64,000 bases of DNA from Thermococcus gammatolerans EJ3 (lineage in GTDB: Archaea; Methanobacteriota_B; Thermococci; Thermococcales; Thermococcaceae), in NCBI RefSeq assembly GCF_000022365.1, contig NC_012804.1, positions 1,860,001 to 1,924,000 on the forward strand. Reading direction: 5' to 3'. Every line of letters begins with the position of its first letter. Positions within the stretch are counted from its first letter, which is position 1. The notes under the pieces were generated by a model. That model was given only the letters and a program-made list of their open reading frames with translations. It was not told the origin of the DNA and did no database searches. Made by a program: the position numbers and the translations under genes. Shown one piece after another: positions 1 to 64,000 of the stretch.

Positions 1-1150
1 TGTCGACTATCTGCGGTATCATTCCGAGCTCGACCCTTCCGATAAAGCGCTGGATGGCATCGATAGGCTTCGTCGCGTGAACCACTCCAACCATTCCAAC
101 ACCAGCCAGGCGAAGGTCGGAGTAAATCTTGAAGTCGCTCGTCTTCCTCATCTCGTCGAATATCGTGTAATCGGGCCTCACGAGGAGGAGTATGTCACCG
201 GTCAGCTCCATCTTACCGTTTAAGGCGGTGTACTGAGTTATCTCCTCGCTCACCTGCAGGTCCCTCGGCTTCTCCATAGTCTTCACTATCTTGCCCATGC
301 TCGCGTACCACTCCGCTAAAGCCTGGGCGAAGGTCGTCTTTCCTTCACCGGGCGCTCCGGCTATGAGTATTCCCTCCGCCTTGTCCTTGAGCCTCTCAAG
401 GAGCTTCTCGCTCAGCTCGTAGTCCTCTATGCTGAGTTTTTTAACCGGCCTGACGGCGGTAATCTCTATCCTATCGGCGAAGGGCGGTTTGGCTATGACG
501 ATACGGTAGTTCCTGAGCTGAACGACGGTAGCCCCGGGCTCGTCAAGTTCTATAAAGCTGTCAGGCTCGCGCTTGGCCCTCTCCACTATGTCGTCGGCTA
601 TCTCCTCCAGCTCCTCGTCGCTCAGCGGTTCGTCGCGGATTGGAACAAGCCTCCACTCACCGGGCTTCCCCTTCTTGGCGAGCGGCCTTACCCCTGCCTT
701 GAGGTGGACGCTCATCGTCGTTTCATCGAAGAAGTCCTCGAGGCGGTGGCGAACCTCCCTCTTTGCCGTCAGGTAAATCACGTCGATACCCTTCGCTATG
801 GCTATATCCCTCTGCACCTGGTCGCCGGTGATGAGCGTTGCGTTGAGTTGCTTCGCCGTCTCTCTCACGAGGTGGTCTATCTCGCCGGCCTTGGCCCGTC
901 TAATCTGCCAGAGCTCCGGCCTCTCGCCGTAGAACTCGAGGAGTATCTCTCCCCTGTCGGCCATGTCGCGCAGTTTTTTAAGCTCCTCAAGGCCCGTATG
1001 TCCTATCGCCTTCCCCTCGTTCGCCTGATGCTCTATCTCGGCTATGACCGCTTCCGGAACGACGACCTTGACCTTCTCGTCGAGGGTTGAGAGGAACTGC
1101 GTTAACCTGCCATCAACTATCACGCTCGTGTCAGGAACGAACACTTTCAT
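1..1150 (-). CDS. PINc/VapC-type ATPase (PIN domain + PilT-like ATPase), partial
   Basis: The left window edge cuts this gene: 383 codons from its start are visible and the stop lies outside. Residues 1-130 form a PIN nuclease domain that opens MKVFVPDTSVIVDG (acidic metal ligand in DTS) and contains ITGDQ further on. At about residues 263-271 there is a Walker A, GAPGEGKTT, followed by DYTIFDEM and VGVVHATKP, which resemble the core of PilT/VirB11 secretion ATPases. This fused architecture is known in archaea as the PINc/VapC family ATPase, usually about 600 residues. The PIN part implies RNA cleavage and the ATPase a hexameric motor, but the substrate is not established. The ATG is preceded by AGGTGAG. 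It is divergent from the MinD-like gene. Because the C-terminal part is missing here, a KH domain expected in the family cannot be checked. Confidence 0.85.
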   Translation of the reverse strand, partial: MKVFVPDTSVIVDGRLTQFLSTLDEKVKVVVPEAVIAEIEHQANEGKAIGHTGLEELKKLRDMADRGEILLEFYGERPELWQIRRAKAGEIDHLVRETAKQLNATLITGDQVQRDIAIAKGIDVIYLTAKREVRHRLEDFFDETTMSVHLKAGVRPLAKKGKPGEWRLVPIRDEPLSDEELEEIADDIVERAKREPDSFIELDEPGATVVQLRNYRIVIAKPPFADRIEITAVRPVKKLSIEDYELSEKLLERLKDKAEGILIAGAPGEGKTTFAQALAEWYASMGKIVKTMEKPRDLQVSEEITQYTALNGKMELTGDILLLVRPDYTIFDEMRKTSDFKIYSDLRLAGVGMVGVVHATKPIDAIQRFIGRVELGMIPQIVD

Positions 1151-1247
1151 CTCTCTCACCTGGCCTAACTTGATGGAACGGTTCATAAGGTTTTAGCCTC
1201 CCCTAAAGCTTCATAAAGGTTTAGGAATAAGTCCTATGGGTGGGATC

Positions 1248-1985
1248 ATGGGGCATTTGATATCGATAGCGAGCGGTAAGGGAGGAACCGGCAAGACCAC
1301 GACCACCGCTAACCTCTCCATTGCCCTTGGGAAGCTGGGTAAGAAGGTTCTCGCGATTGACGCCGACCTGACTATGGCCAATCTGAGCCTTGTCATGGGC
1401 ATAGATGACGCGGAAACAACGATCCATGACGTTCTTGCGGGGGAGGCTTCCATCTCCGACGCAATATATCAGACAAGCTTCGAGAACGTCGATCTGATAC
1501 CGGCCGCGATAGACTGGGAGCACGTCAAAAAAGCGGACCCCAGGAAGTTGCCAGGAACTATAAAACCCCTCAAAGGATACTACGACTTCTTGATAATCGA
1601 CTGCCCCGCCGGGCTTCAGATGGATGCGATGAACGCGATGCTGAGCGGCGAGGAGGTTATCCTGATAACGAACCCCGAAATCTCGTGTATAACCGACACA
1701 ATGAAAGTTGGAATCGTCCTTAAGAAGGCAGGTCTAGCTGTTCTTGGCTTCGTGCTCAACCGCTACGGCAGGAGCGAGAACGACATACCCCCGGAGGCCG
1801 CTGAAGAGGTCATGGAGGTTCCACTACTCGTTGTGGTTCCCGAGGATCCGAAGGTCAGGGAGGCAACGCTGGAGGGCGTTCCCGTTGTTGAGTACGATCC
1901 CGATTCTGAGGGAGCCAAGGCCTTCATGAAGCTGGCCGAAGAGGTGCTGAAGATAGCCGGCTTCAAGGCGAGGGTTATGTACTGA
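1248..1985 (+). CDS. MinD/ParA-family P-loop ATPase
   Basis: A 245-residue member of the deviant-Walker ATPase family. The motif KGGTGKTTTT lies at residues 11-20, with the signature lysine of the MinD/ParA class, and a second motif, LAIDADLTMANLS, follows at about 36-48. The conserved DFLIIDCPAG (Walker B region) is also present. Such proteins position membrane or surface machines or partition DNA; thermococcal genomes carry several paralogues and the partner of this one is not evident. An upstream in-frame ATG at 1236 exists, but GGTGGGATC sits just before the ATG at 1248, so that start is preferred. It has no amphipathic C-terminal membrane helix that I can recognise with confidence. The GPN-loop GTPase follows 9 bases downstream, so the two NTPases are probably co-transcribed. 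Confidence 0.88.
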   Translation: MGHLISIASGKGGTGKTTTTANLSIALGKLGKKVLAIDADLTMANLSLVMGIDDAETTIHDVLAGEASISDAIYQTSFENVDLIPAAIDWEHVKKADPRKLPGTIKPLKGYYDFLIIDCPAGLQMDAMNAMLSGEEVILITNPEISCITDTMKVGIVLKKAGLAVLGFVLNRYGRSENDIPPEAAEEVMEVPLLVVVPEDPKVREATLEGVPVVEYDPDSEGAKAFMKLAEEVLKIAGFKARVMY

Positions 1986-1994
1986 GGTGATGCC

Positions 1995-2744
1995 ATGATA
2001 GTTGCCTTTCTCGGAACTGCAGGAAGCGGAAAAACTACAATGGCCGGCTCCTTCGGAAGGTACCTCGAGGAGCAGGGGCATAGCGTCGCCTACGTGAACC
2101 TTGATACAGGGGTAAGAAAGCTCCCCTATGAGCCAGATCTCGACGTGAGGGAGATAGTAACCGTTGAGGAGCTCATGGCCGAGGGATACGGGCCCAACGG
2201 CGCTATAGTGGAAAGCTACGACAGGCTCCTCTCGGAGGTCGGCAGGATAGCACGGGAGATACTCAAACTTGACGGGGAAAGGGAGTACACCCTAATAGAT
2301 ACACCCGGCCAGATGGAGAGCTTCCTCTTCCACGAGTTTGGGGTTAAGCTCATGGAGAGCCTCAGCGACCCCCTCCTCGCCTACCTTTTCGATCCCGAGA
2401 TCCTGAAAAGGCCCCACGACTACTGTTTCGTGAGGTTCTTCGCCCTGATGATAGACCTCCGGCTCGGTACAACGACTGTTCCGGTTCTAAACAAGATCGA
2501 CCTCCTGAGCGAGGAGGAGCTAAATAGACACAAGAAGTACCTCGAGGACATAGAGTACCTCACGGCAAGGCTTAAATTCGATCCAACGATGCAGGGACTT
2601 TTGGCCTACAGGATGTGCTCCTTTTTGCCCGAGGTTTCCCCGCCAGTTAGGGTTGTGTATGCATCAGCCAAGGATGGGAGGGGATTTGATGAGCTGGAGA
2701 CGCTATCCTACGAGCACTACTGCACCTGTGGAGACCTGACGTGA
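1995..2744 (+). CDS. GPN-loop GTPase
   Basis: A 249-residue P-loop GTPase of the GPN (XAB1/Npa3) family. Walker A GTAGSGKT is at residues 7-14 and the family-defining Gly-Pro-Asn motif at 66-68 (within EGYGPNGA), which completes the active site of the partner subunit in the homodimer. TPGQME (switch II), NKIDLL (G4, guanine specificity) and ASAKDG (G5-like) follow in the expected order. The Pyrococcus homologue is a dimeric GTPase; eukaryotic relatives assemble RNA polymerase II, so a chaperone role in polymerase or other complex assembly is a reasonable inference. GAGGTGATGCC precedes the ATG. It forms a two-gene unit with the MinD-like ATPase. Confidence 0.93.
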   Translation: MIVAFLGTAGSGKTTMAGSFGRYLEEQGHSVAYVNLDTGVRKLPYEPDLDVREIVTVEELMAEGYGPNGAIVESYDRLLSEVGRIAREILKLDGEREYTLIDTPGQMESFLFHEFGVKLMESLSDPLLAYLFDPEILKRPHDYCFVRFFALMIDLRLGTTTVPVLNKIDLLSEEELNRHKKYLEDIEYLTARLKFDPTMQGLLAYRMCSFLPEVSPPVRVVYASAKDGRGFDELETLSYEHYCTCGDLT

Positions 2745-2842
2745 ACGAGCGTTCAAAATCCCTTCCCATCCCTGCAAACTCTCCCAAGTGGGAAGTGCTA
2801 AGCCTTTTCTCCTCCCAACCCAACTGATTTGGGTGAGAGAGC

Positions 2843-4282
2843 GTGTGTCTGATTGCAGGTGGAATTGGAGACGTCAGAGAGAGGCTCATAAAAATGGCCC
2901 TGGCTGGAAAACACAGGGGACCGGATGGCTTCGGAGTCTGGACTGACGGAGGGGTGTTGAAATCAGACGATTTCGCGAAGCTGGACGAGATCCCCGAGGG
3001 TAGGATAGGCCTCCTCCAGTGCAGGTTAGCCATGACGGGCTCCAAGGAGTTCATCCAGCCGTTTGTAAACGAACTTGCCCTCGTCCACAACGGTGAGATT
3101 TACAACCACCTCCAGATCAGGGCGTTCCTCGAGGGGAGGGGAGTTTCCTTCGAGAGTGACGTGGACAGTGAGGTAATCCTCAGGCTCATCGAGTTTCTGA
3201 GGGGGAGGGGTCTCAGCCTTCTCCGGGCCGTCAGGGAAGCAATGCGCTGGTTGGAGGGTGACTACGCCGTTGCCTTCTCAGACGACGAGAAGATTTACCT
3301 GTTTCGCGATCCCATCGGAATAAGACCCCTGTACTTCTCCCCCAACGGCTTCTTTGCCAGTGAGAAGAAGGTACTGTGGGCGATCGGTGAAGAGGCCGTT
3401 CCCATTGAGCCGGGCAACCTTGTGACGATCTCGCGGGGGAGCGTCGAGGTGCGTCGCCTCTTGAGCGTTGAGGATCTGAAGCCCGGGACCTTCGCGGCCG
3501 AGAGAGCCCTGAGCTCGCTCGTGAAAACGATCCCCCACTCCGTGAGGCTCAGGTGCGGAAGGAGAACGGGGGTACTTTTTTCCGGAGGTCTCGACAGCTC
3601 GCTCATAGCACTCTTGGCTTCTAAGCACTCTGACGTTGTACTTTACACGGCAGGAGCCGAGGGCAGCCAAGATCTTGAGTGGGCCAGAAAGGTGAGCGAC
3701 ATTCTCGGTCTGGAGCTCAGGGAGTACATCTTTACTGAGGAAGAGGTCGAGGAAGCCCTGAAAAGGATCGTCTTCGCCATTGAGGAACCCAATGCCATGA
3801 ACCTCGCCATTGGGGTTCCCCTCTACTTCGCGACCCTGCTGGCGGGAAGGGACGGGGTTAAGGTGCTCCTGAGCGGTCAGGGCGCGGACGAGCTCTTCGG
3901 GGGCTACGCGAAGTACCTCGAAAGGCCCGAGCTCATGGAGGAGGACATCAAAGCGATGGCCGAGAGGAACCTCGCGAGGGATGACAAGATAGCGATGCTC
4001 AACGGTGTCGAGGGTCGTTTTCCCTATCTGGCCCTTCCGGTCGTCACGACGGCACTGGGCATTCCTGTTAAACTCAAGATACGCGACGGTCACAGAAAGT
4101 TCATCCTGAGGAAGGCCGCTGAGAAGCTGGGACTGCCAGGGGAGGTTGTGGAGAGGGAAAAGAAGGCCGCACAGTACGGCAGCGGCGCCCAGAGGATCAT
4201 AAAAAGGATTGGGAAGAGGAGGGGGCTCACCCCGAGGGAGCTTGCGGAGACCCTCTTCAGGGAAGTCTTTCACTCCTCCTGA
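2843..4282 (+). CDS. Asparagine synthase-like glutamine amidotransferase (AsnB family)
   Basis: A 479-residue protein with an N-terminal class II glutaminase domain and a C-terminal ATP-pyrophosphatase domain. Translation starts at a GTG (GGGTGAGAGA upstream) and puts Cys at position 2, the nucleophile exposed after Met removal; HRGPDGFG and LVHNGEIYNH are the expected glutaminase motifs. The PP-loop FSGGLDSS is near residue 248, and SGQGADELFGGY further on matches the AsnB family. The family transfers glutamine nitrogen to the AMP-activated carboxylate of aspartate. At 479 residues it is shorter than typical AsnB (about 550), and the start is MCLIAGG rather than MCGIAG, so another acceptor cannot be excluded. 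A second, unrelated asparagine synthetase lies at 57260. Its 3' end overlaps the convergent TPR gene by 13 bases. Confidence 0.85.
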   Translation: MCLIAGGIGDVRERLIKMALAGKHRGPDGFGVWTDGGVLKSDDFAKLDEIPEGRIGLLQCRLAMTGSKEFIQPFVNELALVHNGEIYNHLQIRAFLEGRGVSFESDVDSEVILRLIEFLRGRGLSLLRAVREAMRWLEGDYAVAFSDDEKIYLFRDPIGIRPLYFSPNGFFASEKKVLWAIGEEAVPIEPGNLVTISRGSVEVRRLLSVEDLKPGTFAAERALSSLVKTIPHSVRLRCGRRTGVLFSGGLDSSLIALLASKHSDVVLYTAGAEGSQDLEWARKVSDILGLELREYIFTEEEVEEALKRIVFAIEEPNAMNLAIGVPLYFATLLAGRDGVKVLLSGQGADELFGGYAKYLERPELMEEDIKAMAERNLARDDKIAMLNGVEGRFPYLALPVVTTALGIPVKLKIRDGHRKFILRKAAEKLGLPGEVVEREKKAAQYGSGAQRIIKRIGKRRGLTPRELAETLFREVFHSS

Positions 4283-5457
4283 CTTATCCCCTCGGCCTCG
4301 TGGAGCATTTTAACGAGGGGCTCAAGCTCGGGAATCCCCTGCAGGGTATCGTTCGCTATCTCTATAGCCCTGACCTCGTTGTTTCTGTCGAGGTAGTACT
4401 CGGCGTCACAGACAGCAGAGAGAACACGGGTGTCCTTTCTCTGAGCCCCGTAGATCTTGAGGATCGCTATTCTCATGAGGGTGCGGCTCCGAAGGGAGCT
4501 CTCAAGGTTCAGGGACTCCTTATATGCCTTAAAGGCTTCCTTCGTTTTGCCCACCGCGAGGAGGGACTGGGCGAGTTCAAGCAACTTTCTTGCGACGTCC
4601 CTGTCCCTTCCTGCGCTCTGGAATGAGCCTATGACCTGATACGTAATCCTCACGTTGTTGAGGCCTATGAGCTTGGCCCTGTTTGTATTGCCCGCAAGCA
4701 GATACGCGTACTGGGCCTTGAGGAGGTACGTTGTCGTTCCGTCGAGGTTTCCCTCGGAATAAGACAGCTTGCTGGCCTTCTCATAGTTCCTTGCGGCTGT
4801 GTCCATCATCTCGATGTAGTGGGCATCGTAGCCAAATATCTCCAGGACGTAACCGGCGAGCCTGTAAAAGGCCTCCGCTGCGCCAGCTGCGTCACCCTCG
4901 GCCACTTTCTCCTCGGTTATGCGCCCGTATGCAGTGATGAGCTCATCGGCTATGCGCTTTATCGCTTCCTCATCACCCACTATTTTGTAGTAGCGGAATG
5001 CATCTTCATACGCCTTGACAGCAAGCTCTACCTCGCCGTTCTCCATGTAGCTCCTCGCCATGTCCTCGTATATCTCGGCGAAGTACTTGGCGTATTTTCT
5101 CAGGTTCTTCTCGTCCCCAACGGTCGCGAAAACAGAGAGCGTTTTGGTACAGTACTCATTAAGCCGTTCCGTGTCGATGTCGAAGCGGCTGAGTTCCCTC
5201 TCTATGAGGTCTATGTAAAGGGCCGCGCTCTTTAGGAGGGGAGGCCTGGCCTTGTCGGGCTTCTTCAGCCTGTCGAGAAAGAAGTAGCCGAAGTAATAGT
5301 ACAGCCTCGCGGCGTCCTCAAGCTTTTTCTCGTCCTCATACTTCTTTGCCGCACGGAGGATCAGCTTAAGGCCCTCCTTGAGCTCACCTTTTCGGAGGTG
5401 TTCAAAGCCCAGGTGTTCGAGTTCTTCGGGTGAAGCCATATCAGGAATCAGAGCCAA
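4270..5457 (-). CDS. TPR/alpha-SNAP-like helical repeat protein
   Basis: About 395 residues, nearly all helical and rich in Glu, Lys, Ala and aromatic residues, in repeats of 35-40 residues (for example LEDAARLYYYFGYFFLDR, ELAVKAYEDAFRYYK, KEAFKAYKESLNLE) that match tetratricopeptide or alpha-SNAP-type folds. No enzyme motif is visible, so a scaffold role is the only safe statement. The start is uncertain: a TTG at 5457 has GGGGTGAG 5 bases upstream and is chosen; an ATG at 5439 (MASPEELEHLG) has no close binding site but begins the well-ordered helical sequence, and a GTG at 5487 is also open. It converges with and overlaps the AsnB-like gene by 13 bases. It is divergent from nothing nearby on the plus strand; Sua5 lies upstream on the same strand. 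Confidence 0.75.
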   Translation of the reverse strand: MALIPDMASPEELEHLGFEHLRKGELKEGLKLILRAAKKYEDEKKLEDAARLYYYFGYFFLDRLKKPDKARPPLLKSAALYIDLIERELSRFDIDTERLNEYCTKTLSVFATVGDEKNLRKYAKYFAEIYEDMARSYMENGEVELAVKAYEDAFRYYKIVGDEEAIKRIADELITAYGRITEEKVAEGDAAGAAEAFYRLAGYVLEIFGYDAHYIEMMDTAARNYEKASKLSYSEGNLDGTTTYLLKAQYAYLLAGNTNRAKLIGLNNVRITYQVIGSFQSAGRDRDVARKLLELAQSLLAVGKTKEAFKAYKESLNLESSLRSRTLMRIAILKIYGAQRKDTRVLSAVCDAEYYLDRNNEVRAIEIANDTLQGIPELEPLVKMLHEAEGISQEE

Positions 5458-5511
5458 CGTTCTCACCCCGTGATTTGAGGGTCGCACCTATGCAATTCCT
5501 TGGAGATTTTT

Positions 5512-6543
5512 CTATTTAAGTTTATCCGCCCGGATCACCTTGTAGCCGGCGGCCTTCCTGAGACGGTTCATCACCGCCAGACCGAGTCCCCTCTCCTCTA
5601 TCCCTTCCGCGAGTATCACGTCAACCCCCGCTTTGTCCAGCTCTCTGAGCGCGCGGAAAACGTTTCTGGCGACCTCTTCCATACTTTCCCCAAGATGGAA
5701 GAAGGCATCCGCATCGTACTTCTCCGTTGCCATAACACCGACCTTAAGGCCCCTACTCCTGAACTCCTCGACAATCTCCTCCATCTTTCTTCTAACAGCT
5801 TCCCTTGGCCCCTCAACAAGTATAACCTGGGCGTTGGGGGAGTAGTGCTTATATTTCATACCCGGGGCCTTCGCAAGGTTCACCTCAATCCCCTTTACCG
5901 CAGGATGCACATCAACTCTGCCTATGACCCTTTCAATATCCTCGAGGGGAAGGCCGCCCGGCCTCAGAAGAACTGGAACCTCCCCCGTGAGATCAAGAAC
6001 CGTTGACTCAACACCTATCGGCGTGGGACCCCCGTCGATTATACACTCAATCCTTCCGTAGAAATCGTCCACGACGTGATCCGCTTCCGTTGGGCTGGGT
6101 TTCCCGCTTATGTTGGCTGAAGGAGCCGCTATCGGCCTTCCACTGAGCCTTATGAGTTCAAGCGCTATCGGATGGGCCGGCATCCTCACCGCCACAGTGT
6201 CCAAGCCGCCCGTCGTTACCGAGGGAACTTTCTCCCCCTTGGGCAGAACTAGGGTAAGCGGACCGGGCCAAAAACGTTCGGCAAGCCTGAGGGCAACCTC
6301 AGGAACTTCCCTCGCAAGCTCAAAGAGCCATTCACTCTCGGCTATGTGGATTATGAGGGGATTATCAGCGGGTCTGCCCTTGGCCTCGAAGATCCTCCTG
6401 ACCGCCCTCTCATTCAGGGCATCGGCGCCAAGACCGTAAACAGTCTCGGTGGGGAATGCAACGAGCTTTCCCTCTACTATGAGCCTTGCTGCGACCTTCA
6501 ATCGCTCATCCGGGCCGGCCCTCATGGGGATTACAATGGTCAC
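5512..6543 (-). CDS. sua5: Threonylcarbamoyl-AMP synthase (Sua5/YrdC)
   Basis: A 343-residue full-length Sua5. It makes threonylcarbamoyl-AMP from threonine, bicarbonate and ATP, the first step of the universal t6A37 modification of tRNAs reading ANN codons. The YrdC-type domain covers about residues 15-205 (GKLVAFPTETVYGLGADA, then GRPADNPLIIHI, APSANISGKPSPT, STVLDLTG), and the archaeal C-terminal Sua5 domain follows (PGMKYKHYSPNAQV onward). GGGGTGAGG favours the GTG at 6543 (MTIVIPMRAG) over the TTG immediately before it. The gene lies 4-7 bases after the preceding minus-strand hypothetical gene, so the two form one unit. Downstream the strand has a short gap before the TPR gene. Confidence 0.95.
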   Translation of the reverse strand: MTIVIPMRAGPDERLKVAARLIVEGKLVAFPTETVYGLGADALNERAVRRIFEAKGRPADNPLIIHIAESEWLFELAREVPEVALRLAERFWPGPLTLVLPKGEKVPSVTTGGLDTVAVRMPAHPIALELIRLSGRPIAAPSANISGKPSPTEADHVVDDFYGRIECIIDGGPTPIGVESTVLDLTGEVPVLLRPGGLPLEDIERVIGRVDVHPAVKGIEVNLAKAPGMKYKHYSPNAQVILVEGPREAVRRKMEEIVEEFRSRGLKVGVMATEKYDADAFFHLGESMEEVARNVFRALRELDKAGVDVILAEGIEERGLGLAVMNRLRKAAGYKVIRADKLK

Positions 6544-6550
6544 CAAAGCC

Positions 6551-6976
6551 TCACCCCTGCGGCTTTATCTCAACTCTCGGCAGGGGAATATGGTAAGGGA
6601 GGCGCATCTCCTTGGCGATCACGAAGAGGAGCGGGCTTATCTCGGCGGTGAGGAAGTTTATAACCTCCGCAAACACCTCGGGGGGAACCTTCCTCTCAAC
6701 CTCCCACGTGTCGAGGATTCTATCCACGTCCTCCCTCCTCTGCGGCAGGTACATAACGGCCCCCTCTATGAGCCCCTCGGCTATCTCGGGCCTGTAGGTT
6801 ATCTCGTACTTGAAGAGTATTTCAACCCCGTTCATCCTCCCCGTGGGACTTCTAATCTCGCCAAGCCTCATATCCCTGACCTTGGGCGTCAGGTTGACCT
6901 CAATCCTGCCCCCAATCGGTGGTACTCCCTTCTTTTCGAACTCTATCTTTGTCAGATTGATCCCTATTACCGGCAT
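6551..6976 (-). CDS. Conserved hypothetical protein upstream of sua5
   Basis: A 141-residue acidic/hydrophobic protein beginning MPVIGINLTKIEFEKKG. No domain is recognised with certainty. Alternating beta-strand pattern in the first half (RIEVNLTPKVRDMRLG, GVEILFKYEITYRPEIAEG) followed by two helices near the C-terminus (EVFAEVINFLTAEISPLLFVIAKE) resembles the SecB-like chaperone fold, but this is only an impression of pattern. There is no signal peptide or membrane segment. The ATG at 6976 has GGTGGAG 3-10 bases upstream and is preferred to a GTG at 6988. It is divergent from the nucleotidyltransferase at 7039 and runs directly into sua5, which suggests co-transcription but says little about function. 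Confidence 0.7.
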   Translation of the reverse strand: MPVIGINLTKIEFEKKGVPPIGGRIEVNLTPKVRDMRLGEIRSPTGRMNGVEILFKYEITYRPEIAEGLIEGAVMYLPQRREDVDRILDTWEVERKVPPEVFAEVINFLTAEISPLLFVIAKEMRLPYHIPLPRVEIKPQG

Positions 6977-7038
6977 CTTCTCCACCAAAGCTCGCTCTTG
7001 ACGATCCCCTTAAAAAGGTGAGCGGTGAAGTGGATGCG

Positions 7039-7743
7039 ATGCCGAGGGAAAAGGTAGTGAAGATATGGGACGAGCGCGAGGTAATCTACACTCCCAAGAG
7101 GTGGCGCTACCTCTGGGAGAAAAGGGAGAAGGCGCTTAAGATTATGGAGCGTTTAGCCCAGTTCGACCCCCTGCTCTACGGGAGCGTTGCGAGGGGAGAC
7201 GTGAGAAGGGACAGCGACATAGACATATTCATCCCGATTAAGGTTCCGAGCTATCTCATCGAGCTTGCCCTTGAGGGCCTCGTGAGGAGAAGGAAGATAG
7301 TCATGGCAACTCCCTGGCACCTGATAAAGGGCGTGATTGAGATTGACGAAGAAACGACCGTGACGTTTCCCCTCATCGAGCCGACCGACAGGGAGCTGGA
7401 CTTCTACCGCTGGGGAGGGGCCGTTGATTTATGGGGCGTCAAAACCAAGGAGCGCGTTCCGGGCGTCAATAAGAAGCTGATTCTGATAATTCCCACCGAG
7501 AGGGGCCACATCGAGCGCGAGGTGGTTGGAAGGGAGAGCGAGGTCGCCAGAATCCTCGGCGTGAGCGTTGAGGTCGTTACCGAGCGCGTCCACGTCCTCA
7601 CGAGGAGGGACGCGATTGGGAGGACTGGCATTTACCTCAACGAAGAGGTTCCAGACTGGATGACCTTCGAGGAGGCCCTGAAAATCATCGCCGACCGCGA
7701 CCCGAACGTCAGGAGGAAGGTGCGGGAGCGGGGAGGGGTTTAG
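7039..7743 (+). CDS. Nucleotidyltransferase domain protein
   Basis: A protein of about 234 residues in the polymerase-beta-like nucleotidyltransferase superfamily. The defining motif YGSVARGDVRRDSDIDIFI (GS, then two Asp that bind Mg-NTP) is near residues 50-68, and a third acidic position is plausible in VIEIDEETTV. The C-terminal third contains a possible helix-turn-helix (ESEVARILGVSVEVVTERVHVL). The family moves NMP onto proteins, RNA or small molecules; the acceptor is unknown. The start is ambiguous among GTG 7018, GTG 7030 and ATG 7039; the ATG is used, with GGTGAAGTGG upstream. It is divergent from the 6551-6976 gene, and its stop codon is directly followed in the same frame by the decayed stretch at 7744-7917. 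Confidence 0.8.
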   Translation: MPREKVVKIWDEREVIYTPKRWRYLWEKREKALKIMERLAQFDPLLYGSVARGDVRRDSDIDIFIPIKVPSYLIELALEGLVRRRKIVMATPWHLIKGVIEIDEETTVTFPLIEPTDRELDFYRWGGAVDLWGVKTKERVPGVNKKLILIIPTERGHIEREVVGRESEVARILGVSVEVVTERVHVLTRRDAIGRTGIYLNEEVPDWMTFEEALKIIADRDPNVRRKVRERGGV

Positions 7744-7917
7744 CAACCCTTATATTTCTCATCGAGAAACCAAGAGCTTGAAAAGAGGCGGGAGATCCTG
7801 AAAAAGACCGCAGGGATTCTGAAAACTGAAAAGCCAGCCAAGGAGCTCAAGGTGGAGCCGTATGAAGAGTTTTATAGGGTTTTCGAGTTAATTAACAGAG
7901 AAGACACCTGGGAATAG
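7744..7917 (+). pseudogene. Decayed small reading frame, start codon lost
   Basis: After the stop of the nucleotidyltransferase the same frame stays open for 57 codons and ends in TAG. It reads through a charged, helix-rich stretch (ELEKRREILKKTAG, then EPYEEFYRVFELINRED) that looks like genuine protein and has codon use like its neighbours, but there is no ATG, and the only internal GTG comes late without a binding site. A TATA-like CCTTATATTT lies at 7748-7757. The simplest reading is the C-terminal end of a small gene, perhaps an antitoxin, whose start has been lost. Readthrough of the TAG is possible but there is no sign for it. Confidence 0.35.
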
Positions 7918-7934
7918 CCAGGTAATAGTCGCGG

Positions 7935-7980
7935 ACTACATACAGTACAACCCCTTATAAACCCTTGTACTACACACAGT
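7935..7980. promoter_or_regulatory. Repeat-flanked TATA box (operator-like), no obvious gene
   Basis: Two near-identical 12-mers, ACTACATACAGT at 7935-7946 and ACTACACACAGT at 7969-7980, lie 34 bases apart and bracket a TATA-like CTTATAAAC at 7954-7962. The outer flanks also pair as an imperfect inverted repeat (GGACT...AGTCC and GTACAA...TTGTAC). This is the layout of an archaeal promoter with operators on either side. No credible gene starts downstream on either strand: serS ends at 8029 on the minus strand, and to the left lies the decayed frame. Confidence 0.45.
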
Positions 7981-8028
7981 CCAAGAAGCGTGGATTATAA
8001 GCAAAAGGGGCAAAAGGGAGAAAGGAGC

Positions 8029-9396
8029 TCAGTCCTGACAGCACTTCTCCTTCATGCTCGCGGGCAGGATCTCCTTGAAGCCCGTGTACTTCCAGAGGGC
8101 CTTCGGGAGCTTTACAACGCCCTCCTCCGTCTGGTGGTTCTCGAGTATCGCTACAATGGCCCTCGACGTCGCGATAGCAGTTGAGTTGAGCGTGTGGACG
8201 AACTTCGGTTTCTCATGGGTCTTGTCGCGGAAGCGGATGTTTAAGCGCCTCGCCTGCCAGTCGGTACAGTTGCTGGCGGAGACGACCTCCCTGAACTTGC
8301 CCTGGCCTGCCATCCAGGCCTCTATGTCGTACTTCTTTGCGGCTACGTAGCCCAAGTCGCCGGTGCAGATGTTGACGACGCGGTAGGGGATCTCAAGCTC
8401 CTGGAAGAGCTCCTCGGCGTTCGCTATGATCTTCTCGTGCCACTCCCAGCTCTCTTCAGGCCTCGAATAGACGAACTGCTCTACCTTGTGGAACTGGTGA
8501 ACGCGGAATATTCCCTTCGTATCTTTTCCAGCCGTTCCGGCCTCTTTCCTGAAGCATGGACTAACGCCGACGTAGAGGAGGGGCAAATCTTTCCCGTCGA
8601 GGATTTCGTTGGCGTGCATTCCGGCGAGCGGGTGCTCTGCCGTCGGAATCAGGTAGAGGTCCTCACCTTCGACCTTGTATATGACGTCCTCGAAGTCTTC
8701 AAAGGTGGTAGCGCCTTCCTCGACGAAGCGGCGCACCATGTAGGGTGGGATCACCGGCGTGAAGCCCTTCTCGATGAGCCTGTCTAGGGCGAAGCGAATT
8801 AAAGCTAAATCCAGTATGACCAGTTCGTTGAGGAGGTAATAGAAGCGCGAACCGCTGACCTTCGCGGCCCTCTCAAGGTCGGCACCGCGTAAAAGCTCGA
8901 GCATGTCAACGTGAAGCCTCGGCCTCCAGCTCAAAACCTCGTAGTCCATCTTCCCGAGGCTCTGCTCCTTAAAGCTTTCGAGGAAGCCCTCCCAGACCTT
9001 GGCCTTGCCCCAGAACCTTATTGGAACGTTCTCGGTGTCGTCCTTGCCGACCGGAACGCTCTCGTGGGTGATGTTGGGCAGGCGCCAGAGGTAGTAGTCG
9101 ATTTTCTTCTTCAGGGCCTCAACTTCTTTCTCAAGCTCCTCAATCTGCTTCACTATCTCGTTGCTCCTCGCGAGGAGGTCCTCTATCGGCTCTCCGGCCT
9201 TCTTGCGCTTGCCTATCTGTACTGCCAGCTGGTTGCGCTCCTTCCTGAGCTGGTTGATTTTCTTCAGGTTCTCGCGCCACTTCCTGTCGAGTTCGAGGAT
9301 CTCATCAATCCACTTGACCTTCTCGGTTTCGCCCCTCTTGATGAGGTCTTTCTTAACGAGCTCGGGCTTTTCGCGGATGAGCTTTATGTCGAGCAT
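8029..9396 (-). CDS. serS: Seryl-tRNA synthetase
   Basis: A 455-residue class II synthetase of the common bacterial/eukaryal type, charging tRNA-Ser. Residues 1-105 form the tRNA-binding coiled-coil arm (heavily charged, RKERNQLAVQIGKRKK, then ELEKEVEALKKKIDYYLW). The catalytic core carries motif 2 (PCFRKEAGTAGKDTKG) and motif 3 (LNSTAIATSRAIVAILENHQ). ATG at 9396 has GGTG 6 bases upstream; a GTG at 9405 is part of that binding site. Its promoter TATA is at 9426-9436. A cognate tRNA-Ser(TGA) is in the same window at 26671-26757. Nothing unusual in the active site. Confidence 0.97.
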   Translation of the reverse strand: MLDIKLIREKPELVKKDLIKRGETEKVKWIDEILELDRKWRENLKKINQLRKERNQLAVQIGKRKKAGEPIEDLLARSNEIVKQIEELEKEVEALKKKIDYYLWRLPNITHESVPVGKDDTENVPIRFWGKAKVWEGFLESFKEQSLGKMDYEVLSWRPRLHVDMLELLRGADLERAAKVSGSRFYYLLNELVILDLALIRFALDRLIEKGFTPVIPPYMVRRFVEEGATTFEDFEDVIYKVEGEDLYLIPTAEHPLAGMHANEILDGKDLPLLYVGVSPCFRKEAGTAGKDTKGIFRVHQFHKVEQFVYSRPEESWEWHEKIIANAEELFQELEIPYRVVNICTGDLGYVAAKKYDIEAWMAGQGKFREVVSASNCTDWQARRLNIRFRDKTHEKPKFVHTLNSTAIATSRAIVAILENHQTEEGVVKLPKALWKYTGFKEILPASMKEKCCQD

Positions 9397-9425
9397 AGTC
9401 AACACCTTTTGGGAAGAGGGAGGGG

Positions 9426-9436
9426 AATTTAAAAAA
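9426..9436 (-). promoter_or_regulatory. Probable serS TATA box
   Basis: On the minus strand the sequence TTTTTTAAATT lies 30-40 bases upstream of the serS start codon, in an otherwise GC-richer stretch. It fits an archaeal TATA box with a short leader containing GGTG. Confidence 0.55.
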
Positions 9437-9469
9437 GGTTTTGATGGATCGCTTGAAAAAACGACGAAG

Positions 9470-10672
9470 TCAGCCGAAGAACGTAACCTCTACCTCCTCC
9501 CCTGCCTCCAGTATCTCCACGTTCTCGGGCACTTCAATAAAACCATCCGCATCAACGAAGCTCGTGACGGCACCGCTTCCCTTGAGTATCGGGACTGCCT
9601 TATCACCCTCTATTCTAACCGGGAGGAACTGCCTCCTGCCCTTCACCGAGAAGACCTTGTGGGCGAGCCTCTTTTTGACTCTTCTGACCTCGTTCTCCCT
9701 TCCAATGAGTTTCCTTAGGAGAGGGGCCACGAGGAGGGTAAAGTTCGTCAGACAGCTCGTTGGATAGCCCGGGAGGCCGAAGACAGGTTTTCCGTCGATC
9801 TCACCTATTATAGTGGGTTTTCCGGGCTGGATCGCTATGCCGTGCACGTAGACCCGGCCAAGCCTTTCTATCGTGGAGCTTGTCAGATCCCTCATTCCCC
9901 CGCTCGCGCCGCCGCTGAGAACGACGATATCACAGCTCGCGACCCCGTCGAGTATCATCTCCGCGAGGGTCTTGGGGTCGTCTCCGGAAACGCCGAGGAA
10001 GCAGGCTTCACCGCCGAGTTCCCTTACGGCATCGGTTATTGCCCTGCCGTTGATATCGTAGATCTGACCCGGTCTGAGTTCGTTTCCGGGAAGGGTTACC
10101 TCGTTTCCAGTGCTTATCACCGCAACCTTGGGCTTTCTGAAAACAGGGACTTCCTCCAGACCAACCGCCGAGAGCAGGGCGGTCTCCTTGAAGCCCAGCT
10201 TGGTGCCCCGTTTCAGAAGCAGTTTCCCGGAGGGGATGTCAGTGCCCCGTTTCATGACACCCAGCCCGGGGTAGGCGGGCTTGTAGATGAGAACCTCGTC
10301 TCCAACGCGATCGACGTCCTCGAACTGTATCACGGCATCGGCCCCCTCGGGCAGGGGAGCCCCGGTAGATATGTATGCCGCAAGGCCCTTCTCGATCCTG
10401 AACCCCGGGTTCTCACCGGCGTGAACCTCACCGACGACCCTTAGTTTCACCGGTTCGCTTTCGCTCGCCATGAACGTGTCTTCAGCCCTAACCGCGTACC
10501 CGTCGACGGTGGCGCGATCGAAGGGCGGGACGTCTATGGGGGAGAGAACGTCCTTTGCAAGAACCCTCCCAAGGGCATCACTGAGGGGAACCGTTTCCAC
10601 TTTCGGTTCAAGCCGGAAGGAATTGATAACTTTCAAAGCCTCCTCCAGTGAAACGACTTTAAGGAACGCCAT
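9470..10672 (-). CDS. moeA: Molybdopterin molybdenumtransferase (MoeA family)
   Basis: A 400-residue protein that inserts molybdate or tungstate into adenylylated molybdopterin. The MoeA N-terminal region (PIDVPPFDRATVDGYAVRA, GDEV...) spans about 1-160, the MoCF-biosynthesis domain about 175-315 (AVISTGNEV, GQIYDINGRA, VVLSGGASGGMRDLT), and a beta-barrel domain IV follows at 330-400. In Thermococcales the product is expected to serve tungstoenzymes such as aldehyde ferredoxin oxidoreductases. GGTGGTGGC precedes the ATG. It stands alone, with no other cofactor genes beside it; genomes of this group usually carry more than one moeA, so which metal it handles cannot be told here. Confidence 0.94.
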   Translation of the reverse strand: MAFLKVVSLEEALKVINSFRLEPKVETVPLSDALGRVLAKDVLSPIDVPPFDRATVDGYAVRAEDTFMASESEPVKLRVVGEVHAGENPGFRIEKGLAAYISTGAPLPEGADAVIQFEDVDRVGDEVLIYKPAYPGLGVMKRGTDIPSGKLLLKRGTKLGFKETALLSAVGLEEVPVFRKPKVAVISTGNEVTLPGNELRPGQIYDINGRAITDAVRELGGEACFLGVSGDDPKTLAEMILDGVASCDIVVLSGGASGGMRDLTSSTIERLGRVYVHGIAIQPGKPTIIGEIDGKPVFGLPGYPTSCLTNFTLLVAPLLRKLIGRENEVRRVKKRLAHKVFSVKGRRQFLPVRIEGDKAVPILKGSGAVTSFVDADGFIEVPENVEILEAGEEVEVTFFG

Positions 10673-10700
10673 GCCACCACCGGAGAGAATTGGAGAAGGC

Positions 10701-10710
10701 GTATAAATGG
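10701..10710 (-). promoter_or_regulatory. Probable moeA TATA box
   Basis: Minus-strand CCATTTATAC lies about 30 bases upstream of the moeA ATG at 10672, the usual spacing for a short-leader archaeal transcript. Confidence 0.55.
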
Positions 10711-10736
10711 GTTTTGTTAAACGGGAACGTTAAAAC

Positions 10737-10814
10737 TGGCGGACCGGCGGGGCTTCGAACCCCGGACCTGCGGCTTAGGAGGCCGCCGCCCTATCCTGGC
10801 TAGGCTACCGGTCC
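10737..10814 (-). tRNA. tRNA-Arg (CCT)
   Basis: Cloverleaf on the minus strand: acceptor GGACCGG pairs with CCGGTCC, anticodon stem GCGGC/GCCGC encloses loop CTCCTAA with anticodon CCT (reads AGG), T-arm CGGGG-TTCGAAG-CCCCG. Discriminator G and CCA are encoded in the DNA. No intron. A TATA box lies at 10842-10851. Confidence 0.96.
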
Positions 10815-10841
10815 AGTACCCGCTATCTCCTTTAGCGGTGG

Positions 10842-10851
10842 GTATTTAAAG
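10842..10851. promoter_or_regulatory. TATA box between tRNA-Arg and the Lrp gene
   Basis: GTATTTAAAG is 28 bases from the 5' end of tRNA-Arg(CCT) on the minus strand and 30 bases from the Lrp start on the plus strand. It could serve either, and perhaps both directions, since only 66 bases separate the two genes. Confidence 0.55.
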
Positions 10852-10880
10852 TTTACGGTGCACTAAGCAGGGGGATGGGT

Positions 10881-11339
10881 ATGGACGAGCTTGATCTCAG
10901 GATACTTCAACTCCTCCAGAAGAACGCCAGACTCTCCTATCGAGAGATAGCGAGGGAACTAAACGTCGCCGTCGGGACTGTTTACAACAGAATAAAGAAG
11001 ATGGAGGAAAACGGGGTCATTAGGGGCTTCTGCGTCGCCATTGACTACGAGAAAGTTGGTTTCGGGCTGACGGCGGTGATAGGCATAAAGGCCAAGGGGC
11101 GGGAGATAATGAGGATAGAGCGTGAAATCGCGAAAAACCCGAGGGTTATGCAGGTCTACGACGTGACAGGGGAGTACGACATAATAGCCATAGCAAAGTT
11201 CCGGGACAGGGCGGATATGAACAGGTTCGTAAAATGGTTGCTCTCCCTTGAGGGAGTTGAAAAAACGAACACCAGCGTCGTTATGGACATTGCCAAGGAA
11301 GACTTCACCATAAGCCTTGAGGCTCTATCTGAGAAGTAA
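10881..11339 (+). CDS. Lrp/AsnC-family transcriptional regulator
   Basis: A 152-residue regulator with the standard two domains: an N-terminal winged helix-turn-helix (LDLRILQLLQKNARLSYREIA, then VGTVYNRIKKMEENG) over residues 1-60 and a RAM effector-binding domain over about 65-145 (GEYDIIAIAKFRDRADMNRF). Such proteins form octamers and sense amino acids. GGGGG sits 6 bases before the ATG at 10881 but touches the alternative ATG at 10875, so 10881 is used. The effector and targets are unknown. The 3' end overlaps the convergent gene at 11325 by 15 bases. Confidence 0.92.
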   Translation: MDELDLRILQLLQKNARLSYREIARELNVAVGTVYNRIKKMEENGVIRGFCVAIDYEKVGFGLTAVIGIKAKGREIMRIEREIAKNPRVMQVYDVTGEYDIIAIAKFRDRADMNRFVKWLLSLEGVEKTNTSVVMDIAKEDFTISLEALSEK

Positions 11340-11660
11340 GACCGAATCAACGGCCTCAATGAACCTTTTGGCAAAGTCCTCAAAGGTCTCTGCCGGAAGG
11401 ACGGTCTCAACGCCGTTGACCTTTCCTTTGAAGATGTACTTTCTCGCCTTTATCTCTTCTATGGCCTTGAAGTCCGGGTTTTCATCTATCGCGGCGTTTA
11501 GAACGACCGCGAACTCGTCCTCTGAGACTGGTAGAATTACGCCCTCTATCGTCACGGACTTTCCGCACTCCTCCTCGGAACAATTAAATTTAAAGGGCCG
11601 GCCGGGTTCGGCCTCAACCGGTATGCTTAGGCCCTCAACGTTGTACAGCATAAACTTCAT
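11325..11660 (-). CDS. Conserved hypothetical protein after the gfcR-like gene
   Basis: A 111-residue protein with no recognised domain. It opens MKFMLYNVEGLSIPVEAE and has two close cysteines (CSEEEC) near residue 27, which could bind a metal but lack a second pair. The second half is acidic and helical (ETFEDFAKRFIEAVDSVLLLR). GAGAGGTAAGAC precedes the ATG at 11660, whereas a TTG at 11675 is part of the site. It begins 4 bases after the stop of the GfcR-like gene, so it is very likely translated from the same mRNA, and its tail overlaps the convergent Lrp gene. Confidence 0.7.
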   Translation of the reverse strand: MKFMLYNVEGLSIPVEAEPGRPFKFNCSEEECGKSVTIEGVILPVSEDEFAVVLNAAIDENPDFKAIEEIKARKYIFKGKVNGVETVLPAETFEDFAKRFIEAVDSVLLLR

Positions 11661-11664
11661 AGTC

Positions 11665-12384
11665 TTACCTCTCAAGGGTTATGACGCTCTCGACGGGTAT
11701 GCCGTGCTCCTCGCCAAACCTCTTCGCTGTTTCACCAACACTGACCAGAAAGACCATGCCCACCGGCTTTGCACCCGCCTGAAGGGCGAGCTCAAGCAGT
11801 GCCCGTTGGGTCTCCCCACTCCTCACCACGTCGTCCACGATGAGAACCCTGTCCCCTTTGCTAAGGGCCCATGAGGGCAGGTAAAGTGTCGTAACGCTTC
11901 CAGAGGCACTTGGGACGTAGCTAACCTCGTAGAACTTCTCAACTCCAACTTCCTTCTTCTTCTTGGCGTAGACAACGTCAACCCCAAGCTGCCTGCCGAT
12001 GTGGACGGCAAAGGGTATGCCATCGGTCGCCGCCGTCAGTATCTTGTCGGGGTTCAGCTCCGAGAGCCTGCCGGCAAGCTCCTCAGAGAGAAGGGTCATG
12101 AGCGATGTGTCACTCAAAACCGCCATAGTGTCAAAGAAGCCCCTGCTGTCAAACTTGAGCCTCTTCCTGACCTCCGCCCTGAGATCAATGTAGGGACTTA
12201 GGAGCTCGATGAGGGCCTTCGTTCGCTCGGTGCTCGGGAGCACCTTTCCGCGAACGTACCTGTTCAGCACCGTTATCGGCAGTCCCGTTATCTTTGAGAG
12301 CTCCTCGTATGTGTAGCTCTTCTTGAGGAGCCTGAGCATGTTAACGAGCCTGATCTTTTCCTGCACTGACTTCAACTGTGTCAT
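11665..12384 (-). CDS. GfcR-like regulator: HTH fused to phosphoribosyltransferase
   Basis: A 239-residue fusion. Residues about 1-60 form a helix-turn-helix of the XRE-like kind (KKSYTYEELSKITGLPITVLNRYVRG), and about 85-239 a type I phosphoribosyltransferase fold with the PRPP-binding motif VLIVDDVVRSGET. In archaea this architecture is known as the GfcR / orotate-phosphoribosyltransferase-like regulator; it is thought to sense nucleotide or sugar metabolites through the PRT domain and not to act mainly as an enzyme. GGGGGTGAGTGC precedes the ATG at 12384, and a TATA box is at 12421-12432. It is followed by a small hypothetical gene in the same transcript. Which genes it controls here is unknown. 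Confidence 0.85.
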   Translation of the reverse strand: MTQLKSVQEKIRLVNMLRLLKKSYTYEELSKITGLPITVLNRYVRGKVLPSTERTKALIELLSPYIDLRAEVRKRLKFDSRGFFDTMAVLSDTSLMTLLSEELAGRLSELNPDKILTAATDGIPFAVHIGRQLGVDVVYAKKKKEVGVEKFYEVSYVPSASGSVTTLYLPSWALSKGDRVLIVDDVVRSGETQRALLELALQAGAKPVGMVFLVSVGETAKRFGEEHGIPVESVITLER

Positions 12385-12420
12385 GCACTCACCCCCGGTG
12401 CCCACTGATTAACAAAAAAA

Positions 12421-12432
12421 TGTATAAATAGG
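12421..12432 (-). promoter_or_regulatory. TATA box of the gfcR-like gene
   Basis: Minus-strand CCTATTTATACA lies 37 bases upstream of the ATG at 12384, just beyond the end of the YkgJ-type gene at 12443, so the GfcR-like gene has its own promoter. Confidence 0.6.
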
Positions 12433-12442
12433 TTTCGGTTGC

Positions 12443-12949
12443 TCATCTCTCTCCGAGCTTTCGCCGGTACTCCTCAAAGAGCCACCCGTACTCGCGAAGG
12501 AGAAAACTGCTATCGACGAGTTCGCCATCGGGATGGTTTATTCCAGGGCAGAAGGAGTCCTCTTTAATGTAAACCTCCATCTTGCTTCCGTGTTTAACGA
12601 AGACAAAGGGGTACAGCCTGCACGCCATTGGCCTCTTAGGGTATATCCTGCACCTCTTCGTCTCTGGATCGAGAAAAACGCAACCATCATCGAAGGGTCG
12701 CTTTTTGAGAGCATAACCGAGGAACCTGTCGCCACGATAGAACATCTTCTCATAGTCCACGAATTCCCATGCACTGTATCCGAGCTCCTCGATCGCCTCA
12801 ATGTCCTCGTCGCGCAGCGGGATTTCAAGCTCATAGCAGCAGCGTCCGCAGTCTTCAACGCATTTGAACTTTACGGGTGTGACCACCTCGACCTTCAAAG
12901 TTAAAAGATCGACTATGGCCACCAGCGTTCTCTTAGGTTCGGTGGCCAC
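12443..12949 (-). CDS. YkgJ-family cysteine cluster protein
   Basis: A 168-residue protein with the CxxxCxxCC-type cysteine cluster of the YkgJ/FliB (UPF0153) family: Cys30, Cys34, Cys37 and Cys38 near the start, then CVFLDPETKRCRIYPKRPMAC, where spaced cysteines complete a probable Zn or Fe-S site. The proline-arginine stretch YPKRPMACRLYPF is the family signature. Molecular role is not known; relatives are suspected of metal or Fe-S handling. It starts at a GTG with GAGGTGAG 5 bases upstream. It lies 9 bases after the RAM-domain gene of the ffh operon and is probably part of that transcript. Confidence 0.83.
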   Translation of the reverse strand: MATEPKRTLVAIVDLLTLKVEVVTPVKFKCVEDCGRCCYELEIPLRDEDIEAIEELGYSAWEFVDYEKMFYRGDRFLGYALKKRPFDDGCVFLDPETKRCRIYPKRPMACRLYPFVFVKHGSKMEVYIKEDSFCPGINHPDGELVDSSFLLREYGWLFEEYRRKLGER

Positions 12950-12958
12950 TCTCTCACC

Positions 12959-13213
12959 TCAGCCCTCCTTTAGGCCGTAGGTGCTGGCTATAAGCGTCTC
13001 AGTTAGCTCTATCTCCCTGATCCTCCTCAGGACTTCATCGTGAAATCTGTCAAGATCCTCTATCGTGTCGACCTCAACCCTTAGGATCAGGTCGTACTCA
13101 CCGTAGACCCTGTATATCTCCTTGACGTTGGGGTGCTTCTTCAGCTTCTCGTAGACCTTTTCCTCAGTACCGGGCCTGGCAACCACGAGAATTATTGCCT
13201 CAATCTTCTTCAT
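12959..13213 (-). CDS. Stand-alone Lrp effector (RAM) domain protein
   Basis: An 84-residue protein that is only the RAM ligand-binding half of an Lrp regulator ([43 protein letters not shown]), without a DNA-binding domain. Such single-domain proteins form ring oligomers with amino-acid pockets and may tune full-length Lrp proteins by mixing, as known for archaeal and bacterial SraA/TTHA0845-like relatives. Its start overlaps the ffh stop by 4 bases (ATGA), so it is translationally coupled to SRP54. Why an amino-acid sensor should be tied to ffh is not clear. Confidence 0.85.
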
Positions 13214-14556
13214 ATCCCCAGCCCTCCAAAGTTGAACTTCTTGGCCATCTTTGCCAATTTTCTTTTGTCTAAGTTCTTAAACATTTTTCGCATCTGGTTG
13301 TACTGGGCCAAAAGCTCCCTGACCTCGCGCGTTGATGTTCCAGAACCCCTGGCTATCCTCTTTATCCTGGAGTAGTTTATTATGTCCGGGTTCTCCAGCT
13401 CCTCTTCCGTCATGGAGTCCATTATAATGCGGTATCGCCTGAGCTTTTCTTCGCCTACTCTTACGGCCTCGTCCGGAAGGGAGTAGCCGAGGCCGGGTAT
13501 CATTTGGAGTATCTGCTTGAGCGGGCCCATTTTCTGCATTGCCTCAAGCTGGGCGTACATGTCCTTGAGGTTGAACTTACCCCTCAAGAACTTCTCAACG
13601 TCCTCCTCCTTGAACTCCTGCTCCTTCTGCAGCTCTTCGATCTTCTCGAGCAGACCCTGAATGTCACCCAGACCCAGCAACCTTGAAACGAACCTCTTCG
13701 GATCGAAGGGCTCGAGATCGTCTATTTTCTCACCAACACCTATGAACTTTATTGGTGCCCCAGTCGCCGCCACAGCCGAGAGCGCCCCACCGCCTTTGGC
13801 AGAACCATCAAGCTTCGTGACGATTATCGAGCCTATCGGTGTGGCCTCCTTAAAGGCGAGGGCCTGATGATAGGCCTGCTGGCCTATAGTTCCATCAATG
13901 ACGAGGATGACCTCGTGAGGTTTTATGGCCTCGCTTATCTGCTTCATCTCCTCTATAAGGCCTGACTCCTCCTTGTGCCTCCCCGCTGTATCGACGATTA
14001 TAACGTCCACTCCCTTATCCTTGAAGTACTCAACGCCCTCCCTTGCAAGTTTTATGGCGTCTTTTTCGCCGGGATCGCCGAAGACCTCTATGTTGTAGGG
14101 CTCAACAAGCTGCTTGAGCTGGTAGTACGCACCGGGACGCCAGGTGTCAGTGCACACGAGGCCCACCTTGTAGCCCCTCTTCTGAAGGTGCCTGGCGAGT
14201 TTGGCTATCGTCGTCGTCTTACCAGATCCCTGAATCCCAACGGTGAGCAATATCGTTGGCTTCTCCCGTATCTCAAGGGGAACCGCTTCCTTTCCCAGGA
14301 GCTTCGTCAGCTCTTCATAAACTATCTTAATGACGTGCTCCCTTGGACTAACACCCGCCGGGGGTTTCTCGTTGAGGGCCCTTTCCTGTATCCTTTTCGT
14401 CAGTTGCAGAACAAGCCTTACGTTAACGTCGGACTGAATGAGGGCCCTCTGGATGTCTCTAACTACCTCTCTGATGAGCGCCTCATCAACTGTACTCGAT
14501 CTCGCCAGCTTTCTCAGGGCACTGTTTAGAGCCTTGCCGAGCTTTTCAAGTGCCAT
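13210..14556 (-). CDS. ffh: Signal recognition particle protein Srp54
   Basis: The 448-residue GTPase of the archaeal signal recognition particle, which binds SRP RNA and signal peptides and docks ribosomes at SecY through FtsY. The N domain (1-90), G domain (GIQGSGKTT near residue 105, [19 protein letters not shown]) and methionine-rich M domain ([41 protein letters not shown]) are complete. GGAGGGGTGAAG precedes the ATG at 14556. It heads an operon with the RAM-domain protein and the YkgJ-type gene. A TATA-like TTATAAAG lies about 60-65 bases upstream on the minus strand. Confidence 0.97.
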
Positions 14557-14669
14557 CTTCACCCCTCCTGAATCAAAGACACCCGGGAGTTAATAACCCT
14601 TGTGCCCATCCCGGCGACTTTATAACGTCGATTGTCGAAATCATGTTTAACGATCGTCTTTCCGAAATC

Positions 14670-14678
14670 TTTTTATAC
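14670..14678 (+). promoter_or_regulatory. TATA box for the 69-residue protein gene
   Basis: TTTTTATAC stands 33 bases before the ATG at 14711 in an AT-rich stretch between the divergent ffh operon and this gene. Confidence 0.55.
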
Positions 14679-14710
14679 TTTGAGGTTGTATATAATACCG
14701 GTGATGCGCT

Positions 14711-14920
14711 ATGGCAACCGTGATAAGAAGGAACCCTGCCCTCTTCCTAAGAGAGCTAAAGGAGTACTACGACGACGTCTGGAAAATGCCCGGAAGCGAG
14801 TACCTCAAGGACCCGGACTTCCTTGTCGTGGACCAGAAAACCGGCAAAAAAGCCAAGGTCAGCTTCGTGGTTCTCGAAGATGGCGAAACCGTCAGCGTCG
14901 TGTACGACGAAATGAGTTAA
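14711..14920 (+). CDS. Small conserved hypothetical protein
   Basis: A 69-residue charged protein (MATVIRRNPALFLRELKEYYDDV...) with one amphipathic helix followed by a beta-rich half (KAKVSFVVLEDGETVSVVYDE). No domain is recognised. It has its own TATA box at 14670-14678, and GGTGATGC lies before the ATG, so it is likely expressed as a single gene. The size and the small acidic second half might suit a partner of a larger protein, but the neighbours give no hint. Confidence 0.7.
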   Translation: MATVIRRNPALFLRELKEYYDDVWKMPGSEYLKDPDFLVVDQKTGKKAKVSFVVLEDGETVSVVYDEMS

Positions 14921-14969
14921 ACTTTCGTTGTTTGAGCCCTTTCCAATAAGCCCATTTGAATTCGCAAGG

Positions 14970-14979
14970 ATTAAATATC
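14970..14979 (+). promoter_or_regulatory. TATA box for the helical-repeat gene
   Basis: ATTAAATATC ends 32 bases before the ATG at 15011. Confidence 0.45.
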
Positions 14980-15010
14980 AGAACACTCTTTTATAGTATT
15001 GGTGGGTTTT

Positions 15011-16330
15011 ATGCAAAAAAAGACACAAACGGGGATTGGTGAGGAAGTTCTGAGGATAGCCGAAACGATCCCCGATCCATACGTTAGGACAATTACACTC
15101 GCCAGACTCGGTTATCTCCTGAGTAAAAGCGAACCCCAGACGTCCGTGAAGGCGTTTAAGCTTGCCGTTTCTTCCCTCGACTACATCGAGGATCCAGTGC
15201 TCATACTCAGGGCGATGGTCTCTACCTCAAGATACCTTCGAATGGCGGGGGTAAAGGAACTATCGGAGGGCATGCTGCACAGAGCCTACGAAGGGGCCCT
15301 CCTGCTCAGGGGCAGGGTCAAGGATTCCCTGCTTGTGGAGATAATACGGGAGTCCCTACGAGCGGGAAAGAAAAGGGACGCCATACTCTACGCCACTGAC
15401 ATTGAGGATGAAAAGCTGAGGAACAGATTGCTCCTCGAGATTGTGAAGAACCTCGTTCAAGAAGGGGATCTCCAGATAGCTAGAAAGGTTCTAAACGTCT
15501 TCACCGGTGAACCCGAAAGGTCTCAGGCTATCGTTGAGATAATAAGGGGCCACCTGACCAGGGAAGAATTCGCGAGCGTGCTCTCACTGCTCCCGACAAT
15601 AGAGAACGAGTACTGGCTTGAAACGGCTCTCGAAGAAACTGCAAAGAGCCTGAGAGGTTCTGGAGTGCCAAAGGCAACATACGAAAAATTTGTGGAGGCC
15701 GCCAAAGAGCTCTCGGAGAGACTGGGGAAGGACCTCTTGAGAGCTTTTCTGACGGGTCTCGTGGAGGGAGGCGATGTATTGGGGGCTGCGGAGATACTGA
15801 ACTCCGTAACACGCAACAGGGAGAGCATAGCGTCTTATCTCTCGAGATTACTTATCGGCAGACCGAAAGATCTGGAGTCTTTTGTGAAATCCCTACGACT
15901 AAGCCCTGAGGAATTCGATGGGGTTGCCAAGGCCACCCTCGATGCTCTGCTCGAGAAAAACCCCTCTCCAGAGTACAGGGGTGTCGTGGAGTTCCTAGGG
16001 AGAAACACCGAGAATGAGAGGGTTCTGGTTAAGGTCGCGACGTACTTGGCAAAGATAGGGAACTTCGAGACTGCAGAAGAATTCGGGAGGATGATAGACG
16101 ATCCTTACCTGAGATCTCTCGCCTTTGGGGCAATAGCTCTTGAAAAGCTCAGGAGAGAAGACATTGACGGGGCAATAGACGCCGTTAAAAACGTTCCCGA
16201 CGCCGAATGGGGGTCCTGGCTGATGGGTGAGATACTCGTTAAAATCGTGGAGGGATCCCTTGGAGAATACCCAGAGCGAGAGCTGGAGAGGAAAGCCGAG
16301 CTTCACCGGAGAAGCATAGAAGGATCCTAG
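15011..16330 (+). CDS. Large helical-repeat (alpha-solenoid) protein, unknown role
   Basis: A 439-residue soluble protein made of antiparallel helix pairs, for example VLRIAETIPDPYVRTITLARL, repeated with variations on the theme I-x-D-P/E-x-h-R (IEDPVLILRAMVS, IEDEKLRNRLLLEIV, IDDPYLRSLAFGAIA). This resembles TPR/HEAT-like solenoids found in several thermococcal proteins of unknown role. No catalytic residues, signal peptide or membrane segment are seen. GGTGGGTTTT precedes the ATG at 15011; a TTG at 14999 overlaps that site. It probably has its own promoter and stands between two single genes. A scaffold or protein-binding role is inference from the fold alone. Confidence 0.78.
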   Translation: MQKKTQTGIGEEVLRIAETIPDPYVRTITLARLGYLLSKSEPQTSVKAFKLAVSSLDYIEDPVLILRAMVSTSRYLRMAGVKELSEGMLHRAYEGALLLRGRVKDSLLVEIIRESLRAGKKRDAILYATDIEDEKLRNRLLLEIVKNLVQEGDLQIARKVLNVFTGEPERSQAIVEIIRGHLTREEFASVLSLLPTIENEYWLETALEETAKSLRGSGVPKATYEKFVEAAKELSERLGKDLLRAFLTGLVEGGDVLGAAEILNSVTRNRESIASYLSRLLIGRPKDLESFVKSLRLSPEEFDGVAKATLDALLEKNPSPEYRGVVEFLGRNTENERVLVKVATYLAKIGNFETAEEFGRMIDDPYLRSLAFGAIALEKLRREDIDGAIDAVKNVPDAEWGSWLMGEILVKIVEGSLGEYPERELERKAELHRRSIEGS

Positions 16331-16341
16331 GAAGGGTCTAA

Positions 16342-16351
16342 AGTTTTAAAC
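16342..16351 (+). promoter_or_regulatory. TATA box of the phosphorylase gene
   Basis: AGTTTTAAAC lies 45-55 bases upstream of the ATG at 16397, between the stop of the helical-repeat gene and the binding site GGGGGAGTGAG. Confidence 0.45.
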
Positions 16352-16396
16352 CCCCACGCCGTTCTATTTTCTACAGCTATTCAGGGGGAGTGAGAT

Positions 16397-17200
16397 ATGG
16401 TCAGGATAGCCATCATTGGAGGCTCCGGTGTCTACGACCCGAAACTGCTTGAGAACGTTAGGGAAGAAATCGTTGAGACACCCTACGGAACGGTCCGGGT
16501 TAAGATAGGAACCTACAGAGGAGAGGAGATAGCCTTCCTGCCAAGACACGGAGAAAAACACAGCGTTCCACCTCACAAGATAAACTACCACGCCAACATC
16601 TGGGCGCTTCACGAGCTCGGCGTCGAGAGGATTTTGGCAACTTCAGCCGTTGGCTCTCTCAACCTCGACATGAAGCCCGGCGACTTCGTCGTCCTCGACC
16701 AGCTCATGGACTTCACGAAGACGAGGCATTACACTTTTTATGACGGCGAGGACAGCCCTCACGACAGGAAGTTCGTCGCCCACGTGGACTTCACCGACCC
16801 CTACTGCCCGGAGCTCAGGAAGGCCCTCATTACGGCCGCCAAGGAGCTCGGCTTCACCTACCACCCAACGGGAACCTACTCCTGCATGGAGGGACCGCGC
16901 TTCGAGACGAGGGCCGAGATAAGGGCGCTCAAGATACTCGGCGCAGACGTCGTTGGTATGACTCAGTGCCCCGAGGCGGTTCTCGCGAGGGAGCTTGAGA
17001 TGTGCTACGCGAGCGTTGCCATAGTTACCAACTACGCCGCTGGGATAAGCAGGGAAAAGCTTACCCACACCGAGGTCGTCGAGCTCATGGCAAAGAAAGG
17101 TGAGGAGATAAAGCTCCTCCTAATGAAGGCCGTCGAGCACATTCCGAAGGAGCGCCGCTGTCCGTGCAAGGATGCCCTCAAGGGCGCTACTGGTGAGTGA
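16397..17200 (+). CDS. S-methyl-5'-thioadenosine / purine nucleoside phosphorylase
   Basis: A 267-residue trimer/hexamer-forming phosphorylase of the PNP/MTAP family, which splits methylthioadenosine or purine nucleosides with phosphate to release the base and (methylthio)ribose-1-phosphate. Motifs: IIGGSGVYDP at the N-terminus (phosphate loop), PRHGEKHSVPPHKINYHAN, and GTYSCMEGPRFETRAEIR with the purine-site region. A Cys-Pro-Cys pair sits 10 residues from the C-terminus; CxC motifs here are known from hyperthermophilic members, where they assist disulfide stability. Distinguishing MTAP from PNP activity by eye is unsafe. GGGGGAGTGAG precedes the ATG. A T-run after the stop (17203-17212) is a likely terminator. 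Confidence 0.9.
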   Translation: MVRIAIIGGSGVYDPKLLENVREEIVETPYGTVRVKIGTYRGEEIAFLPRHGEKHSVPPHKINYHANIWALHELGVERILATSAVGSLNLDMKPGDFVVLDQLMDFTKTRHYTFYDGEDSPHDRKFVAHVDFTDPYCPELRKALITAAKELGFTYHPTGTYSCMEGPRFETRAEIRALKILGADVVGMTQCPEAVLARELEMCYASVAIVTNYAAGISREKLTHTEVVELMAKKGEEIKLLLMKAVEHIPKERRCPCKDALKGATGE

Positions 17201-17202
17201 TG

Positions 17203-17212
17203 TCTTTTTTTC
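17203..17212 (+). terminator. T-rich terminator after the phosphorylase gene
   Basis: A run of seven T follows the stop codon within 15 bases (TGTCTTTTTTTCTC). Archaeal polymerases terminate at oligo-T stretches without needing a hairpin, so this is a plausible end for the upstream transcript. Confidence 0.5.
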
Positions 17213-17294
17213 TCAATTTCTTCCAAAAGCACCTCCGAAGGAATCATGAATTTTAGCCAAGATTCTCAAACGGCTTTAATGGGAGGCGGTGAAA

Positions 17295-17485
17295 TGCCAG
17301 TTCGAAGGGCTCCCAGACGTCCTTTTTGGCCATTTACAACTTTGTATTGGCCCCTTCAGGAGGAAACCTTGAACAATGAGCACGTGAACGAGAAACCTGC
17401 TTTAGAACTCACAGTTCTCAGAAAAGTGCTCCTTTCTACCAGCACTCATAAGGCCAAAGTTTGTGGTGCGGTGGCCGGGATTTGA
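17295..17485 (+). other. Doubtful small frame with a strong binding site in a 263-base gap
   Basis: Between the phosphorylase stop and tRNA-Gly a frame of 63 codons opens at ATG 17295, after GGAGGCGGTGAA. The predicted product (MPVRRAPRRPFWPF...) is basic and tryptophan-rich, then runs into the antisense of tRNA-Gly and stops inside it. Composition and the tRNA overlap argue against a functional protein; it may be a relic. The rest of the gap holds nothing I recognise apart from the T-run. Confidence 0.2.
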
Positions 17486-17540
17486 ACCCGGGCCAGCGGC
17501 GTGGCAGGCCGCTGTCCTAGCCAGGCTAGACTACCACCGC
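17464..17540 (-). tRNA. tRNA-Gly (GCC)
   Basis: Minus-strand cloverleaf: acceptor GCGGTGG/CCACCGC, anticodon stem GCGGC/GCCGC with loop CTGCCAC (anticodon GCC), T-arm CCGGG-TTCAAAT-CCCGG, discriminator A and encoded CCA. No intron. TATA at 17570-17580. Confidence 0.96.
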
Positions 17541-17569
17541 ACAGGCCCGTTAATACTCAATCTTGGCGG

Positions 17570-17580
17570 CTTTATAAATC
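17570..17580. promoter_or_regulatory. TATA box between tRNA-Gly and the pilin-like gene
   Basis: CTTTATAAATC reads as a TATA element on both strands. It is 30 bases upstream of tRNA-Gly on the minus strand and about 52 bases upstream of the pilin-like start on the plus strand; the tRNA is the clearer client. Confidence 0.6.
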
Positions 17581-17631
17581 TTTCGGTAAAGTTTTTTCAG
17601 TGCTAAGGACCTATTTACCCCGGTGGAACCC

Positions 17632-18090
17632 GTGAAGAGGGCCCAGAGCTCCTTAGAATATCTGCTGATAGCGGTTGTTGCACTTATCGTTATCGCGGTT
17701 GCCGTTAAATACACCCTGCCGGCATCCAAGGGAACTCCCATAACAGGGATCGCGTATATAGATCCCGAGCTTTCTCCTGAAAAGCCCGGCTATACGCACC
17801 CAGTAACGTGGATTGTGTACAGATACCCTGAGGGGTGCAAAGCCACAAAAAACTGCGACTTCTATGTCTCTGTAAACTTACATTATTATCCAGATAGCAA
17901 CAAATACAGAGTATATGTCTATGCCAACGGAGACGGAGACAAAATACGGGAGGTTCACGTTCGGCTGTGCAACGGAAAATCCGCCACTTGGCACTTTCCG
18001 GAGGACAAAGGTAAGATAAAAATTAAGGGAGCCCAACTAACGGAGGAGGATTTTCCGTGCGAACTCTACGTGATGGCCTACATGAGGTGA
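17632..18090 (+). CDS. Class III signal peptide (pilin-like) exported protein
   Basis: A 152-residue protein whose start is MKRAQSSLEYLLIAVVAL: a short basic leader, then the QSSLEYLL motif of archaeal class III signal peptides, cut before Q by the pilin-type peptidase EppA, then a 20-residue hydrophobic helix. The mature extracellular part is about 120 residues and beta-rich, with three cysteine pairs possible (GCKATKNC, RLCNG, FPCELY). It is therefore a pilin or pseudopilin-like surface protein. The GTG at 17632 is chosen because GGTGG is 5 bases upstream; the earlier GTG at 17623 overlaps that site. No assembly ATPase or membrane platform gene is adjacent, so it is a lone pilin gene. The tRNA-Arg promoter follows at once. 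Confidence 0.83.
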   Translation: MKRAQSSLEYLLIAVVALIVIAVAVKYTLPASKGTPITGIAYIDPELSPEKPGYTHPVTWIVYRYPEGCKATKNCDFYVSVNLHYYPDSNKYRVYVYANGDGDKIREVHVRLCNGKSATWHFPEDKGKIKIKGAQLTEEDFPCELYVMAYMR

Positions 18091-18095
18091 GGATT

Positions 18096-18106
18096 AAATT
18101 TATAAA
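18096..18106 (+). promoter_or_regulatory. TATA box of tRNA-Arg(GCG)
   Basis: AAATTTATAAA lies 30-40 bases upstream of the tRNA 5' end, immediately after the stop of the pilin-like gene. Confidence 0.65.
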
Positions 18107-18135
18107 GCGTTTCCGAGAAGGGTTAGCGGGCAAGT

Positions 18136-18213
18136 GCCCCGGTGGCCTAGTCTGGATAGGGCGCGAGGCTGCGGACCTCGAGGTCCGGGGTTCAAATCCC
18201 CGCCGGGGCGCCA
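18136..18213 (+). tRNA. tRNA-Arg (GCG)
   Basis: Acceptor GCCCCGG/CCGGGGC, anticodon stem CGAGG/CCTCG around loop CTGCGGA (anticodon GCG), T-arm CGGGG-TTCAAAT-CCCCG, discriminator G and encoded CCA. No intron. A 335-base repeat begins 3 bases after the CCA. Confidence 0.96.
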
Positions 18214-18215
18214 TC

Positions 18216-18550
18216 GAAACTTTGCCTTCGCAAAGTTTCATCAAAGTTGGTAGCTTTTTCTGAAAGGCTAAATTTTGAGTGAATTTTTCTCATTGACTTG
18301 TCATTTTGAGTGTGAGAACTTCTCCAATTGCTCCTTTTTGCAGAGGTTTACTTTTAGAATCGACGCCTGAAGGGCGTCAAGAGAGAGTAAACTCCCCTAA
18401 GAGTGCCATTTGAGTGTGTTCTCATTTAGAAACCACGAGGTTATAAGTAAAATCTATTTCCTTTGAGCCTTTTGGCTAGAGCTACGAGCTTTTGGTGAAG
18501 CTTTTTCCAAAAGCTTCCTTCGCAAGTGCTGGCGGGAGATGATGTGCCTT
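18216..18550 (+). repeat. 335-base dispersed repeat, copy A
   Basis: This stretch is homologous along its whole length to 45931-46265 (copy B). Shared exact blocks include AAAGTTTCATCAAAGTTG, CATTTTGAGTGTGAGAA, CCTGAAGGGCGTCA, CTTTTGGTGAAG and TCCAAAAGCTTCC, in the same order and spacing. It opens with a 10-pair hairpin (GAAACTTTGC-CTTC-GCAAAGTTTC, 18216-18239), has a 6-pair hairpin at 18362-18378 and a 9-pair one at 18487-18515. No reading frame is shared by the two copies. It begins 3 bases after tRNA-Arg(GCG). No terminal inverted repeats or target duplication are visible. It is either a non-autonomous element or a conserved RNA-like sequence. Confidence 0.8.
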
Positions 18551-18895
18551 TCTTGGGCGTATCCTTGTTTCAAGTAGGTTTCCTCTCGATTTGCTCCTTT
18601 AATCATTGTTTCACTCAAAAGCGCCCTTTGGGCGCCAAAAATGAGTTGAAACTACTCAGAAGAACTTCATTTAGCGGTTAAACCATTTCAAAGTTGAACT
18701 TGGTTAATACACAACTGACTTTTTGCCCGTTTGTGAGAAATGGCATTTTCGCAGCCTTTCCCAAAGGCTGTTACAAAGCTTGCTCGCCTGTGCGACGTTG
18801 AGCTTTGCTCGACGCTAGGGACGATGCCCCATCCGAATTCATCAAAAACAAAGGAGGTGATAGAGACGATAGAGGACGCTTCCACACTCCGAAAC
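18551..18895. other. Gene-free structured stretch
   Basis: No credible gene on either strand. Several perfect or near-perfect inverted repeats occur: 18608-18652 (GTTTCACTCA pairing with TGAGTTGAAAC around an inner GCGCCC-TTT-GGGCGC), GCCTTTCCCAAAGGC near 18758-18772, and a GAGC...GCTC pair near 18800. GGAGGTGA at 18852-18860 resembles a binding site but no frame of note follows it. Together with copy A, 740 bases lie between tRNA-Arg and the next gene. Confidence 0.55.
18608..18652. other. Long imperfect hairpin
   Basis: Outer arms GTTTCACTCA (18608-18617) and TGAGTTGAAAC (18642-18652) pair with one bulged T; the inner arms GCGCCC (18621-18626) and GGGCGC (18630-18635) form a perfect 6-pair stem with a TTT loop. 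Could be a terminator-like or RNA structural element. Confidence 0.5.
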
Positions 18896-18905
18896 GTTTA
18901 AATAC
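18896..18905 (+). promoter_or_regulatory. TATA box of the phosphoesterase-like gene
   Basis: GTTTAAATAC lies 48-57 bases upstream of the ATG at 18953; GGAGGTGATAAC directly precedes the ATG. Confidence 0.6.
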
Positions 18906-18952
18906 CTTGGGGCTTTTAGTTTCTTTAGGTAAGAAAAAATGGAGGTGATAAC

Positions 18953-19714
18953 ATGGTGTACGTGGCGGTTCTGGCAAACATAAACGGAAACCTTCCCGCT
19001 CTGGCGAAGGCCCTCGAGAAGATTGAGGCCCTCAAGGAAGAAGGCTATGAGATTGAAAAGTACTACGTCCTTGGAAACATCATCGGCCTCTTCCCGTATC
19101 CGGGTGAAGTTCTCGACACGCTCGACGATCTTATCAGGCATAACGTCGTCAAGGTCATTCGCGGCGAGTTCGACCAGGTCATAGCGGCAAGCGACCCGCA
19201 CGCTGAGGGACCGGACTACATTGACAGGCTCAACTACCCGGACTACATCAAGAAGGCCCTCAAGTACACGTGGGAGAAGCTCGGTCACGAGGGCAGGGAG
19301 TTCATCAGGGACCTGCCGATTTACCTCGTGGACAAGATAGGCAAGAACGACATCTTCGGCGTCTACGGAAGCCCGCTCAACCCCTTTGAGGGGCAGGTTC
19401 TTCCGGACCAGCCGACCAGCTACTACGAAGCGATAATGAGGCCCGTCAAGGACTACGAGATACTCTTCGTTGCATCGCCGAAGTACCCGGTCAACGCAAT
19501 GACGAGGTACGGAAGGGTCATCTGCCCGGGGAGCATAGGCTATCCGCCGGGCAAGAACCACAAGGCAACCTTCGCGCTGGTTGACGTTGACACGCTCCAC
19601 GCCAAGTTCATCGAGGTTGACTATGAAAACGAGAAGAAACTTATCGAGGAAAAAATCAAGAAAGAAGGTCTGCCAGAGGAGCTAATTAAAATCCTCTACA
19701 GGGGAAAGGTTTGA
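18953..19714 (+). CDS. Metallophosphoesterase-fold protein lacking metal ligands
   Basis: A 253-residue protein with the overall layout of calcineurin-like phosphoesterases of the DIHGN type, but with the metal-binding residues replaced. Where the family has D-x-H-G-N there is ANINGN (residues 8-13), the GD of the second motif is GN (41-42, LGNIIGLFPYPGEV), the GNHD motif is GEFD (71-74), and the GHTH motif is missing (FVASPKYPVNA in its place). GSPLNPFEG retains the HGSP-like strand. It should therefore not be a two-metal phosphatase; a binding or regulatory role is inferred. Excellent binding site GGAGGTGA and own TATA indicate strong expression. Compare the intact phosphodiesterase at 62006-62518. 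Confidence 0.85.
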   Translation: MVYVAVLANINGNLPALAKALEKIEALKEEGYEIEKYYVLGNIIGLFPYPGEVLDTLDDLIRHNVVKVIRGEFDQVIAASDPHAEGPDYIDRLNYPDYIKKALKYTWEKLGHEGREFIRDLPIYLVDKIGKNDIFGVYGSPLNPFEGQVLPDQPTSYYEAIMRPVKDYEILFVASPKYPVNAMTRYGRVICPGSIGYPPGKNHKATFALVDVDTLHAKFIEVDYENEKKLIEEKIKKEGLPEELIKILYRGKV

Positions 19715-19722
19715 TTTCCCCT

Positions 19723-20022
19723 TCATCCCTTCTGAAATCCCAGGTAGAACCCGGCGACAAAGGCCCCGGTTCCTGGAAGGAGCCCGAGAGCCTTCTGCCC
19801 GAGACTAACCACCTGTGACGTGACGCTTCCGGTCAAGTTGAAGAGTTTCTCCGTGTTTATCGTTATAACACCCTTCTGCTGAAGCCAGAACAGGCTCAGG
19901 ATGTAGGCCCCGATGATAGTCATTACGATCTTCATGAACTTTTTGAGGGCGTATCCAGTTATGAAGCCCGTTATCCCCCCAACCCCCAAGTCGCCGATCA
20001 TTCCGTTTATGTCGAACTGCAT
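19723..20022 (-). CDS. FUN14-family membrane protein
   Basis: A 99-residue membrane protein starting MQFDINGMIGDLGVGGITGFITGYALKK, with the glycine-rich first helix typical of FUN14 (GxGxxxGFxxGYAxKK), a second helix (IVMTIIGAYILSLFWLQQ) and a third near the C-terminus (GTGAFVAGFYLGFQKG). Function in archaea is unknown; the eukaryotic relative is a mitochondrial outer-membrane mitophagy receptor. GGTGGTGAGC precedes the ATG at 20022; the longer open frame to 20076 has no binding site. A TATA-like CTATTTTAAT lies at 20055-20064. It is divergent from padR and converges with the phosphoesterase-like gene with 8 bases between stops. Confidence 0.85.
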   Translation of the reverse strand: MQFDINGMIGDLGVGGITGFITGYALKKFMKIVMTIIGAYILSLFWLQQKGVITINTEKLFNLTGSVTSQVVSLGQKALGLLPGTGAFVAGFYLGFQKG

Positions 20023-20054
20023 GCTCACCACCACCCAAAAGTAGGGAATCGGGA

Positions 20055-20064
20055 TTAAAATAGT
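20055..20064 (-). promoter_or_regulatory. TATA-like box of the FUN14 gene
   Basis: Minus-strand CTATTTTAAT lies 33-42 bases upstream of the ATG at 20022. The divergent padR TATA (ATATTTATCA, 20101-20110) is close by, so a PadR operator in this interval could affect both genes. Confidence 0.45.
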
Positions 20065-20134
20065 TTTCTGGCCCAAAACTTTAAATTATATCGGTTTGAA
20101 ATATTTATCAAAGATGAACTAACTGGGTGAGATC

Positions 20135-20476
20135 ATGGCCAGCCCAATGGAAAGGCTACAGGATAAGGTCACCAAGGAAGTCCTCTGGCTCTACATACTC
20201 AAGCTTCTTAAGGAGAGACCAATGTACGCGTACGAGTTAAAACAGGAGATAAAAAAGGCCTTTGGATTTGAACCCGCCACCGTGAGTTCGTACGTTGTTC
20301 TGTACAAACTCGAAAAGGATGGCTACGTAAAGGCGAAATGGCAGGAAGGATTGAGTGGCAAACCCTCAAGGAAATATTACGAGCTAACACCCCAGGGTGA
20401 AAAGCTTCTCGAAGAGGGATTGGCTTTCCTTGAAGAGACCCTCTCAAAGCTCAAGGGAAACCCAAAGAAAGGGTAA
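20135..20476 (+). CDS. PadR-family transcriptional regulator
   Basis: A 113-residue winged-helix repressor. The PadR signature is visible: LWLYILKLLKERPMYAYELKQEIKKAF, then SSYVVLYKLEKDGYVKAKW, then RKYYELTPQGEKLLEEGLAFLEE with the C-terminal dimerisation helix. These proteins often repress an adjacent transporter or membrane protein gene; here the divergent FUN14 gene is the nearest candidate. GGGTGAGATC precedes the ATG. The TATA lies only 25 bases upstream of the ATG, so the leader is very short. Ligand unknown. Confidence 0.92.
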   Translation: MASPMERLQDKVTKEVLWLYILKLLKERPMYAYELKQEIKKAFGFEPATVSSYVVLYKLEKDGYVKAKWQEGLSGKPSRKYYELTPQGEKLLEEGLAFLEETLSKLKGNPKKG

Positions 20477-20505
20477 ACCGGGACAAAAAACTTTAAAACG
20501 GAGCG

Positions 20506-20661
20506 TCAGCGTCCGCCACCGCGTGGCTCCCTTGCTTTCGGCCTAAGACCCTTGTATCCGCACTTTCTGCACTTCTTGGCGCCCCAAGGGTTGGTGGCGC
20601 CGCAACGCATACAGATAAGCTTCCTAAAGATTCTTGCCTCAGCCTCTGGGAATCTCGCCAT
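20506..20661 (-). CDS. rpl40e: 50S ribosomal protein L40e
   Basis: A 51-residue basic protein starting [20 protein letters not shown], with a zinc ribbon made of Cys17, Cys20, Cys31 and Cys34 (CMRC...CRKC) and a basic tail ending in RGGGR. It is the archaeal eL40, without the ubiquitin fusion of eukaryotes, and sits in the large subunit near the factor-binding region. GAGGTGG precedes the ATG. It follows tRNA-Leu(TAA) on the same strand with 60 bases between, in which a TATA-like GTTTAAAAATT occurs at 20708-20718. Confidence 0.95.
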
Positions 20662-20707
20662 CTCGACCACCTCAATGATCCTGAACCGAACTTTTCATCC
20701 AGCACGG

Positions 20708-20718
20708 AATTTTTAAAC
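20708..20718 (-). promoter_or_regulatory. Possible L40e TATA box
   Basis: Minus-strand GTTTAAAAATT, 47-57 bases before the L40e ATG and just downstream of the CCA end of tRNA-Leu(TAA). It could start L40e mRNA independently of the tRNA. Confidence 0.45.
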
Positions 20719-20721
20719 CTT

Positions 20722-20809
20722 TGGTGCGGGGGACGGGATTTGAACCCGCGAAGCCCTACGGCACCGGATCTTAAGTCCGGCCCCTTTGGCCAGGCTCGGG
20801 CACCCCCGC
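20722..20809 (-). tRNA. tRNA-Leu (TAA)
   Basis: Class II tRNA with a long variable arm. Acceptor GCGGGGG/CCCCCGC, anticodon stem CCGGA/TCCGG with loop CTTAAGA (anticodon TAA), T-loop TTCAAAT, discriminator A, encoded CCA. No intron. Confidence 0.95.
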
Positions 20810-20832
20810 GCGAGGGGGAATAAAGGGAGGAG

Positions 20833-20843
20833 GGTTAAAAACC
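20833..20843 (-). promoter_or_regulatory. TATA box of tRNA-Leu(TAA)
   Basis: Minus-strand GGTTTTTAACC lies 24-34 bases upstream of the tRNA 5' end, between it and the S2 stop codon. Confidence 0.5.
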
Positions 20844-20849
20844 TTCCCC

Positions 20850-21455
20850 TCAGGTTCTGATAATCCTCATCTCGAAGTCCTCAACGGGAACCTTGAAGTC
20901 CTCCCTGCTCTCTATTTCCTTCCGGTTGTAGAGTATCTCCCTGGCAAGGATCCAGTAGATAAGCGCGAGAGCTTTTCTGCCCTTGTTGTTCGTCGGAATT
21001 GCAAGATCCACGTAGCTGAGGAAATTCTCGGTATCAACCAGGGCAACTATTGGTATGCCAACTTCAATTGCTTCCTTCATTGCCTGGTGGTCAGCCCTTG
21101 GATCCGTGACTATTATAACGTCCGGCTCAAAGAAGTTCTTGACCTGAGGGTTGGTCATGGTTCCCGGAAGGAAGCGGCCTGGAATAGTCCTGGCTCCGGT
21201 AACCTCACCAAACTTCTTGACGGGTTTTTGCCCGTAGAGCCTGACGCTGACCGCGAGAATGCTCTCAGGGTCGAACTTAGCCAGGAACTTGCCCGCTATC
21301 CTGAGTCTCTCGTCAGTCTTCCTGACGTCGAGGACGTAGAGGCCGTCCTGCCTAACGCGGTAGATGAACTTCTTCATGTCCTGGGTCTTCTGCTGGGTTC
21401 CTATGTGGACACCAGCCGCGAGGTATTGATCAAGTGGGACGAGATATTCCTCCAT
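20850..21455 (-). CDS. rps2: 30S ribosomal protein S2
   Basis: The 201-residue archaeal uS2, which binds between the head and body of the small subunit on the solvent side. Characteristic stretches: [17 protein letters not shown] near the start, [12 protein letters not shown], and [27 protein letters not shown] precedes the ATG. It follows the enolase-like gene by 15 bases on the minus strand, in the conserved archaeal order rpoK-enolase-S2. No zinc or other extra domain. Confidence 0.97.
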
Positions 21456-21470
21456 CCTTCACACCTCCGG

Positions 21471-22496
21471 TTATTCCTCAAACGTTATCAACCTACCCCT
21501 TTCGCCGAGATCTTCGGCAATACGGTTGAGTTCGTTCATCTTGGCCACCGAGTCCTTCCCCAGGATCATGGCGGGGCACTTCAGACCCACTGCTAGATGG
21601 GGAAGGGCCTCGTCGGCCGATTCATATCTGGCCTCCGCCAGAATGGGAGTTATGCGCTCTGATTTAACATCGTTCACAAGGTTGTAGAGGTCTGTGAGAG
21701 TGCCGAGGTTTATAGGCTTTATGGAGAGGGCGTTGTAATAACGTCTATCTATGATTCCCCTCTCGCGGAACAAGTGCTCGCCATCGATGAACACCCCATG
21801 TGTCCCGGCTATGAGCTCAAGGAACAGCTCTTCACTTCCAACGGGCTTAACGTAGGCAATGTTGTTATCCTCAACGAGGTTCAATAGCTCTTCAGTCTCG
21901 ATCTCAGATTTCAGAGCTATGCCCAGAGAGACCTCAAGACCCAGCTCCTTCCCTGCCTCCTCAGTTGCCTCCGATAGCGCTCTTAGGGATATCGCCTCCG
22001 TTGTACCAAGAACCTTGTTCACGGCATCCACAACATCGGTGATCTCCATAATGTCGCGAACAAGCACGTAGTACTCAAACAGCTCATCCTCCGCAAACTC
22101 GAGGATCGGAACGGGGAGTTCCGTTGTAAAGGTTCCTCCAATATAACTGTAGAGGGGAAGCCTCTTAACGCTCGCGGCCGCTTTGGCAACGGCAATTGAA
22201 ACGGCCAGGGCAGTGTTGGCCCCGATGTGACTGAAATCATCAGTCCCGTCAATTTCCCACAGGTAACTGTCTATGAGCTCCTGCTCACTGGCATCGAAGC
22301 CTATAAGCTCGGGCCCTATTATCTCGTCGACTTCACTCACGGCTCTATGTGCTTCGGCTATGTAAAGGTGGGGATCCTCATCGATGGGGGCGGCGAATCG
22401 ACCAAAGCCCGAACTGGTTATGACGTCCACCTCAACCGAATACTTGCCGCCCCTGAGTACGGCCACCCTGCCGATAACGTTCTCTATGATGGTCAT
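21471..22496 (-). CDS. Enolase-like protein, probably inactive
   Basis: A 341-residue enolase paralogue, about 90 residues shorter than true enolase. The family frame is clear: VIGRVAVLRGGKYSVEVDV, HIGANTALAVSIAVAKAAA, SIKPINLGTLTDLYNLV and ALPHLAVGLKCPAMILGK. However the catalytic loop SHRSGE is replaced by AEARYESADEA, so the active-site His is gone, and the metal-binding acidic motifs are not conserved in their usual form (FIDGEHLF). It is therefore unlikely to convert 2-phosphoglycerate. It lies where many archaea keep their real enolase, in the rpoK-eno-S2 block. A structural or ribosome-related role is conceivable but unproven. A strong binding site is lacking upstream. Confidence 0.85.
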   Translation of the reverse strand: MTIIENVIGRVAVLRGGKYSVEVDVITSSGFGRFAAPIDEDPHLYIAEAHRAVSEVDEIIGPELIGFDASEQELIDSYLWEIDGTDDFSHIGANTALAVSIAVAKAAASVKRLPLYSYIGGTFTTELPVPILEFAEDELFEYYVLVRDIMEITDVVDAVNKVLGTTEAISLRALSEATEEAGKELGLEVSLGIALKSEIETEELLNLVEDNNIAYVKPVGSEELFLELIAGTHGVFIDGEHLFRERGIIDRRYYNALSIKPINLGTLTDLYNLVNDVKSERITPILAEARYESADEALPHLAVGLKCPAMILGKDSVAKMNELNRIAEDLGERGRLITFEE

Positions 22497-22502
22497 TTTT
22501 CA

Positions 22503-22676
22503 TCAGCTCGGCCTGATTACTGTGATCGGGATTATTCCTTTCTCGAACTCGATTATCGCGGCCTGAAGTGGAGTTGAGCCTTCCGGCACGTCCACTAGGA
22601 CCGGAGCACCGAGCGCAATCTGGAGAGCTCTCGCCCCGATGATACGGGCCTTTTCAAAGCGGGTGTACCTAAACAT
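22503..22676 (-). CDS. rpoK: DNA-directed RNA polymerase subunit K
   Basis: The 57-residue archaeal RpoK (Rpb6/omega homologue), which clamps the large polymerase subunits during assembly. Sequence [19 protein letters not shown] and the C-terminal [22 protein letters not shown] are the family hallmarks. GGAGGG precedes the ATG at 22676; the open frame further upstream runs through tRNA-Pro and is not coding. Only 31 bases separate its start from the CCA of tRNA-Pro. Confidence 0.96.
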
Positions 22677-22707
22677 TGCCCTCCCTCCAAGCATCCTCTG
22701 CAAATTT

Positions 22708-22785
22708 TGGTGGGGCCGCCGGGATTTGAACCCGGGTCTCCGGCACCCCAAGCCGGGAGGATAGACCAAGCTACCCCACGGCCCC
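22708..22785 (-). tRNA. tRNA-Pro (TGG)
   Basis: Acceptor GGGGCCG/CGGCCCC, anticodon stem CCGGC/GCCGG with loop TTGGGGT (anticodon TGG), T-arm CCGGG-TTCAAAT-CCCGG, discriminator A and encoded CCA. No intron. It lies between rpoN and rpoK on the same strand; TATA in the rpoN 3' end. Confidence 0.95.
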
Positions 22786-22801
22786 CCAAGAATTGCGGTT
22801 T

Positions 22802-22999
22802 TTAGTAGACTTTATAAACCATTACCTGGTCGATGAGCTCCACGTGGCTGAGGAGAGTTCTCCTGCAGCAGTACCTCTCAACGCCGAGGTCATCGAGGAC
22901 CTTGCCAGGGTCTTCCCCGGCCTCAACTCTCTTCCTGAACTCGTAGTACTTGTCCGCCAGCACTTTTCCGCAGGTGAAGCACCTGACGGGGACTATCAT
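22802..22999 (-). CDS. rpoN: DNA-directed RNA polymerase subunit N
   Basis: The 65-residue archaeal RpoN (Rpb10 homologue) with its zinc-bundle motif: [21 protein letters not shown] and [16 protein letters not shown]. It joins RpoD, L and P in the assembly platform of RNA polymerase. GGTGTGAGAAA precedes the ATG at 22999. The last codons carry a TATA box for the next tRNA. Confidence 0.96.
22810..22819 (-). promoter_or_regulatory. TATA box of tRNA-Pro inside the rpoN 3' end
   Basis: Minus-strand GTTTATAAAG lies 25-34 bases upstream of the tRNA-Pro 5' end and encodes part of the rpoN C-terminus, so the promoter is embedded in the preceding coding sequence. Confidence 0.6.
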
Positions 23000-23032
23000 T
23001 TTCTCACACCTCAAATTGTTAAAGGAAAGCCA

Positions 23033-23440
23033 TCAGCGGTAGGACTTCTGCCTCTTAGCCCTCGGACCCTTGGTCGAGCGGTTGGGCTTGTGGGGCTCGG
23101 TCCTCCTGCTGTCGCCAACGAGCATAGTCCTGTCGTACTTCATAAACTTTTCCTTCAGGTTCATGTCGTTGGTCCACTCAACGAGAGCCCTGGCGATGGC
23201 AACGCGCGCGGCCTCGGCCTGACCCATGAAGCCTCCGCCCTCGACCTTGACGTCGATGTCAACCTTGCTGACTATCTCCTCTCCAGCGAGGATGAGCGGT
23301 TCCATGATGGTGAAGCGCGCTATCTCGGGCTCGATTATCTCGACGGGCTTGTGGTTGATCCTAACGCGACCCTTCCCTTCCCTAATGGTGGCCCTCGCAA
23401 TGGCCGTCTTTCTCTTACCAGCAGTCTGGATAACCCTCAT
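23033..23440 (-). CDS. rps9: 30S ribosomal protein S9
   Basis: The 135-residue archaeal uS9, starting [19 protein letters not shown] and ending in the basic tail [12 protein letters not shown] that reaches the P-site tRNA. The internal [19 protein letters not shown] is typical. GGTGAGAAAG precedes the ATG at 23440. It is part of the L18e-L13-S9-rpoN block, 10 bases after L13. Confidence 0.97.
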
Positions 23441-23450
23441 CTTTCTCACC

Positions 23451-23879
23451 TCAGAACTTTCCACCGAGGAACTTGGCAACTTCACCAACGGTGACGTACT
23501 TCGGCGTGGCAAGCCTCGACATGTGGGCCTCGCTTATGGTCTCGAGCTCCTTGCCCTCGAACTCCTTGGGAACGCCGACGTAGACCTTGAGCCTCTTGAA
23601 GGCCTTCCTTCCGCGGTCAGTCTTCCAGGGGAGCATGCCCCTGACGGTTCTCCTGACTATCTCGTCGCTCCTCTTCGGGTAGAAGGGACCCCTCCTCGGG
23701 TTGGTCCTGGTTCTGAGCTCGGTCCTCTGCTTGTACTTGGCGAAGATGTCCTCGCGGTTTCCGGTGATTATGGCCTTCTCGGCGTTGACGATAACGACCT
23801 CTTCGCCCTCGAGGAGCATCTTGGCAACCTTCGAGGCGAGCCTTCCGAGTATGAGTCCTTCAGCGTTAATAATCCTCAT
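23451..23879 (-). CDS. rpl13: 50S ribosomal protein L13
   Basis: The 142-residue archaeal uL13 ([25 protein letters not shown], then [27 protein letters not shown]). It is an early-assembly protein of the large subunit. It starts 6 bases after the L18e stop, with GGAGTGATGG as binding site overlapping the end of the preceding gene. Confidence 0.97.
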
Positions 23880-23885
23880 GGCCCA

Positions 23886-24251
23886 TCACTCCATTATGAT
23901 TACTCCACTACCCTTCGGATTTCTCTCCATAAGCTCCTCAATGGTGATGGCCTCGCCACCGGCCTCGAGGATTTTCCTCTTAGCGGTCTCGCTGAACTTC
24001 CAAGCGGCAACGGTGACCCTGTGCTCAAGCTTTCCTGCACCGAGGACGCTTCCCGGAACGATGACCACGTCGCCCTCTTTGGTATAGCGGTTTATCTTGC
24101 TAACGTTCACTTCAGCCCTCTGCCTCCTCGGCCTTTCAAGGCGCCAGGCGATGTCCTTCCATATCCTAACTCCCTCTTCATTCGACTTCTTTCTGAGGTA
24201 CCGGATTAGCCTCCTCAGGTTGATATCGGTCGGACCAGTTCTCTTGACCAT
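23886..24251 (-). CDS. rpl18e: 50S ribosomal protein L18e
   Basis: The 121-residue eL18, related in fold to uL15: [22 protein letters not shown] at the start, [25 protein letters not shown] in the middle. Two in-frame ATG codons exist; GGAGGT directly abuts the first (24257), so the second (24251) with six-base spacing is used. It opens the L18e-L13-S9-rpoN block and has no TATA in the 63 bases between it and tRNA-Leu(CAA). Confidence 0.95.
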
Positions 24252-24314
24252 GAACATACCTCCTCAACGCTCTCGCAGGGAAACCGACAGCGGACGGGGT
24301 GAGCGTGAAACTGA

Positions 24315-24399
24315 TGCGGGGGCGGGGATTTGAACCCCGGAACCCCTGCGGGAGTGGATCTTGAGTCCACCGCCTTTGACCAGGCTCGGCAACCCCCGC
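24315..24399 (-). tRNA. tRNA-Leu (CAA)
   Basis: Class II tRNA with a long variable arm. Acceptor GCGGGGG/CCCCCGC, anticodon stem GTGGA/TCCAC with loop CTCAAGA (anticodon CAA), T-arm CGGGG-TTCAAAT-CCCCG, discriminator A. The three bases after the discriminator are TCA, so CCA is not encoded, unlike the other six tRNAs in the window. Its 5' end is one base from the rpoD stop codon. No intron. Confidence 0.94.
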
Positions 24400-24400
24400 G

Positions 24401-25183
24401 TCAGTCGGCTAATTTATGGAGTTCGTTTATAAATCTATCGCTCTTCCTCATGAGTATCTTGAGCGCTATGCTCACGATTTCCTCAACGGGGAGCTCTCCG
24501 TTCGTTTCCACGGTAAAGACGAACGCCCCGGGTATTATCTCTTCACGGATCTTGTCGCCCTCGTAGGCCTCGAACTTCCTCGGGAGGTAGAAGGCCTTGA
24601 TGGTCTTTATGATTATCTCGTCTTTTTTTTCCTCAACGGGTAATCCGCGCCTCTCGGCGAGTTCCTTAAGCTCCTCCCAGTCGGGGACTTCTTTGCTTAC
24701 ATGTATCTCGGTAAGGTACTTGTAATACACGAAACCCGGCTGCCACTTGGCGTGATCCTTGCCGCGACCGAGCTTGGCGTAAGCGTTAAAGGTAAGCTTC
24801 TGCCCCTCGGCGAGCTTGACTATTGGAATGTTCGGGTTGGCAGGTTTGACCCCTTCATCATCGCTTTTAAGATCACCGGAGTAGACCATACCGGGCCCTT
24901 CCGCCTGAAGGGATAGGGTAACGGTGTAGTCGTCGAGTTCAAGTGCGTCGAGCGAGAACCTCTCAACAGGGGTTGTGAGAGGAATCATGGCCAATCTGTG
25001 GGCGATTATCTCGTCGAATAAAGCGGAGTCGTTTTCAAAGAACTCAACCTCATCGACGGCGAAGGTGGGAACCTCCGCGAGAATCGTTCTCCTCAGAGCG
25101 TTGGCGAAGGGAACGTCAACTCCCCTTAGGATGAACTTGATGGCATCCTCACGCCTTTCAAAAATTTCAAACTTCGGCTCCAT
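24401..25183 (-). CDS. rpoD: DNA-directed RNA polymerase subunit D
   Basis: The 260-residue archaeal RpoD (Rpb3/alpha homologue), which with RpoL nucleates polymerase assembly. [22 protein letters not shown] and [12 protein letters not shown] are the alpha-like motifs. The middle domain has no cysteine at all, so the 4Fe-4S cluster found in some archaeal D subunits is absent. ATG at 25183 has GGTGA 5 bases upstream; ATG 25189 and GTG 25195 overlap that site. Its 3' end carries the TATA box of tRNA-Leu(CAA), and its stop codon ends one base from that tRNA. Confidence 0.96.
24425..24435 (-). promoter_or_regulatory. TATA box of tRNA-Leu(CAA) inside the rpoD 3' end
   Basis: Minus-strand GATTTATAAAC lies 26-36 bases upstream of the tRNA 5' end and encodes RFIN of the RpoD C-terminus. 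It is the only clear promoter that could serve tRNA-Leu(CAA) and the following L18e block. Confidence 0.6.
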
Positions 25184-25212
25184 TGGCATCACCAAAAAAG
25201 AAGTTGTAAAGG

Positions 25213-25629
25213 TCAGACGCGCCTTCCGCGCCTTCCGCCCTTGGGCCTGGTTCCGTCGTGCGGTATTGGAGTGACGTCCTCCACCCTGCCTATCCTAAGG
25301 CCCGCCCTGGCGAGGGCCCTGATGGCCGCCTGTGCACCCGGTCCCGGGCTCTTGCTCTTGCTTCCCCCAGGGGCACGAACCTTTATGTGAACGCCGACGA
25401 AGCCCTTCTCCATAGCTTCCTCGGCAGCCCTTCTCGCTGCAATCATTGCCGCGTAGGGTGAGGGCTCATCCCTGTCGGCCTTAACGACCATACCACCGCT
25501 CCAGCGGGAGACGGTTTCCGCGCCGGTTATGTCGGTGATGTGAATGATGGTGTTGTTGTAGGAGGAGTAAATGTGGGCAACTCCCCACTTCTCCTTCTTC
25601 TTAAGGTTAACCTGTCCCTCCTCGCTCAT
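25213..25629 (-). CDS. rps11: 30S ribosomal protein S11
   Basis: The 138-residue uS11 of the small-subunit platform, with [46 protein letters not shown] and the C-terminal [21 protein letters not shown]. Its ATG overlaps the S4 stop by 4 bases, so the two are translationally coupled. Thirty bases separate it from rpoD. Confidence 0.98.
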
Positions 25630-26168
25630 GCTTCACCACCCTGCTTGGCCTGTTCAATAACCATTCTCTCGGGGTGGGACTCCTTGGCAAAAGGTGAGTT
25701 CTTGGCGTAAGTGATTGTGTCCTCTTCCTCGCGGAGGACGAGATAACCAGGTGAGCGGATTATCTGGCCGTTGACCTCGATGTGGCCGTGAACTATTAGC
25801 TGTCTGGCCTGTCTTATTGTCCTGGCGAGTCCCTTCTTGTACACGAGGGTCTGGAGGCGCCTCTCAAGAACGTCCTCAACGGTGAGAGAGAGAACGTCAT
25901 CGAGAGCCGCGTCGGCCGGAAGGAGGCCGAGCCTGTGGAGCCTCTGGAGAAGCTGCTGCCTCTCGATCTCGGCCTGCTTGCCGCGAGCTGCGAGAAGTCT
26001 TCTTGCCCTACGCCTGAACTCCTTGAGCTGGGTCTCGTGGCGCCAGAGCTCCTTCTTGTTCTTGAGGGCGTACTTCCTCTTCAGAACCCTCTCGCGGTCG
26101 AGTCTCTCCTTAATCCAGGGGTGAGATGGAGTCTCGTACTTCTTCCTCTGCCTCTTCGGGTCTCCCAT
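25626..26168 (-). CDS. rps4: 30S ribosomal protein S4
   Basis: The 180-residue archaeal uS4, a primary 16S rRNA binder. It begins [18 protein letters not shown] and contains the S4 RNA-binding domain ([40 protein letters not shown]). GAGGTGGTGTAA precedes the ATG. It overlaps S11 by 4 bases and follows S13 by 10 bases. Confidence 0.98.
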
Positions 26169-26178
26169 TTACACCACC

Positions 26179-26628
26179 TCACTTCTTTCTCCTGCTAACG
26201 CCGACCGTAGTTCCGTGCCTGAAGTTCGACCTGGTCCTCTGACCGCGGAGCGGCAGGCCGAGCTCGTGCCTTATACCGCGGTAAGCGCGTATTCTCCTGA
26301 GCCTGTTGATGTCCTCGCGCCAGGCCATAACGAGCTTGGCGGTGATGAGGTGCATGTCCTTGCCGGTCTCGTAGTCCTTCGGCCTGTTGACGGCCCAGGC
26401 CGGGATTCCGTGGGCGACTGGATCCTCAAGGATTTTCTCTATCAGCTTAACCTGCTCGTCGGTGAGGTAACCGGCCTTCATGTATGGGTCGAGTCCTGCA
26501 ACCCTGAGCACCATCGTGGCGAAGTTTATTCCTATTCCCTTAATCCCTGTCAGTGCCCATCTCAACTGCTTGTGTCCATCCAAATCAACGCCCGCAACGC
26601 GGACTATGTGCCTGAAGTTCTCGGTCAT
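26179..26628 (-). CDS. rps13: 30S ribosomal protein S13
   Basis: The 149-residue archaeal uS13 of the small-subunit head, which touches tRNA and the large subunit. Motifs: [22 protein letters not shown], the helix-hairpin-helix [19 protein letters not shown], and [27 protein letters not shown] precedes the ATG at 26628; the earlier ATG at 26646 overlaps that site. Only 42 bases separate it from tRNA-Ser and hold no TATA box, so its transcript must begin further upstream. Confidence 0.97.
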
Positions 26629-26670
26629 TACGAATACACCTCCCATCCCTCTTGGGAATCAAAGGGATTT

Positions 26671-26757
26671 TGGCGCCGGGACGGGGATTTGAACCCCGGC
26701 GGGCAAACGCCCACGGGCTCTCAAGGCCCGCGCCTTCCCAGGCTAGGCAATCCCGGC
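26671..26757 (-). tRNA. tRNA-Ser (TGA)
   Basis: Class II tRNA. Acceptor GCCGGGA/TCCCGGC, anticodon stem CGGGC/GCCCG with loop CTTGAGA (anticodon TGA), long variable arm, T-arm CGGGG-TTCAAAT-CCCCG, discriminator G and encoded CCA. Its first 15 bases are also the last four codons and the stop of the methyltransferase gene upstream. No TATA element is seen 25-35 bases upstream. Confidence 0.95.
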
Positions 26758-27330
26758 GTACACGCGGTAACCACTCCCCTTCGCGAGCTCTCTCACTTCG
26801 GTGAAGGTCTCCTCCATGAGGGCCTTAATATACTTTGCCCCCTGCTTCGTCTTAATCACCAGTTGCAGGAGGCCACCATCGTTGAGATGCCGGGGAGCGT
26901 TTATAACTATTTCCCTCAGGACTTCCTTTCCCGCGTGCACGGGGGGATTAGTGATGATTGAGTCAAATTTCTCGCCCTTAACGGGCTCGTAGAGGCTTCC
27001 CCACCTGACCTCGGCGTTTCTAACGCCGTTGATTTTTAAGTTTTTCCTCGCTATGCTAACTGCACGTTTGTTCACGTCGGTCATGACGACGTAGTCAACG
27101 AAGCGCGATGCAACTATCCCAATTGCCCCGTAACCACAGCCCAGGTCAAGGACGCGCCAGCCCCTGTCGAGCACCATGTTCTCTATGAGCAGCTCCGTCC
27201 CCCTATCGAGCTTCCCGAAGGAGAAGACACCGCTCGCCGTGATGAACTTGAAGCAGTAACCCCTAACGCAGACATCAATGGTTTTCGTCTTCAGCGGAAC
27301 GTTTGGCTCTTCGGAGTAGTAGTGGCTCAT
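26743..27330 (-). CDS. RsmC/RlmG-like class I methyltransferase
   Basis: A 195-residue SAM-dependent methyltransferase. SAM motif I is VLDLGCGYGAIGI (about residues 60-72), motif II VVMTDVNKRAVSIARKNLKING, and the catalytic NPPVHAGK (about residue 125) is of the NPP(Y/F/V) type used for exocyclic amines of nucleic acid bases, as in RsmC/RlmG which make m2G in rRNA. The substrate here is not established. There is no binding site before the ATG, and a TATA box ends about 21 bases upstream, so the mRNA is nearly leaderless. The last 15 bases, including the stop TAG, are the 5' end of tRNA-Ser on the same strand. Confidence 0.88.
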   Translation of the reverse strand: MSHYYSEEPNVPLKTKTIDVCVRGYCFKFITASGVFSFGKLDRGTELLIENMVLDRGWRVLDLGCGYGAIGIVASRFVDYVVMTDVNKRAVSIARKNLKINGVRNAEVRWGSLYEPVKGEKFDSIITNPPVHAGKEVLREIVINAPRHLNDGGLLQLVIKTKQGAKYIKALMEETFTEVRELAKGSGYRVYAGIA

Positions 27331-27350
27331 GTGGGGGTGCTTCGTTGAGG

Positions 27351-27362
27351 GGTTTATAAAGG
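27351..27362 (-). promoter_or_regulatory. TATA box of the methyltransferase-tRNA-Ser unit
   Basis: Minus-strand CCTTTATAAACC lies 21-32 bases upstream of the methyltransferase ATG. It overlaps the end of the preceding membrane-protein gene. It is the nearest clear promoter upstream of tRNA-Ser and the S13-S4-S11-rpoD block. Confidence 0.6.
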
Positions 27363-28049
27363 TGAACCTCCAGCCAAACGCCAGAGGGTGTCCCCAGCTA
27401 CAGCCCCAACGAGCATGAACATCGTTCCGAGGAACGTAACGATTAGAACCTTCTTAACCCCCAGAGGTGACGGCCTTTCAACCACTGGCGTGTGGGCGGA
27501 TAGTATCATGCCGTAGAGACCCATCGCACCCCCGCCGAGCAACACTAAACCGCTCCAAGCACCGTTCAGAACTATCTCAATGAAGAATCCAAAGAGCGCT
27601 CCGAAGAGGAAGAACGCACCGCGCGACATCGGTGCCATTCGATGAGCCAGATAAAACCCCGTTCCAACCCCCACGAAGACCGGAACGGCTATCGTCAGAT
27701 CGTGTGCTAAGCCCGTCGCCCTGCCCCCAAGCCCACCCCCGTTCAGGGTCACCAGCGTTTCTTCAAACAGCGCCATCAAAAGAACGGCAAGAAGGTACGT
27801 GAAACCCGGATGGCTCCCAAACCCCTCCAATTTTCTAAAAACCCTGGGTAAAGTTAACGCCACGAGCCATACGAGGAGGAGTATCCCAGAACTGAAGATG
27901 TTTCTGATGGAGTACTCAAAAAGGCCGAGGAGCAGAAAGAGCAGAACATCAAGCCAGAACCAGAGGAGGACAAACCTCATGAAAAGCAGTACCCCTCGAG
28001 TCTCAACCGAAGAAGAAAAGGCATCGAGAAAGTGGAGAAACCGGGACAA
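27354..28049 (-). CDS. Polytopic membrane protein of unknown function
   Basis: About 231 residues with five or six hydrophobic segments: FVLLWFWLDVLLFLLLGLF, SSGILLLVWLVALTL, FTYLLAVLLMALF, a weaker IAVPVFVGVGTGFYLAH, FFLFGALFGFFIEIVL and VLIVTFLGTMFMLVGAVAG. The glutamate in LFEETLVTLNGG lies at a membrane edge. No family recognised. The binding site GGTGAG overlaps the Cbf5 stop codon, and the downstream TTG at 28049 is then the best start; a GTG at 28061 is also open. It is probably co-transcribed with cbf5. Confidence 0.7.
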   Translation of the reverse strand: MSRFLHFLDAFSSSVETRGVLLFMRFVLLWFWLDVLLFLLLGLFEYSIRNIFSSGILLLVWLVALTLPRVFRKLEGFGSHPGFTYLLAVLLMALFEETLVTLNGGGLGGRATGLAHDLTIAVPVFVGVGTGFYLAHRMAPMSRGAFFLFGALFGFFIEIVLNGAWSGLVLLGGGAMGLYGMILSAHTPVVERPSPLGVKKVLIVTFLGTMFMLVGAVAGDTLWRLAGGSPL

Positions 28050-28054
28050 GTCTC

Positions 28055-29059
28055 TCACCACATTCTCGGATACCAGTCCCTCGGCATGAAGACCTTGTCA
28101 ACGTCAACCGCTATGCCCTTGCTCCGCTGGAGCATCTCACCGCTCGTCATCATGGCCTTTCCAAGTGCCACCAGCTCGTCCTTGAGGGTCATTATCGCAA
28201 CGAGGTCACCCTTCTTTATACCCTTGTGGAGCTTGACTATTCCGGGAACGGCCAGGTCAGCGCCGTGCGTCACCGCCGCAACGGCAGAGTCCCTTATCCA
28301 CACCTTGGGCAGATGTTCAACCGCCTTTTCCATCGGCTGTATCGCCTTCCTGAAGTACTCCTCGATGCCGTCCTCCTTCCAGAAGTGATAGTAGTCAACC
28401 AAATCGTGAAGCGTCACCAGCGTCTCGTCCTCCTTGAAGGGACCGCTTCTGGTACGACGAAGCTCTGCCATGTGCGCTCCAACGCCCAAAGCCAGGCCTA
28501 TGTGGTGGATAAGCGAACGTATGTACGTTCCCGCCTCGACACCAACGCGAAAGAGCACGTCCCTGCCCTCTATCTCGAGCACCTCTATGTAATAGACCTT
28601 CCTCGTCCTCAAGCGCCTTTTCACAGCGCTCCTCAGCGGCGGCCTCTGGATTATCTCGCCCTGGAACTCCTTCATAACGGCGAGGATTTTGTCCTCGGGA
28701 ATGTCGCCGTGAAGGTGCATTAAAGCTACGTACTCCTTTCCCGCCGGCAAAAGTGCCTGAACCACCCTCGTGGCCCTCTCAAGGGCAACCGGTAGAACGC
28801 CGCTGACCTTGGGATCGAGGGTTCCGCCGTGACCGGCCTTGCTCAGGTTGAAGAGCTTCTTAATCCACGCGACAACCTCATGGCTAGTTGGCCCGGGTGG
28901 TTTGTCGAGGTTAATTATGCCGAACTGCATGTGCATCTCCATCGGCCTCCTCTCGGGCGGAAAGCCCCACTTCGGGTTCGTCTCGGCCTTCTCGTCCTTA
29001 ATCAGAACCTCTCTCTTTATGTCAGCGGGAAGGATTCTCCTCACTTCATCCCTCGCCAT
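28055..29059 (-). CDS. truB: tRNA/rRNA pseudouridine synthase Cbf5 (TruB family)
   Basis: The 334-residue catalytic subunit of box H/ACA ribonucleoproteins, which also makes pseudouridine 55 in archaeal tRNA. The catalytic Asp is at residue 82 in GHGGTLDPKVSGVL; KPPGPTSHEVVAW and RSAVKRRLRTRKVYYIEVLE follow the family order, and a C-terminal PUA domain (about 250-334: WIRDSAVAAVTHGADLAVPGI, GDLVAIMTLKDELVALG) binds the H/ACA RNA. AGGTGATGCTC precedes the ATG at 29059. In related genomes it follows L14e; here a hicBA remnant lies between. Confidence 0.97.
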   Translation of the reverse strand: MARDEVRRILPADIKREVLIKDEKAETNPKWGFPPERRPMEMHMQFGIINLDKPPGPTSHEVVAWIKKLFNLSKAGHGGTLDPKVSGVLPVALERATRVVQALLPAGKEYVALMHLHGDIPEDKILAVMKEFQGEIIQRPPLRSAVKRRLRTRKVYYIEVLEIEGRDVLFRVGVEAGTYIRSLIHHIGLALGVGAHMAELRRTRSGPFKEDETLVTLHDLVDYYHFWKEDGIEEYFRKAIQPMEKAVEHLPKVWIRDSAVAAVTHGADLAVPGIVKLHKGIKKGDLVAIMTLKDELVALGKAMMTSGEMLQRSKGIAVDVDKVFMPRDWYPRMW

Positions 29060-29068
29060 GAGCATCAC

Positions 29069-29320
29069 CTACGGGTCTTCCAGCGCTTTGATAAAGTCCT
29101 CCTTGCTTATTTGAGCAAGTCTCAGGACTCCCATCAACGTACCGGCTTTTAACTCTTTGTGAAGCTCAGCTCTGGAAACTCCTCAAGGTACAGCTCAACG
29201 GCCTCTTTGAGGTTCTCAATTGCCTCCTCTATTGTCTCTCCCCTGAGTGGTAACCCCCGTGAAGACCTCCCGAATGACGTAAACGCCCTCTTCCTCCCAG
29301 ATGACGGCGTGGAGTTGCAT
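29069..29320 (-). pseudogene. Broken hicB-hicA toxin-antitoxin remnant
   Basis: From ATG 29320 (GGGGGTGAATGAG upstream) the frame reads as the start of a HicB antitoxin (MQLHAVIWEEEGVYVIREV, then VTTQG), then needs a one-base shift at GGGGAGAGA to continue as ETIEEAIENLKEAVELYLEEF, and stops at 29149. A third frame then gives the C-terminus of a HicA toxin (HKELKAGTLMGVLRLAQISK) up to the TAG at 29069. The C-terminal half of HicB and the RNA-binding N-terminal half of HicA, with its active His, are missing. This is a deletion fusion plus a frameshift. A sequencing error could explain the shift but not the deletion. Confidence 0.75.
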
Positions 29321-29470
29321 CTCATTCACCCCCATAGAGTTCGAGTCTAGACTTAATAAATCCACCTAATACCTGAAGCGGCACGTGAAAACCGACCAGT
29401 TGGGAAGGTATCTACCCACAGAATGACGAAACGAACAGGGACCGGGACGGTAAGAAGCTTATTGGAAGAA
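29321..29470. other. Gap between hicBA remnant and L14e
   Basis: About 150 bases without a gene. Minus-strand ATTTATTAAG at 29353-29363 may be the old hicB promoter or may now drive cbf5. Nothing else is recognised. Confidence 0.4.
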
Positions 29471-29492
29471 GAGTGAGGGAAAGCCCTCACTC
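29471..29492 (-). terminator. Perfect hairpin at the end of the ribosomal superoperon
   Basis: On the minus strand GAGTGAGGG-CTTT-CCCTCACTC forms a 9-pair stem with a 4-base loop that overlaps the last codon and the stop of L14e and is followed by a pyrimidine-rich stretch (TTCTTCC). It marks the downstream end of a run of 31 same-strand genes and could slow or end transcription or protect the mRNA 3' end. Confidence 0.5.
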
Positions 29493-29738
29493 AAGGCTTA
29501 TGCCTGCTTCCTCGAGGGCCTTCTTTATCTCCTCGTCGGAGGCACCGCGCTCGATGTTGACCCTCTCCGGAAGGGGCTCGAGGTGCTTGACGTTCATCCT
29601 CCTGCGCTTGACCTTGTTGAGGCCAGCGCCGGTGACGAGGACAAAGTTCTTGTCGATTATGTCGGCAACGACGACCTTCTGTCCGGCCCTCCTTCCGGCA
29701 ATAACGACGGCAATCCTTCCGACCTCAATAGCTGGCAT
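29487..29738 (-). CDS. rpl14e: 50S ribosomal protein L14e
   Basis: The 83-residue eL14 with the KOW-like start [20 protein letters not shown] and [39 protein letters not shown] precedes the ATG. The start abuts the stop of cytidylate kinase. It is the last gene of the superoperon. Confidence 0.97.
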
Positions 29739-30332
29739 TCATCCCACCTCCTTCTTTTCTTTTTTCGGGTTTACACCCGACCCCGCGTCGCCGTCGGGGT
29801 AAAGGTGGTCGATGGCGGCCTTCACAATCGCGAAGACCCCATCGGGACCCCATTTGGCGGTGTTTATGATTAAATCGTAAATCGACTTGTCCTCGATGTC
29901 GATACCGTAGAGGTTTAAATACCTTTTCCTGTTCTGCTTCTCCCTCTCGGCGATCTGGACGAAGGCCTCCTCAACGGAGACCCCTTCCCTGCGCGCAACC
30001 CTCTTGGCGCGCTCCATAATCGGAGCGTCGAGCCATATCTTAAGGTCCGCGTTCTTCACCATCCACCCAGCGAGGCGGCCCTCAATGACGACGTTACACT
30101 CCTTGGCTGCCTCGACCTGTCTCCTGTCAACCTCCCTGTCTATCTCGGGATGAAGCTCAACGTACTTCTGGAACTCCTCAAGGGTCATCCCCCTTTCCTT
30201 CGCCATCTGCCGGAATATCAACCCGGCGTAGATGTGCTTGAAGCCGTAGTGCTTGGCGAGGTTCCGGCAGAGGGTAGTCGTCCCGGAACCTGCAAGACCG
30301 CTGACGGTGATGACGAGGCAGCCCTTGGGCAT
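29739..30332 (-). CDS. cmk: Cytidylate kinase
   Basis: A 197-residue archaeal-type CMP kinase that phosphorylates (d)CMP for nucleotide supply. P-loop GLAGSGTTT is at about residues 13-21, the NMP-binding region includes YAGLIFRQMAKERGMTLEEF, and the lid is KRVARREGVSVEEA. Archaeal ribosomal operons often carry this gene next to L34e and L14e. GAGGTGCGCC precedes the ATG. The C-terminus is unusually lysine/glutamate-rich (NPKKEKKEVG). Confidence 0.95.
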   Translation of the reverse strand: MPKGCLVITVSGLAGSGTTTLCRNLAKHYGFKHIYAGLIFRQMAKERGMTLEEFQKYVELHPEIDREVDRRQVEAAKECNVVIEGRLAGWMVKNADLKIWLDAPIMERAKRVARREGVSVEEAFVQIAEREKQNRKRYLNLYGIDIEDKSIYDLIINTAKWGPDGVFAIVKAAIDHLYPDGDAGSGVNPKKEKKEVG

Positions 30333-30341
30333 AGGCGCACC

Positions 30342-30611
30342 TCAGCTGAGGGAGGCCCTGACCTGGGCCTTTATGACCTTCCTCATACAGCTCGGGCAGA
30401 GATTCGGGTAGGGTCTCTCGGGCCTCTTCGCGGTCTTCGGGAGCTTCCTGAGCTCGCTCGGCCTTCCGCGCGGAACGCCGTTGAGGGGTCTTCCGCACAT
30501 GGCACAGTGGGCAACCTTGGGCTTCCTCCTCTCGAAGTGGATCACTGTCCTTCCTCCGGGAGTCCTAACGTACTTCCTCCTCCATGACCTTGAGCGGTAC
30601 ATCGGCTTCAT
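30342..30611 (-). CDS. rpl34e: 50S ribosomal protein L34e
   Basis: The 89-residue eL34 beginning [20 protein letters not shown], with zinc-binding CAMCG and [20 protein letters not shown] precedes the ATG at 30611; a GTG at 30620 is part of the site. Next to cmk by 9 bases. Confidence 0.97.
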
Positions 30612-30653
30612 AATTCTCACCTCGCAACCCCTATCAGTGGAGCGTTTTTAAAT

Positions 30654-31175
30654 TTAACCCATGTCGAGGAACTTTCTGAGCACCATACCGATTATGTAGC
30701 TTGAAAGAATGTACCAGCCAAAGTAGCCGAGTTCATCTGGCCCGAGGGCCGAGTGATACATTTTATGGAACCAGTCGAAGATGAAAAAGTTGAAGGGCGC
30801 CTTGACTATCGCAACCTCGGCGTACCACCTCCTCAGCCAGCCGAAGAATATCCAGAATATTGGTAAAGTAAGCAACATGGGCACCATCTGCTGTCGCATC
30901 ATCTCGCTCTGCATCTTCATGAGTTCCATCTGCTTCTGCTGAACCTTCCTCAGTTTTTTCTCATCCCCGGACTTTTGGGCCTCCTTCATCTCCTTCTGGA
31001 TCTCTTTGGCCATCTTCTGTATCTTTCTCGTCTTCTCAATGTCCGTGAAAAAGTAATAGATCAAGGTGTACGAGCCACCTATAACGAATCCCGCTACCGT
31101 TATCGCCAGCAGGGGGTGCTGAACGATGTAACCGCCAAAGATATTGTCGAGGAGCTGGTATATACCCTCAATCAT
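30654..31175 (-). CDS. DUF106 / YidC-Oxa1-EMC3-like membrane insertase
   Basis: A 173-residue membrane protein of the archaeal DUF106 family. A first membrane helix ([23 protein letters not shown]) is followed by a positively charged cytoplasmic coiled coil ([37 protein letters not shown]) and two further helices ([30 protein letters not shown]). This matches the minimal Oxa1-superfamily insertase, related to EMC3 and YidC. Lying beside secY and the ribosomal genes fits a role in inserting nascent membrane proteins. GGTGAGGGAGT precedes the ATG, which overlaps the end of adkA by 8 bases. Confidence 0.9.
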
Positions 31176-31758
31176 ACTCCCTCACCGCCAGGTTAAGGAC
31201 TTGAACGAGTTCGTTCACGGCCTCTTCAAGACCCTTGTCCTCGTGGTTCTCGATTATCTTTATAAGGGCATCGGAATGCATGGCGTAACTTATCGCCGCG
31301 GCCCTGTTGAGATCCTGATGCCTCTGTATCTGCTCCTCCGTCTCGACGTCCCTGTCCCTCTTGAGGTCACGAAGCCGCCTTCCGAGGATCTCGCTCGGTG
31401 TGGCTTCAATTATGACTATGAAATTGGGTCTGATGGTCTCTATAACCTCCTTAGGGAAGCCGAGAAGATAGCCCATAGGCGTTCTGATCGTGGCGTGGGT
31501 GTCGAGGAGAACCGGCTCATCCCGGGCTATCTCAACGATCCTCTGCGCGGCGCGAAGCTGGAGCTGTTTCTGCACCATGGGATCGAGTTTCCTCATCTCG
31601 TCCCTGTGCTTGACTAAACCCTGCTTGACGGCCTCCTCGAACATTAAGTCACCGAAGTTTACTAGTCTGAAGTTGATGGCCGTTCTCTTGAGGGCAAGCC
31701 GCGTTATCGTGCTCTTACCCACTCCGGGAATGCCGGTTATCATGACCACAAACGGCAT
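31168..31758 (-). CDS. adkA: Adenylate kinase, archaeal type
   Basis: A 196-residue AdkA, the archaeal trimeric adenylate kinase (ATP + AMP = 2 ADP). P-loop [12 protein letters not shown] lies at residues 9-20; [18 protein letters not shown] and [19 protein letters not shown] supply the AMP and lid regions. GGTGGTGCTG precedes the ATG at 31758. It stands between secY and the DUF106 gene, as in many archaea. Confidence 0.95.
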
Positions 31759-31838
31759 CAGCACCACCCGCTTTAAACAATCCCGGTAAAAATTGGGAGG
31801 TCACTTTAAAAGATTTGGGAAGGAAAAATTAAAAACCT

Positions 31839-33224
31839 TCAGCGGCTCGCGAAGAACTTCCTCAAAGCCGGGAACATCTCCGTTGCCTGCTCCCTTGCTA
31901 TCTCTTCGTAGAACCTGTAGAGTATGCCGACCGTCAGCAGTATTCCGGTTCCAGTACCCAGGGCACCAAGGAAGCTGGCCAGTACCGCAACTATTGCGAG
32001 GGTGAATGAGCCCCAGAACGTAACGTAGGGGATGTAGCGCTGGAGAACTCTCTCAAGGATTCTTGGGTCGCGCCTGAACCCGGGGATCTGGAGGCCGGCG
32101 CGCTGGAGCTGTCTTGCGATGCTCTTGGCGTCGAGTCCCGTCAGCTCAACCCAGAGGAATCCGAAGAGCACTGACCAGAATATCGTCTGAATCGCGTAGA
32201 TGAGCGCGTGGCCCGGATGGTGAACCAGCTGGAATACATCGTACGGAGGAACCGTGTACTTGGCGAGGCCCGAGACGGGATAGCCGTTCTGGTTGAACGT
32301 GCCGAGGAAGGTGTAACCCCTGGAGGCAAGCAGTCTGGCCCAGAGCTGGATGTTGGAATAGAGCGCCATTGTCAGAATTATCGGGATGTTGCTGACGTAC
32401 ATGAACCTTATCGGATACCTACCGCGAACCGTAACTCGGCCGTAGCTGAGCGGAATCTCGACGCGCATGCTCTCCAGGTAGACGACGATCAGGAAGACGA
32501 CTATGGTGGCCAGCAGTTTGGTAATGTCAGGCAATCCCGGCCTGTAAATGGCCCCGCTTATGTCCCCGTTTATGAGGTGCTGTATGAACGCAGGGATAGC
32601 ACCGCTGAGCTCATTGGGATTCTGCGGAAGGGGCATCGGATTGAGGGACTTCACCATAACCTGCTGCGAGACGCCCGCGGCTATGAAGAGGCTGATACCG
32701 CTACCTATTCCCCACTTGCTGACGAGCTCGTCAAGCATTATGAGTATCGTTGAGCCGAGGCCGAGCTGAAGGATGAGCAGTATCGCTATCGCTACGGTTA
32801 TGTCAACGCCGACCTTTCCGAAGGCACCTGCCAAGACGTAGATCGCCGCCTCGAAGAAGCTCATGAAGACTGAGAACAACCTTTGCAGGGCCTGGTAAAA
32901 CCTCCTGTCCTCGGGATCGGAGAGATCGAGCCTTAATATCTCGGAACCGACGAGAAGCTGGAGTATGATACCGGCGGTGACTATGGGACCTATACCGAGA
33001 GTGAGGAGCGAACCGTTCCTACCGGCGAGCACAAAACGAAGGGTGGAGAAGTAATCAACTATTTGAGAGGGAAGGCCATACAGGGGGATTTCAGCGAGGA
33101 TGTAATAGAGCAACAGAGCAACACCAGTCCACATGAACTTCTCCTTGAGGGGGACTCTCCTCTTGGGACGCTCTACCTCGGGAAACCACCTTTCGATGGC
33201 GTAGATCACATCGCGGACGCCCAT
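31839..33224 (-). CDS. secY: Preprotein translocase SecY
   Basis: The 461-residue channel subunit of the Sec translocon (Sec61-alpha). Ten hydrophobic segments alternate with charged loops; the plug region near [39 protein letters not shown]-type sequence lies after helix 1 in the usual order, and the cytoplasmic loops carry basic residues ([36 protein letters not shown]). GGTGTTGAAA precedes the ATG at 33224. It follows L15 by about 40 bases, in the classic archaeal order L15-secY-adk. Confidence 0.97.
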
Positions 33225-33265
33225 TTTCAACACCTTGGTGTAGCTGTGTACAATGAGTAAAGAAA

Positions 33266-33712
33266 TCAGGCGAGGACAACCTCGCCGCCTGCTTCCCTAA
33301 TCTTCTCCTCGGCCTTGGGGGTAACGTAGTAGGCCTTGACGACGATGGCGCGGGTGAGCTTTCCTGTACCGAGAACCTTGTCAACGCCGAGCTGGGTGGC
33401 GTCGAAGACGAGCTTTCCTTCCTCCTCGTAGATGACGCCCATGTCCTTGAAGAGCTCGAAGTTCTCGTCGATGTCGCTCAGGTTGATGACCTTGGGGATG
33501 TACTGAACGGCCTTGGGCCTGTGGAAGCCGCGCTTGCCGAGGTGGTCGGGGGCGTACTTGATGGTCCAGGTGAACTTCTGGTCCTTCCTCTTACCTGTGC
33601 CCGCCATACCGCGGCCGCCCTTGCTTCCGCCGCCGCGGTGCTTCTTCTTGCACCCCCATCCGTGAGTGTGACTCCCGCGAAGCTTCCTAACCTTCTTTCT
33701 CCTCCTAATCAT
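33266..33712 (-). CDS. rpl15: 50S ribosomal protein L15
   Basis: The 148-residue archaeal uL15 with a glycine/arginine/histidine-rich N-terminal extension ([20 protein letters not shown], then [18 protein letters not shown]) that threads into 23S rRNA, and a globular C-terminal half. GAGGTGGCGAGAG precedes the ATG. Confidence 0.98.
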
Positions 33713-33723
33713 CTCTCGCCACC

Positions 33724-34191
33724 TCAGAGCATTCTCTCTATGAGCTCGTTAATCTTCTCGCCCCTGTAGCCGAGGGCACCGCCCTCCTTGAAGGAGCGCT
33801 TCTTGCTTCCCTTGAGGCCCCCCCTCGGCGGGTGGAGCCTGAAGACGGGCTTGATGTTTGGCAAATCCCTGAGCTTCATCTCGCCGTTGATGACCTTCTC
33901 GGCGAACTCCTCAATAGTCATTCCGAGCTTCTCCTTGACGTACTCATCGGTAATCGGCTTGTTGCCGACGAGCCTGCCCCTCTTCCTGAGGAGCTTAACG
34001 AGGGTCTCCTTGTCAATCTCGCCCCAGGTGATGTAGTCCTTGACCTTCTGTATCATTCCGCGGTAGCTCGGGGTGTCGTCCACTATGACGAGGTGGTTAA
34101 TCCTGTGAAGGCGAAGCATGGCGAGGGTGTCCCTAACCTCGCCCCTCGCCCTAATCCCGCTCCTAAGCCTTATGAGTGCAAGCTTTGCCAT
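33724..34191 (-). CDS. rpl30: 50S ribosomal protein L30
   Basis: The 155-residue archaeal uL30, longer than the bacterial protein: an N-terminal ferredoxin-like RNA-binding core ([30 protein letters not shown]) plus a C-terminal extension ending in the basic [37 protein letters not shown] precedes the ATG. Confidence 0.98.
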
Positions 34192-34202
34192 CTTCTCTCA
34201 CC

Positions 34203-34907
34203 TCACAGCTCGAAGCTCTGGGGCATCGCCCTGCCAACGACGATACCATACTTCTCCTCCATACCGGGCTGTATGGCGACGCGGTTGGTGTTGTAGAGGG
34301 CGTTGAAAACTGCCTTGGCGAAGTTGACGGTGGTTCTCGTCTCACCGAGGGTCTGGGACCAGACGTCCTGGACACCAGCGAGGCTGAGTATCTTCTTGCC
34401 GACGTCACCGATGACCAGTCCAAGACCGCGCGGTCCGGGCATGAGCTTGACGCGGACGCTTCCCTCCTTGCCCTCGACGGCGAACGGGATTGAGTGGGGC
34501 CTCCTGCACCTGCACTCCCAAGAGCCACAGCCGCGCTTGATTTCGATGATGTTCATCTTGGCGTAGCTGATGGCCTTCCTGATGGCTATGCCAACTTCCC
34601 TTCCGTGGCCGATTCCGAGGCCGACGTAGCCGTCCCTGTTGCCCACAGCCGCCAAAACGCGGAAGCGAATCCTCCTACCGCTGTCGGTCATCCTGACGGT
34701 GAGAGCTATGTCAAGCACTTCCTGGTTCTCTCTCAGGTTGACCTCGGGAAGGAGAACGTCAACTATCTCGGGCTCCTTTATCTGGTAGCCCTTCCTGAAT
34801 ATCTCGTGAATGTCAGTTATCTGACCCTCCTTAACGAGCCTGCCGAGCTTGGTCCTCGGCTCCCACTCCTCAAGAACCCTCTGGGCAATCTCTCTCGGGT
34901 CGCTCAT
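34203..34907 (-). CDS. rps5: 30S ribosomal protein S5
   Basis: The 234-residue archaeal uS5 at the mRNA entry site, with the double-stranded-RNA-like domain ([22 protein letters not shown]) and [26 protein letters not shown] cysteine-containing loop, [18 protein letters not shown], is typical of archaeal/eukaryal S5 (S2e). Its start is 4 bases inside the L18 gene, which it precedes? no: L18 lies upstream and its stop overlaps the S5 start by 4 bases, so the two are coupled. Confidence 0.97.
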
Positions 34908-35509
34908 TCTCTCGCCCCCTCAAACTTCTCGATTATCTTGGCCTTAACCTCTTCAAAGTGCTCGGGGAGCTTCTCGGGCTCAAGGCCCTTGACGAGGTAG
35001 CCACCAAACTGCTTCCTATAGAGGGTCTCGTCCTCCTGCTTGAGGGCCTTGGCGTACTCAGCAACGTGCTCGCCCCTTATCCTGTAGTCCTCTGGGAATA
35101 TCTCCTCGCTGTGCGGGACGTTCAAGCCTGCATCAACGGCTCCCTTGAGGACGGCGAAGACCGAGCTTCCCCTGGTCGGCGGGTGAAGGCCTATGTCAAG
35201 GATTGCCTCCTCAATGCCGGCTTTCTTCGCCTTGTAACCGATGAGCAGTCCGAGGAGGTAGGCGCTCGGGGTGTTTCCGGTGTGGCCCTTCCAGCCGAAG
35301 TCCCTGATGAGCTCCCTGGTGTGGGCGGAAACTATAGTCCTGTCCCCCTTCGGGTTGTAGACTATAATCTGAGCTATGTGGTGGTTGAGGCTCTTCCTCA
35401 CGACGAGCCTCGGCTTCTTGCTCTTGAGGAGCTTGAGCCTCTTGTGATAGTTGGTCTTACCCTCTCTCCTCCTCCTAAATGGAACCCTATACCTTGGTCC
35501 TCTCGCCAT
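34904..35509 (-). CDS. rpl18: 50S ribosomal protein L18
   Basis: The 201-residue archaeal uL18 (L5e homologue), which binds 5S rRNA together with uL5. It opens [24 protein letters not shown] and contains [21 protein letters not shown]. The C-terminal extension of archaeal/eukaryal type ([18 protein letters not shown]) is present. GAGGTGAGATAA precedes the ATG; the stop overlaps the S5 start by 4 bases. Confidence 0.97.
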
Positions 35510-35519
35510 TTATCTCACC

Positions 35520-35966
35520 TCACTCCTTCAAGATGCCGTGCTCCTGCATGAACAGGTAGAGCTGCCTCTTGTTCTTGAACTGGCCGCCCTTGGCCCTGAT
35601 GTAGAGCCTCCTGTAGGTGTGGGCGTCGAGCTTGCCCTCGGCCTTGAGCTTCCTAAGTTCTTTCCTGAGGGCCCTTATGGTCATCATCCAGCGCTCCTTC
35701 TTGCCCATTCTTGCCGTCTTCTTACCCTTCCTGCTTCCGGGGCCCCTGTGGCGTCCCTTCTTCCTCGCCTCGTGGAAGGCCCTCGCGCGGGCCCTGCTCT
35801 GGCCCTTGATGGGCTTCTTCTTTATGACACCGTCGTGGATGAGCCTCTTTATGTCCTCACGGGTTATCGCGGCGGCAACATCGTCAATCCTCTCGGGGTC
35901 AATCCAGACCCTGTTTTCACCGCACTTCAAAATCTCAGCGGCAATCCTTCTCTGCATCTTAAGCAT
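35520..35966 (-). CDS. rpl19e: 50S ribosomal protein L19e
   Basis: The 148-residue eL19, beginning [21 protein letters not shown] and containing the long basic helix ([22 protein letters not shown], split by [13 protein letters not shown]) that bridges the subunits. GAGGTGATGCTC precedes the ATG at 35966, so the two upstream ATG/GTG codons are not needed. Confidence 0.96.
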
Positions 35967-35971
35967 GAGCA

Positions 35972-36355
35972 TCACCTCGCGTTGAGGACCTTAATCCCGA
36001 GCTCCTTTGCCCTCGCGATTATTGCCTCTCTCTTCCTCGCGCCGACGGTTCTGGCTATCCTCGCGGCCTGCCTGGTCGGGTCTATTGCCTCAAGCTCCTT
36101 CACGTTGTGAACGAGGACTTCCTCGTAGCCACTCGGGTGAAGCCCGCGAACAGCTCTGGGTGAGCTCCAGCCTATGCTGGGTGAGCGGGGCTTGCCCTTC
36201 TTCTTGAGCCTCATCTTGCTGTCAATTCCCTTCGGCCTTCTCCACTTGGGGTCGTTCTTGAACTTGGGGAACCTCCACCACTCCTGACGGAGGAACTTGG
36301 GCTTCTTCCTCTTGAGCCTGGCCCTCACCCTAAGGAGTCTCGCCTTCTCGTCCAT
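35972..36355 (-). CDS. rpl32e: 50S ribosomal protein L32e
   Basis: The 127-residue eL32 ([20 protein letters not shown], then [19 protein letters not shown] and [20 protein letters not shown]). GAGGTGTGAGAA precedes the ATG. Ten bases separate it from L6. Confidence 0.97.
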
Positions 36356-36365
36356 TTCTCACACC

Positions 36366-36920
36366 TCAGAACTTTATCGGCTTGCCAGCCTTCTCAACTA
36401 TGTAAATACCATCCTGGAAGACACGCCTGTCCCATTTCGTTATCCTCGTGGCCTGCTCGATGTTGGCCGCGGTCTGGCCAACTTTTTCCTTGTCTATGCC
36501 CTCAACGGTTATCTCCTGACCGCGAACCTTGACGGTGACGCCCGGAAGGATCTTGGCCCTCCTCGGGTTCTTCTCACCGAGGAAGTTCTCAATTATGACT
36601 TCGTCGCCCTGGACCTTGACGGTAACCGGGAAGTGGCTGTAAACGACCTTGAGCTTGTAGGTGAAGCCCTCGGTTACGCCCTTAATCATGTTGTTTATGT
36701 GGGCCTTGAAGGTCCTCGCGATGGCGATGTCCTTCTTCCTCGGGAACTCCTTGTATACCACGACCTTTCCGTCCTCTGTGAATATCTTAACGCCCGGGTA
36801 TTTGAGCTCCCTCTCAAGTTCTCCCTTGGGGCCCTTGACCTTGACAACGTTGTTCTCAACGGTGACCTCGACTCCCTCTGGAATCTCAACCTCTTCCCTT
36901 ACCCACGCGTCTATCGGCAT
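36366..36920 (-). CDS. rpl6: 50S ribosomal protein L6
   Basis: The 184-residue archaeal uL6 near the sarcin-ricin loop, built from two similar halves; [25 protein letters not shown] opens the first and [22 protein letters not shown] the second. The start [17 protein letters not shown] at 36920 has GAGGTGAGAGCG upstream; the GTG at 36929 belongs to that site. Confidence 0.97.
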
Positions 36921-36930
36921 CGCTCTCACC

Positions 36931-37323
36931 TCAGTAGACGTAGGCTATCAGCCTTCCGCCGATGCCCTTCTCACGGGCCTCCTTGTGGGTCATAACGCCC
37001 TGGGAGGTGGACACTATGAGGATTCCGAACTCGAACGCTGGAAGGAACCTCTTCTCCCAGTACTCGTAGTTCTTTGCCTTAACAGGGAAGCGGGGCTTAA
37101 TCGCGCCGGCCTTGTTTATCTTGCCGATGAGCTGAACCCTGTAGATGCCGGCCCTCCCGTCGTCTATGAACTCGAACTCGCCGATGTAGCCGTTCTCCTG
37201 CATAACTCTCAGCACTTCGCCGATGAGCTTCGAGGCGGGCTTTATGTAGACCTCCTTCTTCCCTACCCTCTCGCTGTTGGTTATATGGGATAGAGCGTTC
37301 GCAAGCGGGTCAAGCAGAGTCAT
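36931..37323 (-). CDS. rps8: 30S ribosomal protein S8
   Basis: The 130-residue archaeal uS8, a primary binder of 16S rRNA helix 21: [43 protein letters not shown] and the C-terminal [34 protein letters not shown] precedes the ATG. Confidence 0.98.
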
Positions 37324-37334
37324 TTCATCTCACC

Positions 37335-37505
37335 TCACTCATACTTCTTGAAGCCGAGTTTTGGGGCGACCTCGCGGAAGCAGTGTCTGCACAGCATAAG
37401 GCCGTGTATTCTGATTATCGGCCCGTACTGGCCGCAGCGCATGCACCTTCTCGCTCCCTTACCAAACTTCCTCGGCTTCCTCTTGTTGTAATCAGCCTTC
37501 GCCAT
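37335..37505 (-). CDS. rps14: 30S ribosomal protein S14
   Basis: The 56-residue zinc-binding uS14: [17 protein letters not shown], then CMRC and CRHC as the four zinc ligands, ending [10 protein letters not shown]. It sits in the head of the small subunit. ATG at 37505 has GGAGGG upstream; the L5 stop lies one base before it. Confidence 0.97.
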
Positions 37506-37506
37506 C

Positions 37507-38058
37507 TCACAATCCCTCCACGTTGACCTTGAACTCCTCAATAGCGAAGACTATACCCTCTTCCTTCGTCAGCTTGTGCCTGGTCGGTATCTTCCTCCTC
37601 TGCCTCTTCCTCTTGGCGACCCTAAAACCGGGCCTCTCAAGGGTGACGCAGACATCCATACCGAAGATACCTATCTCGGGGTCGTACTCGACGCCCGGTA
37701 TGTTGATGTGCTCCTGGATTCCAAAGCAGAAGTTCCCGTGCTCGTCGAAGTTGCCGACGCTGAGCTTCCTGTCAACGGCCTCAAGGAGCCTGTCAAGCAT
37801 CTCGTAGGCCTTCTTTCCACGGAGGGTGACCTTAACCGCTATCGGCTCACCACGCCTTATTCCGAAGTCTCTGTTGGTCTGCTTCGCGCGCCTCCTTATC
37901 GGCTTCTGGCCGACGAGCTGTTCAAGCATCTTCTCGGCCTTGGTCAAGCGCTCACCGCTTTCACCGACACCGATGTTTATGGTAAGCTTAGCTATCCTCG
38001 GTCTCCTCATCGGGTGAGCTTCCCAGTCTGCAAGGATGGCCTCTCTGTTGATCTGCAT
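37507..38058 (-). CDS. rpl5: 50S ribosomal protein L5
   Basis: The 183-residue archaeal uL5 of the central protuberance, contacting 5S rRNA and P-site t[51 protein letters not shown] and the C-terminal [33 protein letters not shown] precedes the ATG. Confidence 0.98.
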
Positions 38059-38069
38059 CTCATCTCACC

Positions 38070-38801
38070 TCACGGAAGGGAAATCTCCGGCTTTTCCTTA
38101 CCAACGACGAAGGCGTACTCCTTCAGGGTGTCGAATTTCTCTCCACTCTCGTCCTCAATCGTGACGACGTCGGGCCAGCCCATCGGGAAGTGCCTGACCT
38201 CCACGATCCTACCCTTCCTGGCAACGTTCTTACCCTGGGTGACGAAGACGTAGGCGCCGACCTCGAACGGTATGACCTCAATGATCTCCCTCTCCGGAAC
38301 CTTCATGATTATCGTGTACGATGTCCTGAAGCTGTCCTTCTCAGCAAGGCTGACTAAGTGGTTGCTCCCGTCGTGAAGGTTGAGCTGAACCCTAGCGCCC
38401 TTAACCATCCTCTTGTTGTTGATCCTGAAGGGCTTGAGCTTTGCCTCCTCCTCGCTTATCGGATGGAGGATGAGCTTGCCAATCCTGTTTGGTAGGACCC
38501 TGTAGTGCTCGCCGGTCTCGGGAATCGAGACGACGTCCATGATTCCGACCGGGAACTTGTAGTCCTTCCTAACGCGACCATCAACGAGGATCTTACCCTC
38601 GTTGAGTATCTTCCTTGCCTCCCTCGCAGTCTTAGCGTAGCCGAGGTAGTCCCTAACGATGTAGATCAGGGGAATCGAGGTCTGCATGCTGTGGGGACCC
38701 GGCCTCGGCCTAACGGCCCACTTGTATTCCTTCCTGTGGATATACCATGAAGTCGGAGCGGCAAGTCTCTTAAGGTGCCTCTTCGCGCCTTTTCTCGCCA
38801 T
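38070..38801 (-). CDS. rps4e: 30S ribosomal protein S4e
   Basis: The 243-residue eS4, specific to archaea and eukaryotes, with an S4-like RNA-binding domain ([26 protein letters not shown]) and a KOW-like segment near the C-terminus ([21 protein letters not shown]). The ATG overlaps the L24 stop by one base; GAGGG is the only purine-rich stretch upstream. Confidence 0.97.
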
Positions 38802-39166
38802 CAGGCAGCCCTCCTCTCAATTATTTTCTTCCTCTCTTCGTCCTCAAGGTTGAGCTCGATTATCATAACGTTCGACGGGTGGAGCGGGTAGAAGACCTCG
38901 GTCCCGTCGGTCTTGGTCATGGTGACACCTTCAACGTGAATCCTGTAACGCTTGAGGTCAACCTCGAGCACTTTGCCCTCCTTACCCTTGAAGTCACCGC
39001 GCATTACCCTTACTTTGTCGCCTTCCCTAATCGGCAGGTTTCTCACACCATACTTCTCGCGGAGCTCCTTGCTGAGTGGAGCCGCCATTATCTTCTGCCT
39101 AAGGTGAAGGGGAGCGTTGTAGAGGAACTTCCTCTGCTTTCTCGGCTGCTTCATGTCAAGCTTCAT
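38801..39166 (-). CDS. rpl24: 50S ribosomal protein L24
   Basis: The 121-residue archaeal uL24 with its KOW motif ([20 protein letters not shown]) and basic N-terminus ([20 protein letters not shown]). It initiates large-subunit assembly. GAGGTGAGAGTT precedes the ATG at 39166. Confidence 0.97.
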
Positions 39167-39176
39167 AACTCTCACC

Positions 39177-39602
39177 TCACAAAACTATGCTCGCTATGCT
39201 GCCGAGCCTAACCCACCTCTCGGCGGCTTCCCTGGCTATTGCACCCCTGATTTCGGTTCCCCTCGGAACGCCTTCGGGAGTGACTATAGCTGCCGCGTTG
39301 TCCTCGAACTTGACGCGCATGCCGTCGAGCCTTCTGTACTCCTTCCTCTGCCTGACGATGACGGCCCTAACGACCTGGTGCCTTATGTCGGGCCTTCCTT
39401 TCTTGACGGTGGCAACGACCATGTCGCCGACTCCAGCGCTGGCAAGCCTCCTCCTGGTTCCCTTGTAGCCAACGACACCGATTATCTGAATGACCTTTGC
39501 ACCGCTGTTGTCGGCAACCTTGAGGTAAGCCCCAACCGGAAGAGCGCGAGTTGGCCTGACGGGGCTAACTCCCCTGGTCGCACCAGCACCCTTCTTGGCC
39601 AT
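39177..39602 (-). CDS. rpl14: 50S ribosomal protein L14
   Basis: The 141-residue archaeal uL14 at the factor-binding and subunit interface: [44 protein letters not shown] and [33 protein letters not shown] precedes the ATG. Confidence 0.98.
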
Positions 39603-39605
39603 ACT

Positions 39606-39950
39606 TCACACCTCCTCCATTCTCTCGGCCCTCTCAAGGACTGCAACGACGACGAAGCTCTTAGTCTTGCTTATCGGCCTGGTCTCGGCTATGAGGACCT
39701 TGTCGCCAGTTTTTGCGTTGATGCACTCTGGGTTGTGGGCATGGACTTTGCTCCTTCTGAGCTCGTAACGCTCGTATTTCTTGAGGTACTTGTAGTGTCT
39801 CCTCTCGACGACGACCGTCTTCTTACCCTTGTCGCTGACGACTATTCCCTCGAAGTATCTCCCGTGTATCTTGAGGTTCCCGTGCCAGGGGCACTTGGGA
39901 TCGTTACACACCTCAGCGGGAGGCTGAACCCTCAATCCAATCTCTCTCAT
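39606..39950 (-). CDS. rps17: 30S ribosomal protein S17
   Basis: The 114-residue archaeal uS17 with the OB-fold core ([43 protein letters not shown]) and an N-terminal extension containing [10 protein letters not shown]. The ATG at 39950 has GAGGTGGCGG upstream and overlaps the Rpp29 stop by 4 bases. Confidence 0.97.
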
Positions 39951-40327
39951 TTCCGCCACCTCTTCTTCAACCTCATCTCAGGTCTTCCCACCAAGTTCCT
40001 TCCATCGACTCTAATCTTTTCGCCGGCGGCCGTTTCAAACTCGATCTCGACCACGTCCTTAGGAACGGTCCAGACCCTATCACCAACTATTGTGAGAGTG
40101 TTACGGGTTTCATCAAGGACGTAGCCCTCGATGCCGACCAGCTCTGGATGAGATGCCCTTATAATTCTTGCCTTTAGCCCTATGAGCTCGTGCCAGACTA
40201 TGTTTTTCCGCGTCACTCGACCTCTATGAGCTCCTCTGAAAATCCAAGGTCTGCGAGCAACTTCTTGATACGGTCCCTGTGGTCGCCCTGGAGCTCTATC
40301 CTTCCCTTCTTTACGGTTCCGCCACAT
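39947..40327 (-). CDS. rnp1: Ribonuclease P protein component 1 (Rpp29/Pop4)
   Basis: The protein Rpp29 of archaeal RNase P, which binds the specificity domain of the RNA and helps process pre-tRNA 5' ends. The conserved core [32 protein letters not shown] and the C-terminal [13 protein letters not shown] are all present. The start is uncertain: ATG 40327 gives 126 residues, close to the 127 I recall for the family, and includes [15 protein letters not shown], but overlaps the aIF1 gene by 115 bases; a GTG at 40216 overlaps the aIF1 stop by 3 bases after GAGGTCGA and gives 89 residues. The long form is given. The N-terminal part is basic and probably disordered. Confidence 0.85.
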
Positions 40328-40509
40328 GCCAGCTTCGCCTTCAGCTTCTTTGCTATGTCTTCGAGGTCGAACTCCTTCTCGTCTATGCCCTCGATTATGG
40401 TCTTAAGCTTTCCGTAGCGGGCCCTCTCGATGTAGACCCTAATCCTCTGCTGCTCCTTCAGGACCTCCTTAAAGAGCATCTCATCCAGAGGGTTCACAAT
40501 CCTCGGCAC
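40213..40509 (-). CDS. Translation initiation factor aIF1 (SUI1 family)
   Basis: A 98-residue aIF1, the archaeal homologue of eIF1/SUI1, which controls start-codon choice on the small subunit: [23 protein letters not shown], then [24 protein letters not shown], the SUI1 signature. It starts at a GTG after AAGGTGAGG. The 3' part overlaps the long form of the Rpp29 gene in another frame. Confidence 0.95.
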
Positions 40510-40515
40510 CTAACC

Positions 40516-40716
40516 TCACCTTTTCTCCCTAAGCTTCTCCTTCTTTATGGTAAGCAGGCGCGCGATGTCGCGCCTGAGGTTCCTTATTACCATGGGGTTC
40601 TCGGTTGAGGTCCCCATGGTGAGCATACCCCTCTCCTTGGCGAGCTCGAGGCGGAGCTGCCTTATCTTCTCGTCTATCTCCTCGATGCTCATCTCCCTAA
40701 TCTCACTGGGCTTCAT
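40516..40716 (-). CDS. rpl29: 50S ribosomal protein L29
   Basis: The 66-residue uL29, two antiparallel helices at the exit tunnel: [20 protein letters not shown] and [36 protein letters not shown] precedes the ATG, inside the end of S3, which it overlaps by 14 bases. Confidence 0.97.
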
Positions 40717-41332
40717 TGCCGCTCACCTCTTCCTCGACTATCTCCTTGACCTCAATCTCATCGGGCAACCTCGCGTCGGGCGGCATGATGGCAACCTTAA
40801 CGCCGATGACGCCGAGCTTGAGCAACGCCTGAGCATAGCCTTTGCTGACAAGGGTCTCGGCCGGGTTTCCGACCTTGGCGAGGTAGCCCTGATAAAACCT
40901 GACGCTTTTAGCTCTTTCACCGGTGAGCTTTCCGCTGAGCCTAATCTCAACGCCCCTCGCTCCGTTCCTCATGATGGCCCTGATTGCGGAGTAAGCGGCC
41001 CTCCTGAAGTGTATGCCTCTCTCAAGGGCCTGGGCGAGCCTTACCGCCTGAACCTTGGCGTTGAGGTAGGGGTTCTTGATTTCCTCGACCTCAATCTGCG
41101 GGTTCTCAAGGCCGAACTGCCTCTCAAGGATTCTGGTGAGCTCCCTTATCCTTCTTCCGCCCCTGCCTATGACGTAGCCAGGGCTGGCGGCGAAAATTAT
41201 GACCTTGGTTCCAAGGGGAGTCTTCTTGATGTCTATTCCACCGTAGCCCGCCCTGCGAAGCTCCTTCTCAAGGTATTCGTCGATGAGCATCTCTTTAACG
41301 CCTTCCTTGATGAAGTACCTCTCGATGGCCAA
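40703..41332 (-). CDS. rps3: 30S ribosomal protein S3
   Basis: The 209-residue archaeal uS3 at the mRNA entry tunnel, with a type II KH domain ([22 protein letters not shown]) and the conserved [23 protein letters not shown]. There is no ATG near the N-terminus. GGAGGTGAG lies 4 bases before a TTG at 41332 that gives the expected [11 protein letters not shown]; a GTG at 41341 lies inside that binding site. A TTG start in such a highly expressed gene is unusual. Confidence 0.96.
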
Positions 41333-41337
41333 AGGTC

Positions 41338-41808
41338 TCACCTCCTAATCTCCTCGACGACTATCTCAATGTGGGTGGTCTGCTCGTTGAACGGGGTGGC
41401 CCTTCCGAAGGCCCTCGGGATGTAGCCCCTGAGGACGGGCCCCCTGTGGGCAGCGGCGTGGATTATTTTGAGTCTGTCGACGTCAAGACCCTTCTGCTCG
41501 GCGTTGTTCCTGGCGTTGAGGAGTATTTTCTTGACGGCCTTGGCGACCTTGACGGGGTAGCGGCCCGGACCGAAGCCCTTACCCGGCTTGTGGCCCTGGC
41601 TGTCGTTGAAGCGCCTCATCGGAACCGGTCTCTTCTTGGCGATGACATCGTCGAGGTACTTGAGGGCGTCGTTGAGCATCATGCCCCTTATTTCCCTGAG
41701 GAGCTCGACGCTGTGCTTGGGTGAAATCCTGAGGTCCCTTCCGCTCGCGCGAGCCATTCTCTCGGGGTCAAAATTTTGGAATGAGTAGGAAAACCTGCCC
41801 CTGCTCAT
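41338..41808 (-). CDS. rpl22: 50S ribosomal protein L22
   Basis: The 156-residue archaeal uL22 whose long loop lines the exit tunnel: [23 protein letters not shown] and the tunnel loop around [31 protein letters not shown] precedes the ATG. Confidence 0.98.
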
Positions 41809-41818
41809 CTAAACCACC

Positions 41819-42220
41819 TCACTTGACGGCCACGAACATCGAAGACCTTGTCGCACCGACACCAGGTGAGCCGTGCTGGACGATCTTCCTCGTGAGGGCG
41901 AACTCACCGAGGTAGTGGCCGATCATCTCGGGCTTTATCTCTATTGGAACGAACTCCTTTCCGTTGTGGACATGAATAGTAATACCGACCATCTCAGGGA
42001 GGACTATCATGTCCCTGCTGTGAGTCCTTATTGGCTTGTTGTACTTGCCCTTCTTAGCCAAGCGAATCTTCCTGAGGAGCTTCTTCTGCTCCGGGGAAAG
42101 GCCGCGCTTGAGGCTCCTCCTCTGCCTAGCCGGGAGGAGCTTGGCAAACTCCTCGAGGGACATATTGAGCAGTTCATCGAGAGTATAACCCCTGTACCTA
42201 AACTCCTTCTTTCTCGCCAT
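41819..42220 (-). CDS. rps19: 30S ribosomal protein S19
   Basis: The 133-residue archaeal uS19 of the small-subunit head: [45 protein letters not shown] and [26 protein letters not shown] at 42220 has GGAGGAAGTGAAG upstream; a GTG at 42226 is part of it. Confidence 0.98.
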
Positions 42221-42222
42221 CT

Positions 42223-42942
42223 TCACTTCCTCCTACCAGTTCTTCTCGCGGCTATGTGGCCAACCTTCCTTCCGGGCGGAGCGCGCCTCGAAACGGTCGA
42301 AGGCCTGCCGATGTGGTGCTCCTTACCACCGTGCGGGTGGTTGACCGCGTTCATCTTGACACCCCTCGGCTTCGGCCAGAACCTGTTGCGAGCTTTGGCG
42401 ATGTAATAGGCCTTACCCGCCTTGACTATGGGCTTCTCAAGCCTTCCACCGCCAGCGACGACACCGATGGTAGCCCTGCACTCGGGCTTGAACTGCTTGA
42501 GTTCACCGCTTGGAAGCTGGACGATGACCTTGTCCCTCTCCCTGCTGACGACGAGGGCGTAAGTTCCTCCAGCGCGGACGTACTTTCCACCGTCGCCCGG
42601 AACGCCTTCGATGTTGTAGACGTAGGTTCCCTCCGGTATCTTTGCCAGCGGAAGGGTGTTGCCAATCGCTATAGGAGCCTCGGGCCCAATGTAGATCTCC
42701 TGACCGACGAGGACTCCCTCCGGAGCGAGGATGAGCTTCTTAGTTCCGTCCTCGAACTTAACGCGGGCGACGGGGGCGGTCCTTCCCGGGTCGTGAAGTA
42801 TCTCCTCAACGACTCCCCTGAGGGTCTTCTCCTTCACGATGTTGAGAGGAACGTACTTAACGGCGCCCCTGTACCTGTGGGAAGGAGCTCGGAAGGTCGT
42901 GGTTCCCTTACCCCTCCTCTGCTGTATGAGACTCTTTCCCAT
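42223..42942 (-). CDS. rpl2: 50S ribosomal protein L2
   Basis: The 239-residue archaeal uL2, which helps form the peptidyl-transferase region and subunit bridge: [40 protein letters not shown]-like glycine-rich loop and the C-terminal [19 protein letters not shown] with the conserved His. GAGGTGATGTGAG precedes the ATG. Confidence 0.98.
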
Positions 42943-42953
42943 CTCACATCACC

Positions 42954-43214
42954 TCAGAACAATCCCAACCTTGCGGCTATTTCGCTCGCGTTATATTCTG
43001 GCCTGAGCTTGACGTAGGCCTTCTTCTCCCCCTTCATAGTTATGAGGGTGTTGACCTTCTCGACCTTGACGTTGAACATCTCTTCCACGGCCCTCTTGAT
43101 GTCCTGCTTGGTGGCTTTCCTGTCCACTATGAAGGTGAGCTTGTTCTCCTTCTCGATGAGCGAAACGGCCTTTTCGGTAACGAGCGGCCTTATGATAACC
43201 TTATAGGGGTCCAT
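42954..43214 (-). CDS. rpl23: 50S ribosomal protein L23
   Basis: The 86-residue uL23 at the tunnel exit, docking site for SRP and Sec[61 protein letters not shown] precedes the ATG. Confidence 0.98.
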
Positions 43215-43220
43215 ATCTCA

Positions 43221-43988
43221 TCACCCGTAGATCTCCTTAAGCCTCTCTATAGCTCCCTTCGTCCAGATCGTGAGCCTTCCGGGGTGGGTTCCGGGCGCTA
43301 GGAGTTCAACGCCGAGGTTGTCAACGGTAACGACGTCCACTCCTGGGTGGTTTCTCGCCCCCTGGACTATTCCCTCGTTCTTGGCAACGACGATGAGCGG
43401 GCCCTTGGCCTTCTTGTAGCGCCTCCCACGCATCTTCCCCTTGCCTGCCCTTATCTTGGTGTTCCTCTTGGCCCTCTCAATGTCGTCCCATATTCCAAGC
43501 TTCTTGAATATCTCCCTGGTCTGGGCGGTCTTGAAGACCTTCTGGAGGTCGTCAACAACCACTAACGGAAAGGCCGGAACGTTGTCAACCACGTGACCCC
43601 TCGCCCTGACGAGGTCTGGGTTGGCGGTGGCAGCGATGGCGCTCATTATAGCCAATCTGCGCTCCTTCTTGTTGATGTCTTCCCAGATTATCTTCTCGAC
43701 CTTCGGCGGGTGGGTTCTCCTTCCACCCCTCGCGAACGGGACGAAGGCGGCAAACCTCGGCGGGGTCTTTATCCTCTCGACCCTCGCCATGCCGTGACCC
43801 TTACCGATGTTTTCGGTAACGCGTCTCTTTCCAGCGAGCGGGTCCCTTCCCTGGGGCTGTATCCTGTGGGTCCAGGAAGCAATGACAGCTCTCCTGATGA
43901 GGTCGGGCCTGAAGGGAGTGCTGAACACCTTCGGGAGCTCTATCTCCTCAACGGGCTCGCCTTCGAGGTTGAAGACCTTAACCTTCAT
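43221..43988 (-). CDS. rpl4: 50S ribosomal protein L4
   Basis: The 255-residue archaeal uL4, with the long tunnel loop rich in Arg/Gly ([44 protein letters not shown]) and the C-terminal [21 protein letters not shown]. Its upstream site is GAGGTGAGATAA. Confidence 0.98.
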
Positions 43989-43998
43989 TTATCTCACC

Positions 43999-45039
43999 TC
44001 ACTGCTTGGACTCCCTACTGACGTAGGTTATCTGGGGCCTCTCAACGGGCGGCTTCTTCTTGGGCGGCTTTATGGCGGGCCTAACGCGGATTATCCTCTT
44101 GAACGAACCCGGAACGCTGCCCTCAATCATGAGGAAGTCGCTCCTAATGATTCCGTAGTGCGGGAAGCCACCCTTCGGGGTTATGTCAATCTCGTTACCA
44201 TTGAGCACGAGCTTTCCATTCTCGCCTATGGCGATGAGTCTCTTGTTGAACTCGGTCCTGTGGTGGAAGCCCATCTGACCGGCCTGCGGAACGGTCCACA
44301 TGACCCTTGCGGGATGCCAGGGACCTAGGTTACCGATGTGCCTGCCCTTGCCAGCGCGCTGGGCCTTGTGGAACTGGACCTTAACACCCCAGCGCTTGAC
44401 CGGGCCCTGTGTTCCTTTACCCTTGGTGACCGCTATGACGTCGAGGAGCTCACCCTCGTGAAGAACTTCGCTCGCTCTAATCTCCTTGCCTATCCTCTCC
44501 TTGGCGTACTCGAACTTGGCCTTAACGTCGTCGCCACCGATGGCGTACTCCATGACTTCGGGCTTCTTCTTGAGCTTGATGAGCCAGGGCTGGGTGTGGA
44601 CGAGAAGCCTGACGTCGACGATCTCGCCGTCGTTGACGAGGTCCTCAAGCTGACCGAGCTTGGCCTTGAAGTCCTCTTCGCCGTAGTTCTTCGGCAGGGT
44701 CTTTATGCGCCTCTTGACGTTGTCGTTGAGCTCGTGGAACCAGACCTCGGTGGCGGTCTCAAGGCCGAGGTAGCCCTGTTTGTAGGCCCTTATTCCGTAA
44801 ACGAAGAGAGGTGGAACCTCCACTATGGTCACGGGCACGAATATCTCCTTGCCCTTGGTGAGCCCGGGGCTGTCGTCTATCATAAGGATGTGGGTCATCC
44901 CGGCCTTGTAACCAGCAAAGCCCAGCATCCTGACTTCACTGTCCTTTGGCCACTTTTTGATTCTCGGGACTACACTCCTAGCCCTTTTTCTCGGGCTGAA
45001 GGCGAGTGAACCTCTCCTTGGTCTGTGAACCTTTCCCAT
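43999..45039 (-). CDS. rpl3: 50S ribosomal protein L3
   Basis: The 346-residue archaeal uL3, which extends to the peptidyl-transferase centre: [55 protein letters not shown] and HRTEFNKRL near the tip. GGAGGGATTGAG precedes the ATG and overlaps the end of the SPOUT gene. Confidence 0.98.
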
Positions 45040-45040
45040 C

Positions 45041-45808
45041 TCAATCCCTCCTTATGAGATTGAATATCGCCAGCGTGGCGAGGAGCGCCTCCTCGGTGCG
45101 GACGGTTTTAGTTTTCTGATTTGGAATCGTGTTGAGCACGAAGTCAAACTCGTACTCACCGCCGAGGAGCTCCATAACGCCCTTCCTCGGCGAGCCAAAG
45201 GCGATACCAACTTCCCCTTCGAGCGGGGGAAGGTTGACCTTTCTCACGTCGCGACCCTTCCGCGAGGTCGCGATTGCCAAATCCAGGTGAGCCTTTTTAA
45301 GTGTTTTCGCCAGGGGTTTCCCGCTCAGGTGAACCCTGTAGCCCCAGTACTCAACCGGCTTCGCCGGAACGACCTTGAGGGGCCTCGTTGAGACGACTCT
45401 GAACGTTGCCCTGCCCTCAATGTTCCCCTCAACGATTGCCAGCTCGTCGAGCCCGATGTCCGCGTAGATTTTCCTTCCCTTCCGGAAGGCGTAGCCCTCG
45501 CGGATTTCCCCAACCTTTGGTTTTCCCTTGAGCTTGTGATGTGGCGTCCTGAGCGGGGGGACGACGCCCACATAGCGGAGCTCTGGCATCAGGGGAAACA
45601 GCCTCTTCCTTAGGTACTGCGGTGTTTCCATGTACTCAAGGACCGTTTTTATGAACTTCCCGTCCCTCCCGCCTGCCCTGTAAATCCAGATGTGCTCGAC
45701 GCCGAAGATTGCGCAGGCCCTCGCAACCTGCCCAACCTTGTACGTTCTGATTTTCGGGTCGTCGGTTTCCTCAAGGAGGGAATCGGGAATGAAGACGTGC
45801 CAGGCCAT
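45041..45808 (-). CDS. SPOUT-family RNA methyltransferase (C9orf114/COG2106-like)
   Basis: A 255-residue putative RNA methyltransferase of the SPOUT class (alpha/beta knot): the N-terminal half reads [37 protein letters not shown] and [20 protein letters not shown]; the C-terminal half has the knot-like [19 protein letters not shown] and [29 protein letters not shown]. It is the first gene of the ribosomal superoperon, as in many archaea, which suggests an rRNA target; that is inferred. GGGGGCGAGAT precedes the ATG. A TATA box lies at 45863-45875. Confidence 0.87.
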
Positions 45809-45862
45809 ATCTCGCCCCCACTGTCCTCCCTAACCCCAACGCGCTGAAGGGAGCTTATGGAG

Positions 45863-45875
45863 ACTATTTAAAAGG
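45863..45875 (-). promoter_or_regulatory. Promoter TATA box of the ribosomal superoperon
   Basis: Minus-strand CCTTTTAAATAGT lies 55-67 bases upstream of the SPOUT gene ATG, and is the only strong TATA element in the stretch. It would give a leader of about 30 bases and drive the 31-gene run down to 29471. Confidence 0.65.
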
Positions 45876-45930
45876 CTTTCGAACCTTGCAACCCTTTTTC
45901 GTGATTGGATGTGTGTAATTTTTTTGCAAG

Positions 45931-46265
45931 GAAACTTTTGCTCTGCAAAAGTTTCATCAAAGTTGTAGCTCCTTATTTGAGAGTCAAATTTTGGAAGATT
46001 TTCTTGTTAACTGGCCATTTTGAGTGTGAGAAATCTCCTAGTTGCTTCTTAAGTGGGGTTTAACTTTGGAATCGACACCTGAAGGGCGTCAGAGGAGAAC
46101 AAACCCATTTTTTTGAAGGATTTTGAGAGTGTTCTCCGTTGAAACGCACCATTTTACAACCAAAATCTGCTCTATTTGAGCCTTTGGACGAGAAGCTACC
46201 AACTTTTGGTGAAGTTTTTTCCAAAAGCTTCCCGCGCAAGCGCTGGCGGAAAGTGTTGTGCAGAT
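45931..46265 (+). repeat. 335-base dispersed repeat, copy B
   Basis: Second copy of the element at 18216-18550, in the same orientation. It opens with an 11-pair hairpin (GAAACTTTTGC-TCT-GCAAAAGTTTC, 45931-45955), one pair longer than in copy A: the extra T in one arm is matched by an extra A in the other. The terminal block CTTTTGG...CCAAAAG (46203-46227) pairs over 7 bases. It ends near 46265. It lies about 55 bases upstream of the superoperon TATA box, on the other side from the transcription start. No frame is shared with copy A. Confidence 0.8.
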
Positions 46266-46342
46266 TTTAAGTGTTTATCTCAAAGCCGTTGAGAATTGAG
46301 AGGAGTTCGAGCTTGCGTTTGGTATCGATATAGGACGGACTT

Positions 46343-46483
46343 TCATCCTCCCTGTGTTCTGTTGTCTCTCATGATCCTTTTCTTCCCGTTCGGCAAGATC
46401 ATATTGTCTATATCATCAATGTAAGCGCCTGCAATTTTTGATGTACGCTGACCAACCACCACCAACACCAAGCCGAGGAATAC
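46343..46483 (-). pseudogene. Small coding remnant, no start codon
   Basis: A 47-codon minus-strand frame bounded by stops reads VFLGLVLVVVGQRTSKIAGAY followed by IDDIDNMILPNGKKRIMRDN. A hydrophobic stretch followed by an acidic-basic tail looks like the end of a membrane or surface protein. There is no ATG and no binding site; the family is not recognised. The remainder of 46266-46598 holds no gene. Confidence 0.3.
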
Positions 46484-46548
46484 CTAGACTTCATCAACTG
46501 AATCTCAAGATGAAAAATCAAGGCGCGGGCAAACTTTCGACCTATGAA

Positions 46549-46584
46549 GATTATCCTCCCCAAGATAATCTCTACTGGGATAAT
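46549..46584 (-). terminator. Alternative hairpins downstream of the RNA ligase gene
   Basis: GATTATC at 46549-46555 pairs with GATAATC at 46564-46570 (8-base loop), while the overlapping ATTATCC at 46550-46556 can instead pair with GGATAAT at 46578-46584. They start 15 bases after the Rnl3 stop on the minus strand, so a terminator or 3'-end structure is likely. Confidence 0.4.
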
Positions 46585-46598
46585 TTTCAAAGCATTGC

Positions 46599-47741
46599 TC
46601 AGTCCACAAATGCCAAACCGTTCCACAGTTCTCTGATCTCACGCGTCGCATCGGGATAAACGCGCTTGAAAGTTATCCTCCAGTAACCGTTTCCGATGTC
46701 CTCTATGTCCTCGATGTGGATTTTCACGCCGAGTCTCTCGAAGTGGGTCACCATTTTGTGGGCGGTGCTCACATTTTTCACCCTGACCTTGAAGGTCTCC
46801 TCCACTTCCCCACCGCTCGCAACTTCATGGATGCTCTCGACAAACGGCCGGAGGAGGGCCTTGCCGAGGGCCCTCGCGTACTCGTCGAACTCTTCACCCC
46901 TGACGCGCTTCTCCGCCAGATAGAATGCCAGCCTCTTGATCCTCTGCATGAAGTACCCGTGTGGCAAGTCAAAGAAGATGCGGGACCCTATTTTGATATC
47001 GTTAATGTTGGCATAGGGCGTCACGTACTTCGCTATTTTCCTCATATCGGGTGTCTTCATCACGATGCCCTCCCGTCCCTCCCTGCTGAGCCTTTCGATA
47101 AGGTCGTAGAGCTCCTCAATCATTGAACGGTCGTAGAGGCCGAAGACCTCTACCTGTGGAATACCGTACTCCTCGGCGAGTTTATACCTTTCTTCAGCAG
47201 GAATGCTCCTCCCAGTTCCTTTTTCCTGGATGTCGAAGAGGAAGAACTGGATGTCCTCCTCAACGTAGGGCGGCCCCTCAACGAGGTAAGGGCTCTCCGG
47301 CCCGGCCATCTCCCCAACGAGGACCAGGTTGGGGTAATCCCTGAAGAACTCCTCGTTGATGAAATCGAGTATTCGCTCGGTTGTGAAGGGGCACACAAAA
47401 CCGCCCCGGGTGAGCGCTAAAATCCTGCCCTTAACTGTGACGACGCGGACGTTGTAGCCGTCAACCTTCTCCTCCACATAGAAGGGCCTTCTCCTGAAGA
47501 TCCGCCTAATCCCGTTCTCAAGCTGAACAACTCTCTTTATGTGAGGAAATCCGGCGACAACTGTACCGTCTTCGAATACAACGGTTCCCCTCCTAAACCC
47601 CCTCGCGGAGTCGCGGAAGCGAACGTATCCAATCCCCTCAAACTCGTCTTCCATAAGGCCGCCTTTTCCCTCGAGAACTTCGAGTCTCCCCTCCGGGAGG
47701 CCAAGCTTCAGGAGGAGGTTTCGAAAGATCGAACTGACCAT
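46599..47741 (-). CDS. ATP-dependent RNA ligase, Rnl3 family
   Basis: A 380-residue ligase of the archaeal Rnl3 family, which joins RNA 3'-OH and 5'-phosphate ends and can circularise RNA. The nucleotidyl-acceptor Lys is at residue 92 in EEKVDGYNV (motif I, KxDG); motif III is in FLFDIQEKGTG, motif IV in EGIVMKTP, motif V in KYVTPYANINDIKIGSR. N- and C-terminal extensions (1-80 and 260-380) match this dimeric family, usually about 380 residues. GGTGGGAGA precedes the ATG. Neighbouring STAND regulator starts on the same strand upstream with a 30-base gap. Confidence 0.92.
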   Translation of the reverse strand: MVSSIFRNLLLKLGLPEGRLEVLEGKGGLMEDEFEGIGYVRFRDSARGFRRGTVVFEDGTVVAGFPHIKRVVQLENGIRRIFRRRPFYVEEKVDGYNVRVVTVKGRILALTRGGFVCPFTTERILDFINEEFFRDYPNLVLVGEMAGPESPYLVEGPPYVEEDIQFFLFDIQEKGTGRSIPAEERYKLAEEYGIPQVEVFGLYDRSMIEELYDLIERLSREGREGIVMKTPDMRKIAKYVTPYANINDIKIGSRIFFDLPHGYFMQRIKRLAFYLAEKRVRGEEFDEYARALGKALLRPFVESIHEVASGGEVEETFKVRVKNVSTAHKMVTHFERLGVKIHIEDIEDIGNGYWRITFKRVYPDATREIRELWNGLAFVD

Positions 47742-47771
47742 TCTCCCACCGGATGGAATAGGAGACCATCG

Positions 47772-50045
47772 TTAATAATCCTTATGAATAACTTCCACGT
47801 CAAAGACCCTGCCCAGCTCATGTAAGACTGCATCGTACAGCCATTCATACTTCCTCAGATGCTCCCTTCCCCTGCGGAAGTACTCCCCTCCATCAACGCC
47901 CATCAGTTCCTTCACCGCACCGAGGAAAATGTACCCAGCCCACGCGAGGGGATAGTTCGTGCTCTGAGCCAGTGCTATCATTTTCTCAGCCGTTTGCTCT
48001 GCCTCTTCAAGCTCGCCGAGCCCTATCAGGGAAACCGTCATGTAGGAGAGGGAATCAACGGCCCTACGGTAGTTCTTAATTCTGATGAAGTACTCAGAAG
48101 CTTCACCGGCCAGCTCAGCGGCTTTTCCATAAGCGCTCAGGTTGTAGTACGCCTTGGACAGCTCAAAGCGGGCCATGTTAGCGCCAAATGTCAGACCGTT
48201 GGCGAGGGCGAGCTCAAGGGCCTGCAGGTAATGCTCAACCCCTTTCTGATACTCTTCCATCTCACAGTACACGTCCCCAACGTGGAAGAGAACTTTAACT
48301 TCCCGCTCTGGATCGGGGGGCAAAAGCTTCGAGACCTCCATCTCCCGCATGGCACTCCTCAGGGCCTCGTCCAGATCACCGGTGTAGTACTCGTACTTCG
48401 TCCTCTCCATGTGGTACCAGAGCCAGACGAGCGGATCGTTCAGGCTTTCCGCTATGGCCTCGGTTCGTCTGAGGTACTCATTGGCCTTTTCGAACTCATT
48501 CTTCTCGATGTAGAGGTCGCTGAGATAGCTCAGCACGTTGGCGAGATGAATTCCTCCCAACCTATCGAGAACCTTCAGCCACAACTCCTCCGCCCTATCA
48601 AAGAAGCCCCTCTGGAAATGCACCTCGGCGATCTCGGAATCAACGTAAGGGTTGCCCTCAGCCTCGCTCAGAACCCTCAGGTAAGCTATCGGGAAGTCAA
48701 CTATGAGGTGTCTGAACCTTCGTATCCTCATCTCGGTCAGATCCTTAAGCCGCTCAAGCCTTCCGGACCGGATCGTGTACCTGAAGGCTTTTATGAAGTC
48801 GTCCGGGGAGTTTTTGGAAAGTAGGTACTCCGCGTACTTGAGGTAGTACCCACCCTCATCCCCGTGAATGCCCTTCATTGCGAGGCCGCGTATCAGGTCG
48901 TGGAGGAAGTAACTCTCACCGCTCCTCTCCACCAGCCCCTTCCGCAGGAGAGAGTAAAGGACAGAAAAGGCGTTTTTCTTTCCGTAAAGCCTCTTGATGG
49001 CCTCATATTCAAGGGGTTCATTAAAAAGAGCCATGAGCGAGAGCATTTCCCTTTCGTCGTCGGTTAACGAATCGTAAGCCTCTGCGAAAATCATATCGAA
49101 GAAATTCGTTACGTCCCCGGGAGTTCCCTTTCTGGCCTCAGCGAACAGGTTGAGGGCAAGGGGGTGTCCTCTGGTTACGCCGTAGAGTCTTGCAAACTCC
49201 TCGGGCTCCATTTCAACGCCCTTGCTCCTCAACAGCTCGTAAGCATCCCCTGGTTCAAGGCCCTTGAGGTGTAAATAAAGAACGCCATCCCAGAGACCGA
49301 GGTTCGGCCTCTCTCGCGAGAGGAGCACGAGCTTTCCGCTTCTTAACCTTGAGGAGAGGAACGAGACGAGCCTCATAATCACGTCATCGCGGCACTTGTG
49401 GAAGTCATCGAAGACGATTTTTGCCCTTGTCTCCTCAACCCCTTCTAGGACGAGCTCGAAGATCGCCCGCTCTTCCCTGTTGCCGCTCCTAAGGTAATCA
49501 AGGAGGAGATGATAACCCCTCGTGTTGAGGAACAGCCCGAGCTGCCAGGCCAAGTAATCGAAGCTGTCTACCTCACTCAGCTGATACCAGAAAGCGTCCC
49601 CAAAGACCTTAGCCGCCAGACTTGTCTTTCCTATACCTGCTATTCCATATATCACGATGATGCTCTCCCCCGCGGAGGCAAGCTTGGAGATCTCCGATCG
49701 CCTGCCAACGAAGAGGCCAATCCGGGGAAGCCTGCCCTCAAGCAGGGGGACTTCGTAGCGAACGCGATCTGCCGTCTGGAGCACTACACCCCCGGGTTCA
49801 AAACTTATCCTGAGCTCGCTAACTTTGAGAGAGTAAACCCTGACGTTCCGTCCCCTTATCCTGATCCACCTTCCTTCCACCAGCCCGAGACGCTCCAGCA
49901 GTCTAAGTCGCCTCGACACGTCGGTCTCGTCCTTCTGAAGGATACGGGCGAGCTCGCGCGGGTTAAATGAACCTGACTTGAGTATAGAGAGTATCTGAAG
50001 GTTTGTTTCGTTGGATATGAGCCTCAACATCTTCACTGTGTCCAT
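47772..50045 (-). CDS. STAND-type regulator: HTH + P-loop NTPase + TPR
   Basis: A 757-residue protein with three parts. Residues 1-80 form a winged helix-turn-helix (LRLISNETNLQILSILKSGSFNPRELARIL, VSRRLRLLERLGLVEGRW). A STAND/NACHT-like NTPase domain follows: VGRRSEISKL, Walker A IYGIAGIGKTSLAAKV (about 131-146), Walker B KIVFDDFHKCRDD and LVLLSRERP. The last 400 residues are a TPR solenoid (EKANEYLRRTEAIAESLND, EEYQKGVEHYLQALELALAN). This MalT-like layout suggests a ligand-sensing transcription factor or signal hub that oligomerises on ATP binding. Ligand and targets are unknown. ATG at 50045 has AAGGTGTC upstream; the GTG at 50054 overlaps it. Confidence 0.85.
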   Translation of the reverse strand: MDTVKMLRLISNETNLQILSILKSGSFNPRELARILQKDETDVSRRLRLLERLGLVEGRWIRIRGRNVRVYSLKVSELRISFEPGGVVLQTADRVRYEVPLLEGRLPRIGLFVGRRSEISKLASAGESIIVIYGIAGIGKTSLAAKVFGDAFWYQLSEVDSFDYLAWQLGLFLNTRGYHLLLDYLRSGNREERAIFELVLEGVEETRAKIVFDDFHKCRDDVIMRLVSFLSSRLRSGKLVLLSRERPNLGLWDGVLYLHLKGLEPGDAYELLRSKGVEMEPEEFARLYGVTRGHPLALNLFAEARKGTPGDVTNFFDMIFAEAYDSLTDDEREMLSLMALFNEPLEYEAIKRLYGKKNAFSVLYSLLRKGLVERSGESYFLHDLIRGLAMKGIHGDEGGYYLKYAEYLLSKNSPDDFIKAFRYTIRSGRLERLKDLTEMRIRRFRHLIVDFPIAYLRVLSEAEGNPYVDSEIAEVHFQRGFFDRAEELWLKVLDRLGGIHLANVLSYLSDLYIEKNEFEKANEYLRRTEAIAESLNDPLVWLWYHMERTKYEYYTGDLDEALRSAMREMEVSKLLPPDPEREVKVLFHVGDVYCEMEEYQKGVEHYLQALELALANGLTFGANMARFELSKAYYNLSAYGKAAELAGEASEYFIRIKNYRRAVDSLSYMTVSLIGLGELEEAEQTAEKMIALAQSTNYPLAWAGYIFLGAVKELMGVDGGEYFRRGREHLRKYEWLYDAVLHELGRVFDVEVIHKDY

Positions 50046-50103
50046 CGAGGACACCTTGATCTCCTTACGCGTTCAAACTACTTATGGGTATCGAAAAAGA
50101 AGA

Positions 50104-50250
50104 TCAGCGGGGACGCTCCTCCATCGCGTCCCTGATCTGCTTCATTATGAAGGTCTCTTCCGCCCGGAGCACTTTCACGACGACCTCCCTGCTGAGATTG
50201 GTCTCCCTCACTATGTAATCGACCAGCTCCCTCCTGACCCTCGCCAGCAT
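50104..50250 (-). CDS. Small protein after the membrane-protein gene
   Basis: A 48-residue helical protein (MLARVRRELVDYIVRETNLS, then AEETFIMKQIRDAMEE) too short to be flagged by length filters. GGGGGTGAAC precedes the ATG, and it starts 3 bases after the stop of the preceding gene, so it is probably translated as the third member of the cassette. It looks like a small DNA- or protein-binding helix pair; no family recognised. Confidence 0.7.
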   Translation of the reverse strand: MLARVRRELVDYIVRETNLSREVVVKVLRAEETFIMKQIRDAMEERPR

Positions 50251-50252
50251 GT

Positions 50253-50864
50253 TCACCCCCTCTTGGGGAAGTTGAGGATCGCAAGGCCAACGAGAGAGAG
50301 GGCAACAAGGCCGAGGTACACCGGGTTCCTTTCGCTTCCCGATGGAAGCTCGTACTTAACGATCCCGTCCTCGAACTTGATGTTCTTAGCCCCCTTCGGC
50401 AGGACGAGGGTTATAGTTTCAACGAGTCTGCCCTGACCGCCCAGTATGGGCTCAACGGTCGTCAGTACCAGGGTGTTCCCGTTCTGGGCGGAGAGCGTCG
50501 TGTCCTTGTCCCCAATCCTTATCTCCCAGTGGGATCCCCCGTTGATCGCCGCCCCCAGCATCGTGTACGTGGAAGTGATCCTGTTGTTCGTGTCGTCCCA
50601 TTCGATCTTCATCCCCTCGTACTGGGCGTCCGTCCTCTTGTTTTCAAACTCCCTTTTCAGCATGTAGGTTGTGGGGTAGCTCTGCTTCATCTGGAGGTAG
50701 AGGTTCGGAGTGAACTTCCAGGCTTCCTCAACCCGAGCGTTGCCGGCTTCATCCACTACCATCTTCATCGTGCCGTCTATCTTGTACTCAACGATCTTAA
50801 CGTCCTGGGCAACTGCAAGAGGAACGATCAGGAGCAGGAGTAGAAAGACAAGGAGCCACCTCAT
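50253..50864 (-). CDS. Exported membrane-anchored protein of the transglutaminase cassette
   Basis: A 203-residue protein with a signal peptide (MRWLLVFLLLLLIVPLAVAQ), an extracellular beta-rich domain (EEAWKFTPNLYLQMKQSYP, AQYEGMKIEWDDTN) and a C-terminal membrane anchor (YLGLVALSLVGLAILNF) followed by KRG. GAGGTGATGGGG precedes the ATG; the GTG at 50873 is part of it. The gene overlaps the preceding transglutaminase-like gene's stop region by up to 4 bases, so both are one transcript. No family is recognised. Confidence 0.8.
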   Translation of the reverse strand: MRWLLVFLLLLLIVPLAVAQDVKIVEYKIDGTMKMVVDEAGNARVEEAWKFTPNLYLQMKQSYPTTYMLKREFENKRTDAQYEGMKIEWDDTNNRITSTYTMLGAAINGGSHWEIRIGDKDTTLSAQNGNTLVLTTVEPILGGQGRLVETITLVLPKGAKNIKFEDGIVKYELPSGSERNPVYLGLVALSLVGLAILNFPKRG

Positions 50865-50869
50865 CCCCA

Positions 50870-52480
50870 TCACCTCAGCCTGAACGTGCTAACTATCTCC
50901 TCACCAAGCCGATTGTACTGGTCGTTGTTCCTCGGGAAGGAGTAGACGACGGCAAAGCCAATACCGTTGGCGGTGAAGTAGCGGGCAACGGCCGCATAAT
51001 CCCCCTGATCAGAGGACAGCGAGTAAAGAACCGTGTAAACGTCCATCCCCGCTATGGTCGACTGCGTTTCCTGCCTGGCGTTTACCTCAATGCCCCCCTG
51101 GGCAAGACTGTCCTCAAAGGCGTTCACCATATCCTCCACGCCAACTCCCTGGAAGTAGAGTACCATGAACTCGAAGTTCCCATCCTGGCTGACGAGATAA
51201 ACCATGCCCTCATATTTATCCGGTGCTCCCCAGTCAGCGGGGTACTGGAACGAGAAGTACTGACCTGAATAGGTTGCCCACCCCTGACCTCCGTTTCCAC
51301 CGTTGCCTCCAGCGTTTCCTCCGGTATTACCGTTGTTCTCCCCGGTGTTCTGGTTTCCAGCGTTTCCACCGTTGTTCTGATGGAGGCTTATCCCCCACTT
51401 GGTCAGCACATCCGCAGGGAGCCCCGGGAGCTCGGGGGGAACAACACCCGAGGAATGGAGGGATGCAACGTCTATTATGAAGTGGGGCCCGCTCATCGCC
51501 GTCTGCCAGCTCTTCTGAACGCCAACCTGGACGGCCTCTTGGAAAGATGCACCGTCGTTTATCGCAGTCGCCTCCACCGGCACGATGCTTCCGCTGGGAA
51601 GCTTGATCAGAGGAAAGGCATGCCCCGGGATCAGAACGATGTAAGCCTTCAACCCCTGCGACATGGCCAGCGAAGCGAACCACAGTGCGAGATCTATACA
51701 CGTCCCGCTCTTGTCCCGTATCACGTCCCTGGGAAACATTATGTGCTCGGAGAACTTTCCGGTCCAGTAGCCCTCGGCCTCGGTCTTGTATGAAAAGCCG
51801 TTCACTCTCGCCAGCTCCCACATGCCGCTGAGGCTCTTTATGGCCTCCTCATCGCTCAAGCTGGCTCCAGCACCCCCCGCCAGTTTGTTTCCTAAGTCTG
51901 CGAACTCCCTTACCACCGGATCGCTGGGAGTTACCCACGCGGCCAAGAGGGGAGCGTTGCTGAAGGTGTCGTAAAAGCTTCCTGTGCTTTCCTCGGGAGC
52001 GAGGGAAGAGAACACGAAGTCGTTCACGCCGAGTATTGTCAGGGGCTTGGTTACACTCTCCTCCCGGGTTCTCCCGTTCACCTCATAGGTTATGGTTATC
52101 CTCAGGTTCGAAGGGGTTGCGGCCGTTAACTTCGTGACCTCACTCGACAGTATCGGATAGTAGAAGTCAACGACCGCTCCCCCCGGCACGAGGACTGGGT
52201 AACTCTTCACGGACTCTGAAGCGTAGTTGTCTATCGAATACCTGATCTGGATGTTCCTTATCGGTCCATCCCCTGTGTTCCGGAGAACTACTTTAGCAAC
52301 CCAGAAGCCGAGTTTTGGATTGCCGTATACCTTGTAGGCACCCGACATTATCTGCTCAAGGCTGTAAACCTTGTACTCAAGCCTTCCCTTTCCCTTCCCA
52401 CCAAAGGCGCCGACGTAGCCGGCCAAACCAAAAATCAAGAGGAGCACCAAAACCACCGAACCTATAACCCTGGGGTTCAT
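50870..52480 (-). CDS. Exported transglutaminase-like protein with Asn/Gly linker
   Basis: A 536-residue surface protein. Residues 5-25 form a signal or anchor helix (VIGSVVLVLLLIFGLAGYVG). Residues 40-150 are a beta-sandwich; about 210-345 is a transglutaminase-like core with Cys261 (SGTCIDLALWFASL), His288 (PGHAF) and Glu303 (VPVEATAI) at the positions of the catalytic triad. A linker of Asn and Gly (369-400) leads to a C-terminal domain like those starting YFSFQYPADW, of the PsbP/DUF1795 type. It probably acts on the cell surface, as a peptidase or crosslinking enzyme. It heads a three-gene cassette. No strong binding site is seen before the ATG. Confidence 0.82.
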   Translation of the reverse strand: MNPRVIGSVVLVLLLIFGLAGYVGAFGGKGKGRLEYKVYSLEQIMSGAYKVYGNPKLGFWVAKVVLRNTGDGPIRNIQIRYSIDNYASESVKSYPVLVPGGAVVDFYYPILSSEVTKLTAATPSNLRITITYEVNGRTREESVTKPLTILGVNDFVFSSLAPEESTGSFYDTFSNAPLLAAWVTPSDPVVREFADLGNKLAGGAGASLSDEEAIKSLSGMWELARVNGFSYKTEAEGYWTGKFSEHIMFPRDVIRDKSGTCIDLALWFASLAMSQGLKAYIVLIPGHAFPLIKLPSGSIVPVEATAINDGASFQEAVQVGVQKSWQTAMSGPHFIIDVASLHSSGVVPPELPGLPADVLTKWGISLHQNNGGNAGNQNTGENNGNTGGNAGGNGGNGGQGWATYSGQYFSFQYPADWGAPDKYEGMVYLVSQDGNFEFMVLYFQGVGVEDMVNAFEDSLAQGGIEVNARQETQSTIAGMDVYTVLYSLSSDQGDYAAVARYFTANGIGFAVVYSFPRNNDQYNRLGEEIVSTFRLR

Positions 52481-52598
52481 AGCATCACCGGTCCAGAATA
52501 GGGCATCAAAGTACTTACGGCGTTGGTTTGAGAAAAATCGTCAAACCCAAACAGGGCAAGGGAGAAGACAGAAAACGCAAAAAGAAGTGGAGAAACGT
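52481..52598. other. Gap with an inverted repeat near the L10e gene end
   Basis: GGTTTGA at 52526-52532 pairs with TCAAACC over a 9-base A-rich loop; the structure lies 50-75 bases after the L10e stop on the minus strand and may be its terminator. No clear TATA box for the transglutaminase gene is visible. Confidence 0.35.
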
Positions 52599-53147
52599 TC
52601 AGCGCTTCATCGTGGAGAGGACTTTCGTTGTTACGTCGTTTCCTTCCCTGTCGTAAATCCTGTAGTAAGCACTGTATGGCAGCTTCATCTTGGCCCTGTG
52701 CATGGCACCGAGGGCGAACTTAAGGTGCTGCTCGTTCACCCAGACGGTGAGTATCTTCTGATCCTTCTTTACGCGAGCGGCGAGCCCGATCGGCTTTCCG
52801 AAGGGCCTGCGCATACCGTTTCCGTAACGGTCGGCCTTCCTTCCGGTGGCCATCGGGTTCTCACGGAGCACCTGGAACGGGTAAACGCGAATCTTGAAGT
52901 GGTAGTTGCTCCTGCCGACGTTCTTCTGGAGGTACCTGTTGACCTGAATACGAATCGCCTCGAGGGCGTTCTGCCTTATCTGCATGGCCTGCTCGGCGTG
53001 GAGGCTGACCTCGTATTCAAACTCGGCCGAGAGGTTGCCCATGTCGAATATCGTTATCTTCGGTCCCGGGGCACCGCGTATGTATTCCCTCCTCGTGTAA
53101 GCGGGCTTGTCAACGTCCCTATCGATCTTCGCCGGTCTAAGTCCCAT
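52599..53147 (-). CDS. rpl10e: 50S ribosomal protein L10e (uL16)
   Basis: The 182-residue archaeal uL16 (L10e), near the A-site of the large subunit: [41 protein letters not shown]-like core and [25 protein letters not shown]. The upstream site is GAGGTGAGATT. TATA at 53201-53212. It stands alone. Confidence 0.97.
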
Positions 53148-53200
53148 AATCTCACCTCCAAATGAGCGTGAACCAGAGCCTAAACTTAGGCGAGTTGAGA

Positions 53201-53212
53201 CCCTTATAAAAG
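53201..53212 (-). promoter_or_regulatory. TATA box of rpl10e
   Basis: Minus-strand CTTTTATAAGGG lies 54-65 bases upstream of the rpl10e ATG and directly after the end of the MFS gene. Confidence 0.6.
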
Positions 53213-53222
53213 TTTTGGACGT

Positions 53223-54383
53223 TCATATATCTTTCACCTTCGTCCCTTCGATTATCAACCCGAGCGAGAAGGGTAGAAACGTCAGGAGCGCAAGGTTCAG
53301 GGTCAGCCCGACGTTCACCTCTCCTAGCGAGTACGCTATGCCGAAGAGCATTCCTCCAATGAAAGTCGAGAGGTTCTGGACGGCGTTTACCCCACCTATC
53401 GCGAGCGATGAGCGGTGGTAGCTCGCCAGAACTTTCCTCGAAATAGGTCTGAAGCTCTGGAAGGCGAAGAGGGCAAAGAATATCCCGAGGAAGACCGTAG
53501 GGGCCGTCTTTATCGAGGCCAAAATCGGTGATATTCCCGCGAGAAGGGCGGTGAGCTTTACCATCCTCGCCTCGCTTCTAACATCAGCAACCCACGAGAC
53601 GAAGTAGCTGAGCAACGCCGAGAGGAAGCTAACCCAGCCGAGTAAAACGGCAGTCCTCTGCTTGTCGAGGTTCAGAGCCTCTGAGACGTAGACGTACGTT
53701 ATCTCGCCCGAGGTGAAGGCCACTATAACCGCCATCAGAGAGGCGATTGTTAAAACCCTCCCCGGGTTTAAGCTCGGCTTCTCGCTCTCAGGTGTTTTCT
53801 TCTTCCTCGGCGTTATCAGGTCGAAGAGGAGGTAGTAGCTGAGGAGCATTATAAAACCCGTCAGGACGAAGAACGTCGAAGAAATCCACATCTGGCCGGC
53901 TAAACCGAGCCCAACCGTGTAGGCGTAGACGTAGTTGCCGAGAAGCGAAGCGATGCTCCCGAAGAAGAAATAAACCGCAGTGACGCGCGCCCTTATCTCC
54001 TTCGGTGTCGTTACTGCCAAAACGAACTGGGCCATCGGCCAGCTTATCCCGTTGAGGAAGCCGTTGAGGAGCTTTATCCCCACGACCTGGGGCCAGGTTG
54101 AGGTCAGCGGGTAGAGCTGAACAGCTATTGCGTTCCCCATCATGGCAATAGCGCCGAGGTAGACGAGTTTCTTGCCCCTCTCAAGGATGAGACCACCGAG
54201 GACGGAGGAGAAGGCCCTCGCGAGGACGAACGACATCGAGACGAGGGAAACGGCGAACATGCTCGCCCTGAGTATGTCGCGCGTGTAGAAGGCTATCGCA
54301 GGTGTAGCCAGACGGAAGGCTATCGTTCCGGTGAAGGCTGAGAATATGAGGAGCAGTATTCCCGCGAGCCGTCTCCGTTCCAT
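53223..54383 (-). CDS. Major facilitator superfamily transporter
   Basis: A 386-residue transporter with about 12 hydrophobic segments, starting MERRRLAGILLLIFSAFTGTIAFRLA. The loop after helix 2 (LGGLILERGKKLVYLGAI) resembles the MFS motif A, and a basic loop in the middle (TPRKKKTPESEKPSLNPGR) separates the two halves. Substrate cannot be told. GGTGGTCTA precedes the ATG; a TATA-like TCTTTTAAGT is at 54413-54422. Divergent from the aminotransferase. Confidence 0.88.
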   Translation of the reverse strand: MERRRLAGILLLIFSAFTGTIAFRLATPAIAFYTRDILRASMFAVSLVSMSFVLARAFSSVLGGLILERGKKLVYLGAIAMMGNAIAVQLYPLTSTWPQVVGIKLLNGFLNGISWPMAQFVLAVTTPKEIRARVTAVYFFFGSIASLLGNYVYAYTVGLGLAGQMWISSTFFVLTGFIMLLSYYLLFDLITPRKKKTPESEKPSLNPGRVLTIASLMAVIVAFTSGEITYVYVSEALNLDKQRTAVLLGWVSFLSALLSYFVSWVADVRSEARMVKLTALLAGISPILASIKTAPTVFLGIFFALFAFQSFRPISRKVLASYHRSSLAIGGVNAVQNLSTFIGGMLFGIAYSLGEVNVGLTLNLALLTFLPFSLGLIIEGTKVKDI

Positions 54384-54544
54384 TAGACCACCTTCTGAGC
54401 GTTATGTGCTTGACTTAAAAGATTTGGCCCCCGAAAGTTTTTCGAAAACCTAACCGATTGGTGCGTTTAGTTTCAGGTTTACGATGTCCTACCCGAACGA
54501 AGGCTTTTTACAGGGATAGGTTAACACGGCTTGAGGTGATTGTA

Positions 54545-55699
54545 ATGGAGCTCCGCTTCGACATGCAGTATGAGGACGCTTACAGGGAAGTCTACGAGAT
54601 GGTGAAGCCGAGGTACAAGCTCTTCACCGCTGGCCCGGTTGCCTGCTTCCCCGAGGTTCTCGCGATAATGAGCGTGCAGATGTTCAGCCACCGCTCGGCC
54701 GAGGCGAAGGCCGTTCACGTTGACACCCTCGAGAGACTCAAGAAGTTCCTTGAGGCTGACAGTGGCGAAATAATTCTCTTCCCGAGCTCGGGAACGGGCT
54801 TTATGGAGTCGGCCGTCAGGAACGCCGTCCCGCGCGGTGGAAAGGTCCTCGTCACAATCATCGGCGCCTTCGGAAAGCGCTTCGCAGACGTCGTCGAGGC
54901 CAACGGGAGGAAGGCGGTAATATTTGAGAAGGAGCCAGGACAGGCCGTTAAGCCCGAGGAGCTCGACGAGGCTTTGAGAAAGAACCCCGACGTCCACGCG
55001 GTCACGATAACCTACAACGAGACCTCGACCGGTGTCCTCAACCCGCTCCCCGAGCTGGCCAAAGTGGTTCACGAGCACGACAAGCTACTCTTCGTTGACG
55101 CCGTCTCGGCAATGGGCGGAGCGGACATAAAGTTCGACGAGTGGGGCATCGACCTCGTCTTCGCGAGCAGTCAGAAGGCCTTCGGCGTCCCGCCGGGACT
55201 CGCGGTTGCGGCGGTCAGCGAGCGCGTCTTCGAGATAGCCGAGAAGATGCCCGAGCGCGGCTGGTACTTCGACCTACCGCTCTACAGGAAGTTCAACGAG
55301 AAGAAGAAGGGAACACCTTCAACGCCACCGCTCCCGCAGATATTCGGCCTCAACGTCGTTCTCAGGATAATCGAGAAGATGGGCGGCAAAGAGGCCTGGC
55401 TCGACATGTACAGGAAGAGGAGCGAGATTATACGCGAGGGAGTCAAGGAGATGGGTCTCGGAATTTTAGCTGAACCGGGCTACGAAAGCCCGACGATAAC
55501 TGCCGTTGTCGTCCCTGAGGGAATGAAGGGAATAGATGTTTACAACGCCATGCGCGAGCGCGGTTTCGAGTTGGCTAAAGGCTACGGAAGCGTCGCTGAG
55601 AAGACCTTCAGGATTGGAAACATGGGTTACATGACCTTCGATGACATCCGCGAGATGCTCGACAACCTCAGGGAAGTCATAGAAAAGCTTAAGGCCTGA
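54545..55699 (+). CDS. Class V PLP-dependent aminotransferase (alanine-glyoxylate/serine type)
   Basis: A 384-residue enzyme of the alanine-glyoxylate / serine-glyoxylate aminotransferase family. YKLFTAGPVACFPEVLAIMS near the start, GTGFMESAVRNAVPRGGKVLV, and the PLP-lysine in ASSQKAFGVPPGLA (about residue 210) with FVDAVSAMGGADIKFDEW before it. In Thermococcales relatives such enzymes use alanine, serine or aspartate as donors; the exact pair is not settled here. GAGGTGATTGTA precedes the ATG at 54545; the longer open frame to 54458 has no binding site. It is divergent from the MFS gene. Confidence 0.9.
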   Translation: MELRFDMQYEDAYREVYEMVKPRYKLFTAGPVACFPEVLAIMSVQMFSHRSAEAKAVHVDTLERLKKFLEADSGEIILFPSSGTGFMESAVRNAVPRGGKVLVTIIGAFGKRFADVVEANGRKAVIFEKEPGQAVKPEELDEALRKNPDVHAVTITYNETSTGVLNPLPELAKVVHEHDKLLFVDAVSAMGGADIKFDEWGIDLVFASSQKAFGVPPGLAVAAVSERVFEIAEKMPERGWYFDLPLYRKFNEKKKGTPSTPPLPQIFGLNVVLRIIEKMGGKEAWLDMYRKRSEIIREGVKEMGLGILAEPGYESPTITAVVVPEGMKGIDVYNAMRERGFELAKGYGSVAEKTFRIGNMGYMTFDDIREMLDNLREVIEKLKA

Positions 55700-55718
55700 T
55701 TTCTCTTTCTTTTCAACT

Positions 55719-56474
55719 ATGCGGAGGAGAACGGTTCTGGTAGTCCTGTGGCTTATCGGAAACGTCCTCGTCTTCTGGGCAGTTGCCTTAACAGCGAGCG
55801 GTTACTCCTTAGAGGGGTACCTTCCCTGGGAGAGCTCCAAGGTTTTTACTTACTCCCCGGTTCTCCACTCCAAGCCCGGCGACAAGCCGACTGAAATCCT
55901 CTACATGGTCGGGCGGAACGGCGAGCTGTACTATTACATCGTCTGGCGCGACGAGTACTTCAGCAACTCCCTAATAGACAAGCTTTACCGCCTCATGAGG
56001 GGCCTAATCTACGGCACCAGCGAGGACGTCGAGGTATTTGGGGTGGTTCCTGAGAACAGTTCGTTTTACTTTCAGACCTACGGCCACTCCTCCGTTCACG
56101 GGAAGATACTTCCAGACGGCTCGTGCCTGTGGTCTGAACGCGGGCTGACGATTCCCAACTGCACCGTTAACGGAACCCATGTGAAGCTCTACGTGGTCAC
56201 GTGGAATCATATGCTCTCACTTCTTCCCGAGAACGACACCGTGCAGGTTTTCCCAGAGATGAGACACATGACTCCCGAGGACTATGTAGCGCTTGGCATG
56301 GTCAAGCGAACGAAGTACAGCATCGCGGGTATAGCCTTCAACTCGCTAACAGCATCTCTTGTAGTCACGGTTCTCCTGAACATTATTCTCTTTGTCCTCT
56401 TGAGGCGGTGGCTCCTCTTAAGAAGAGGAAGAAAAAACCTGAGAAGCCGCTTGCTATTTAGACGAGAGGTTTGA
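55719..56474 (+). CDS. Membrane protein of unknown function
   Basis: A 251-residue protein with an N-terminal membrane helix (VLVVLWLIGNVLVFWAVAL) and a C-terminal one (SLVVTVLLNIILFVLLRRW) followed by a basic tail, and about 170 residues between them outside the cell (NSSFYFQTYGHSSVHG, cysteines in GSCLWSERGLTIPNC). No family recognised. There is no purine-rich binding site before the ATG and only 19 bases separate it from the aminotransferase stop, so translation may depend on that gene. Its 3' end overlaps the convergent ATPase gene by 17 bases. Confidence 0.65.
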   Translation: MRRRTVLVVLWLIGNVLVFWAVALTASGYSLEGYLPWESSKVFTYSPVLHSKPGDKPTEILYMVGRNGELYYYIVWRDEYFSNSLIDKLYRLMRGLIYGTSEDVEVFGVVPENSSFYFQTYGHSSVHGKILPDGSCLWSERGLTIPNCTVNGTHVKLYVVTWNHMLSLLPENDTVQVFPEMRHMTPEDYVALGMVKRTKYSIAGIAFNSLTASLVVTVLLNIILFVLLRRWLLLRRGRKNLRSRLLFRREV

Positions 56475-57039
56475 GCTCCCCGTTCTCTATTTTGTAAATC
56501 CTGTTTATCTTCTTCATTCCCGTTCTCCAGTCCCTCTTCAGCTCGACGAGGACGTCGAAGCGGTCGAAGGTCTTCTCGTCTATACCGAGCCAGTGCATAA
56601 CCTCGGCCTTGAGGTCGTCGGTCATGGCCAGCGAGGTGACGATGAAGGCGTAGTCGTCTATCAGCTCGTCCAGAATCCTCGGGACGCTGACCGTGTGGAG
56701 GGTGTCTATTACCACGTAGTCAGGGCCGAGCTTTCTGAGCTTCTCAATGACTTCTTCCGTCCTTTCATCCGTCGAGCGCCGGTCGAAGGCAGTATCAATG
56801 ACCTCGATGTTCGGCTTGAAGGGCTTGAATTCGCCGTAGGCAGTTACTACCGCTACCTTCCAGTCGTCGGGCACGTAGTGGAGTAGCGCTTCCACGAGCT
56901 TCGTCTTTCCGCTCCTGCTCGTTCCGACGATTAGTATGTCCTTCCTTCCGAGAACCTCTTCCCTCAGGAGCTCCATCTGCTCGGGCCTTGCCGAGCCGTA
57001 GCGTATCAAATCCTCGGGCTTGAAGATGTAGACGCCCAT
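56458..57039 (-). CDS. Short P-loop ATPase, secretion-ATPase-like
   Basis: A 193-residue P-loop protein. Walker A GTSRSGKTKLVEALL is at about residues 39-53, Walker B-like YVVIDTLHTV near 110, and IRYGSARPEQMELLREEVLGRK resembles the region before the P-loop in VirB11/PilT ATPases, which are longer. It could be a miniature relative or a dedicated NTPase of another kind. GGTGAAGCGA precedes the ATG at 57039. It converges with the membrane-protein gene (17-base overlap). Function unknown. Confidence 0.72.
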   Translation of the reverse strand: MGVYIFKPEDLIRYGSARPEQMELLREEVLGRKDILIVGTSRSGKTKLVEALLHYVPDDWKVAVVTAYGEFKPFKPNIEVIDTAFDRRSTDERTEEVIEKLRKLGPDYVVIDTLHTVSVPRILDELIDDYAFIVTSLAMTDDLKAEVMHWLGIDEKTFDRFDVLVELKRDWRTGMKKINRIYKIENGELKPLV

Positions 57040-57259
57040 TCGCTTCACCGTAGGTAGTTCTCGCCGGGGGTTATAATTCTGCCGTTCGAGTGGTTGTGCC
57101 TTTGAAATTCTTCTTTGATGTTATGACATCATATTTTGTATTTTCTTGTCATCTTCTCGTGAATTTCCTGGAAATTTCATCATTTTTGGCGAAAATTCAA
57201 AATTTTCTGCACAAAGGCAATAAACCCGAAGGCACTCTGACGAAAATTGGGTGATTGAT
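57040..57259. other. AT-rich intergenic stretch with palindromes
   Basis: About 220 bases, much richer in A and T than the rest of the window. It includes the inverted repeat TGATGTTATGACATCA (57116-57131) and two shorter A/T palindromes (GAAATTTC at 57171-57178, GAAAATTC...GAAAATTC-like region near 57191-57207). The promoter of the asparagine synthetase gene must lie here; a weak TATA candidate is CAATAAAC at 57218-57225. Confidence 0.45.
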
Positions 57260-58162
57260 ATGAACGCTCTCCAAATTGTAAGCAGGAAAATTGACCCGAT
57301 CGCCGAGGTTCAGACGAGGGCTATAACTTATCTCACCGGCGAGCTGTCGAGGAAAGGCTTCCGCTGGTTGCTACCGGTGATGCTCAGCTCGATAACCGAC
57401 CCGCTCTGGCCCGAGCCTTCCTCCGAGGAGGCCCTGAGACCGCCGGAGGTCGAGGTCTACGGGGAAAAGCTCAGGCTGATGCATAGTATGATACTCCACA
57501 AGCAGATGGCCGTCGCGATGGGGATAGATAAGCTCTTCGTCCTCTCTCCAAACGTGAGGCTTGAGAGCCGTTTGGCTGACGACGGAAGGCACGCCTACGA
57601 GTTCACCCAGCTCGACTTCGAAATTGCCCGCGCGAGCATGGACGACGTTATGGGCCTGATAGAAGAGCTCATCGTCGGCCTGTTCCGCGAGTTGAGACCG
57701 TTCGTCTGGGAGTCCTTCGAGAGGGAGCTTCCAAAGCCGAGGAGGCCCTTCAAACGCTTCACCCTTGAGGAAATCCTCGAAGAGTTCGGGAGCGAGGAAG
57801 AGGCGAGCAGAGAAATGGGAGAGCCCTTCTGGATAACGGGGATCCCGAGGGAGTTCTACGACAGGGAAGTTGACGGAATCTGGAGAAACTACGACCTCTA
57901 TTTGCCTGAAGGCTACGGCGAGGTTTCGAGCGGTGGCGAGCGGGAGTGGGAGTACGAGAAGATACTGGCCAAGATACGCTCGGCCGGTCTGAGCGAGGAG
58001 GCCTTCAGGCCGTACCTTGAGGTGGCCAAGGCCGGTCTCCTTAGGCCCAGCGCGGGAGCCGGAATCGGCGTCGAGAGGCTAATCCGCTACATCGTCGGAG
58101 CGAAACACATAGCCGAAGTCCAGCCCTTCCCGAGGATTCCGGGTGTTCCGGCGGTCATCTGA
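57260..58162 (+). CDS. Archaeal asparagine synthetase, AsnRS-derived
   Basis: A 300-residue protein with the class II synthetase core but no anticodon-binding domain. It resembles the Pyrococcus abyssi AsnRS paralogue shown to make asparagine from aspartate and ammonia with ATP. Class II motif 2 is recalled by LESRLADDGRHAYEFTQLDFEIA and motif 3 by GAGIGVERLIRYIVG. GGTGATTGAT precedes the ATG at 57260; the GTG at 57251 overlaps that site. The gene is downstream of an AT-rich promoter stretch and followed after 49 bases by a small gene on the same strand. Confidence 0.87.
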   Translation: MNALQIVSRKIDPIAEVQTRAITYLTGELSRKGFRWLLPVMLSSITDPLWPEPSSEEALRPPEVEVYGEKLRLMHSMILHKQMAVAMGIDKLFVLSPNVRLESRLADDGRHAYEFTQLDFEIARASMDDVMGLIEELIVGLFRELRPFVWESFERELPKPRRPFKRFTLEEILEEFGSEEEASREMGEPFWITGIPREFYDREVDGIWRNYDLYLPEGYGEVSSGGEREWEYEKILAKIRSAGLSEEAFRPYLEVAKAGLLRPSAGAGIGVERLIRYIVGAKHIAEVQPFPRIPGVPAVI

Positions 58163-58211
58163 TTCTCGAATCCTTTTTATTGTGGTTTTCTCAAATTCTC
58201 TCGGTGGGAAC

Positions 58212-58526
58212 ATGGGGTTGTTCGATTTTCTGAGAAGGCCGAGGAAAGGTGAATCCAGAGAGTTCATAGCGTCGAGGAAACCGGTCGCGAAGTTCAGGGT
58301 GGAACAGATCCTTAACGTCCTCGGCAGGGAGACGCTGATTGGAACCGTTGAGGGGATAATATACCCCGGCTACAAGGTCAAAGGGCGGAGCATCGCCCTA
58401 ATCCGAGAAATCCAGAAGGAGCGGAAAAAGGTTGACTTCGCGGTTGACGGCGACAGGGTCGCGCTAATTCTTGAGGGGAAGACAAACGCTAAAAAAGGCG
58501 ACGTCCTCGCGGTCTACCAGTCGTGA
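58212..58526 (+). CDS. Small EF-Tu domain II-like protein
   Basis: A 104-residue protein (MGLFDFLRRPRKGE, then a basic linker and a beta-barrel part). Residues 40-95 (GRETLIGTVEGIIYPGYKVKG, SIALIREIQKERKKVDFAVDGDRVAL) follow the pattern of domain 2 of translational GTPases such as EF-Tu, without a GTPase domain. GGTGGGAAC precedes the ATG at 58212. Role unknown; it might bind RNA or protein. It is followed after 9 bases by the TatD-like gene, so the two are probably co-transcribed. Confidence 0.75.
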   Translation: MGLFDFLRRPRKGESREFIASRKPVAKFRVEQILNVLGRETLIGTVEGIIYPGYKVKGRSIALIREIQKERKKVDFAVDGDRVALILEGKTNAKKGDVLAVYQS

Positions 58527-58535
58527 GGTGGGAGC

Positions 58536-59381
58536 ATGATAATCCTCGACGACCACTTCCACGTTGACCCCTTCAAGGGCCTCTTCCTCGAGGCGGTGAA
58601 GCAGTTTCACAGGGCTGGAGGAACGCACCTGATGGTCGTCTACAAGACGGCCCACGACTACGGCTTTCCTGGTCTGAAGGCAGAGGACTTCATGAAGGCG
58701 ATGGACTTTCACATCGAGCTCGTCGAGAGGATAAATCGTGAGACGCCCGTTAAGGCCTTCGCGGTGGTCGGCGTCCACCCAGCGGAGTTCGTCTATCTGG
58801 CAGAGCAGAAGGGCCTTGAATATGCCAAAAACGAGGTCATGAGGGCCCTCGAATATGCCCAGAAGCTCTGCCTCGAAGGCAAGGCCGTTGCAATAGGAGA
58901 GATAGGCAGGCCACACTACGAGGTTCCGCCTGAGATATGGAACGCCAGCATAGAGCTCATGAAGTACGGGATGAGCCTCGCCAAAGATGCCGACTGCGCG
59001 GTTCAGCTCCACACCGAGAGCTTCGACGAGGAGAAGTTCAGGGAGCTTGGAAGGTATGTAAGGGAAGTAGAGATAAAGCCTTACAAGGTCGTCAAGCATT
59101 TTTCCCCACCGCTCGTGAAAGTGGCCGAAGAAGTCGGCGTCTTTCCGAGCATAATAGCGAGCAGGAAGAACATTGAGGAGGCGATAAAGCAGGGCAACCG
59201 CTTCATGATGGAGACGGACTACATAGACGACAAAAGACGGCCGGGAGCGGTTCTCGGCCCGAAGACAGTTCCGAGAAGAACGAAGGCCTTCCTCCAGAAC
59301 GGCCTGTTCACCGAGGAGGACGTCTACAAAATCCACGTCGAGAACCCGAGGAAGGTCTACGGGGTGGAGATGGAGGAGTAA
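58536..59381 (+). CDS. TatD-like metal-dependent hydrolase
   Basis: A 281-residue TIM-barrel hydrolase of the amidohydrolase/TatD type. The first metal site is HFHVD at residues 7-11; GVHPAEF, AIGEIGRPHY, VQLHTES, VKHFSPP and METDYIDD supply the other ligands in order. Members act as DNases, phosphatases or amide hydrolases; the archaeal subgroup is not characterised. GAGGTGGGAGC precedes the ATG. The stop is 30 bases before the convergent VapC gene. Confidence 0.88.
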   Translation: MIILDDHFHVDPFKGLFLEAVKQFHRAGGTHLMVVYKTAHDYGFPGLKAEDFMKAMDFHIELVERINRETPVKAFAVVGVHPAEFVYLAEQKGLEYAKNEVMRALEYAQKLCLEGKAVAIGEIGRPHYEVPPEIWNASIELMKYGMSLAKDADCAVQLHTESFDEEKFRELGRYVREVEIKPYKVVKHFSPPLVKVAEEVGVFPSIIASRKNIEEAIKQGNRFMMETDYIDDKRRPGAVLGPKTVPRRTKAFLQNGLFTEEDVYKIHVENPRKVYGVEMEE

Positions 59382-59410
59382 AGCTTAGGAGATGTCTGCA
59401 GGGCAGGAGG

Positions 59411-59815
59411 TCACTGCTTTTTATCTACCTTTTCAAAGGGGTTGTATATTCTCAGTCCTTCAATCCTCTTAAAGTCTTTAACGTTCCTCGTGACGAGAGT
59501 TAAATTGTGAACGAGTGCCGTCGCCGCTATAACTGCATCCGGGAGCTTTATACTAACCCTTCGCCTGAGTTCAATGGCAACGTCTCCTATCTCATCAGTG
59601 AGTGGTATGACGTTTGCGAAGCTTATGAACTCCTTTGACTTTTCAAAACCCTCTTGAGTGTGTCCTTTCCAGCCAAGGAACTCTATTTTTGTGATTATGG
59701 AGACGTTGAAGCTTCCTCTAAGGATTTCCTCAATCGTTGGAAGTTCCTCTTTAGGAATGGCGTCCGCAAGGTAGTAGATGAGAATGTTGGTGTCAATCAA
59801 AAATCTCTCTCCCAT
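59411..59815 (-). CDS. vapC: VapC-type PIN-domain toxin
   Basis: A 134-residue PIN ribonuclease toxin. Acidic residues of the active site are in FLIDTNILIYYLAD (Asp near 8), ITKIEFLGWKG (Glu near 45) and KLPDAVIAATALVHNL (Asp near 95), with TRNVKDFKRI as the fourth. The start overlaps the antitoxin stop by 19 bases; GAGGGAGGA precedes the ATG. Such toxins cut tRNA or rRNA when not inhibited. The pair appears intact. Confidence 0.92.
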   Translation of the reverse strand: MGERFLIDTNILIYYLADAIPKEELPTIEEILRGSFNVSIITKIEFLGWKGHTQEGFEKSKEFISFANVIPLTDEIGDVAIELRRRVSIKLPDAVIAATALVHNLTLVTRNVKDFKRIEGLRIYNPFEKVDKKQ

Positions 59816-59985
59816 TCCTCCCTCAGCTCCCTGAGGCTCTTCTCAAGGTCCTTCTTGCCCTTATAAATACCCCTATATCTTGACGGATCAAAGAGCTCGC
59901 CCTTAACTTTCTCCCAAAGTTCTGGCGGTATTATCACACCCTTAATTCGTCCATGCTCATCGTATATATACTCAACACCTTCCAT
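59797..59985 (-). CDS. vapB: VapB-type antitoxin
   Basis: A 62-residue antitoxin: a beta-rich first half (VEYIYDEHGRIKGVIIPPELWEK) and a strongly charged helical tail (KKDLEKSLRELREEWERDF) that would fill the VapC active site. GGTGAGAGA precedes the ATG, and a TATA box lies 30-39 bases upstream, so the operon is autonomous and probably self-repressed by the complex. Confidence 0.88.
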   Translation of the reverse strand: MEGVEYIYDEHGRIKGVIIPPELWEKVKGELFDPSRYRGIYKGKKDLEKSLRELREEWERDF

Positions 59986-60014
59986 TCTCTCACCATCATT
60001 ACTAAGAACTGTGG

Positions 60015-60024
60015 CATATTTAAC
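60015..60024 (-). promoter_or_regulatory. TATA box of vapBC
   Basis: Minus-strand GTTAAATATG lies 30-39 bases upstream of the vapB ATG and 8 bases from the rtcA stop codon. Confidence 0.6.
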
Positions 60025-60031
60025 CCCTTCG

Positions 60032-61075
<1,044 letters not shown>

Positions 61076-61126
61076 CTAATGCAGTTTCACAATAGCCTAA
61101 AAACGTTAATGCCGTCAAAATGAAAC

Positions 61127-61996
61127 TCATCTCTTAGACTTCAAGCTCAGGCCCTCGAATTCTGAAGGTATGAAGCCAAGGTTCACCATCACGGCTATTT
61201 CAAGGGCCTCTTCCTTCTCAACTCCTTTCTCCACGAGTTTTTCAAAGATTTGAAGTATGAACTCAAGGTTCCGGTAATTGAAGAGCCATTCGGGGTAATC
61301 CTCCAGAAGGCCCCTCTCCACAGACACTCCGGTTCTTCGCTTGAGCTCTTCCGCGAATTCCTCTTTTGACATTGGGGGTATCTTTACCCGCACCCCAAAG
61401 GGAAGTCCCATGTATTTGGAGGGCCACACAGTTTCTACAATTACCTGTTTGCCCTCCATCATGAGCCTCAAGACTTCATCAGGCTCCGGTTCCGTCAGCA
61501 AAACTGCACCGGGTGGAATGAGGGGCCTCAGATTAACTGCCCTCAGGTTTACCACGAGAACAGAGAAGCCCAGAGAGAATGCGGCCGCAATGCTGATGGC
61601 CAAACCCCTGCGTTTTGCACGCCCGGCCCTCTCCTCCATCAGCTTTGAGTAGAGTTCCTCGCTGACGAGGGTGAGCTGGTAAACGGTCTCTGCACCCTCA
61701 AGATGAAGGACACCGTTGGAGAGGAGTTTGAGGCCGAGCCTCGCGAGAGCCGAGCTCAGTGAGGTCTCGGTTCGGGTCGTTATTGCTCCCTTACCCTTAA
61801 CGTTCTCGACCCCCCTGCTCACAAGTCGGTAGTCGGCTGGAAAGAGACCCCTGGCGTTGAAGAACTTTTCGAGCGCTTCCTTCGCCTTCTCCTCGCTAAC
61901 CGCGTATACCTTAACGAACTCGACATTGTCGGCAGCGTCCACACCTATGAAAACGACTGCGTCACGGCGCTCCCTCGGGAGGAGTACTTCGTCCAT
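61127..61996 (-). CDS. Hypothetical protein with one membrane segment
   Basis: A 289-residue protein: an N-terminal alpha/beta part (DAVVFIGVDAADNVEFVKVYAVSE), a hydrophobic helix around residues 130-153 (LAISIAAAFSLGFSVLVVNL), and a C-terminal part with acidic helical segments (EDYPEWLFNYRNLEFILQIFEKL). No family recognised. GAGGTGGGGCG precedes the ATG. It follows the phosphodiesterase by 9 bases and is probably co-transcribed with it. Confidence 0.75.
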   Translation of the reverse strand: MDEVLLPRERRDAVVFIGVDAADNVEFVKVYAVSEEKAKEALEKFFNARGLFPADYRLVSRGVENVKGKGAITTRTETSLSSALARLGLKLLSNGVLHLEGAETVYQLTLVSEELYSKLMEERAGRAKRRGLAISIAAAFSLGFSVLVVNLRAVNLRPLIPPGAVLLTEPEPDEVLRLMMEGKQVIVETVWPSKYMGLPFGVRVKIPPMSKEEFAEELKRRTGVSVERGLLEDYPEWLFNYRNLEFILQIFEKLVEKGVEKEEALEIAVMVNLGFIPSEFEGLSLKSKR

Positions 61997-62005
61997 CGCC
62001 CCACC

Positions 62006-62518
62006 TCAGAGGCTCATTGCTCCAAGGAGCTCACCAGTCTCTATGTTGATTATCGTGACTTCCCTCTTCCTCGTGTCGAGCAAGGCGACGCTCTTAACGC
62101 CGGTAAGGTAACCGCAGACCTCGCCGGGGTTGACGAGTATCGTCCTCCCCTCTTCCCTTATCTCGTAGTGGTGGGTGTGACCAACGATAACCACGTCGTA
62201 GAGCCTGCTGCGGGCCAGGGCACGAACGATCCTCTCATCGGTGCCGTGTGTCACGGCTATCTTCATTCCATCGGCCTCAATTTCTAAGATCTCATCGCAT
62301 ATACCCAGGGCTTCGTAGAGGCCTTTCCTCTCGCCGTCGTTGTTACCGAAAACACCCTTGAGGGGAGCCTTTAGTTTCCTCAGCTCTCCCGCGACGAACG
62401 GGGCAACGTAGTCGCCGGCGTGGATCACGAGATCAACGTTCCTCTCGTTGAGGAACTCCACAGCCTTCCTTATAGCAGGGAGGTTATCGTGGGTATCGCT
62501 CATTATTCCAATCAGCAT
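62006..62518 (-). CDS. Metallophosphodiesterase (YfcE/MJ0936-like)
   Basis: A 170-residue phosphodiesterase with complete two-metal ligands: D8 and H10 (SDTHDN), D36 (HAGDYV), N59 and N60/D61 (VFGNNDGE), H in AVTHGTDE, and H-x-H in VGHTHHYE. Relatives hydrolyse small phosphodiesters such as bis-p-nitrophenyl phosphate; the natural substrate is unsettled. AAGGTGGTATC precedes the ATG. It is the intact counterpart of the degenerate protein at 18953. Confidence 0.92.
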   Translation of the reverse strand: MLIGIMSDTHDNLPAIRKAVEFLNERNVDLVIHAGDYVAPFVAGELRKLKAPLKGVFGNNDGERKGLYEALGICDEILEIEADGMKIAVTHGTDERIVRALARSRLYDVVIVGHTHHYEIREEGRTILVNPGEVCGYLTGVKSVALLDTRKREVTIINIETGELLGAMSL

Positions 62519-62547
62519 GATACCACCTTGATGAAAATAGTCGGGCC

Positions 62548-62615
62548 GGTTTATTAGGATTATCCCGGAGAATGATCAAATGGACACAGCCGTCGTACTG
62601 CCAAGGTTTATTAGG
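62548..62615 (+). promoter_or_regulatory. Twin TATA-like boxes upstream of gins23
   Basis: The 11-mer GGTTTATTAGG occurs exactly twice, at 62548-62558 and 62605-62615. The second lies 31 bases before the gins23 ATG and fits a TATA box; the first, 88 bases upstream, may be an alternative promoter or a site for the divergent gene at 62518. Confidence 0.5.
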
Positions 62616-62645
62616 GGGAGGGGGTACTTGGTGAAAGGTGGTGGG

Positions 62646-63140
62646 ATGTTCAGCGGAAGGGCCCTCATACCAGTCAAGATCATCAAGCCCTTCGAGGACT
62701 GGAAAACCGGTGACATAGCGCTCCTTGAGGACTGGAAGGCCAAGGTACTCTGGGAGACGGGCATAGGGGAGATAGTGGACGAGACGGACAAGATAATCGG
62801 TGAGATAGACAAGATGATAGCAGAGGAGAGGGAGAGCCAACCCCTCGTTCCGATTCCGGCAGGGCTATATGAGAGGGCCGAGTTTTACATATATTACCTC
62901 GAGAACTACGTGAGACAGAACCCGGGCGAGAGCATTGAAGTGTTGAGTGTGAAAATGACCAAACTCGCCAACCTAAAGAAGAAGTACCGCTATCTCAAGG
63001 AAATGCGCTTTAAGAAAATACTTGAAGCGGTAAGGCTGAGACCCAACAGCCTTGAAGTTCTAGGCAGGCTTTCCCCGGAGGAGAGGAGGATCTACCTGGA
63101 GCTTTCTAAAATCAGAAACGAATGGCTGGGTGAGGGATGA
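62646..63140 (+). CDS. gins23: GINS complex subunit Gins23
   Basis: A 164-residue subunit of the archaeal GINS complex, which joins MCM and primase at the replication fork. A small beta-rich B domain comes first (MFSGRALIPVKIIKPFEDWKTGDIALLEDWKAKVL), then the helical A domain (ESQPLVPIPAGLYERAEFYIYYLENYV onward); this B-A order is that of the Gins23 (Psf2/Psf3-like) type, as opposed to A-B in Gins51. GGTGGTGGG precedes the ATG at 62646; the longer open frame to 62580 has no binding site. It overlaps mcm by one base and is co-transcribed with it. Confidence 0.87.
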   Translation: MFSGRALIPVKIIKPFEDWKTGDIALLEDWKAKVLWETGIGEIVDETDKIIGEIDKMIAEERESQPLVPIPAGLYERAEFYIYYLENYVRQNPGESIEVLSVKMTKLANLKKKYRYLKEMRFKKILEAVRLRPNSLEVLGRLSPEERRIYLELSKIRNEWLGEG

Positions 63141-64000
63141 TGGATAGGGAGGACATGATATCCCGCTTCGCAACGTTCCTCCGTGAGTACAAGGACGACG
63201 ATGGAAACCCCATCTACTTAAACAGGTTGAAGGATCTGCTCACGGTCGTCCCGAAGAGATCGCTGACCATAGACTGGGCCCATCTGAACTCATTCGATCC
63301 CGAACTAGCACAGGAGCTTCTTGAGAACCCCGAAGAGGTTCTGATGGCCGGAGAAGACGCCATACAAATAGTCCTCCGCGAGGACCTCATGTACTCGGAA
63401 GAGCTCAAGATACACGCGCGCTTTTACAACCTCCCCCACACGCTACTCGTTAAGGAACTGGGGAGCGAGCACATAAACAGGCTGATTCAGGTCGAGGGGA
63501 TCATCACGCGCATCAGCGAGGTCAAACCCTTCGTCCAGAGGGCGGTTTTCGTATGCAAGGACTGCGGGAACGAGATGGTAAGGCTTCAGAGGCCCTACGA
63601 GAACCTTGTCAAGCCGGCCAAGTGCGACGCCTGCGGCTCAAGAAACGTCGAGCTCGACGTCGAGAAGAGCCGCTTCATAAACTTCCAGAGCTTCCGCCTC
63701 CAGGACAGGCCGGAGAGCCTTAAAGGCGGTCAGATGCCCCGCTTTGTGGACGCAATACTTTTGGATGATCTCGTCGATACCGCTCTGCCGGGCGATAGGG
63801 TTCTCGTGACCGGAATCCTGCGCGTCATCCTCGAGCAGAGGGACAAGAGGCCGATTTTCAAGAAGGTTCTTGAGGTGAACCACATAGAGCAGCTCAGCAA
63901 GGAGATAGAGGAGCTCGAGATTTCGCCGGAGGACGAGCAGAAGATCCGCGAGCTGGCTAAGAGGAAGGACATCGTTGACGCGATAGTGGACTCGATAGCT
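63140..64000 (+). CDS. mcm: Replicative helicase MCM, partial
   Basis: The first 287 codons are visible and the gene runs off the right edge. MCM forms the hexameric 3'-5' helicase. The visible part is the N-terminal domain: helical subdomain A (MISRFATFLREYKDD, LDWAHLNSF-like TIDWAHLNSFDPELAQ), the zinc ribbon with CKDCGNE and CDACG (about residues 138-164), and the OB-fold (LIQVEGIITRISEVKPFVQRAVF, PRFVDAILLDDLVDTALPGDRVLVTG). The ATPase motifs lie outside. ATG 63140 shares bases with the gins23 stop and has GGTGAGGG upstream; ATG 63137 in the same frame is also possible. Confidence 0.95.
   Translation, partial: MDREDMISRFATFLREYKDDDGNPIYLNRLKDLLTVVPKRSLTIDWAHLNSFDPELAQELLENPEEVLMAGEDAIQIVLREDLMYSEELKIHARFYNLPHTLLVKELGSEHINRLIQVEGIITRISEVKPFVQRAVFVCKDCGNEMVRLQRPYENLVKPAKCDACGSRNVELDVEKSRFINFQSFRLQDRPESLKGGQMPRFVDAILLDDLVDTALPGDRVLVTGILRVILEQRDKRPIFKKVLEVNHIEQLSKEIEELEISPEDEQKIRELAKRKDIVDAIVDSIA

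Follow-up and report, generated by a model that had tools for sequence, protein, structure and literature searches.

Palindromic units behind small-RNA genes in Thermococcus, a probable family of protein-free mobile DNA

The locus

The window, i.e. the whole 64,000-nt stretch of the Thermococcus gammatolerans EJ3 chromosome analysed here, contains two copies (A and B) of a palindromic unit. Copy A lies directly behind a tRNA-Arg gene and opens an array composed of a type I unit (18216-18519), a type II unit (18518-18777), and junction hairpins extending to about 18850. The sequence GGAGGTGATAGAG, starting at about 18853, is common to the array end in the window and to the empty site of an outgroup (L238). 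Copy B adjoins the start of the rpl3 operon. The features are listed below in window coordinates.

17333-17444, minus strand: decayed type II unit closely following tRNA-Gly (32.8 bits with the type II profile; tail sequence)
17464-17540, minus strand: tRNA-Gly(gcc), anchor of the decayed unit (ARAGORN)
18136-18213, plus strand: tRNA-Arg(gcg), anchor of copy A, with genome-encoded CCA at 18211-18213 (ARAGORN; Rfam tRNA, 63.7 bits)
18216-18519, plus strand: copy A, type I palindromic unit, starting 3 nt past the tRNA CCA (nhmmer, 270 bits; self-complementary)
18216-18239, plus strand: 5' hairpin H1 of copy A, 10 bp, loop CTTC (sequence; stem survey)
18362-18378, plus strand: central GC-rich hairpin of copy A, GACGCC-TGAAG-GGCGTC, centre of the palindrome (consensus fold)
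18497-18517, plus strand: 3' hairpin H3 of copy A, GAAGCTTTT-TCC-AAAAGCTTC (consensus fold; fold of copy A)
18518-18777, plus strand: second unit of the array, type II, central hairpin GCGCCCTTTGGGCGC (type II profile, 164.6 bits)
18778-18850, plus strand: junction hairpins closing the array, GCTCGCCTGTGCGACGTTGAGC...GCTCGACG... (sequence; comparison with L238; same junction in other arrays)
45931-46232, plus strand: copy B, type I unit adjoining the rpl3 operon start, with an orthologous site in L062 (BLAST, alignment)
45931-45955, plus strand: 5' hairpin H1 of copy B, 11 bp, loop TCT (sequence; stem survey)
46233-46275, plus strand: beginning of a type II unit, truncated, following copy B, CGCGCAAGCGCTGGCGGAAAGTGTTGTGC (sequence)

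The initial annotation described 18216-18550 and 45931-46265 as diverged copies in the same orientation, which is borne out by an alignment of 74% over 332-339 columns with a genome-scale E of 4.5e-46. The equal length given there needs correction: gaps separate A from B, and 335 nt is no natural unit length. The unit of copy A ends near 18519-18535, and the similarity extends beyond it because the start of a second unit kind follows both copies, this second unit being complete behind A and truncated behind B. The opening hairpins were correctly described, with 10 bp in copy A (GAAACTTTGC/GCAAAGTTTC, 18216-18239) and 11 bp in copy B (GAAACTTTTGC/GCAAAAGTTTC, 45931-45955), and an ORF check likewise found no ORF shared by the two copies. 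Both of the copies counted in the window are real, but BLAST returns 11 matches in the T. gammatolerans chromosome (2,045,438 bases). In a second alignment, copy A pairs with the reverse complement of copy B over about 310 nt, and each copy is thus an imperfect palindrome from end to end. This self-complementarity of the whole element and the tRNA-Arg(gcg) anchor of copy A were both absent from the initial annotation.

Beside copy B, no RNA gene was recognised at 45858-45930. In this region upstream of rpl3, the palindromic units of genomes G000 and G009 differ in kind and orientation from those of G006.

Family extent and architecture

Relatives of copy A were found by BLAST in 58 of 61 Thermococcus genomes, typically at 6-18 places per genome. 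In a family-wide draw, 40 of 61 genomes contained matches to copy A, with none in genus g2 and few elsewhere, and exact matches to the 3'-end motif in a named collection belong to Thermococcus or Thermococcaceae without exception.

Unit length ranges from 250 to 330 bp across the family. Type I was defined by a profile-based search, from which 80 full-length copies in 31 genomes were kept. In the type I unit, a 5' and a 3' hairpin flank a stem with a GC-rich hairpin at its centre, the whole forming one large imperfect palindrome. In the consensus, H1 is followed by the stem ATCAAAGTT.GTAGCTCC / GGAGCTAC.AACTTTTGGTGA, the inner stems GAGAAC/GTTCTC and GGTTTA/TAAACC, the central hairpin GACGCCCGAAGGGCGTC, and finally H3. 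H1 is a perfect stem of 9-12 bp in most of the 80 copies and occurs in four main sequences, its closing pair switching between G-C and C-G.

Type II (GCGCTGGCGGAAG...) often stands next after type I; its 54 distinct full-length copies, collected with a profile, are palindromic as a family. Arrays also hold type III (GGCATGC stem), type IV (GTGATTC stem), for which the count is left out owing to contamination by type I, and type V, a series of GC-rich hairpins (ACGAAAGACAAGGGGGCTCCGCCCCC...). At L057, several units fill a 1.8 kb intergenic stretch between two tRNA genes.

The type V element (ACGAAAGACAAGGGGGCTCCGCCCCC...CCCCACACCCCC, about 120 nt) also starts directly behind tRNA CCA ends, as observed in the tRNA-Gln tail of L022, in L043 (tail of G000:475647), and in the tail of G016:C1:1317206. 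In L072, a type III unit is located inside a type V element. A three-way junction of CGCCTGCGC, GACGTCGAGC...GCTCGACGC, AAGGGAC...GTCCC, and GCAGAGTTTGACC recurs at L070, L072, L075, L022, L137, and window 18778-18850, standing in for the simple H1 where a unit does not adjoin a tRNA.

Placement behind small-RNA genes

Using a search query that contained no tRNA sequence, a tRNA CCA end was located at most 9 nt upstream on the same strand in 57 of the 80 full-length type I copies (31 genomes). In a single case among the 80, a convergent tRNA lies at most 30 nt from the opposite end of the unit. The anchor tRNAs are diverse (Arg, Gln, Val, Leu, Gly, Lys, Ile, and Pro), as is the prefix between CCA and H1, which comprises 1-9 nt (e.g., TAG, TCG, GTTAC, TTCTAAC, or CAC). 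Known small RNAs lie directly upstream of 4 of the 23 remaining copies, namely the H/ACA RNA Pab160 in L053 and L059, and the C/D RNAs sR36 in L088 and sR47 in L066. Most other copies lacking an adjoining RNA are second or later units of an array. No RNA was identified upstream of copy B, its L062 ortholog, the L054/L060 pair, L048, or L097; the unit of L048 is preceded by a hairpin that ends in ACANNN and resembles an H/ACA tail. In L054 (1430-1461) and L060 (1460-1491), a TATA-like sequence, CTTATAAACC, is positioned about 10-20 nt before the tRNA-less unit and could be the promoter of an unlisted small RNA.

In T. gammatolerans itself, BLAST matches and the surroundings of all 44 tRNAs found were inspected. 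About 11 of these tRNAs, i.e. about a quarter, are followed by a unit or a relic.

Conservation of pairing

Units placed exactly behind mature RNA 3' ends might be structured RNA, forming beyond the 3' end of the tRNA or small RNA an extension (a trailer, a terminator, or the RNA of a retro-element) whose folding is selected in the transcript. Compensatory changes at 11 of 50 pairs, and a plus strand that folds better than the minus strand in 71 of 80 type I copies, are consistent with such an RNA. The strand preference, however, is largely gone after composition-matched shuffling, with z-scores of -4.7 and -4.5 on the two strands. The window copies gave z-scores against shuffles of -3.9 on the plus and -5.6 on the minus strand for the DNA fold of copy A, a weaker -2.3 for copy B, and a weak -1.2 for the type II unit (18518-18777) folded alone.

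Covariation by itself does not distinguish structure kept in DNA from structure kept in RNA. The two are separated by the mismatches, which were counted after predicting pairs without G-U so that neither strand was favoured. Type I units contain 3443 Watson-Crick, 149 G-T, and 159 A-C pairs, type II units contain 1622, 42, and 55, respectively, and 16 copies of type III show 36 G-T and 27 A-C mismatches. In the tRNA acceptor stems of the same loci, which served as a control, 739 Watson-Crick and 10 G-T pairs face no A-C pair at all. A selected RNA should resemble the tRNA stems. As G-T and A-C are about equally frequent in the units, the count argues that their pairing is conserved at the level of DNA and not as an RNA gene. 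A G-T to A-C ratio of 452 to 191, obtained when G-U was allowed in pair prediction, reflects folding bias and carries no signal.

The compensatory changes by which the initial annotation saw pairing preserved are real, while the RNA reading attached to them is unsupported, as the mismatches are strand-symmetric. An RNA gene deduced from covariation is rejected on the strand-neutral count together with the tRNA control. Most tRNAs have no unit behind them, so that a unit is not required there, and a scan of the window at Rfam gathering thresholds returned tRNAs only, with nothing but sub-threshold chance matches in permissive scans. Structured RNA is thus regarded as a highly improbable explanation. 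The family provides a case in which compensatory base changes do not mean RNA, distinguished by a simple count of G-T versus A-C.

Turnover between species

The content of homologous sites varies. Behind one tRNA-Arg gene, the units differ between genomes, being truncated in some and missing from others. In the outgroup G073, the gene downstream of this tRNA-Arg is unchanged and the spacer is plain AT-rich sequence, i.e. an empty site. Among six species, Pab160 is followed by type I in two, by type II in two, by a type II-like remnant in T. gammatolerans, and by an empty site in one, all units being placed right after ACANNN. The sister species G016 and G028 differ in their units at many tRNAs. 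At tRNA-Val, an extra stretch of about 310 nt adjoins the CCA in G016, beyond which the older unit and flank are 92% identical to the sister. A search of both sister genomes for a donor of this insert returned nothing near-identical (best match 70%), and some units may therefore arrive from other strains.

The tRNA-Gln arrays form a series, namely [I], [V][I], [IV][V][I], and [IV][V+III][I]. They share a type I unit of 90-98% identity, preceded by 0, 1, 2, or more units (G027, G025, G021, and G010). This series is read as a stacking of new units on the tRNA side; the comparison is unpolarised with respect to insertion and deletion, and read backwards the series could reflect serial loss.

The regular position of the units and their retention in nearly all Thermococcus genomes would suit a DNA structure useful to the host, such as a replication-fork barrier, an insulator, or a decoy shielding tRNA genes from integrases, which was recruited to some small-RNA genes. 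Nevertheless, units accompany no more than about a quarter of the 44 T. gammatolerans tRNAs, sister species differ in content, empty sites exist, and some genera of the family are devoid of matches. Such a host function is considered very unlikely.

The initial annotation had left the choice between a structured RNA and a non-autonomous mobile element. Many copies in varied places, their presence or absence at orthologous sites, and the tract exchange described below speak for the mobile half of that proposal, and its RNA half is not upheld. For an RNA gene, few and syntenic copies with covariation had been expected, and the copies are neither few nor syntenic.

Tract exchange and a proposed route of spread

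For 19 of the 80 type I copies, the best match belongs to another tRNA of the same genome, compared to 5% expected if same-genome pairing were random. Copies of the same genome share long, near-identical tracts, whose limits fall at the central hairpin, within the 5' hairpin, or within the 3' regions of tRNAs. In G009, L062 and L094 (tRNA-Lys and tRNA-Arg) have a tract in common from the 3' part of the tRNA to just past the central hairpin. In G006, L084 and L085 are 99% identical over 437 nt, from the loop of H1 into the unit behind it as far as its central hairpin. L064 and L081 share the right half alone (98.9%), from the central hairpin onward. At the two tRNA-Leu genes L045 and L046 (G000:1834148 and G000:1706698), both tRNA and unit are shared at 96-97% with unrelated outer flanks; this pair is the clearest recent copying event in T. 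gammatolerans. Where a tract measures 150 nt or more and ends inside a unit, the end falls at 0.42-0.59 of unit length in 5 of 5 cases, a small sample chosen post hoc. Considering all matches, 34% of tract ends are no more than 20 nt away from a hairpin tip compared to 18% of random points, a modest enrichment.

On balance, copies A and B are probably members of a genus-wide family of protein-free mobile palindromes that spread by recombination at hairpins and tRNA ends. The palindrome would extrude in the DNA as a hairpin or cruciform, whose tips would be cut, with archaeal Mre11-Rad50 as a candidate nuclease. The break could then be repaired from another array, the homology being provided by the arms, the 5' hairpin, or the common 3' end of another tRNA gene. 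Units or half units would in this way be copied between tRNA loci, and new units would enter on the tRNA side. Homology based on tRNA does not cover entry at H/ACA genes, since H/ACA RNA has no sequence in common with tRNAs, and the first arrival at such a gene may need a separate insertion activity. The H/ACA and C/D sites, which lie outside anchoring by tRNA homology, are not explained by recombination and count against it, as do copy B and a few other units with no RNA recognised upstream.

A broader proposal is put forward tentatively. The arrays may represent a new kind of selfish DNA, i.e. enzyme-less palindromes in ordered arrays behind small-RNA genes, which spread by the repair of hairpin-tip breaks via conserved tRNA 3' ends. 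The role of the transposase would fall to host break repair, and the unexplained shuffling of Thermococcales genomes may draw on the arrays.

Relation to known elements

No earlier description of the family was found in the open-licence literature, where absence is weak evidence. The nearest kind is the hairpin-forming mobile DNA of mitochondria. To our knowledge, these mitochondrial elements are much shorter and lack an anchor at RNA 3' ends. The archaeal units resemble sponge RHE, the double-hairpin elements of Allomyces, and yeast GC clusters in being non-coding intergenic palindromes with patchy distribution, fast turnover, and no known enzyme. Repetitive hairpin-forming elements (RHE) were described in sponge mtDNA (PMC2800124), and the GC clusters are a mobile family of yeast mtDNA (PMC4478555). 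Dispersed, intergenic, non-coding hairpin units with fast turnover, as in RHE, are found here as well; however, the archaeal units are chromosomal, 250-330 bp long, oriented, and organised in ordered arrays.

REP, BIME, and REPIN sequences with their RAYT transposase are likewise dispersed extragenic palindromes without ORFs. We know of no tRNA anchoring of REP elements, and no REP-type unit tagged with GTAG/CGTC was recognised in the archaeal family. REP elements measure 20-40 bp (PMC3733652).

Archaeal MITEs and IS200/IS605 derivatives are also short and non-coding with hairpins near their ends. The units share further MITE features, as their ends are imperfect inverted repeats, the whole unit being one inverted repeat, and as dispersed copies are present or absent among relatives. 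They differ in the anchoring to RNA 3' ends, the palindromic body, and in that neither a parental transposase nor a target duplication was seen. In about 100 loci, no autonomous relative encoding a transposase was seen. Flanking duplications, named in the initial annotation as support for a mobile element, were not apparent by inspection of unit flanks, a comparison made across species. A fixed 4-5 nt target of the IS200/IS605 type is rejected, the prefixes being too variable.

These observations bear on a miniature transposon as the alternative source of mobility. A dedicated enzyme that recognises folded DNA, such as a tyrosine recombinase or a single-strand transposase (HUH/Y1), would insert the palindrome where transcription of small-RNA genes terminates, and tract exchange would be a by-product of homologous recombination. 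The exact position and fixed orientation of the units behind RNAs of three unrelated classes, hairpins at both unit ends, strand-symmetric structure, and one-sided array growth fit this explanation. Conversely, neither an ORF-bearing relative nor a target duplication was seen, the prefix between CCA and H1 varies from 1 to 9 nt, and the exchange of half units would be unexpected. The miniature transposon is therefore rather unlikely, and spread by recombination is preferred.

Integrase elements include a duplicate of the 3' portion of the tRNA. By inspection, no tRNA 3' repeat was found at the distal end of the units, which is either the H3 hairpin or GCGCTGGCGG. The preference for tRNA genes as landing sites is shared with SSV-type integrase elements and with the TRE and Skipper retrotransposons of Dictyostelium. 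TRE3 and Skipper insert about 100 bp downstream of tRNA genes (PMC5006619), whereas the gene-free archaeal units lie 1-9 nt away and use many tRNAs as well as H/ACA and C/D genes. A plasmid or virus as vehicle was rejected, as the plasmid and phage collections contained no match.

Like integron cassette and CRISPR arrays, the arrays are ordered, with a variable end at a fixed anchor. The integron attC site is a folded palindrome. In the archaeal arrays, by contrast, the palindromes themselves are the units, and there are no cassettes or spacers and no link to an integrase or Cas protein.

Genome rearrangement in Thermococcales

The genome paper of T. gammatolerans reported that Thermococcales rearrange very fast despite few insertion sequences or repeats (PMC2718504). 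The family described here is a dispersed, palindromic, and fast-changing repeat that seems to have been missed by such repeat counts, and its arrays are located at tRNA genes, which are proposed inversion sites (PMC5495485). The tRNA-centred inversions concern the same organisms and likewise identify tRNA genes as rearrangement hot spots, and they were attributed to the pTN3 integrase acting on tRNA sequence (PMC5495485). A text search of that paper found neither "palindrom" nor "intergenic". Synteny breakpoints at arrays, analysed by single-linkage clustering, showed no contrast that could be used. Should the recombination model hold, the units would exemplify selfish DNA that spreads with no transposase, and would offer a substrate for rearrangement that can be tested.

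Near tRNA genes, the sister species also differ by two stretches of about 0.7 kb, in the tails of G028:C1:161936 and G016:C1:1194704. These are not palindromic units and appear to bear genes.
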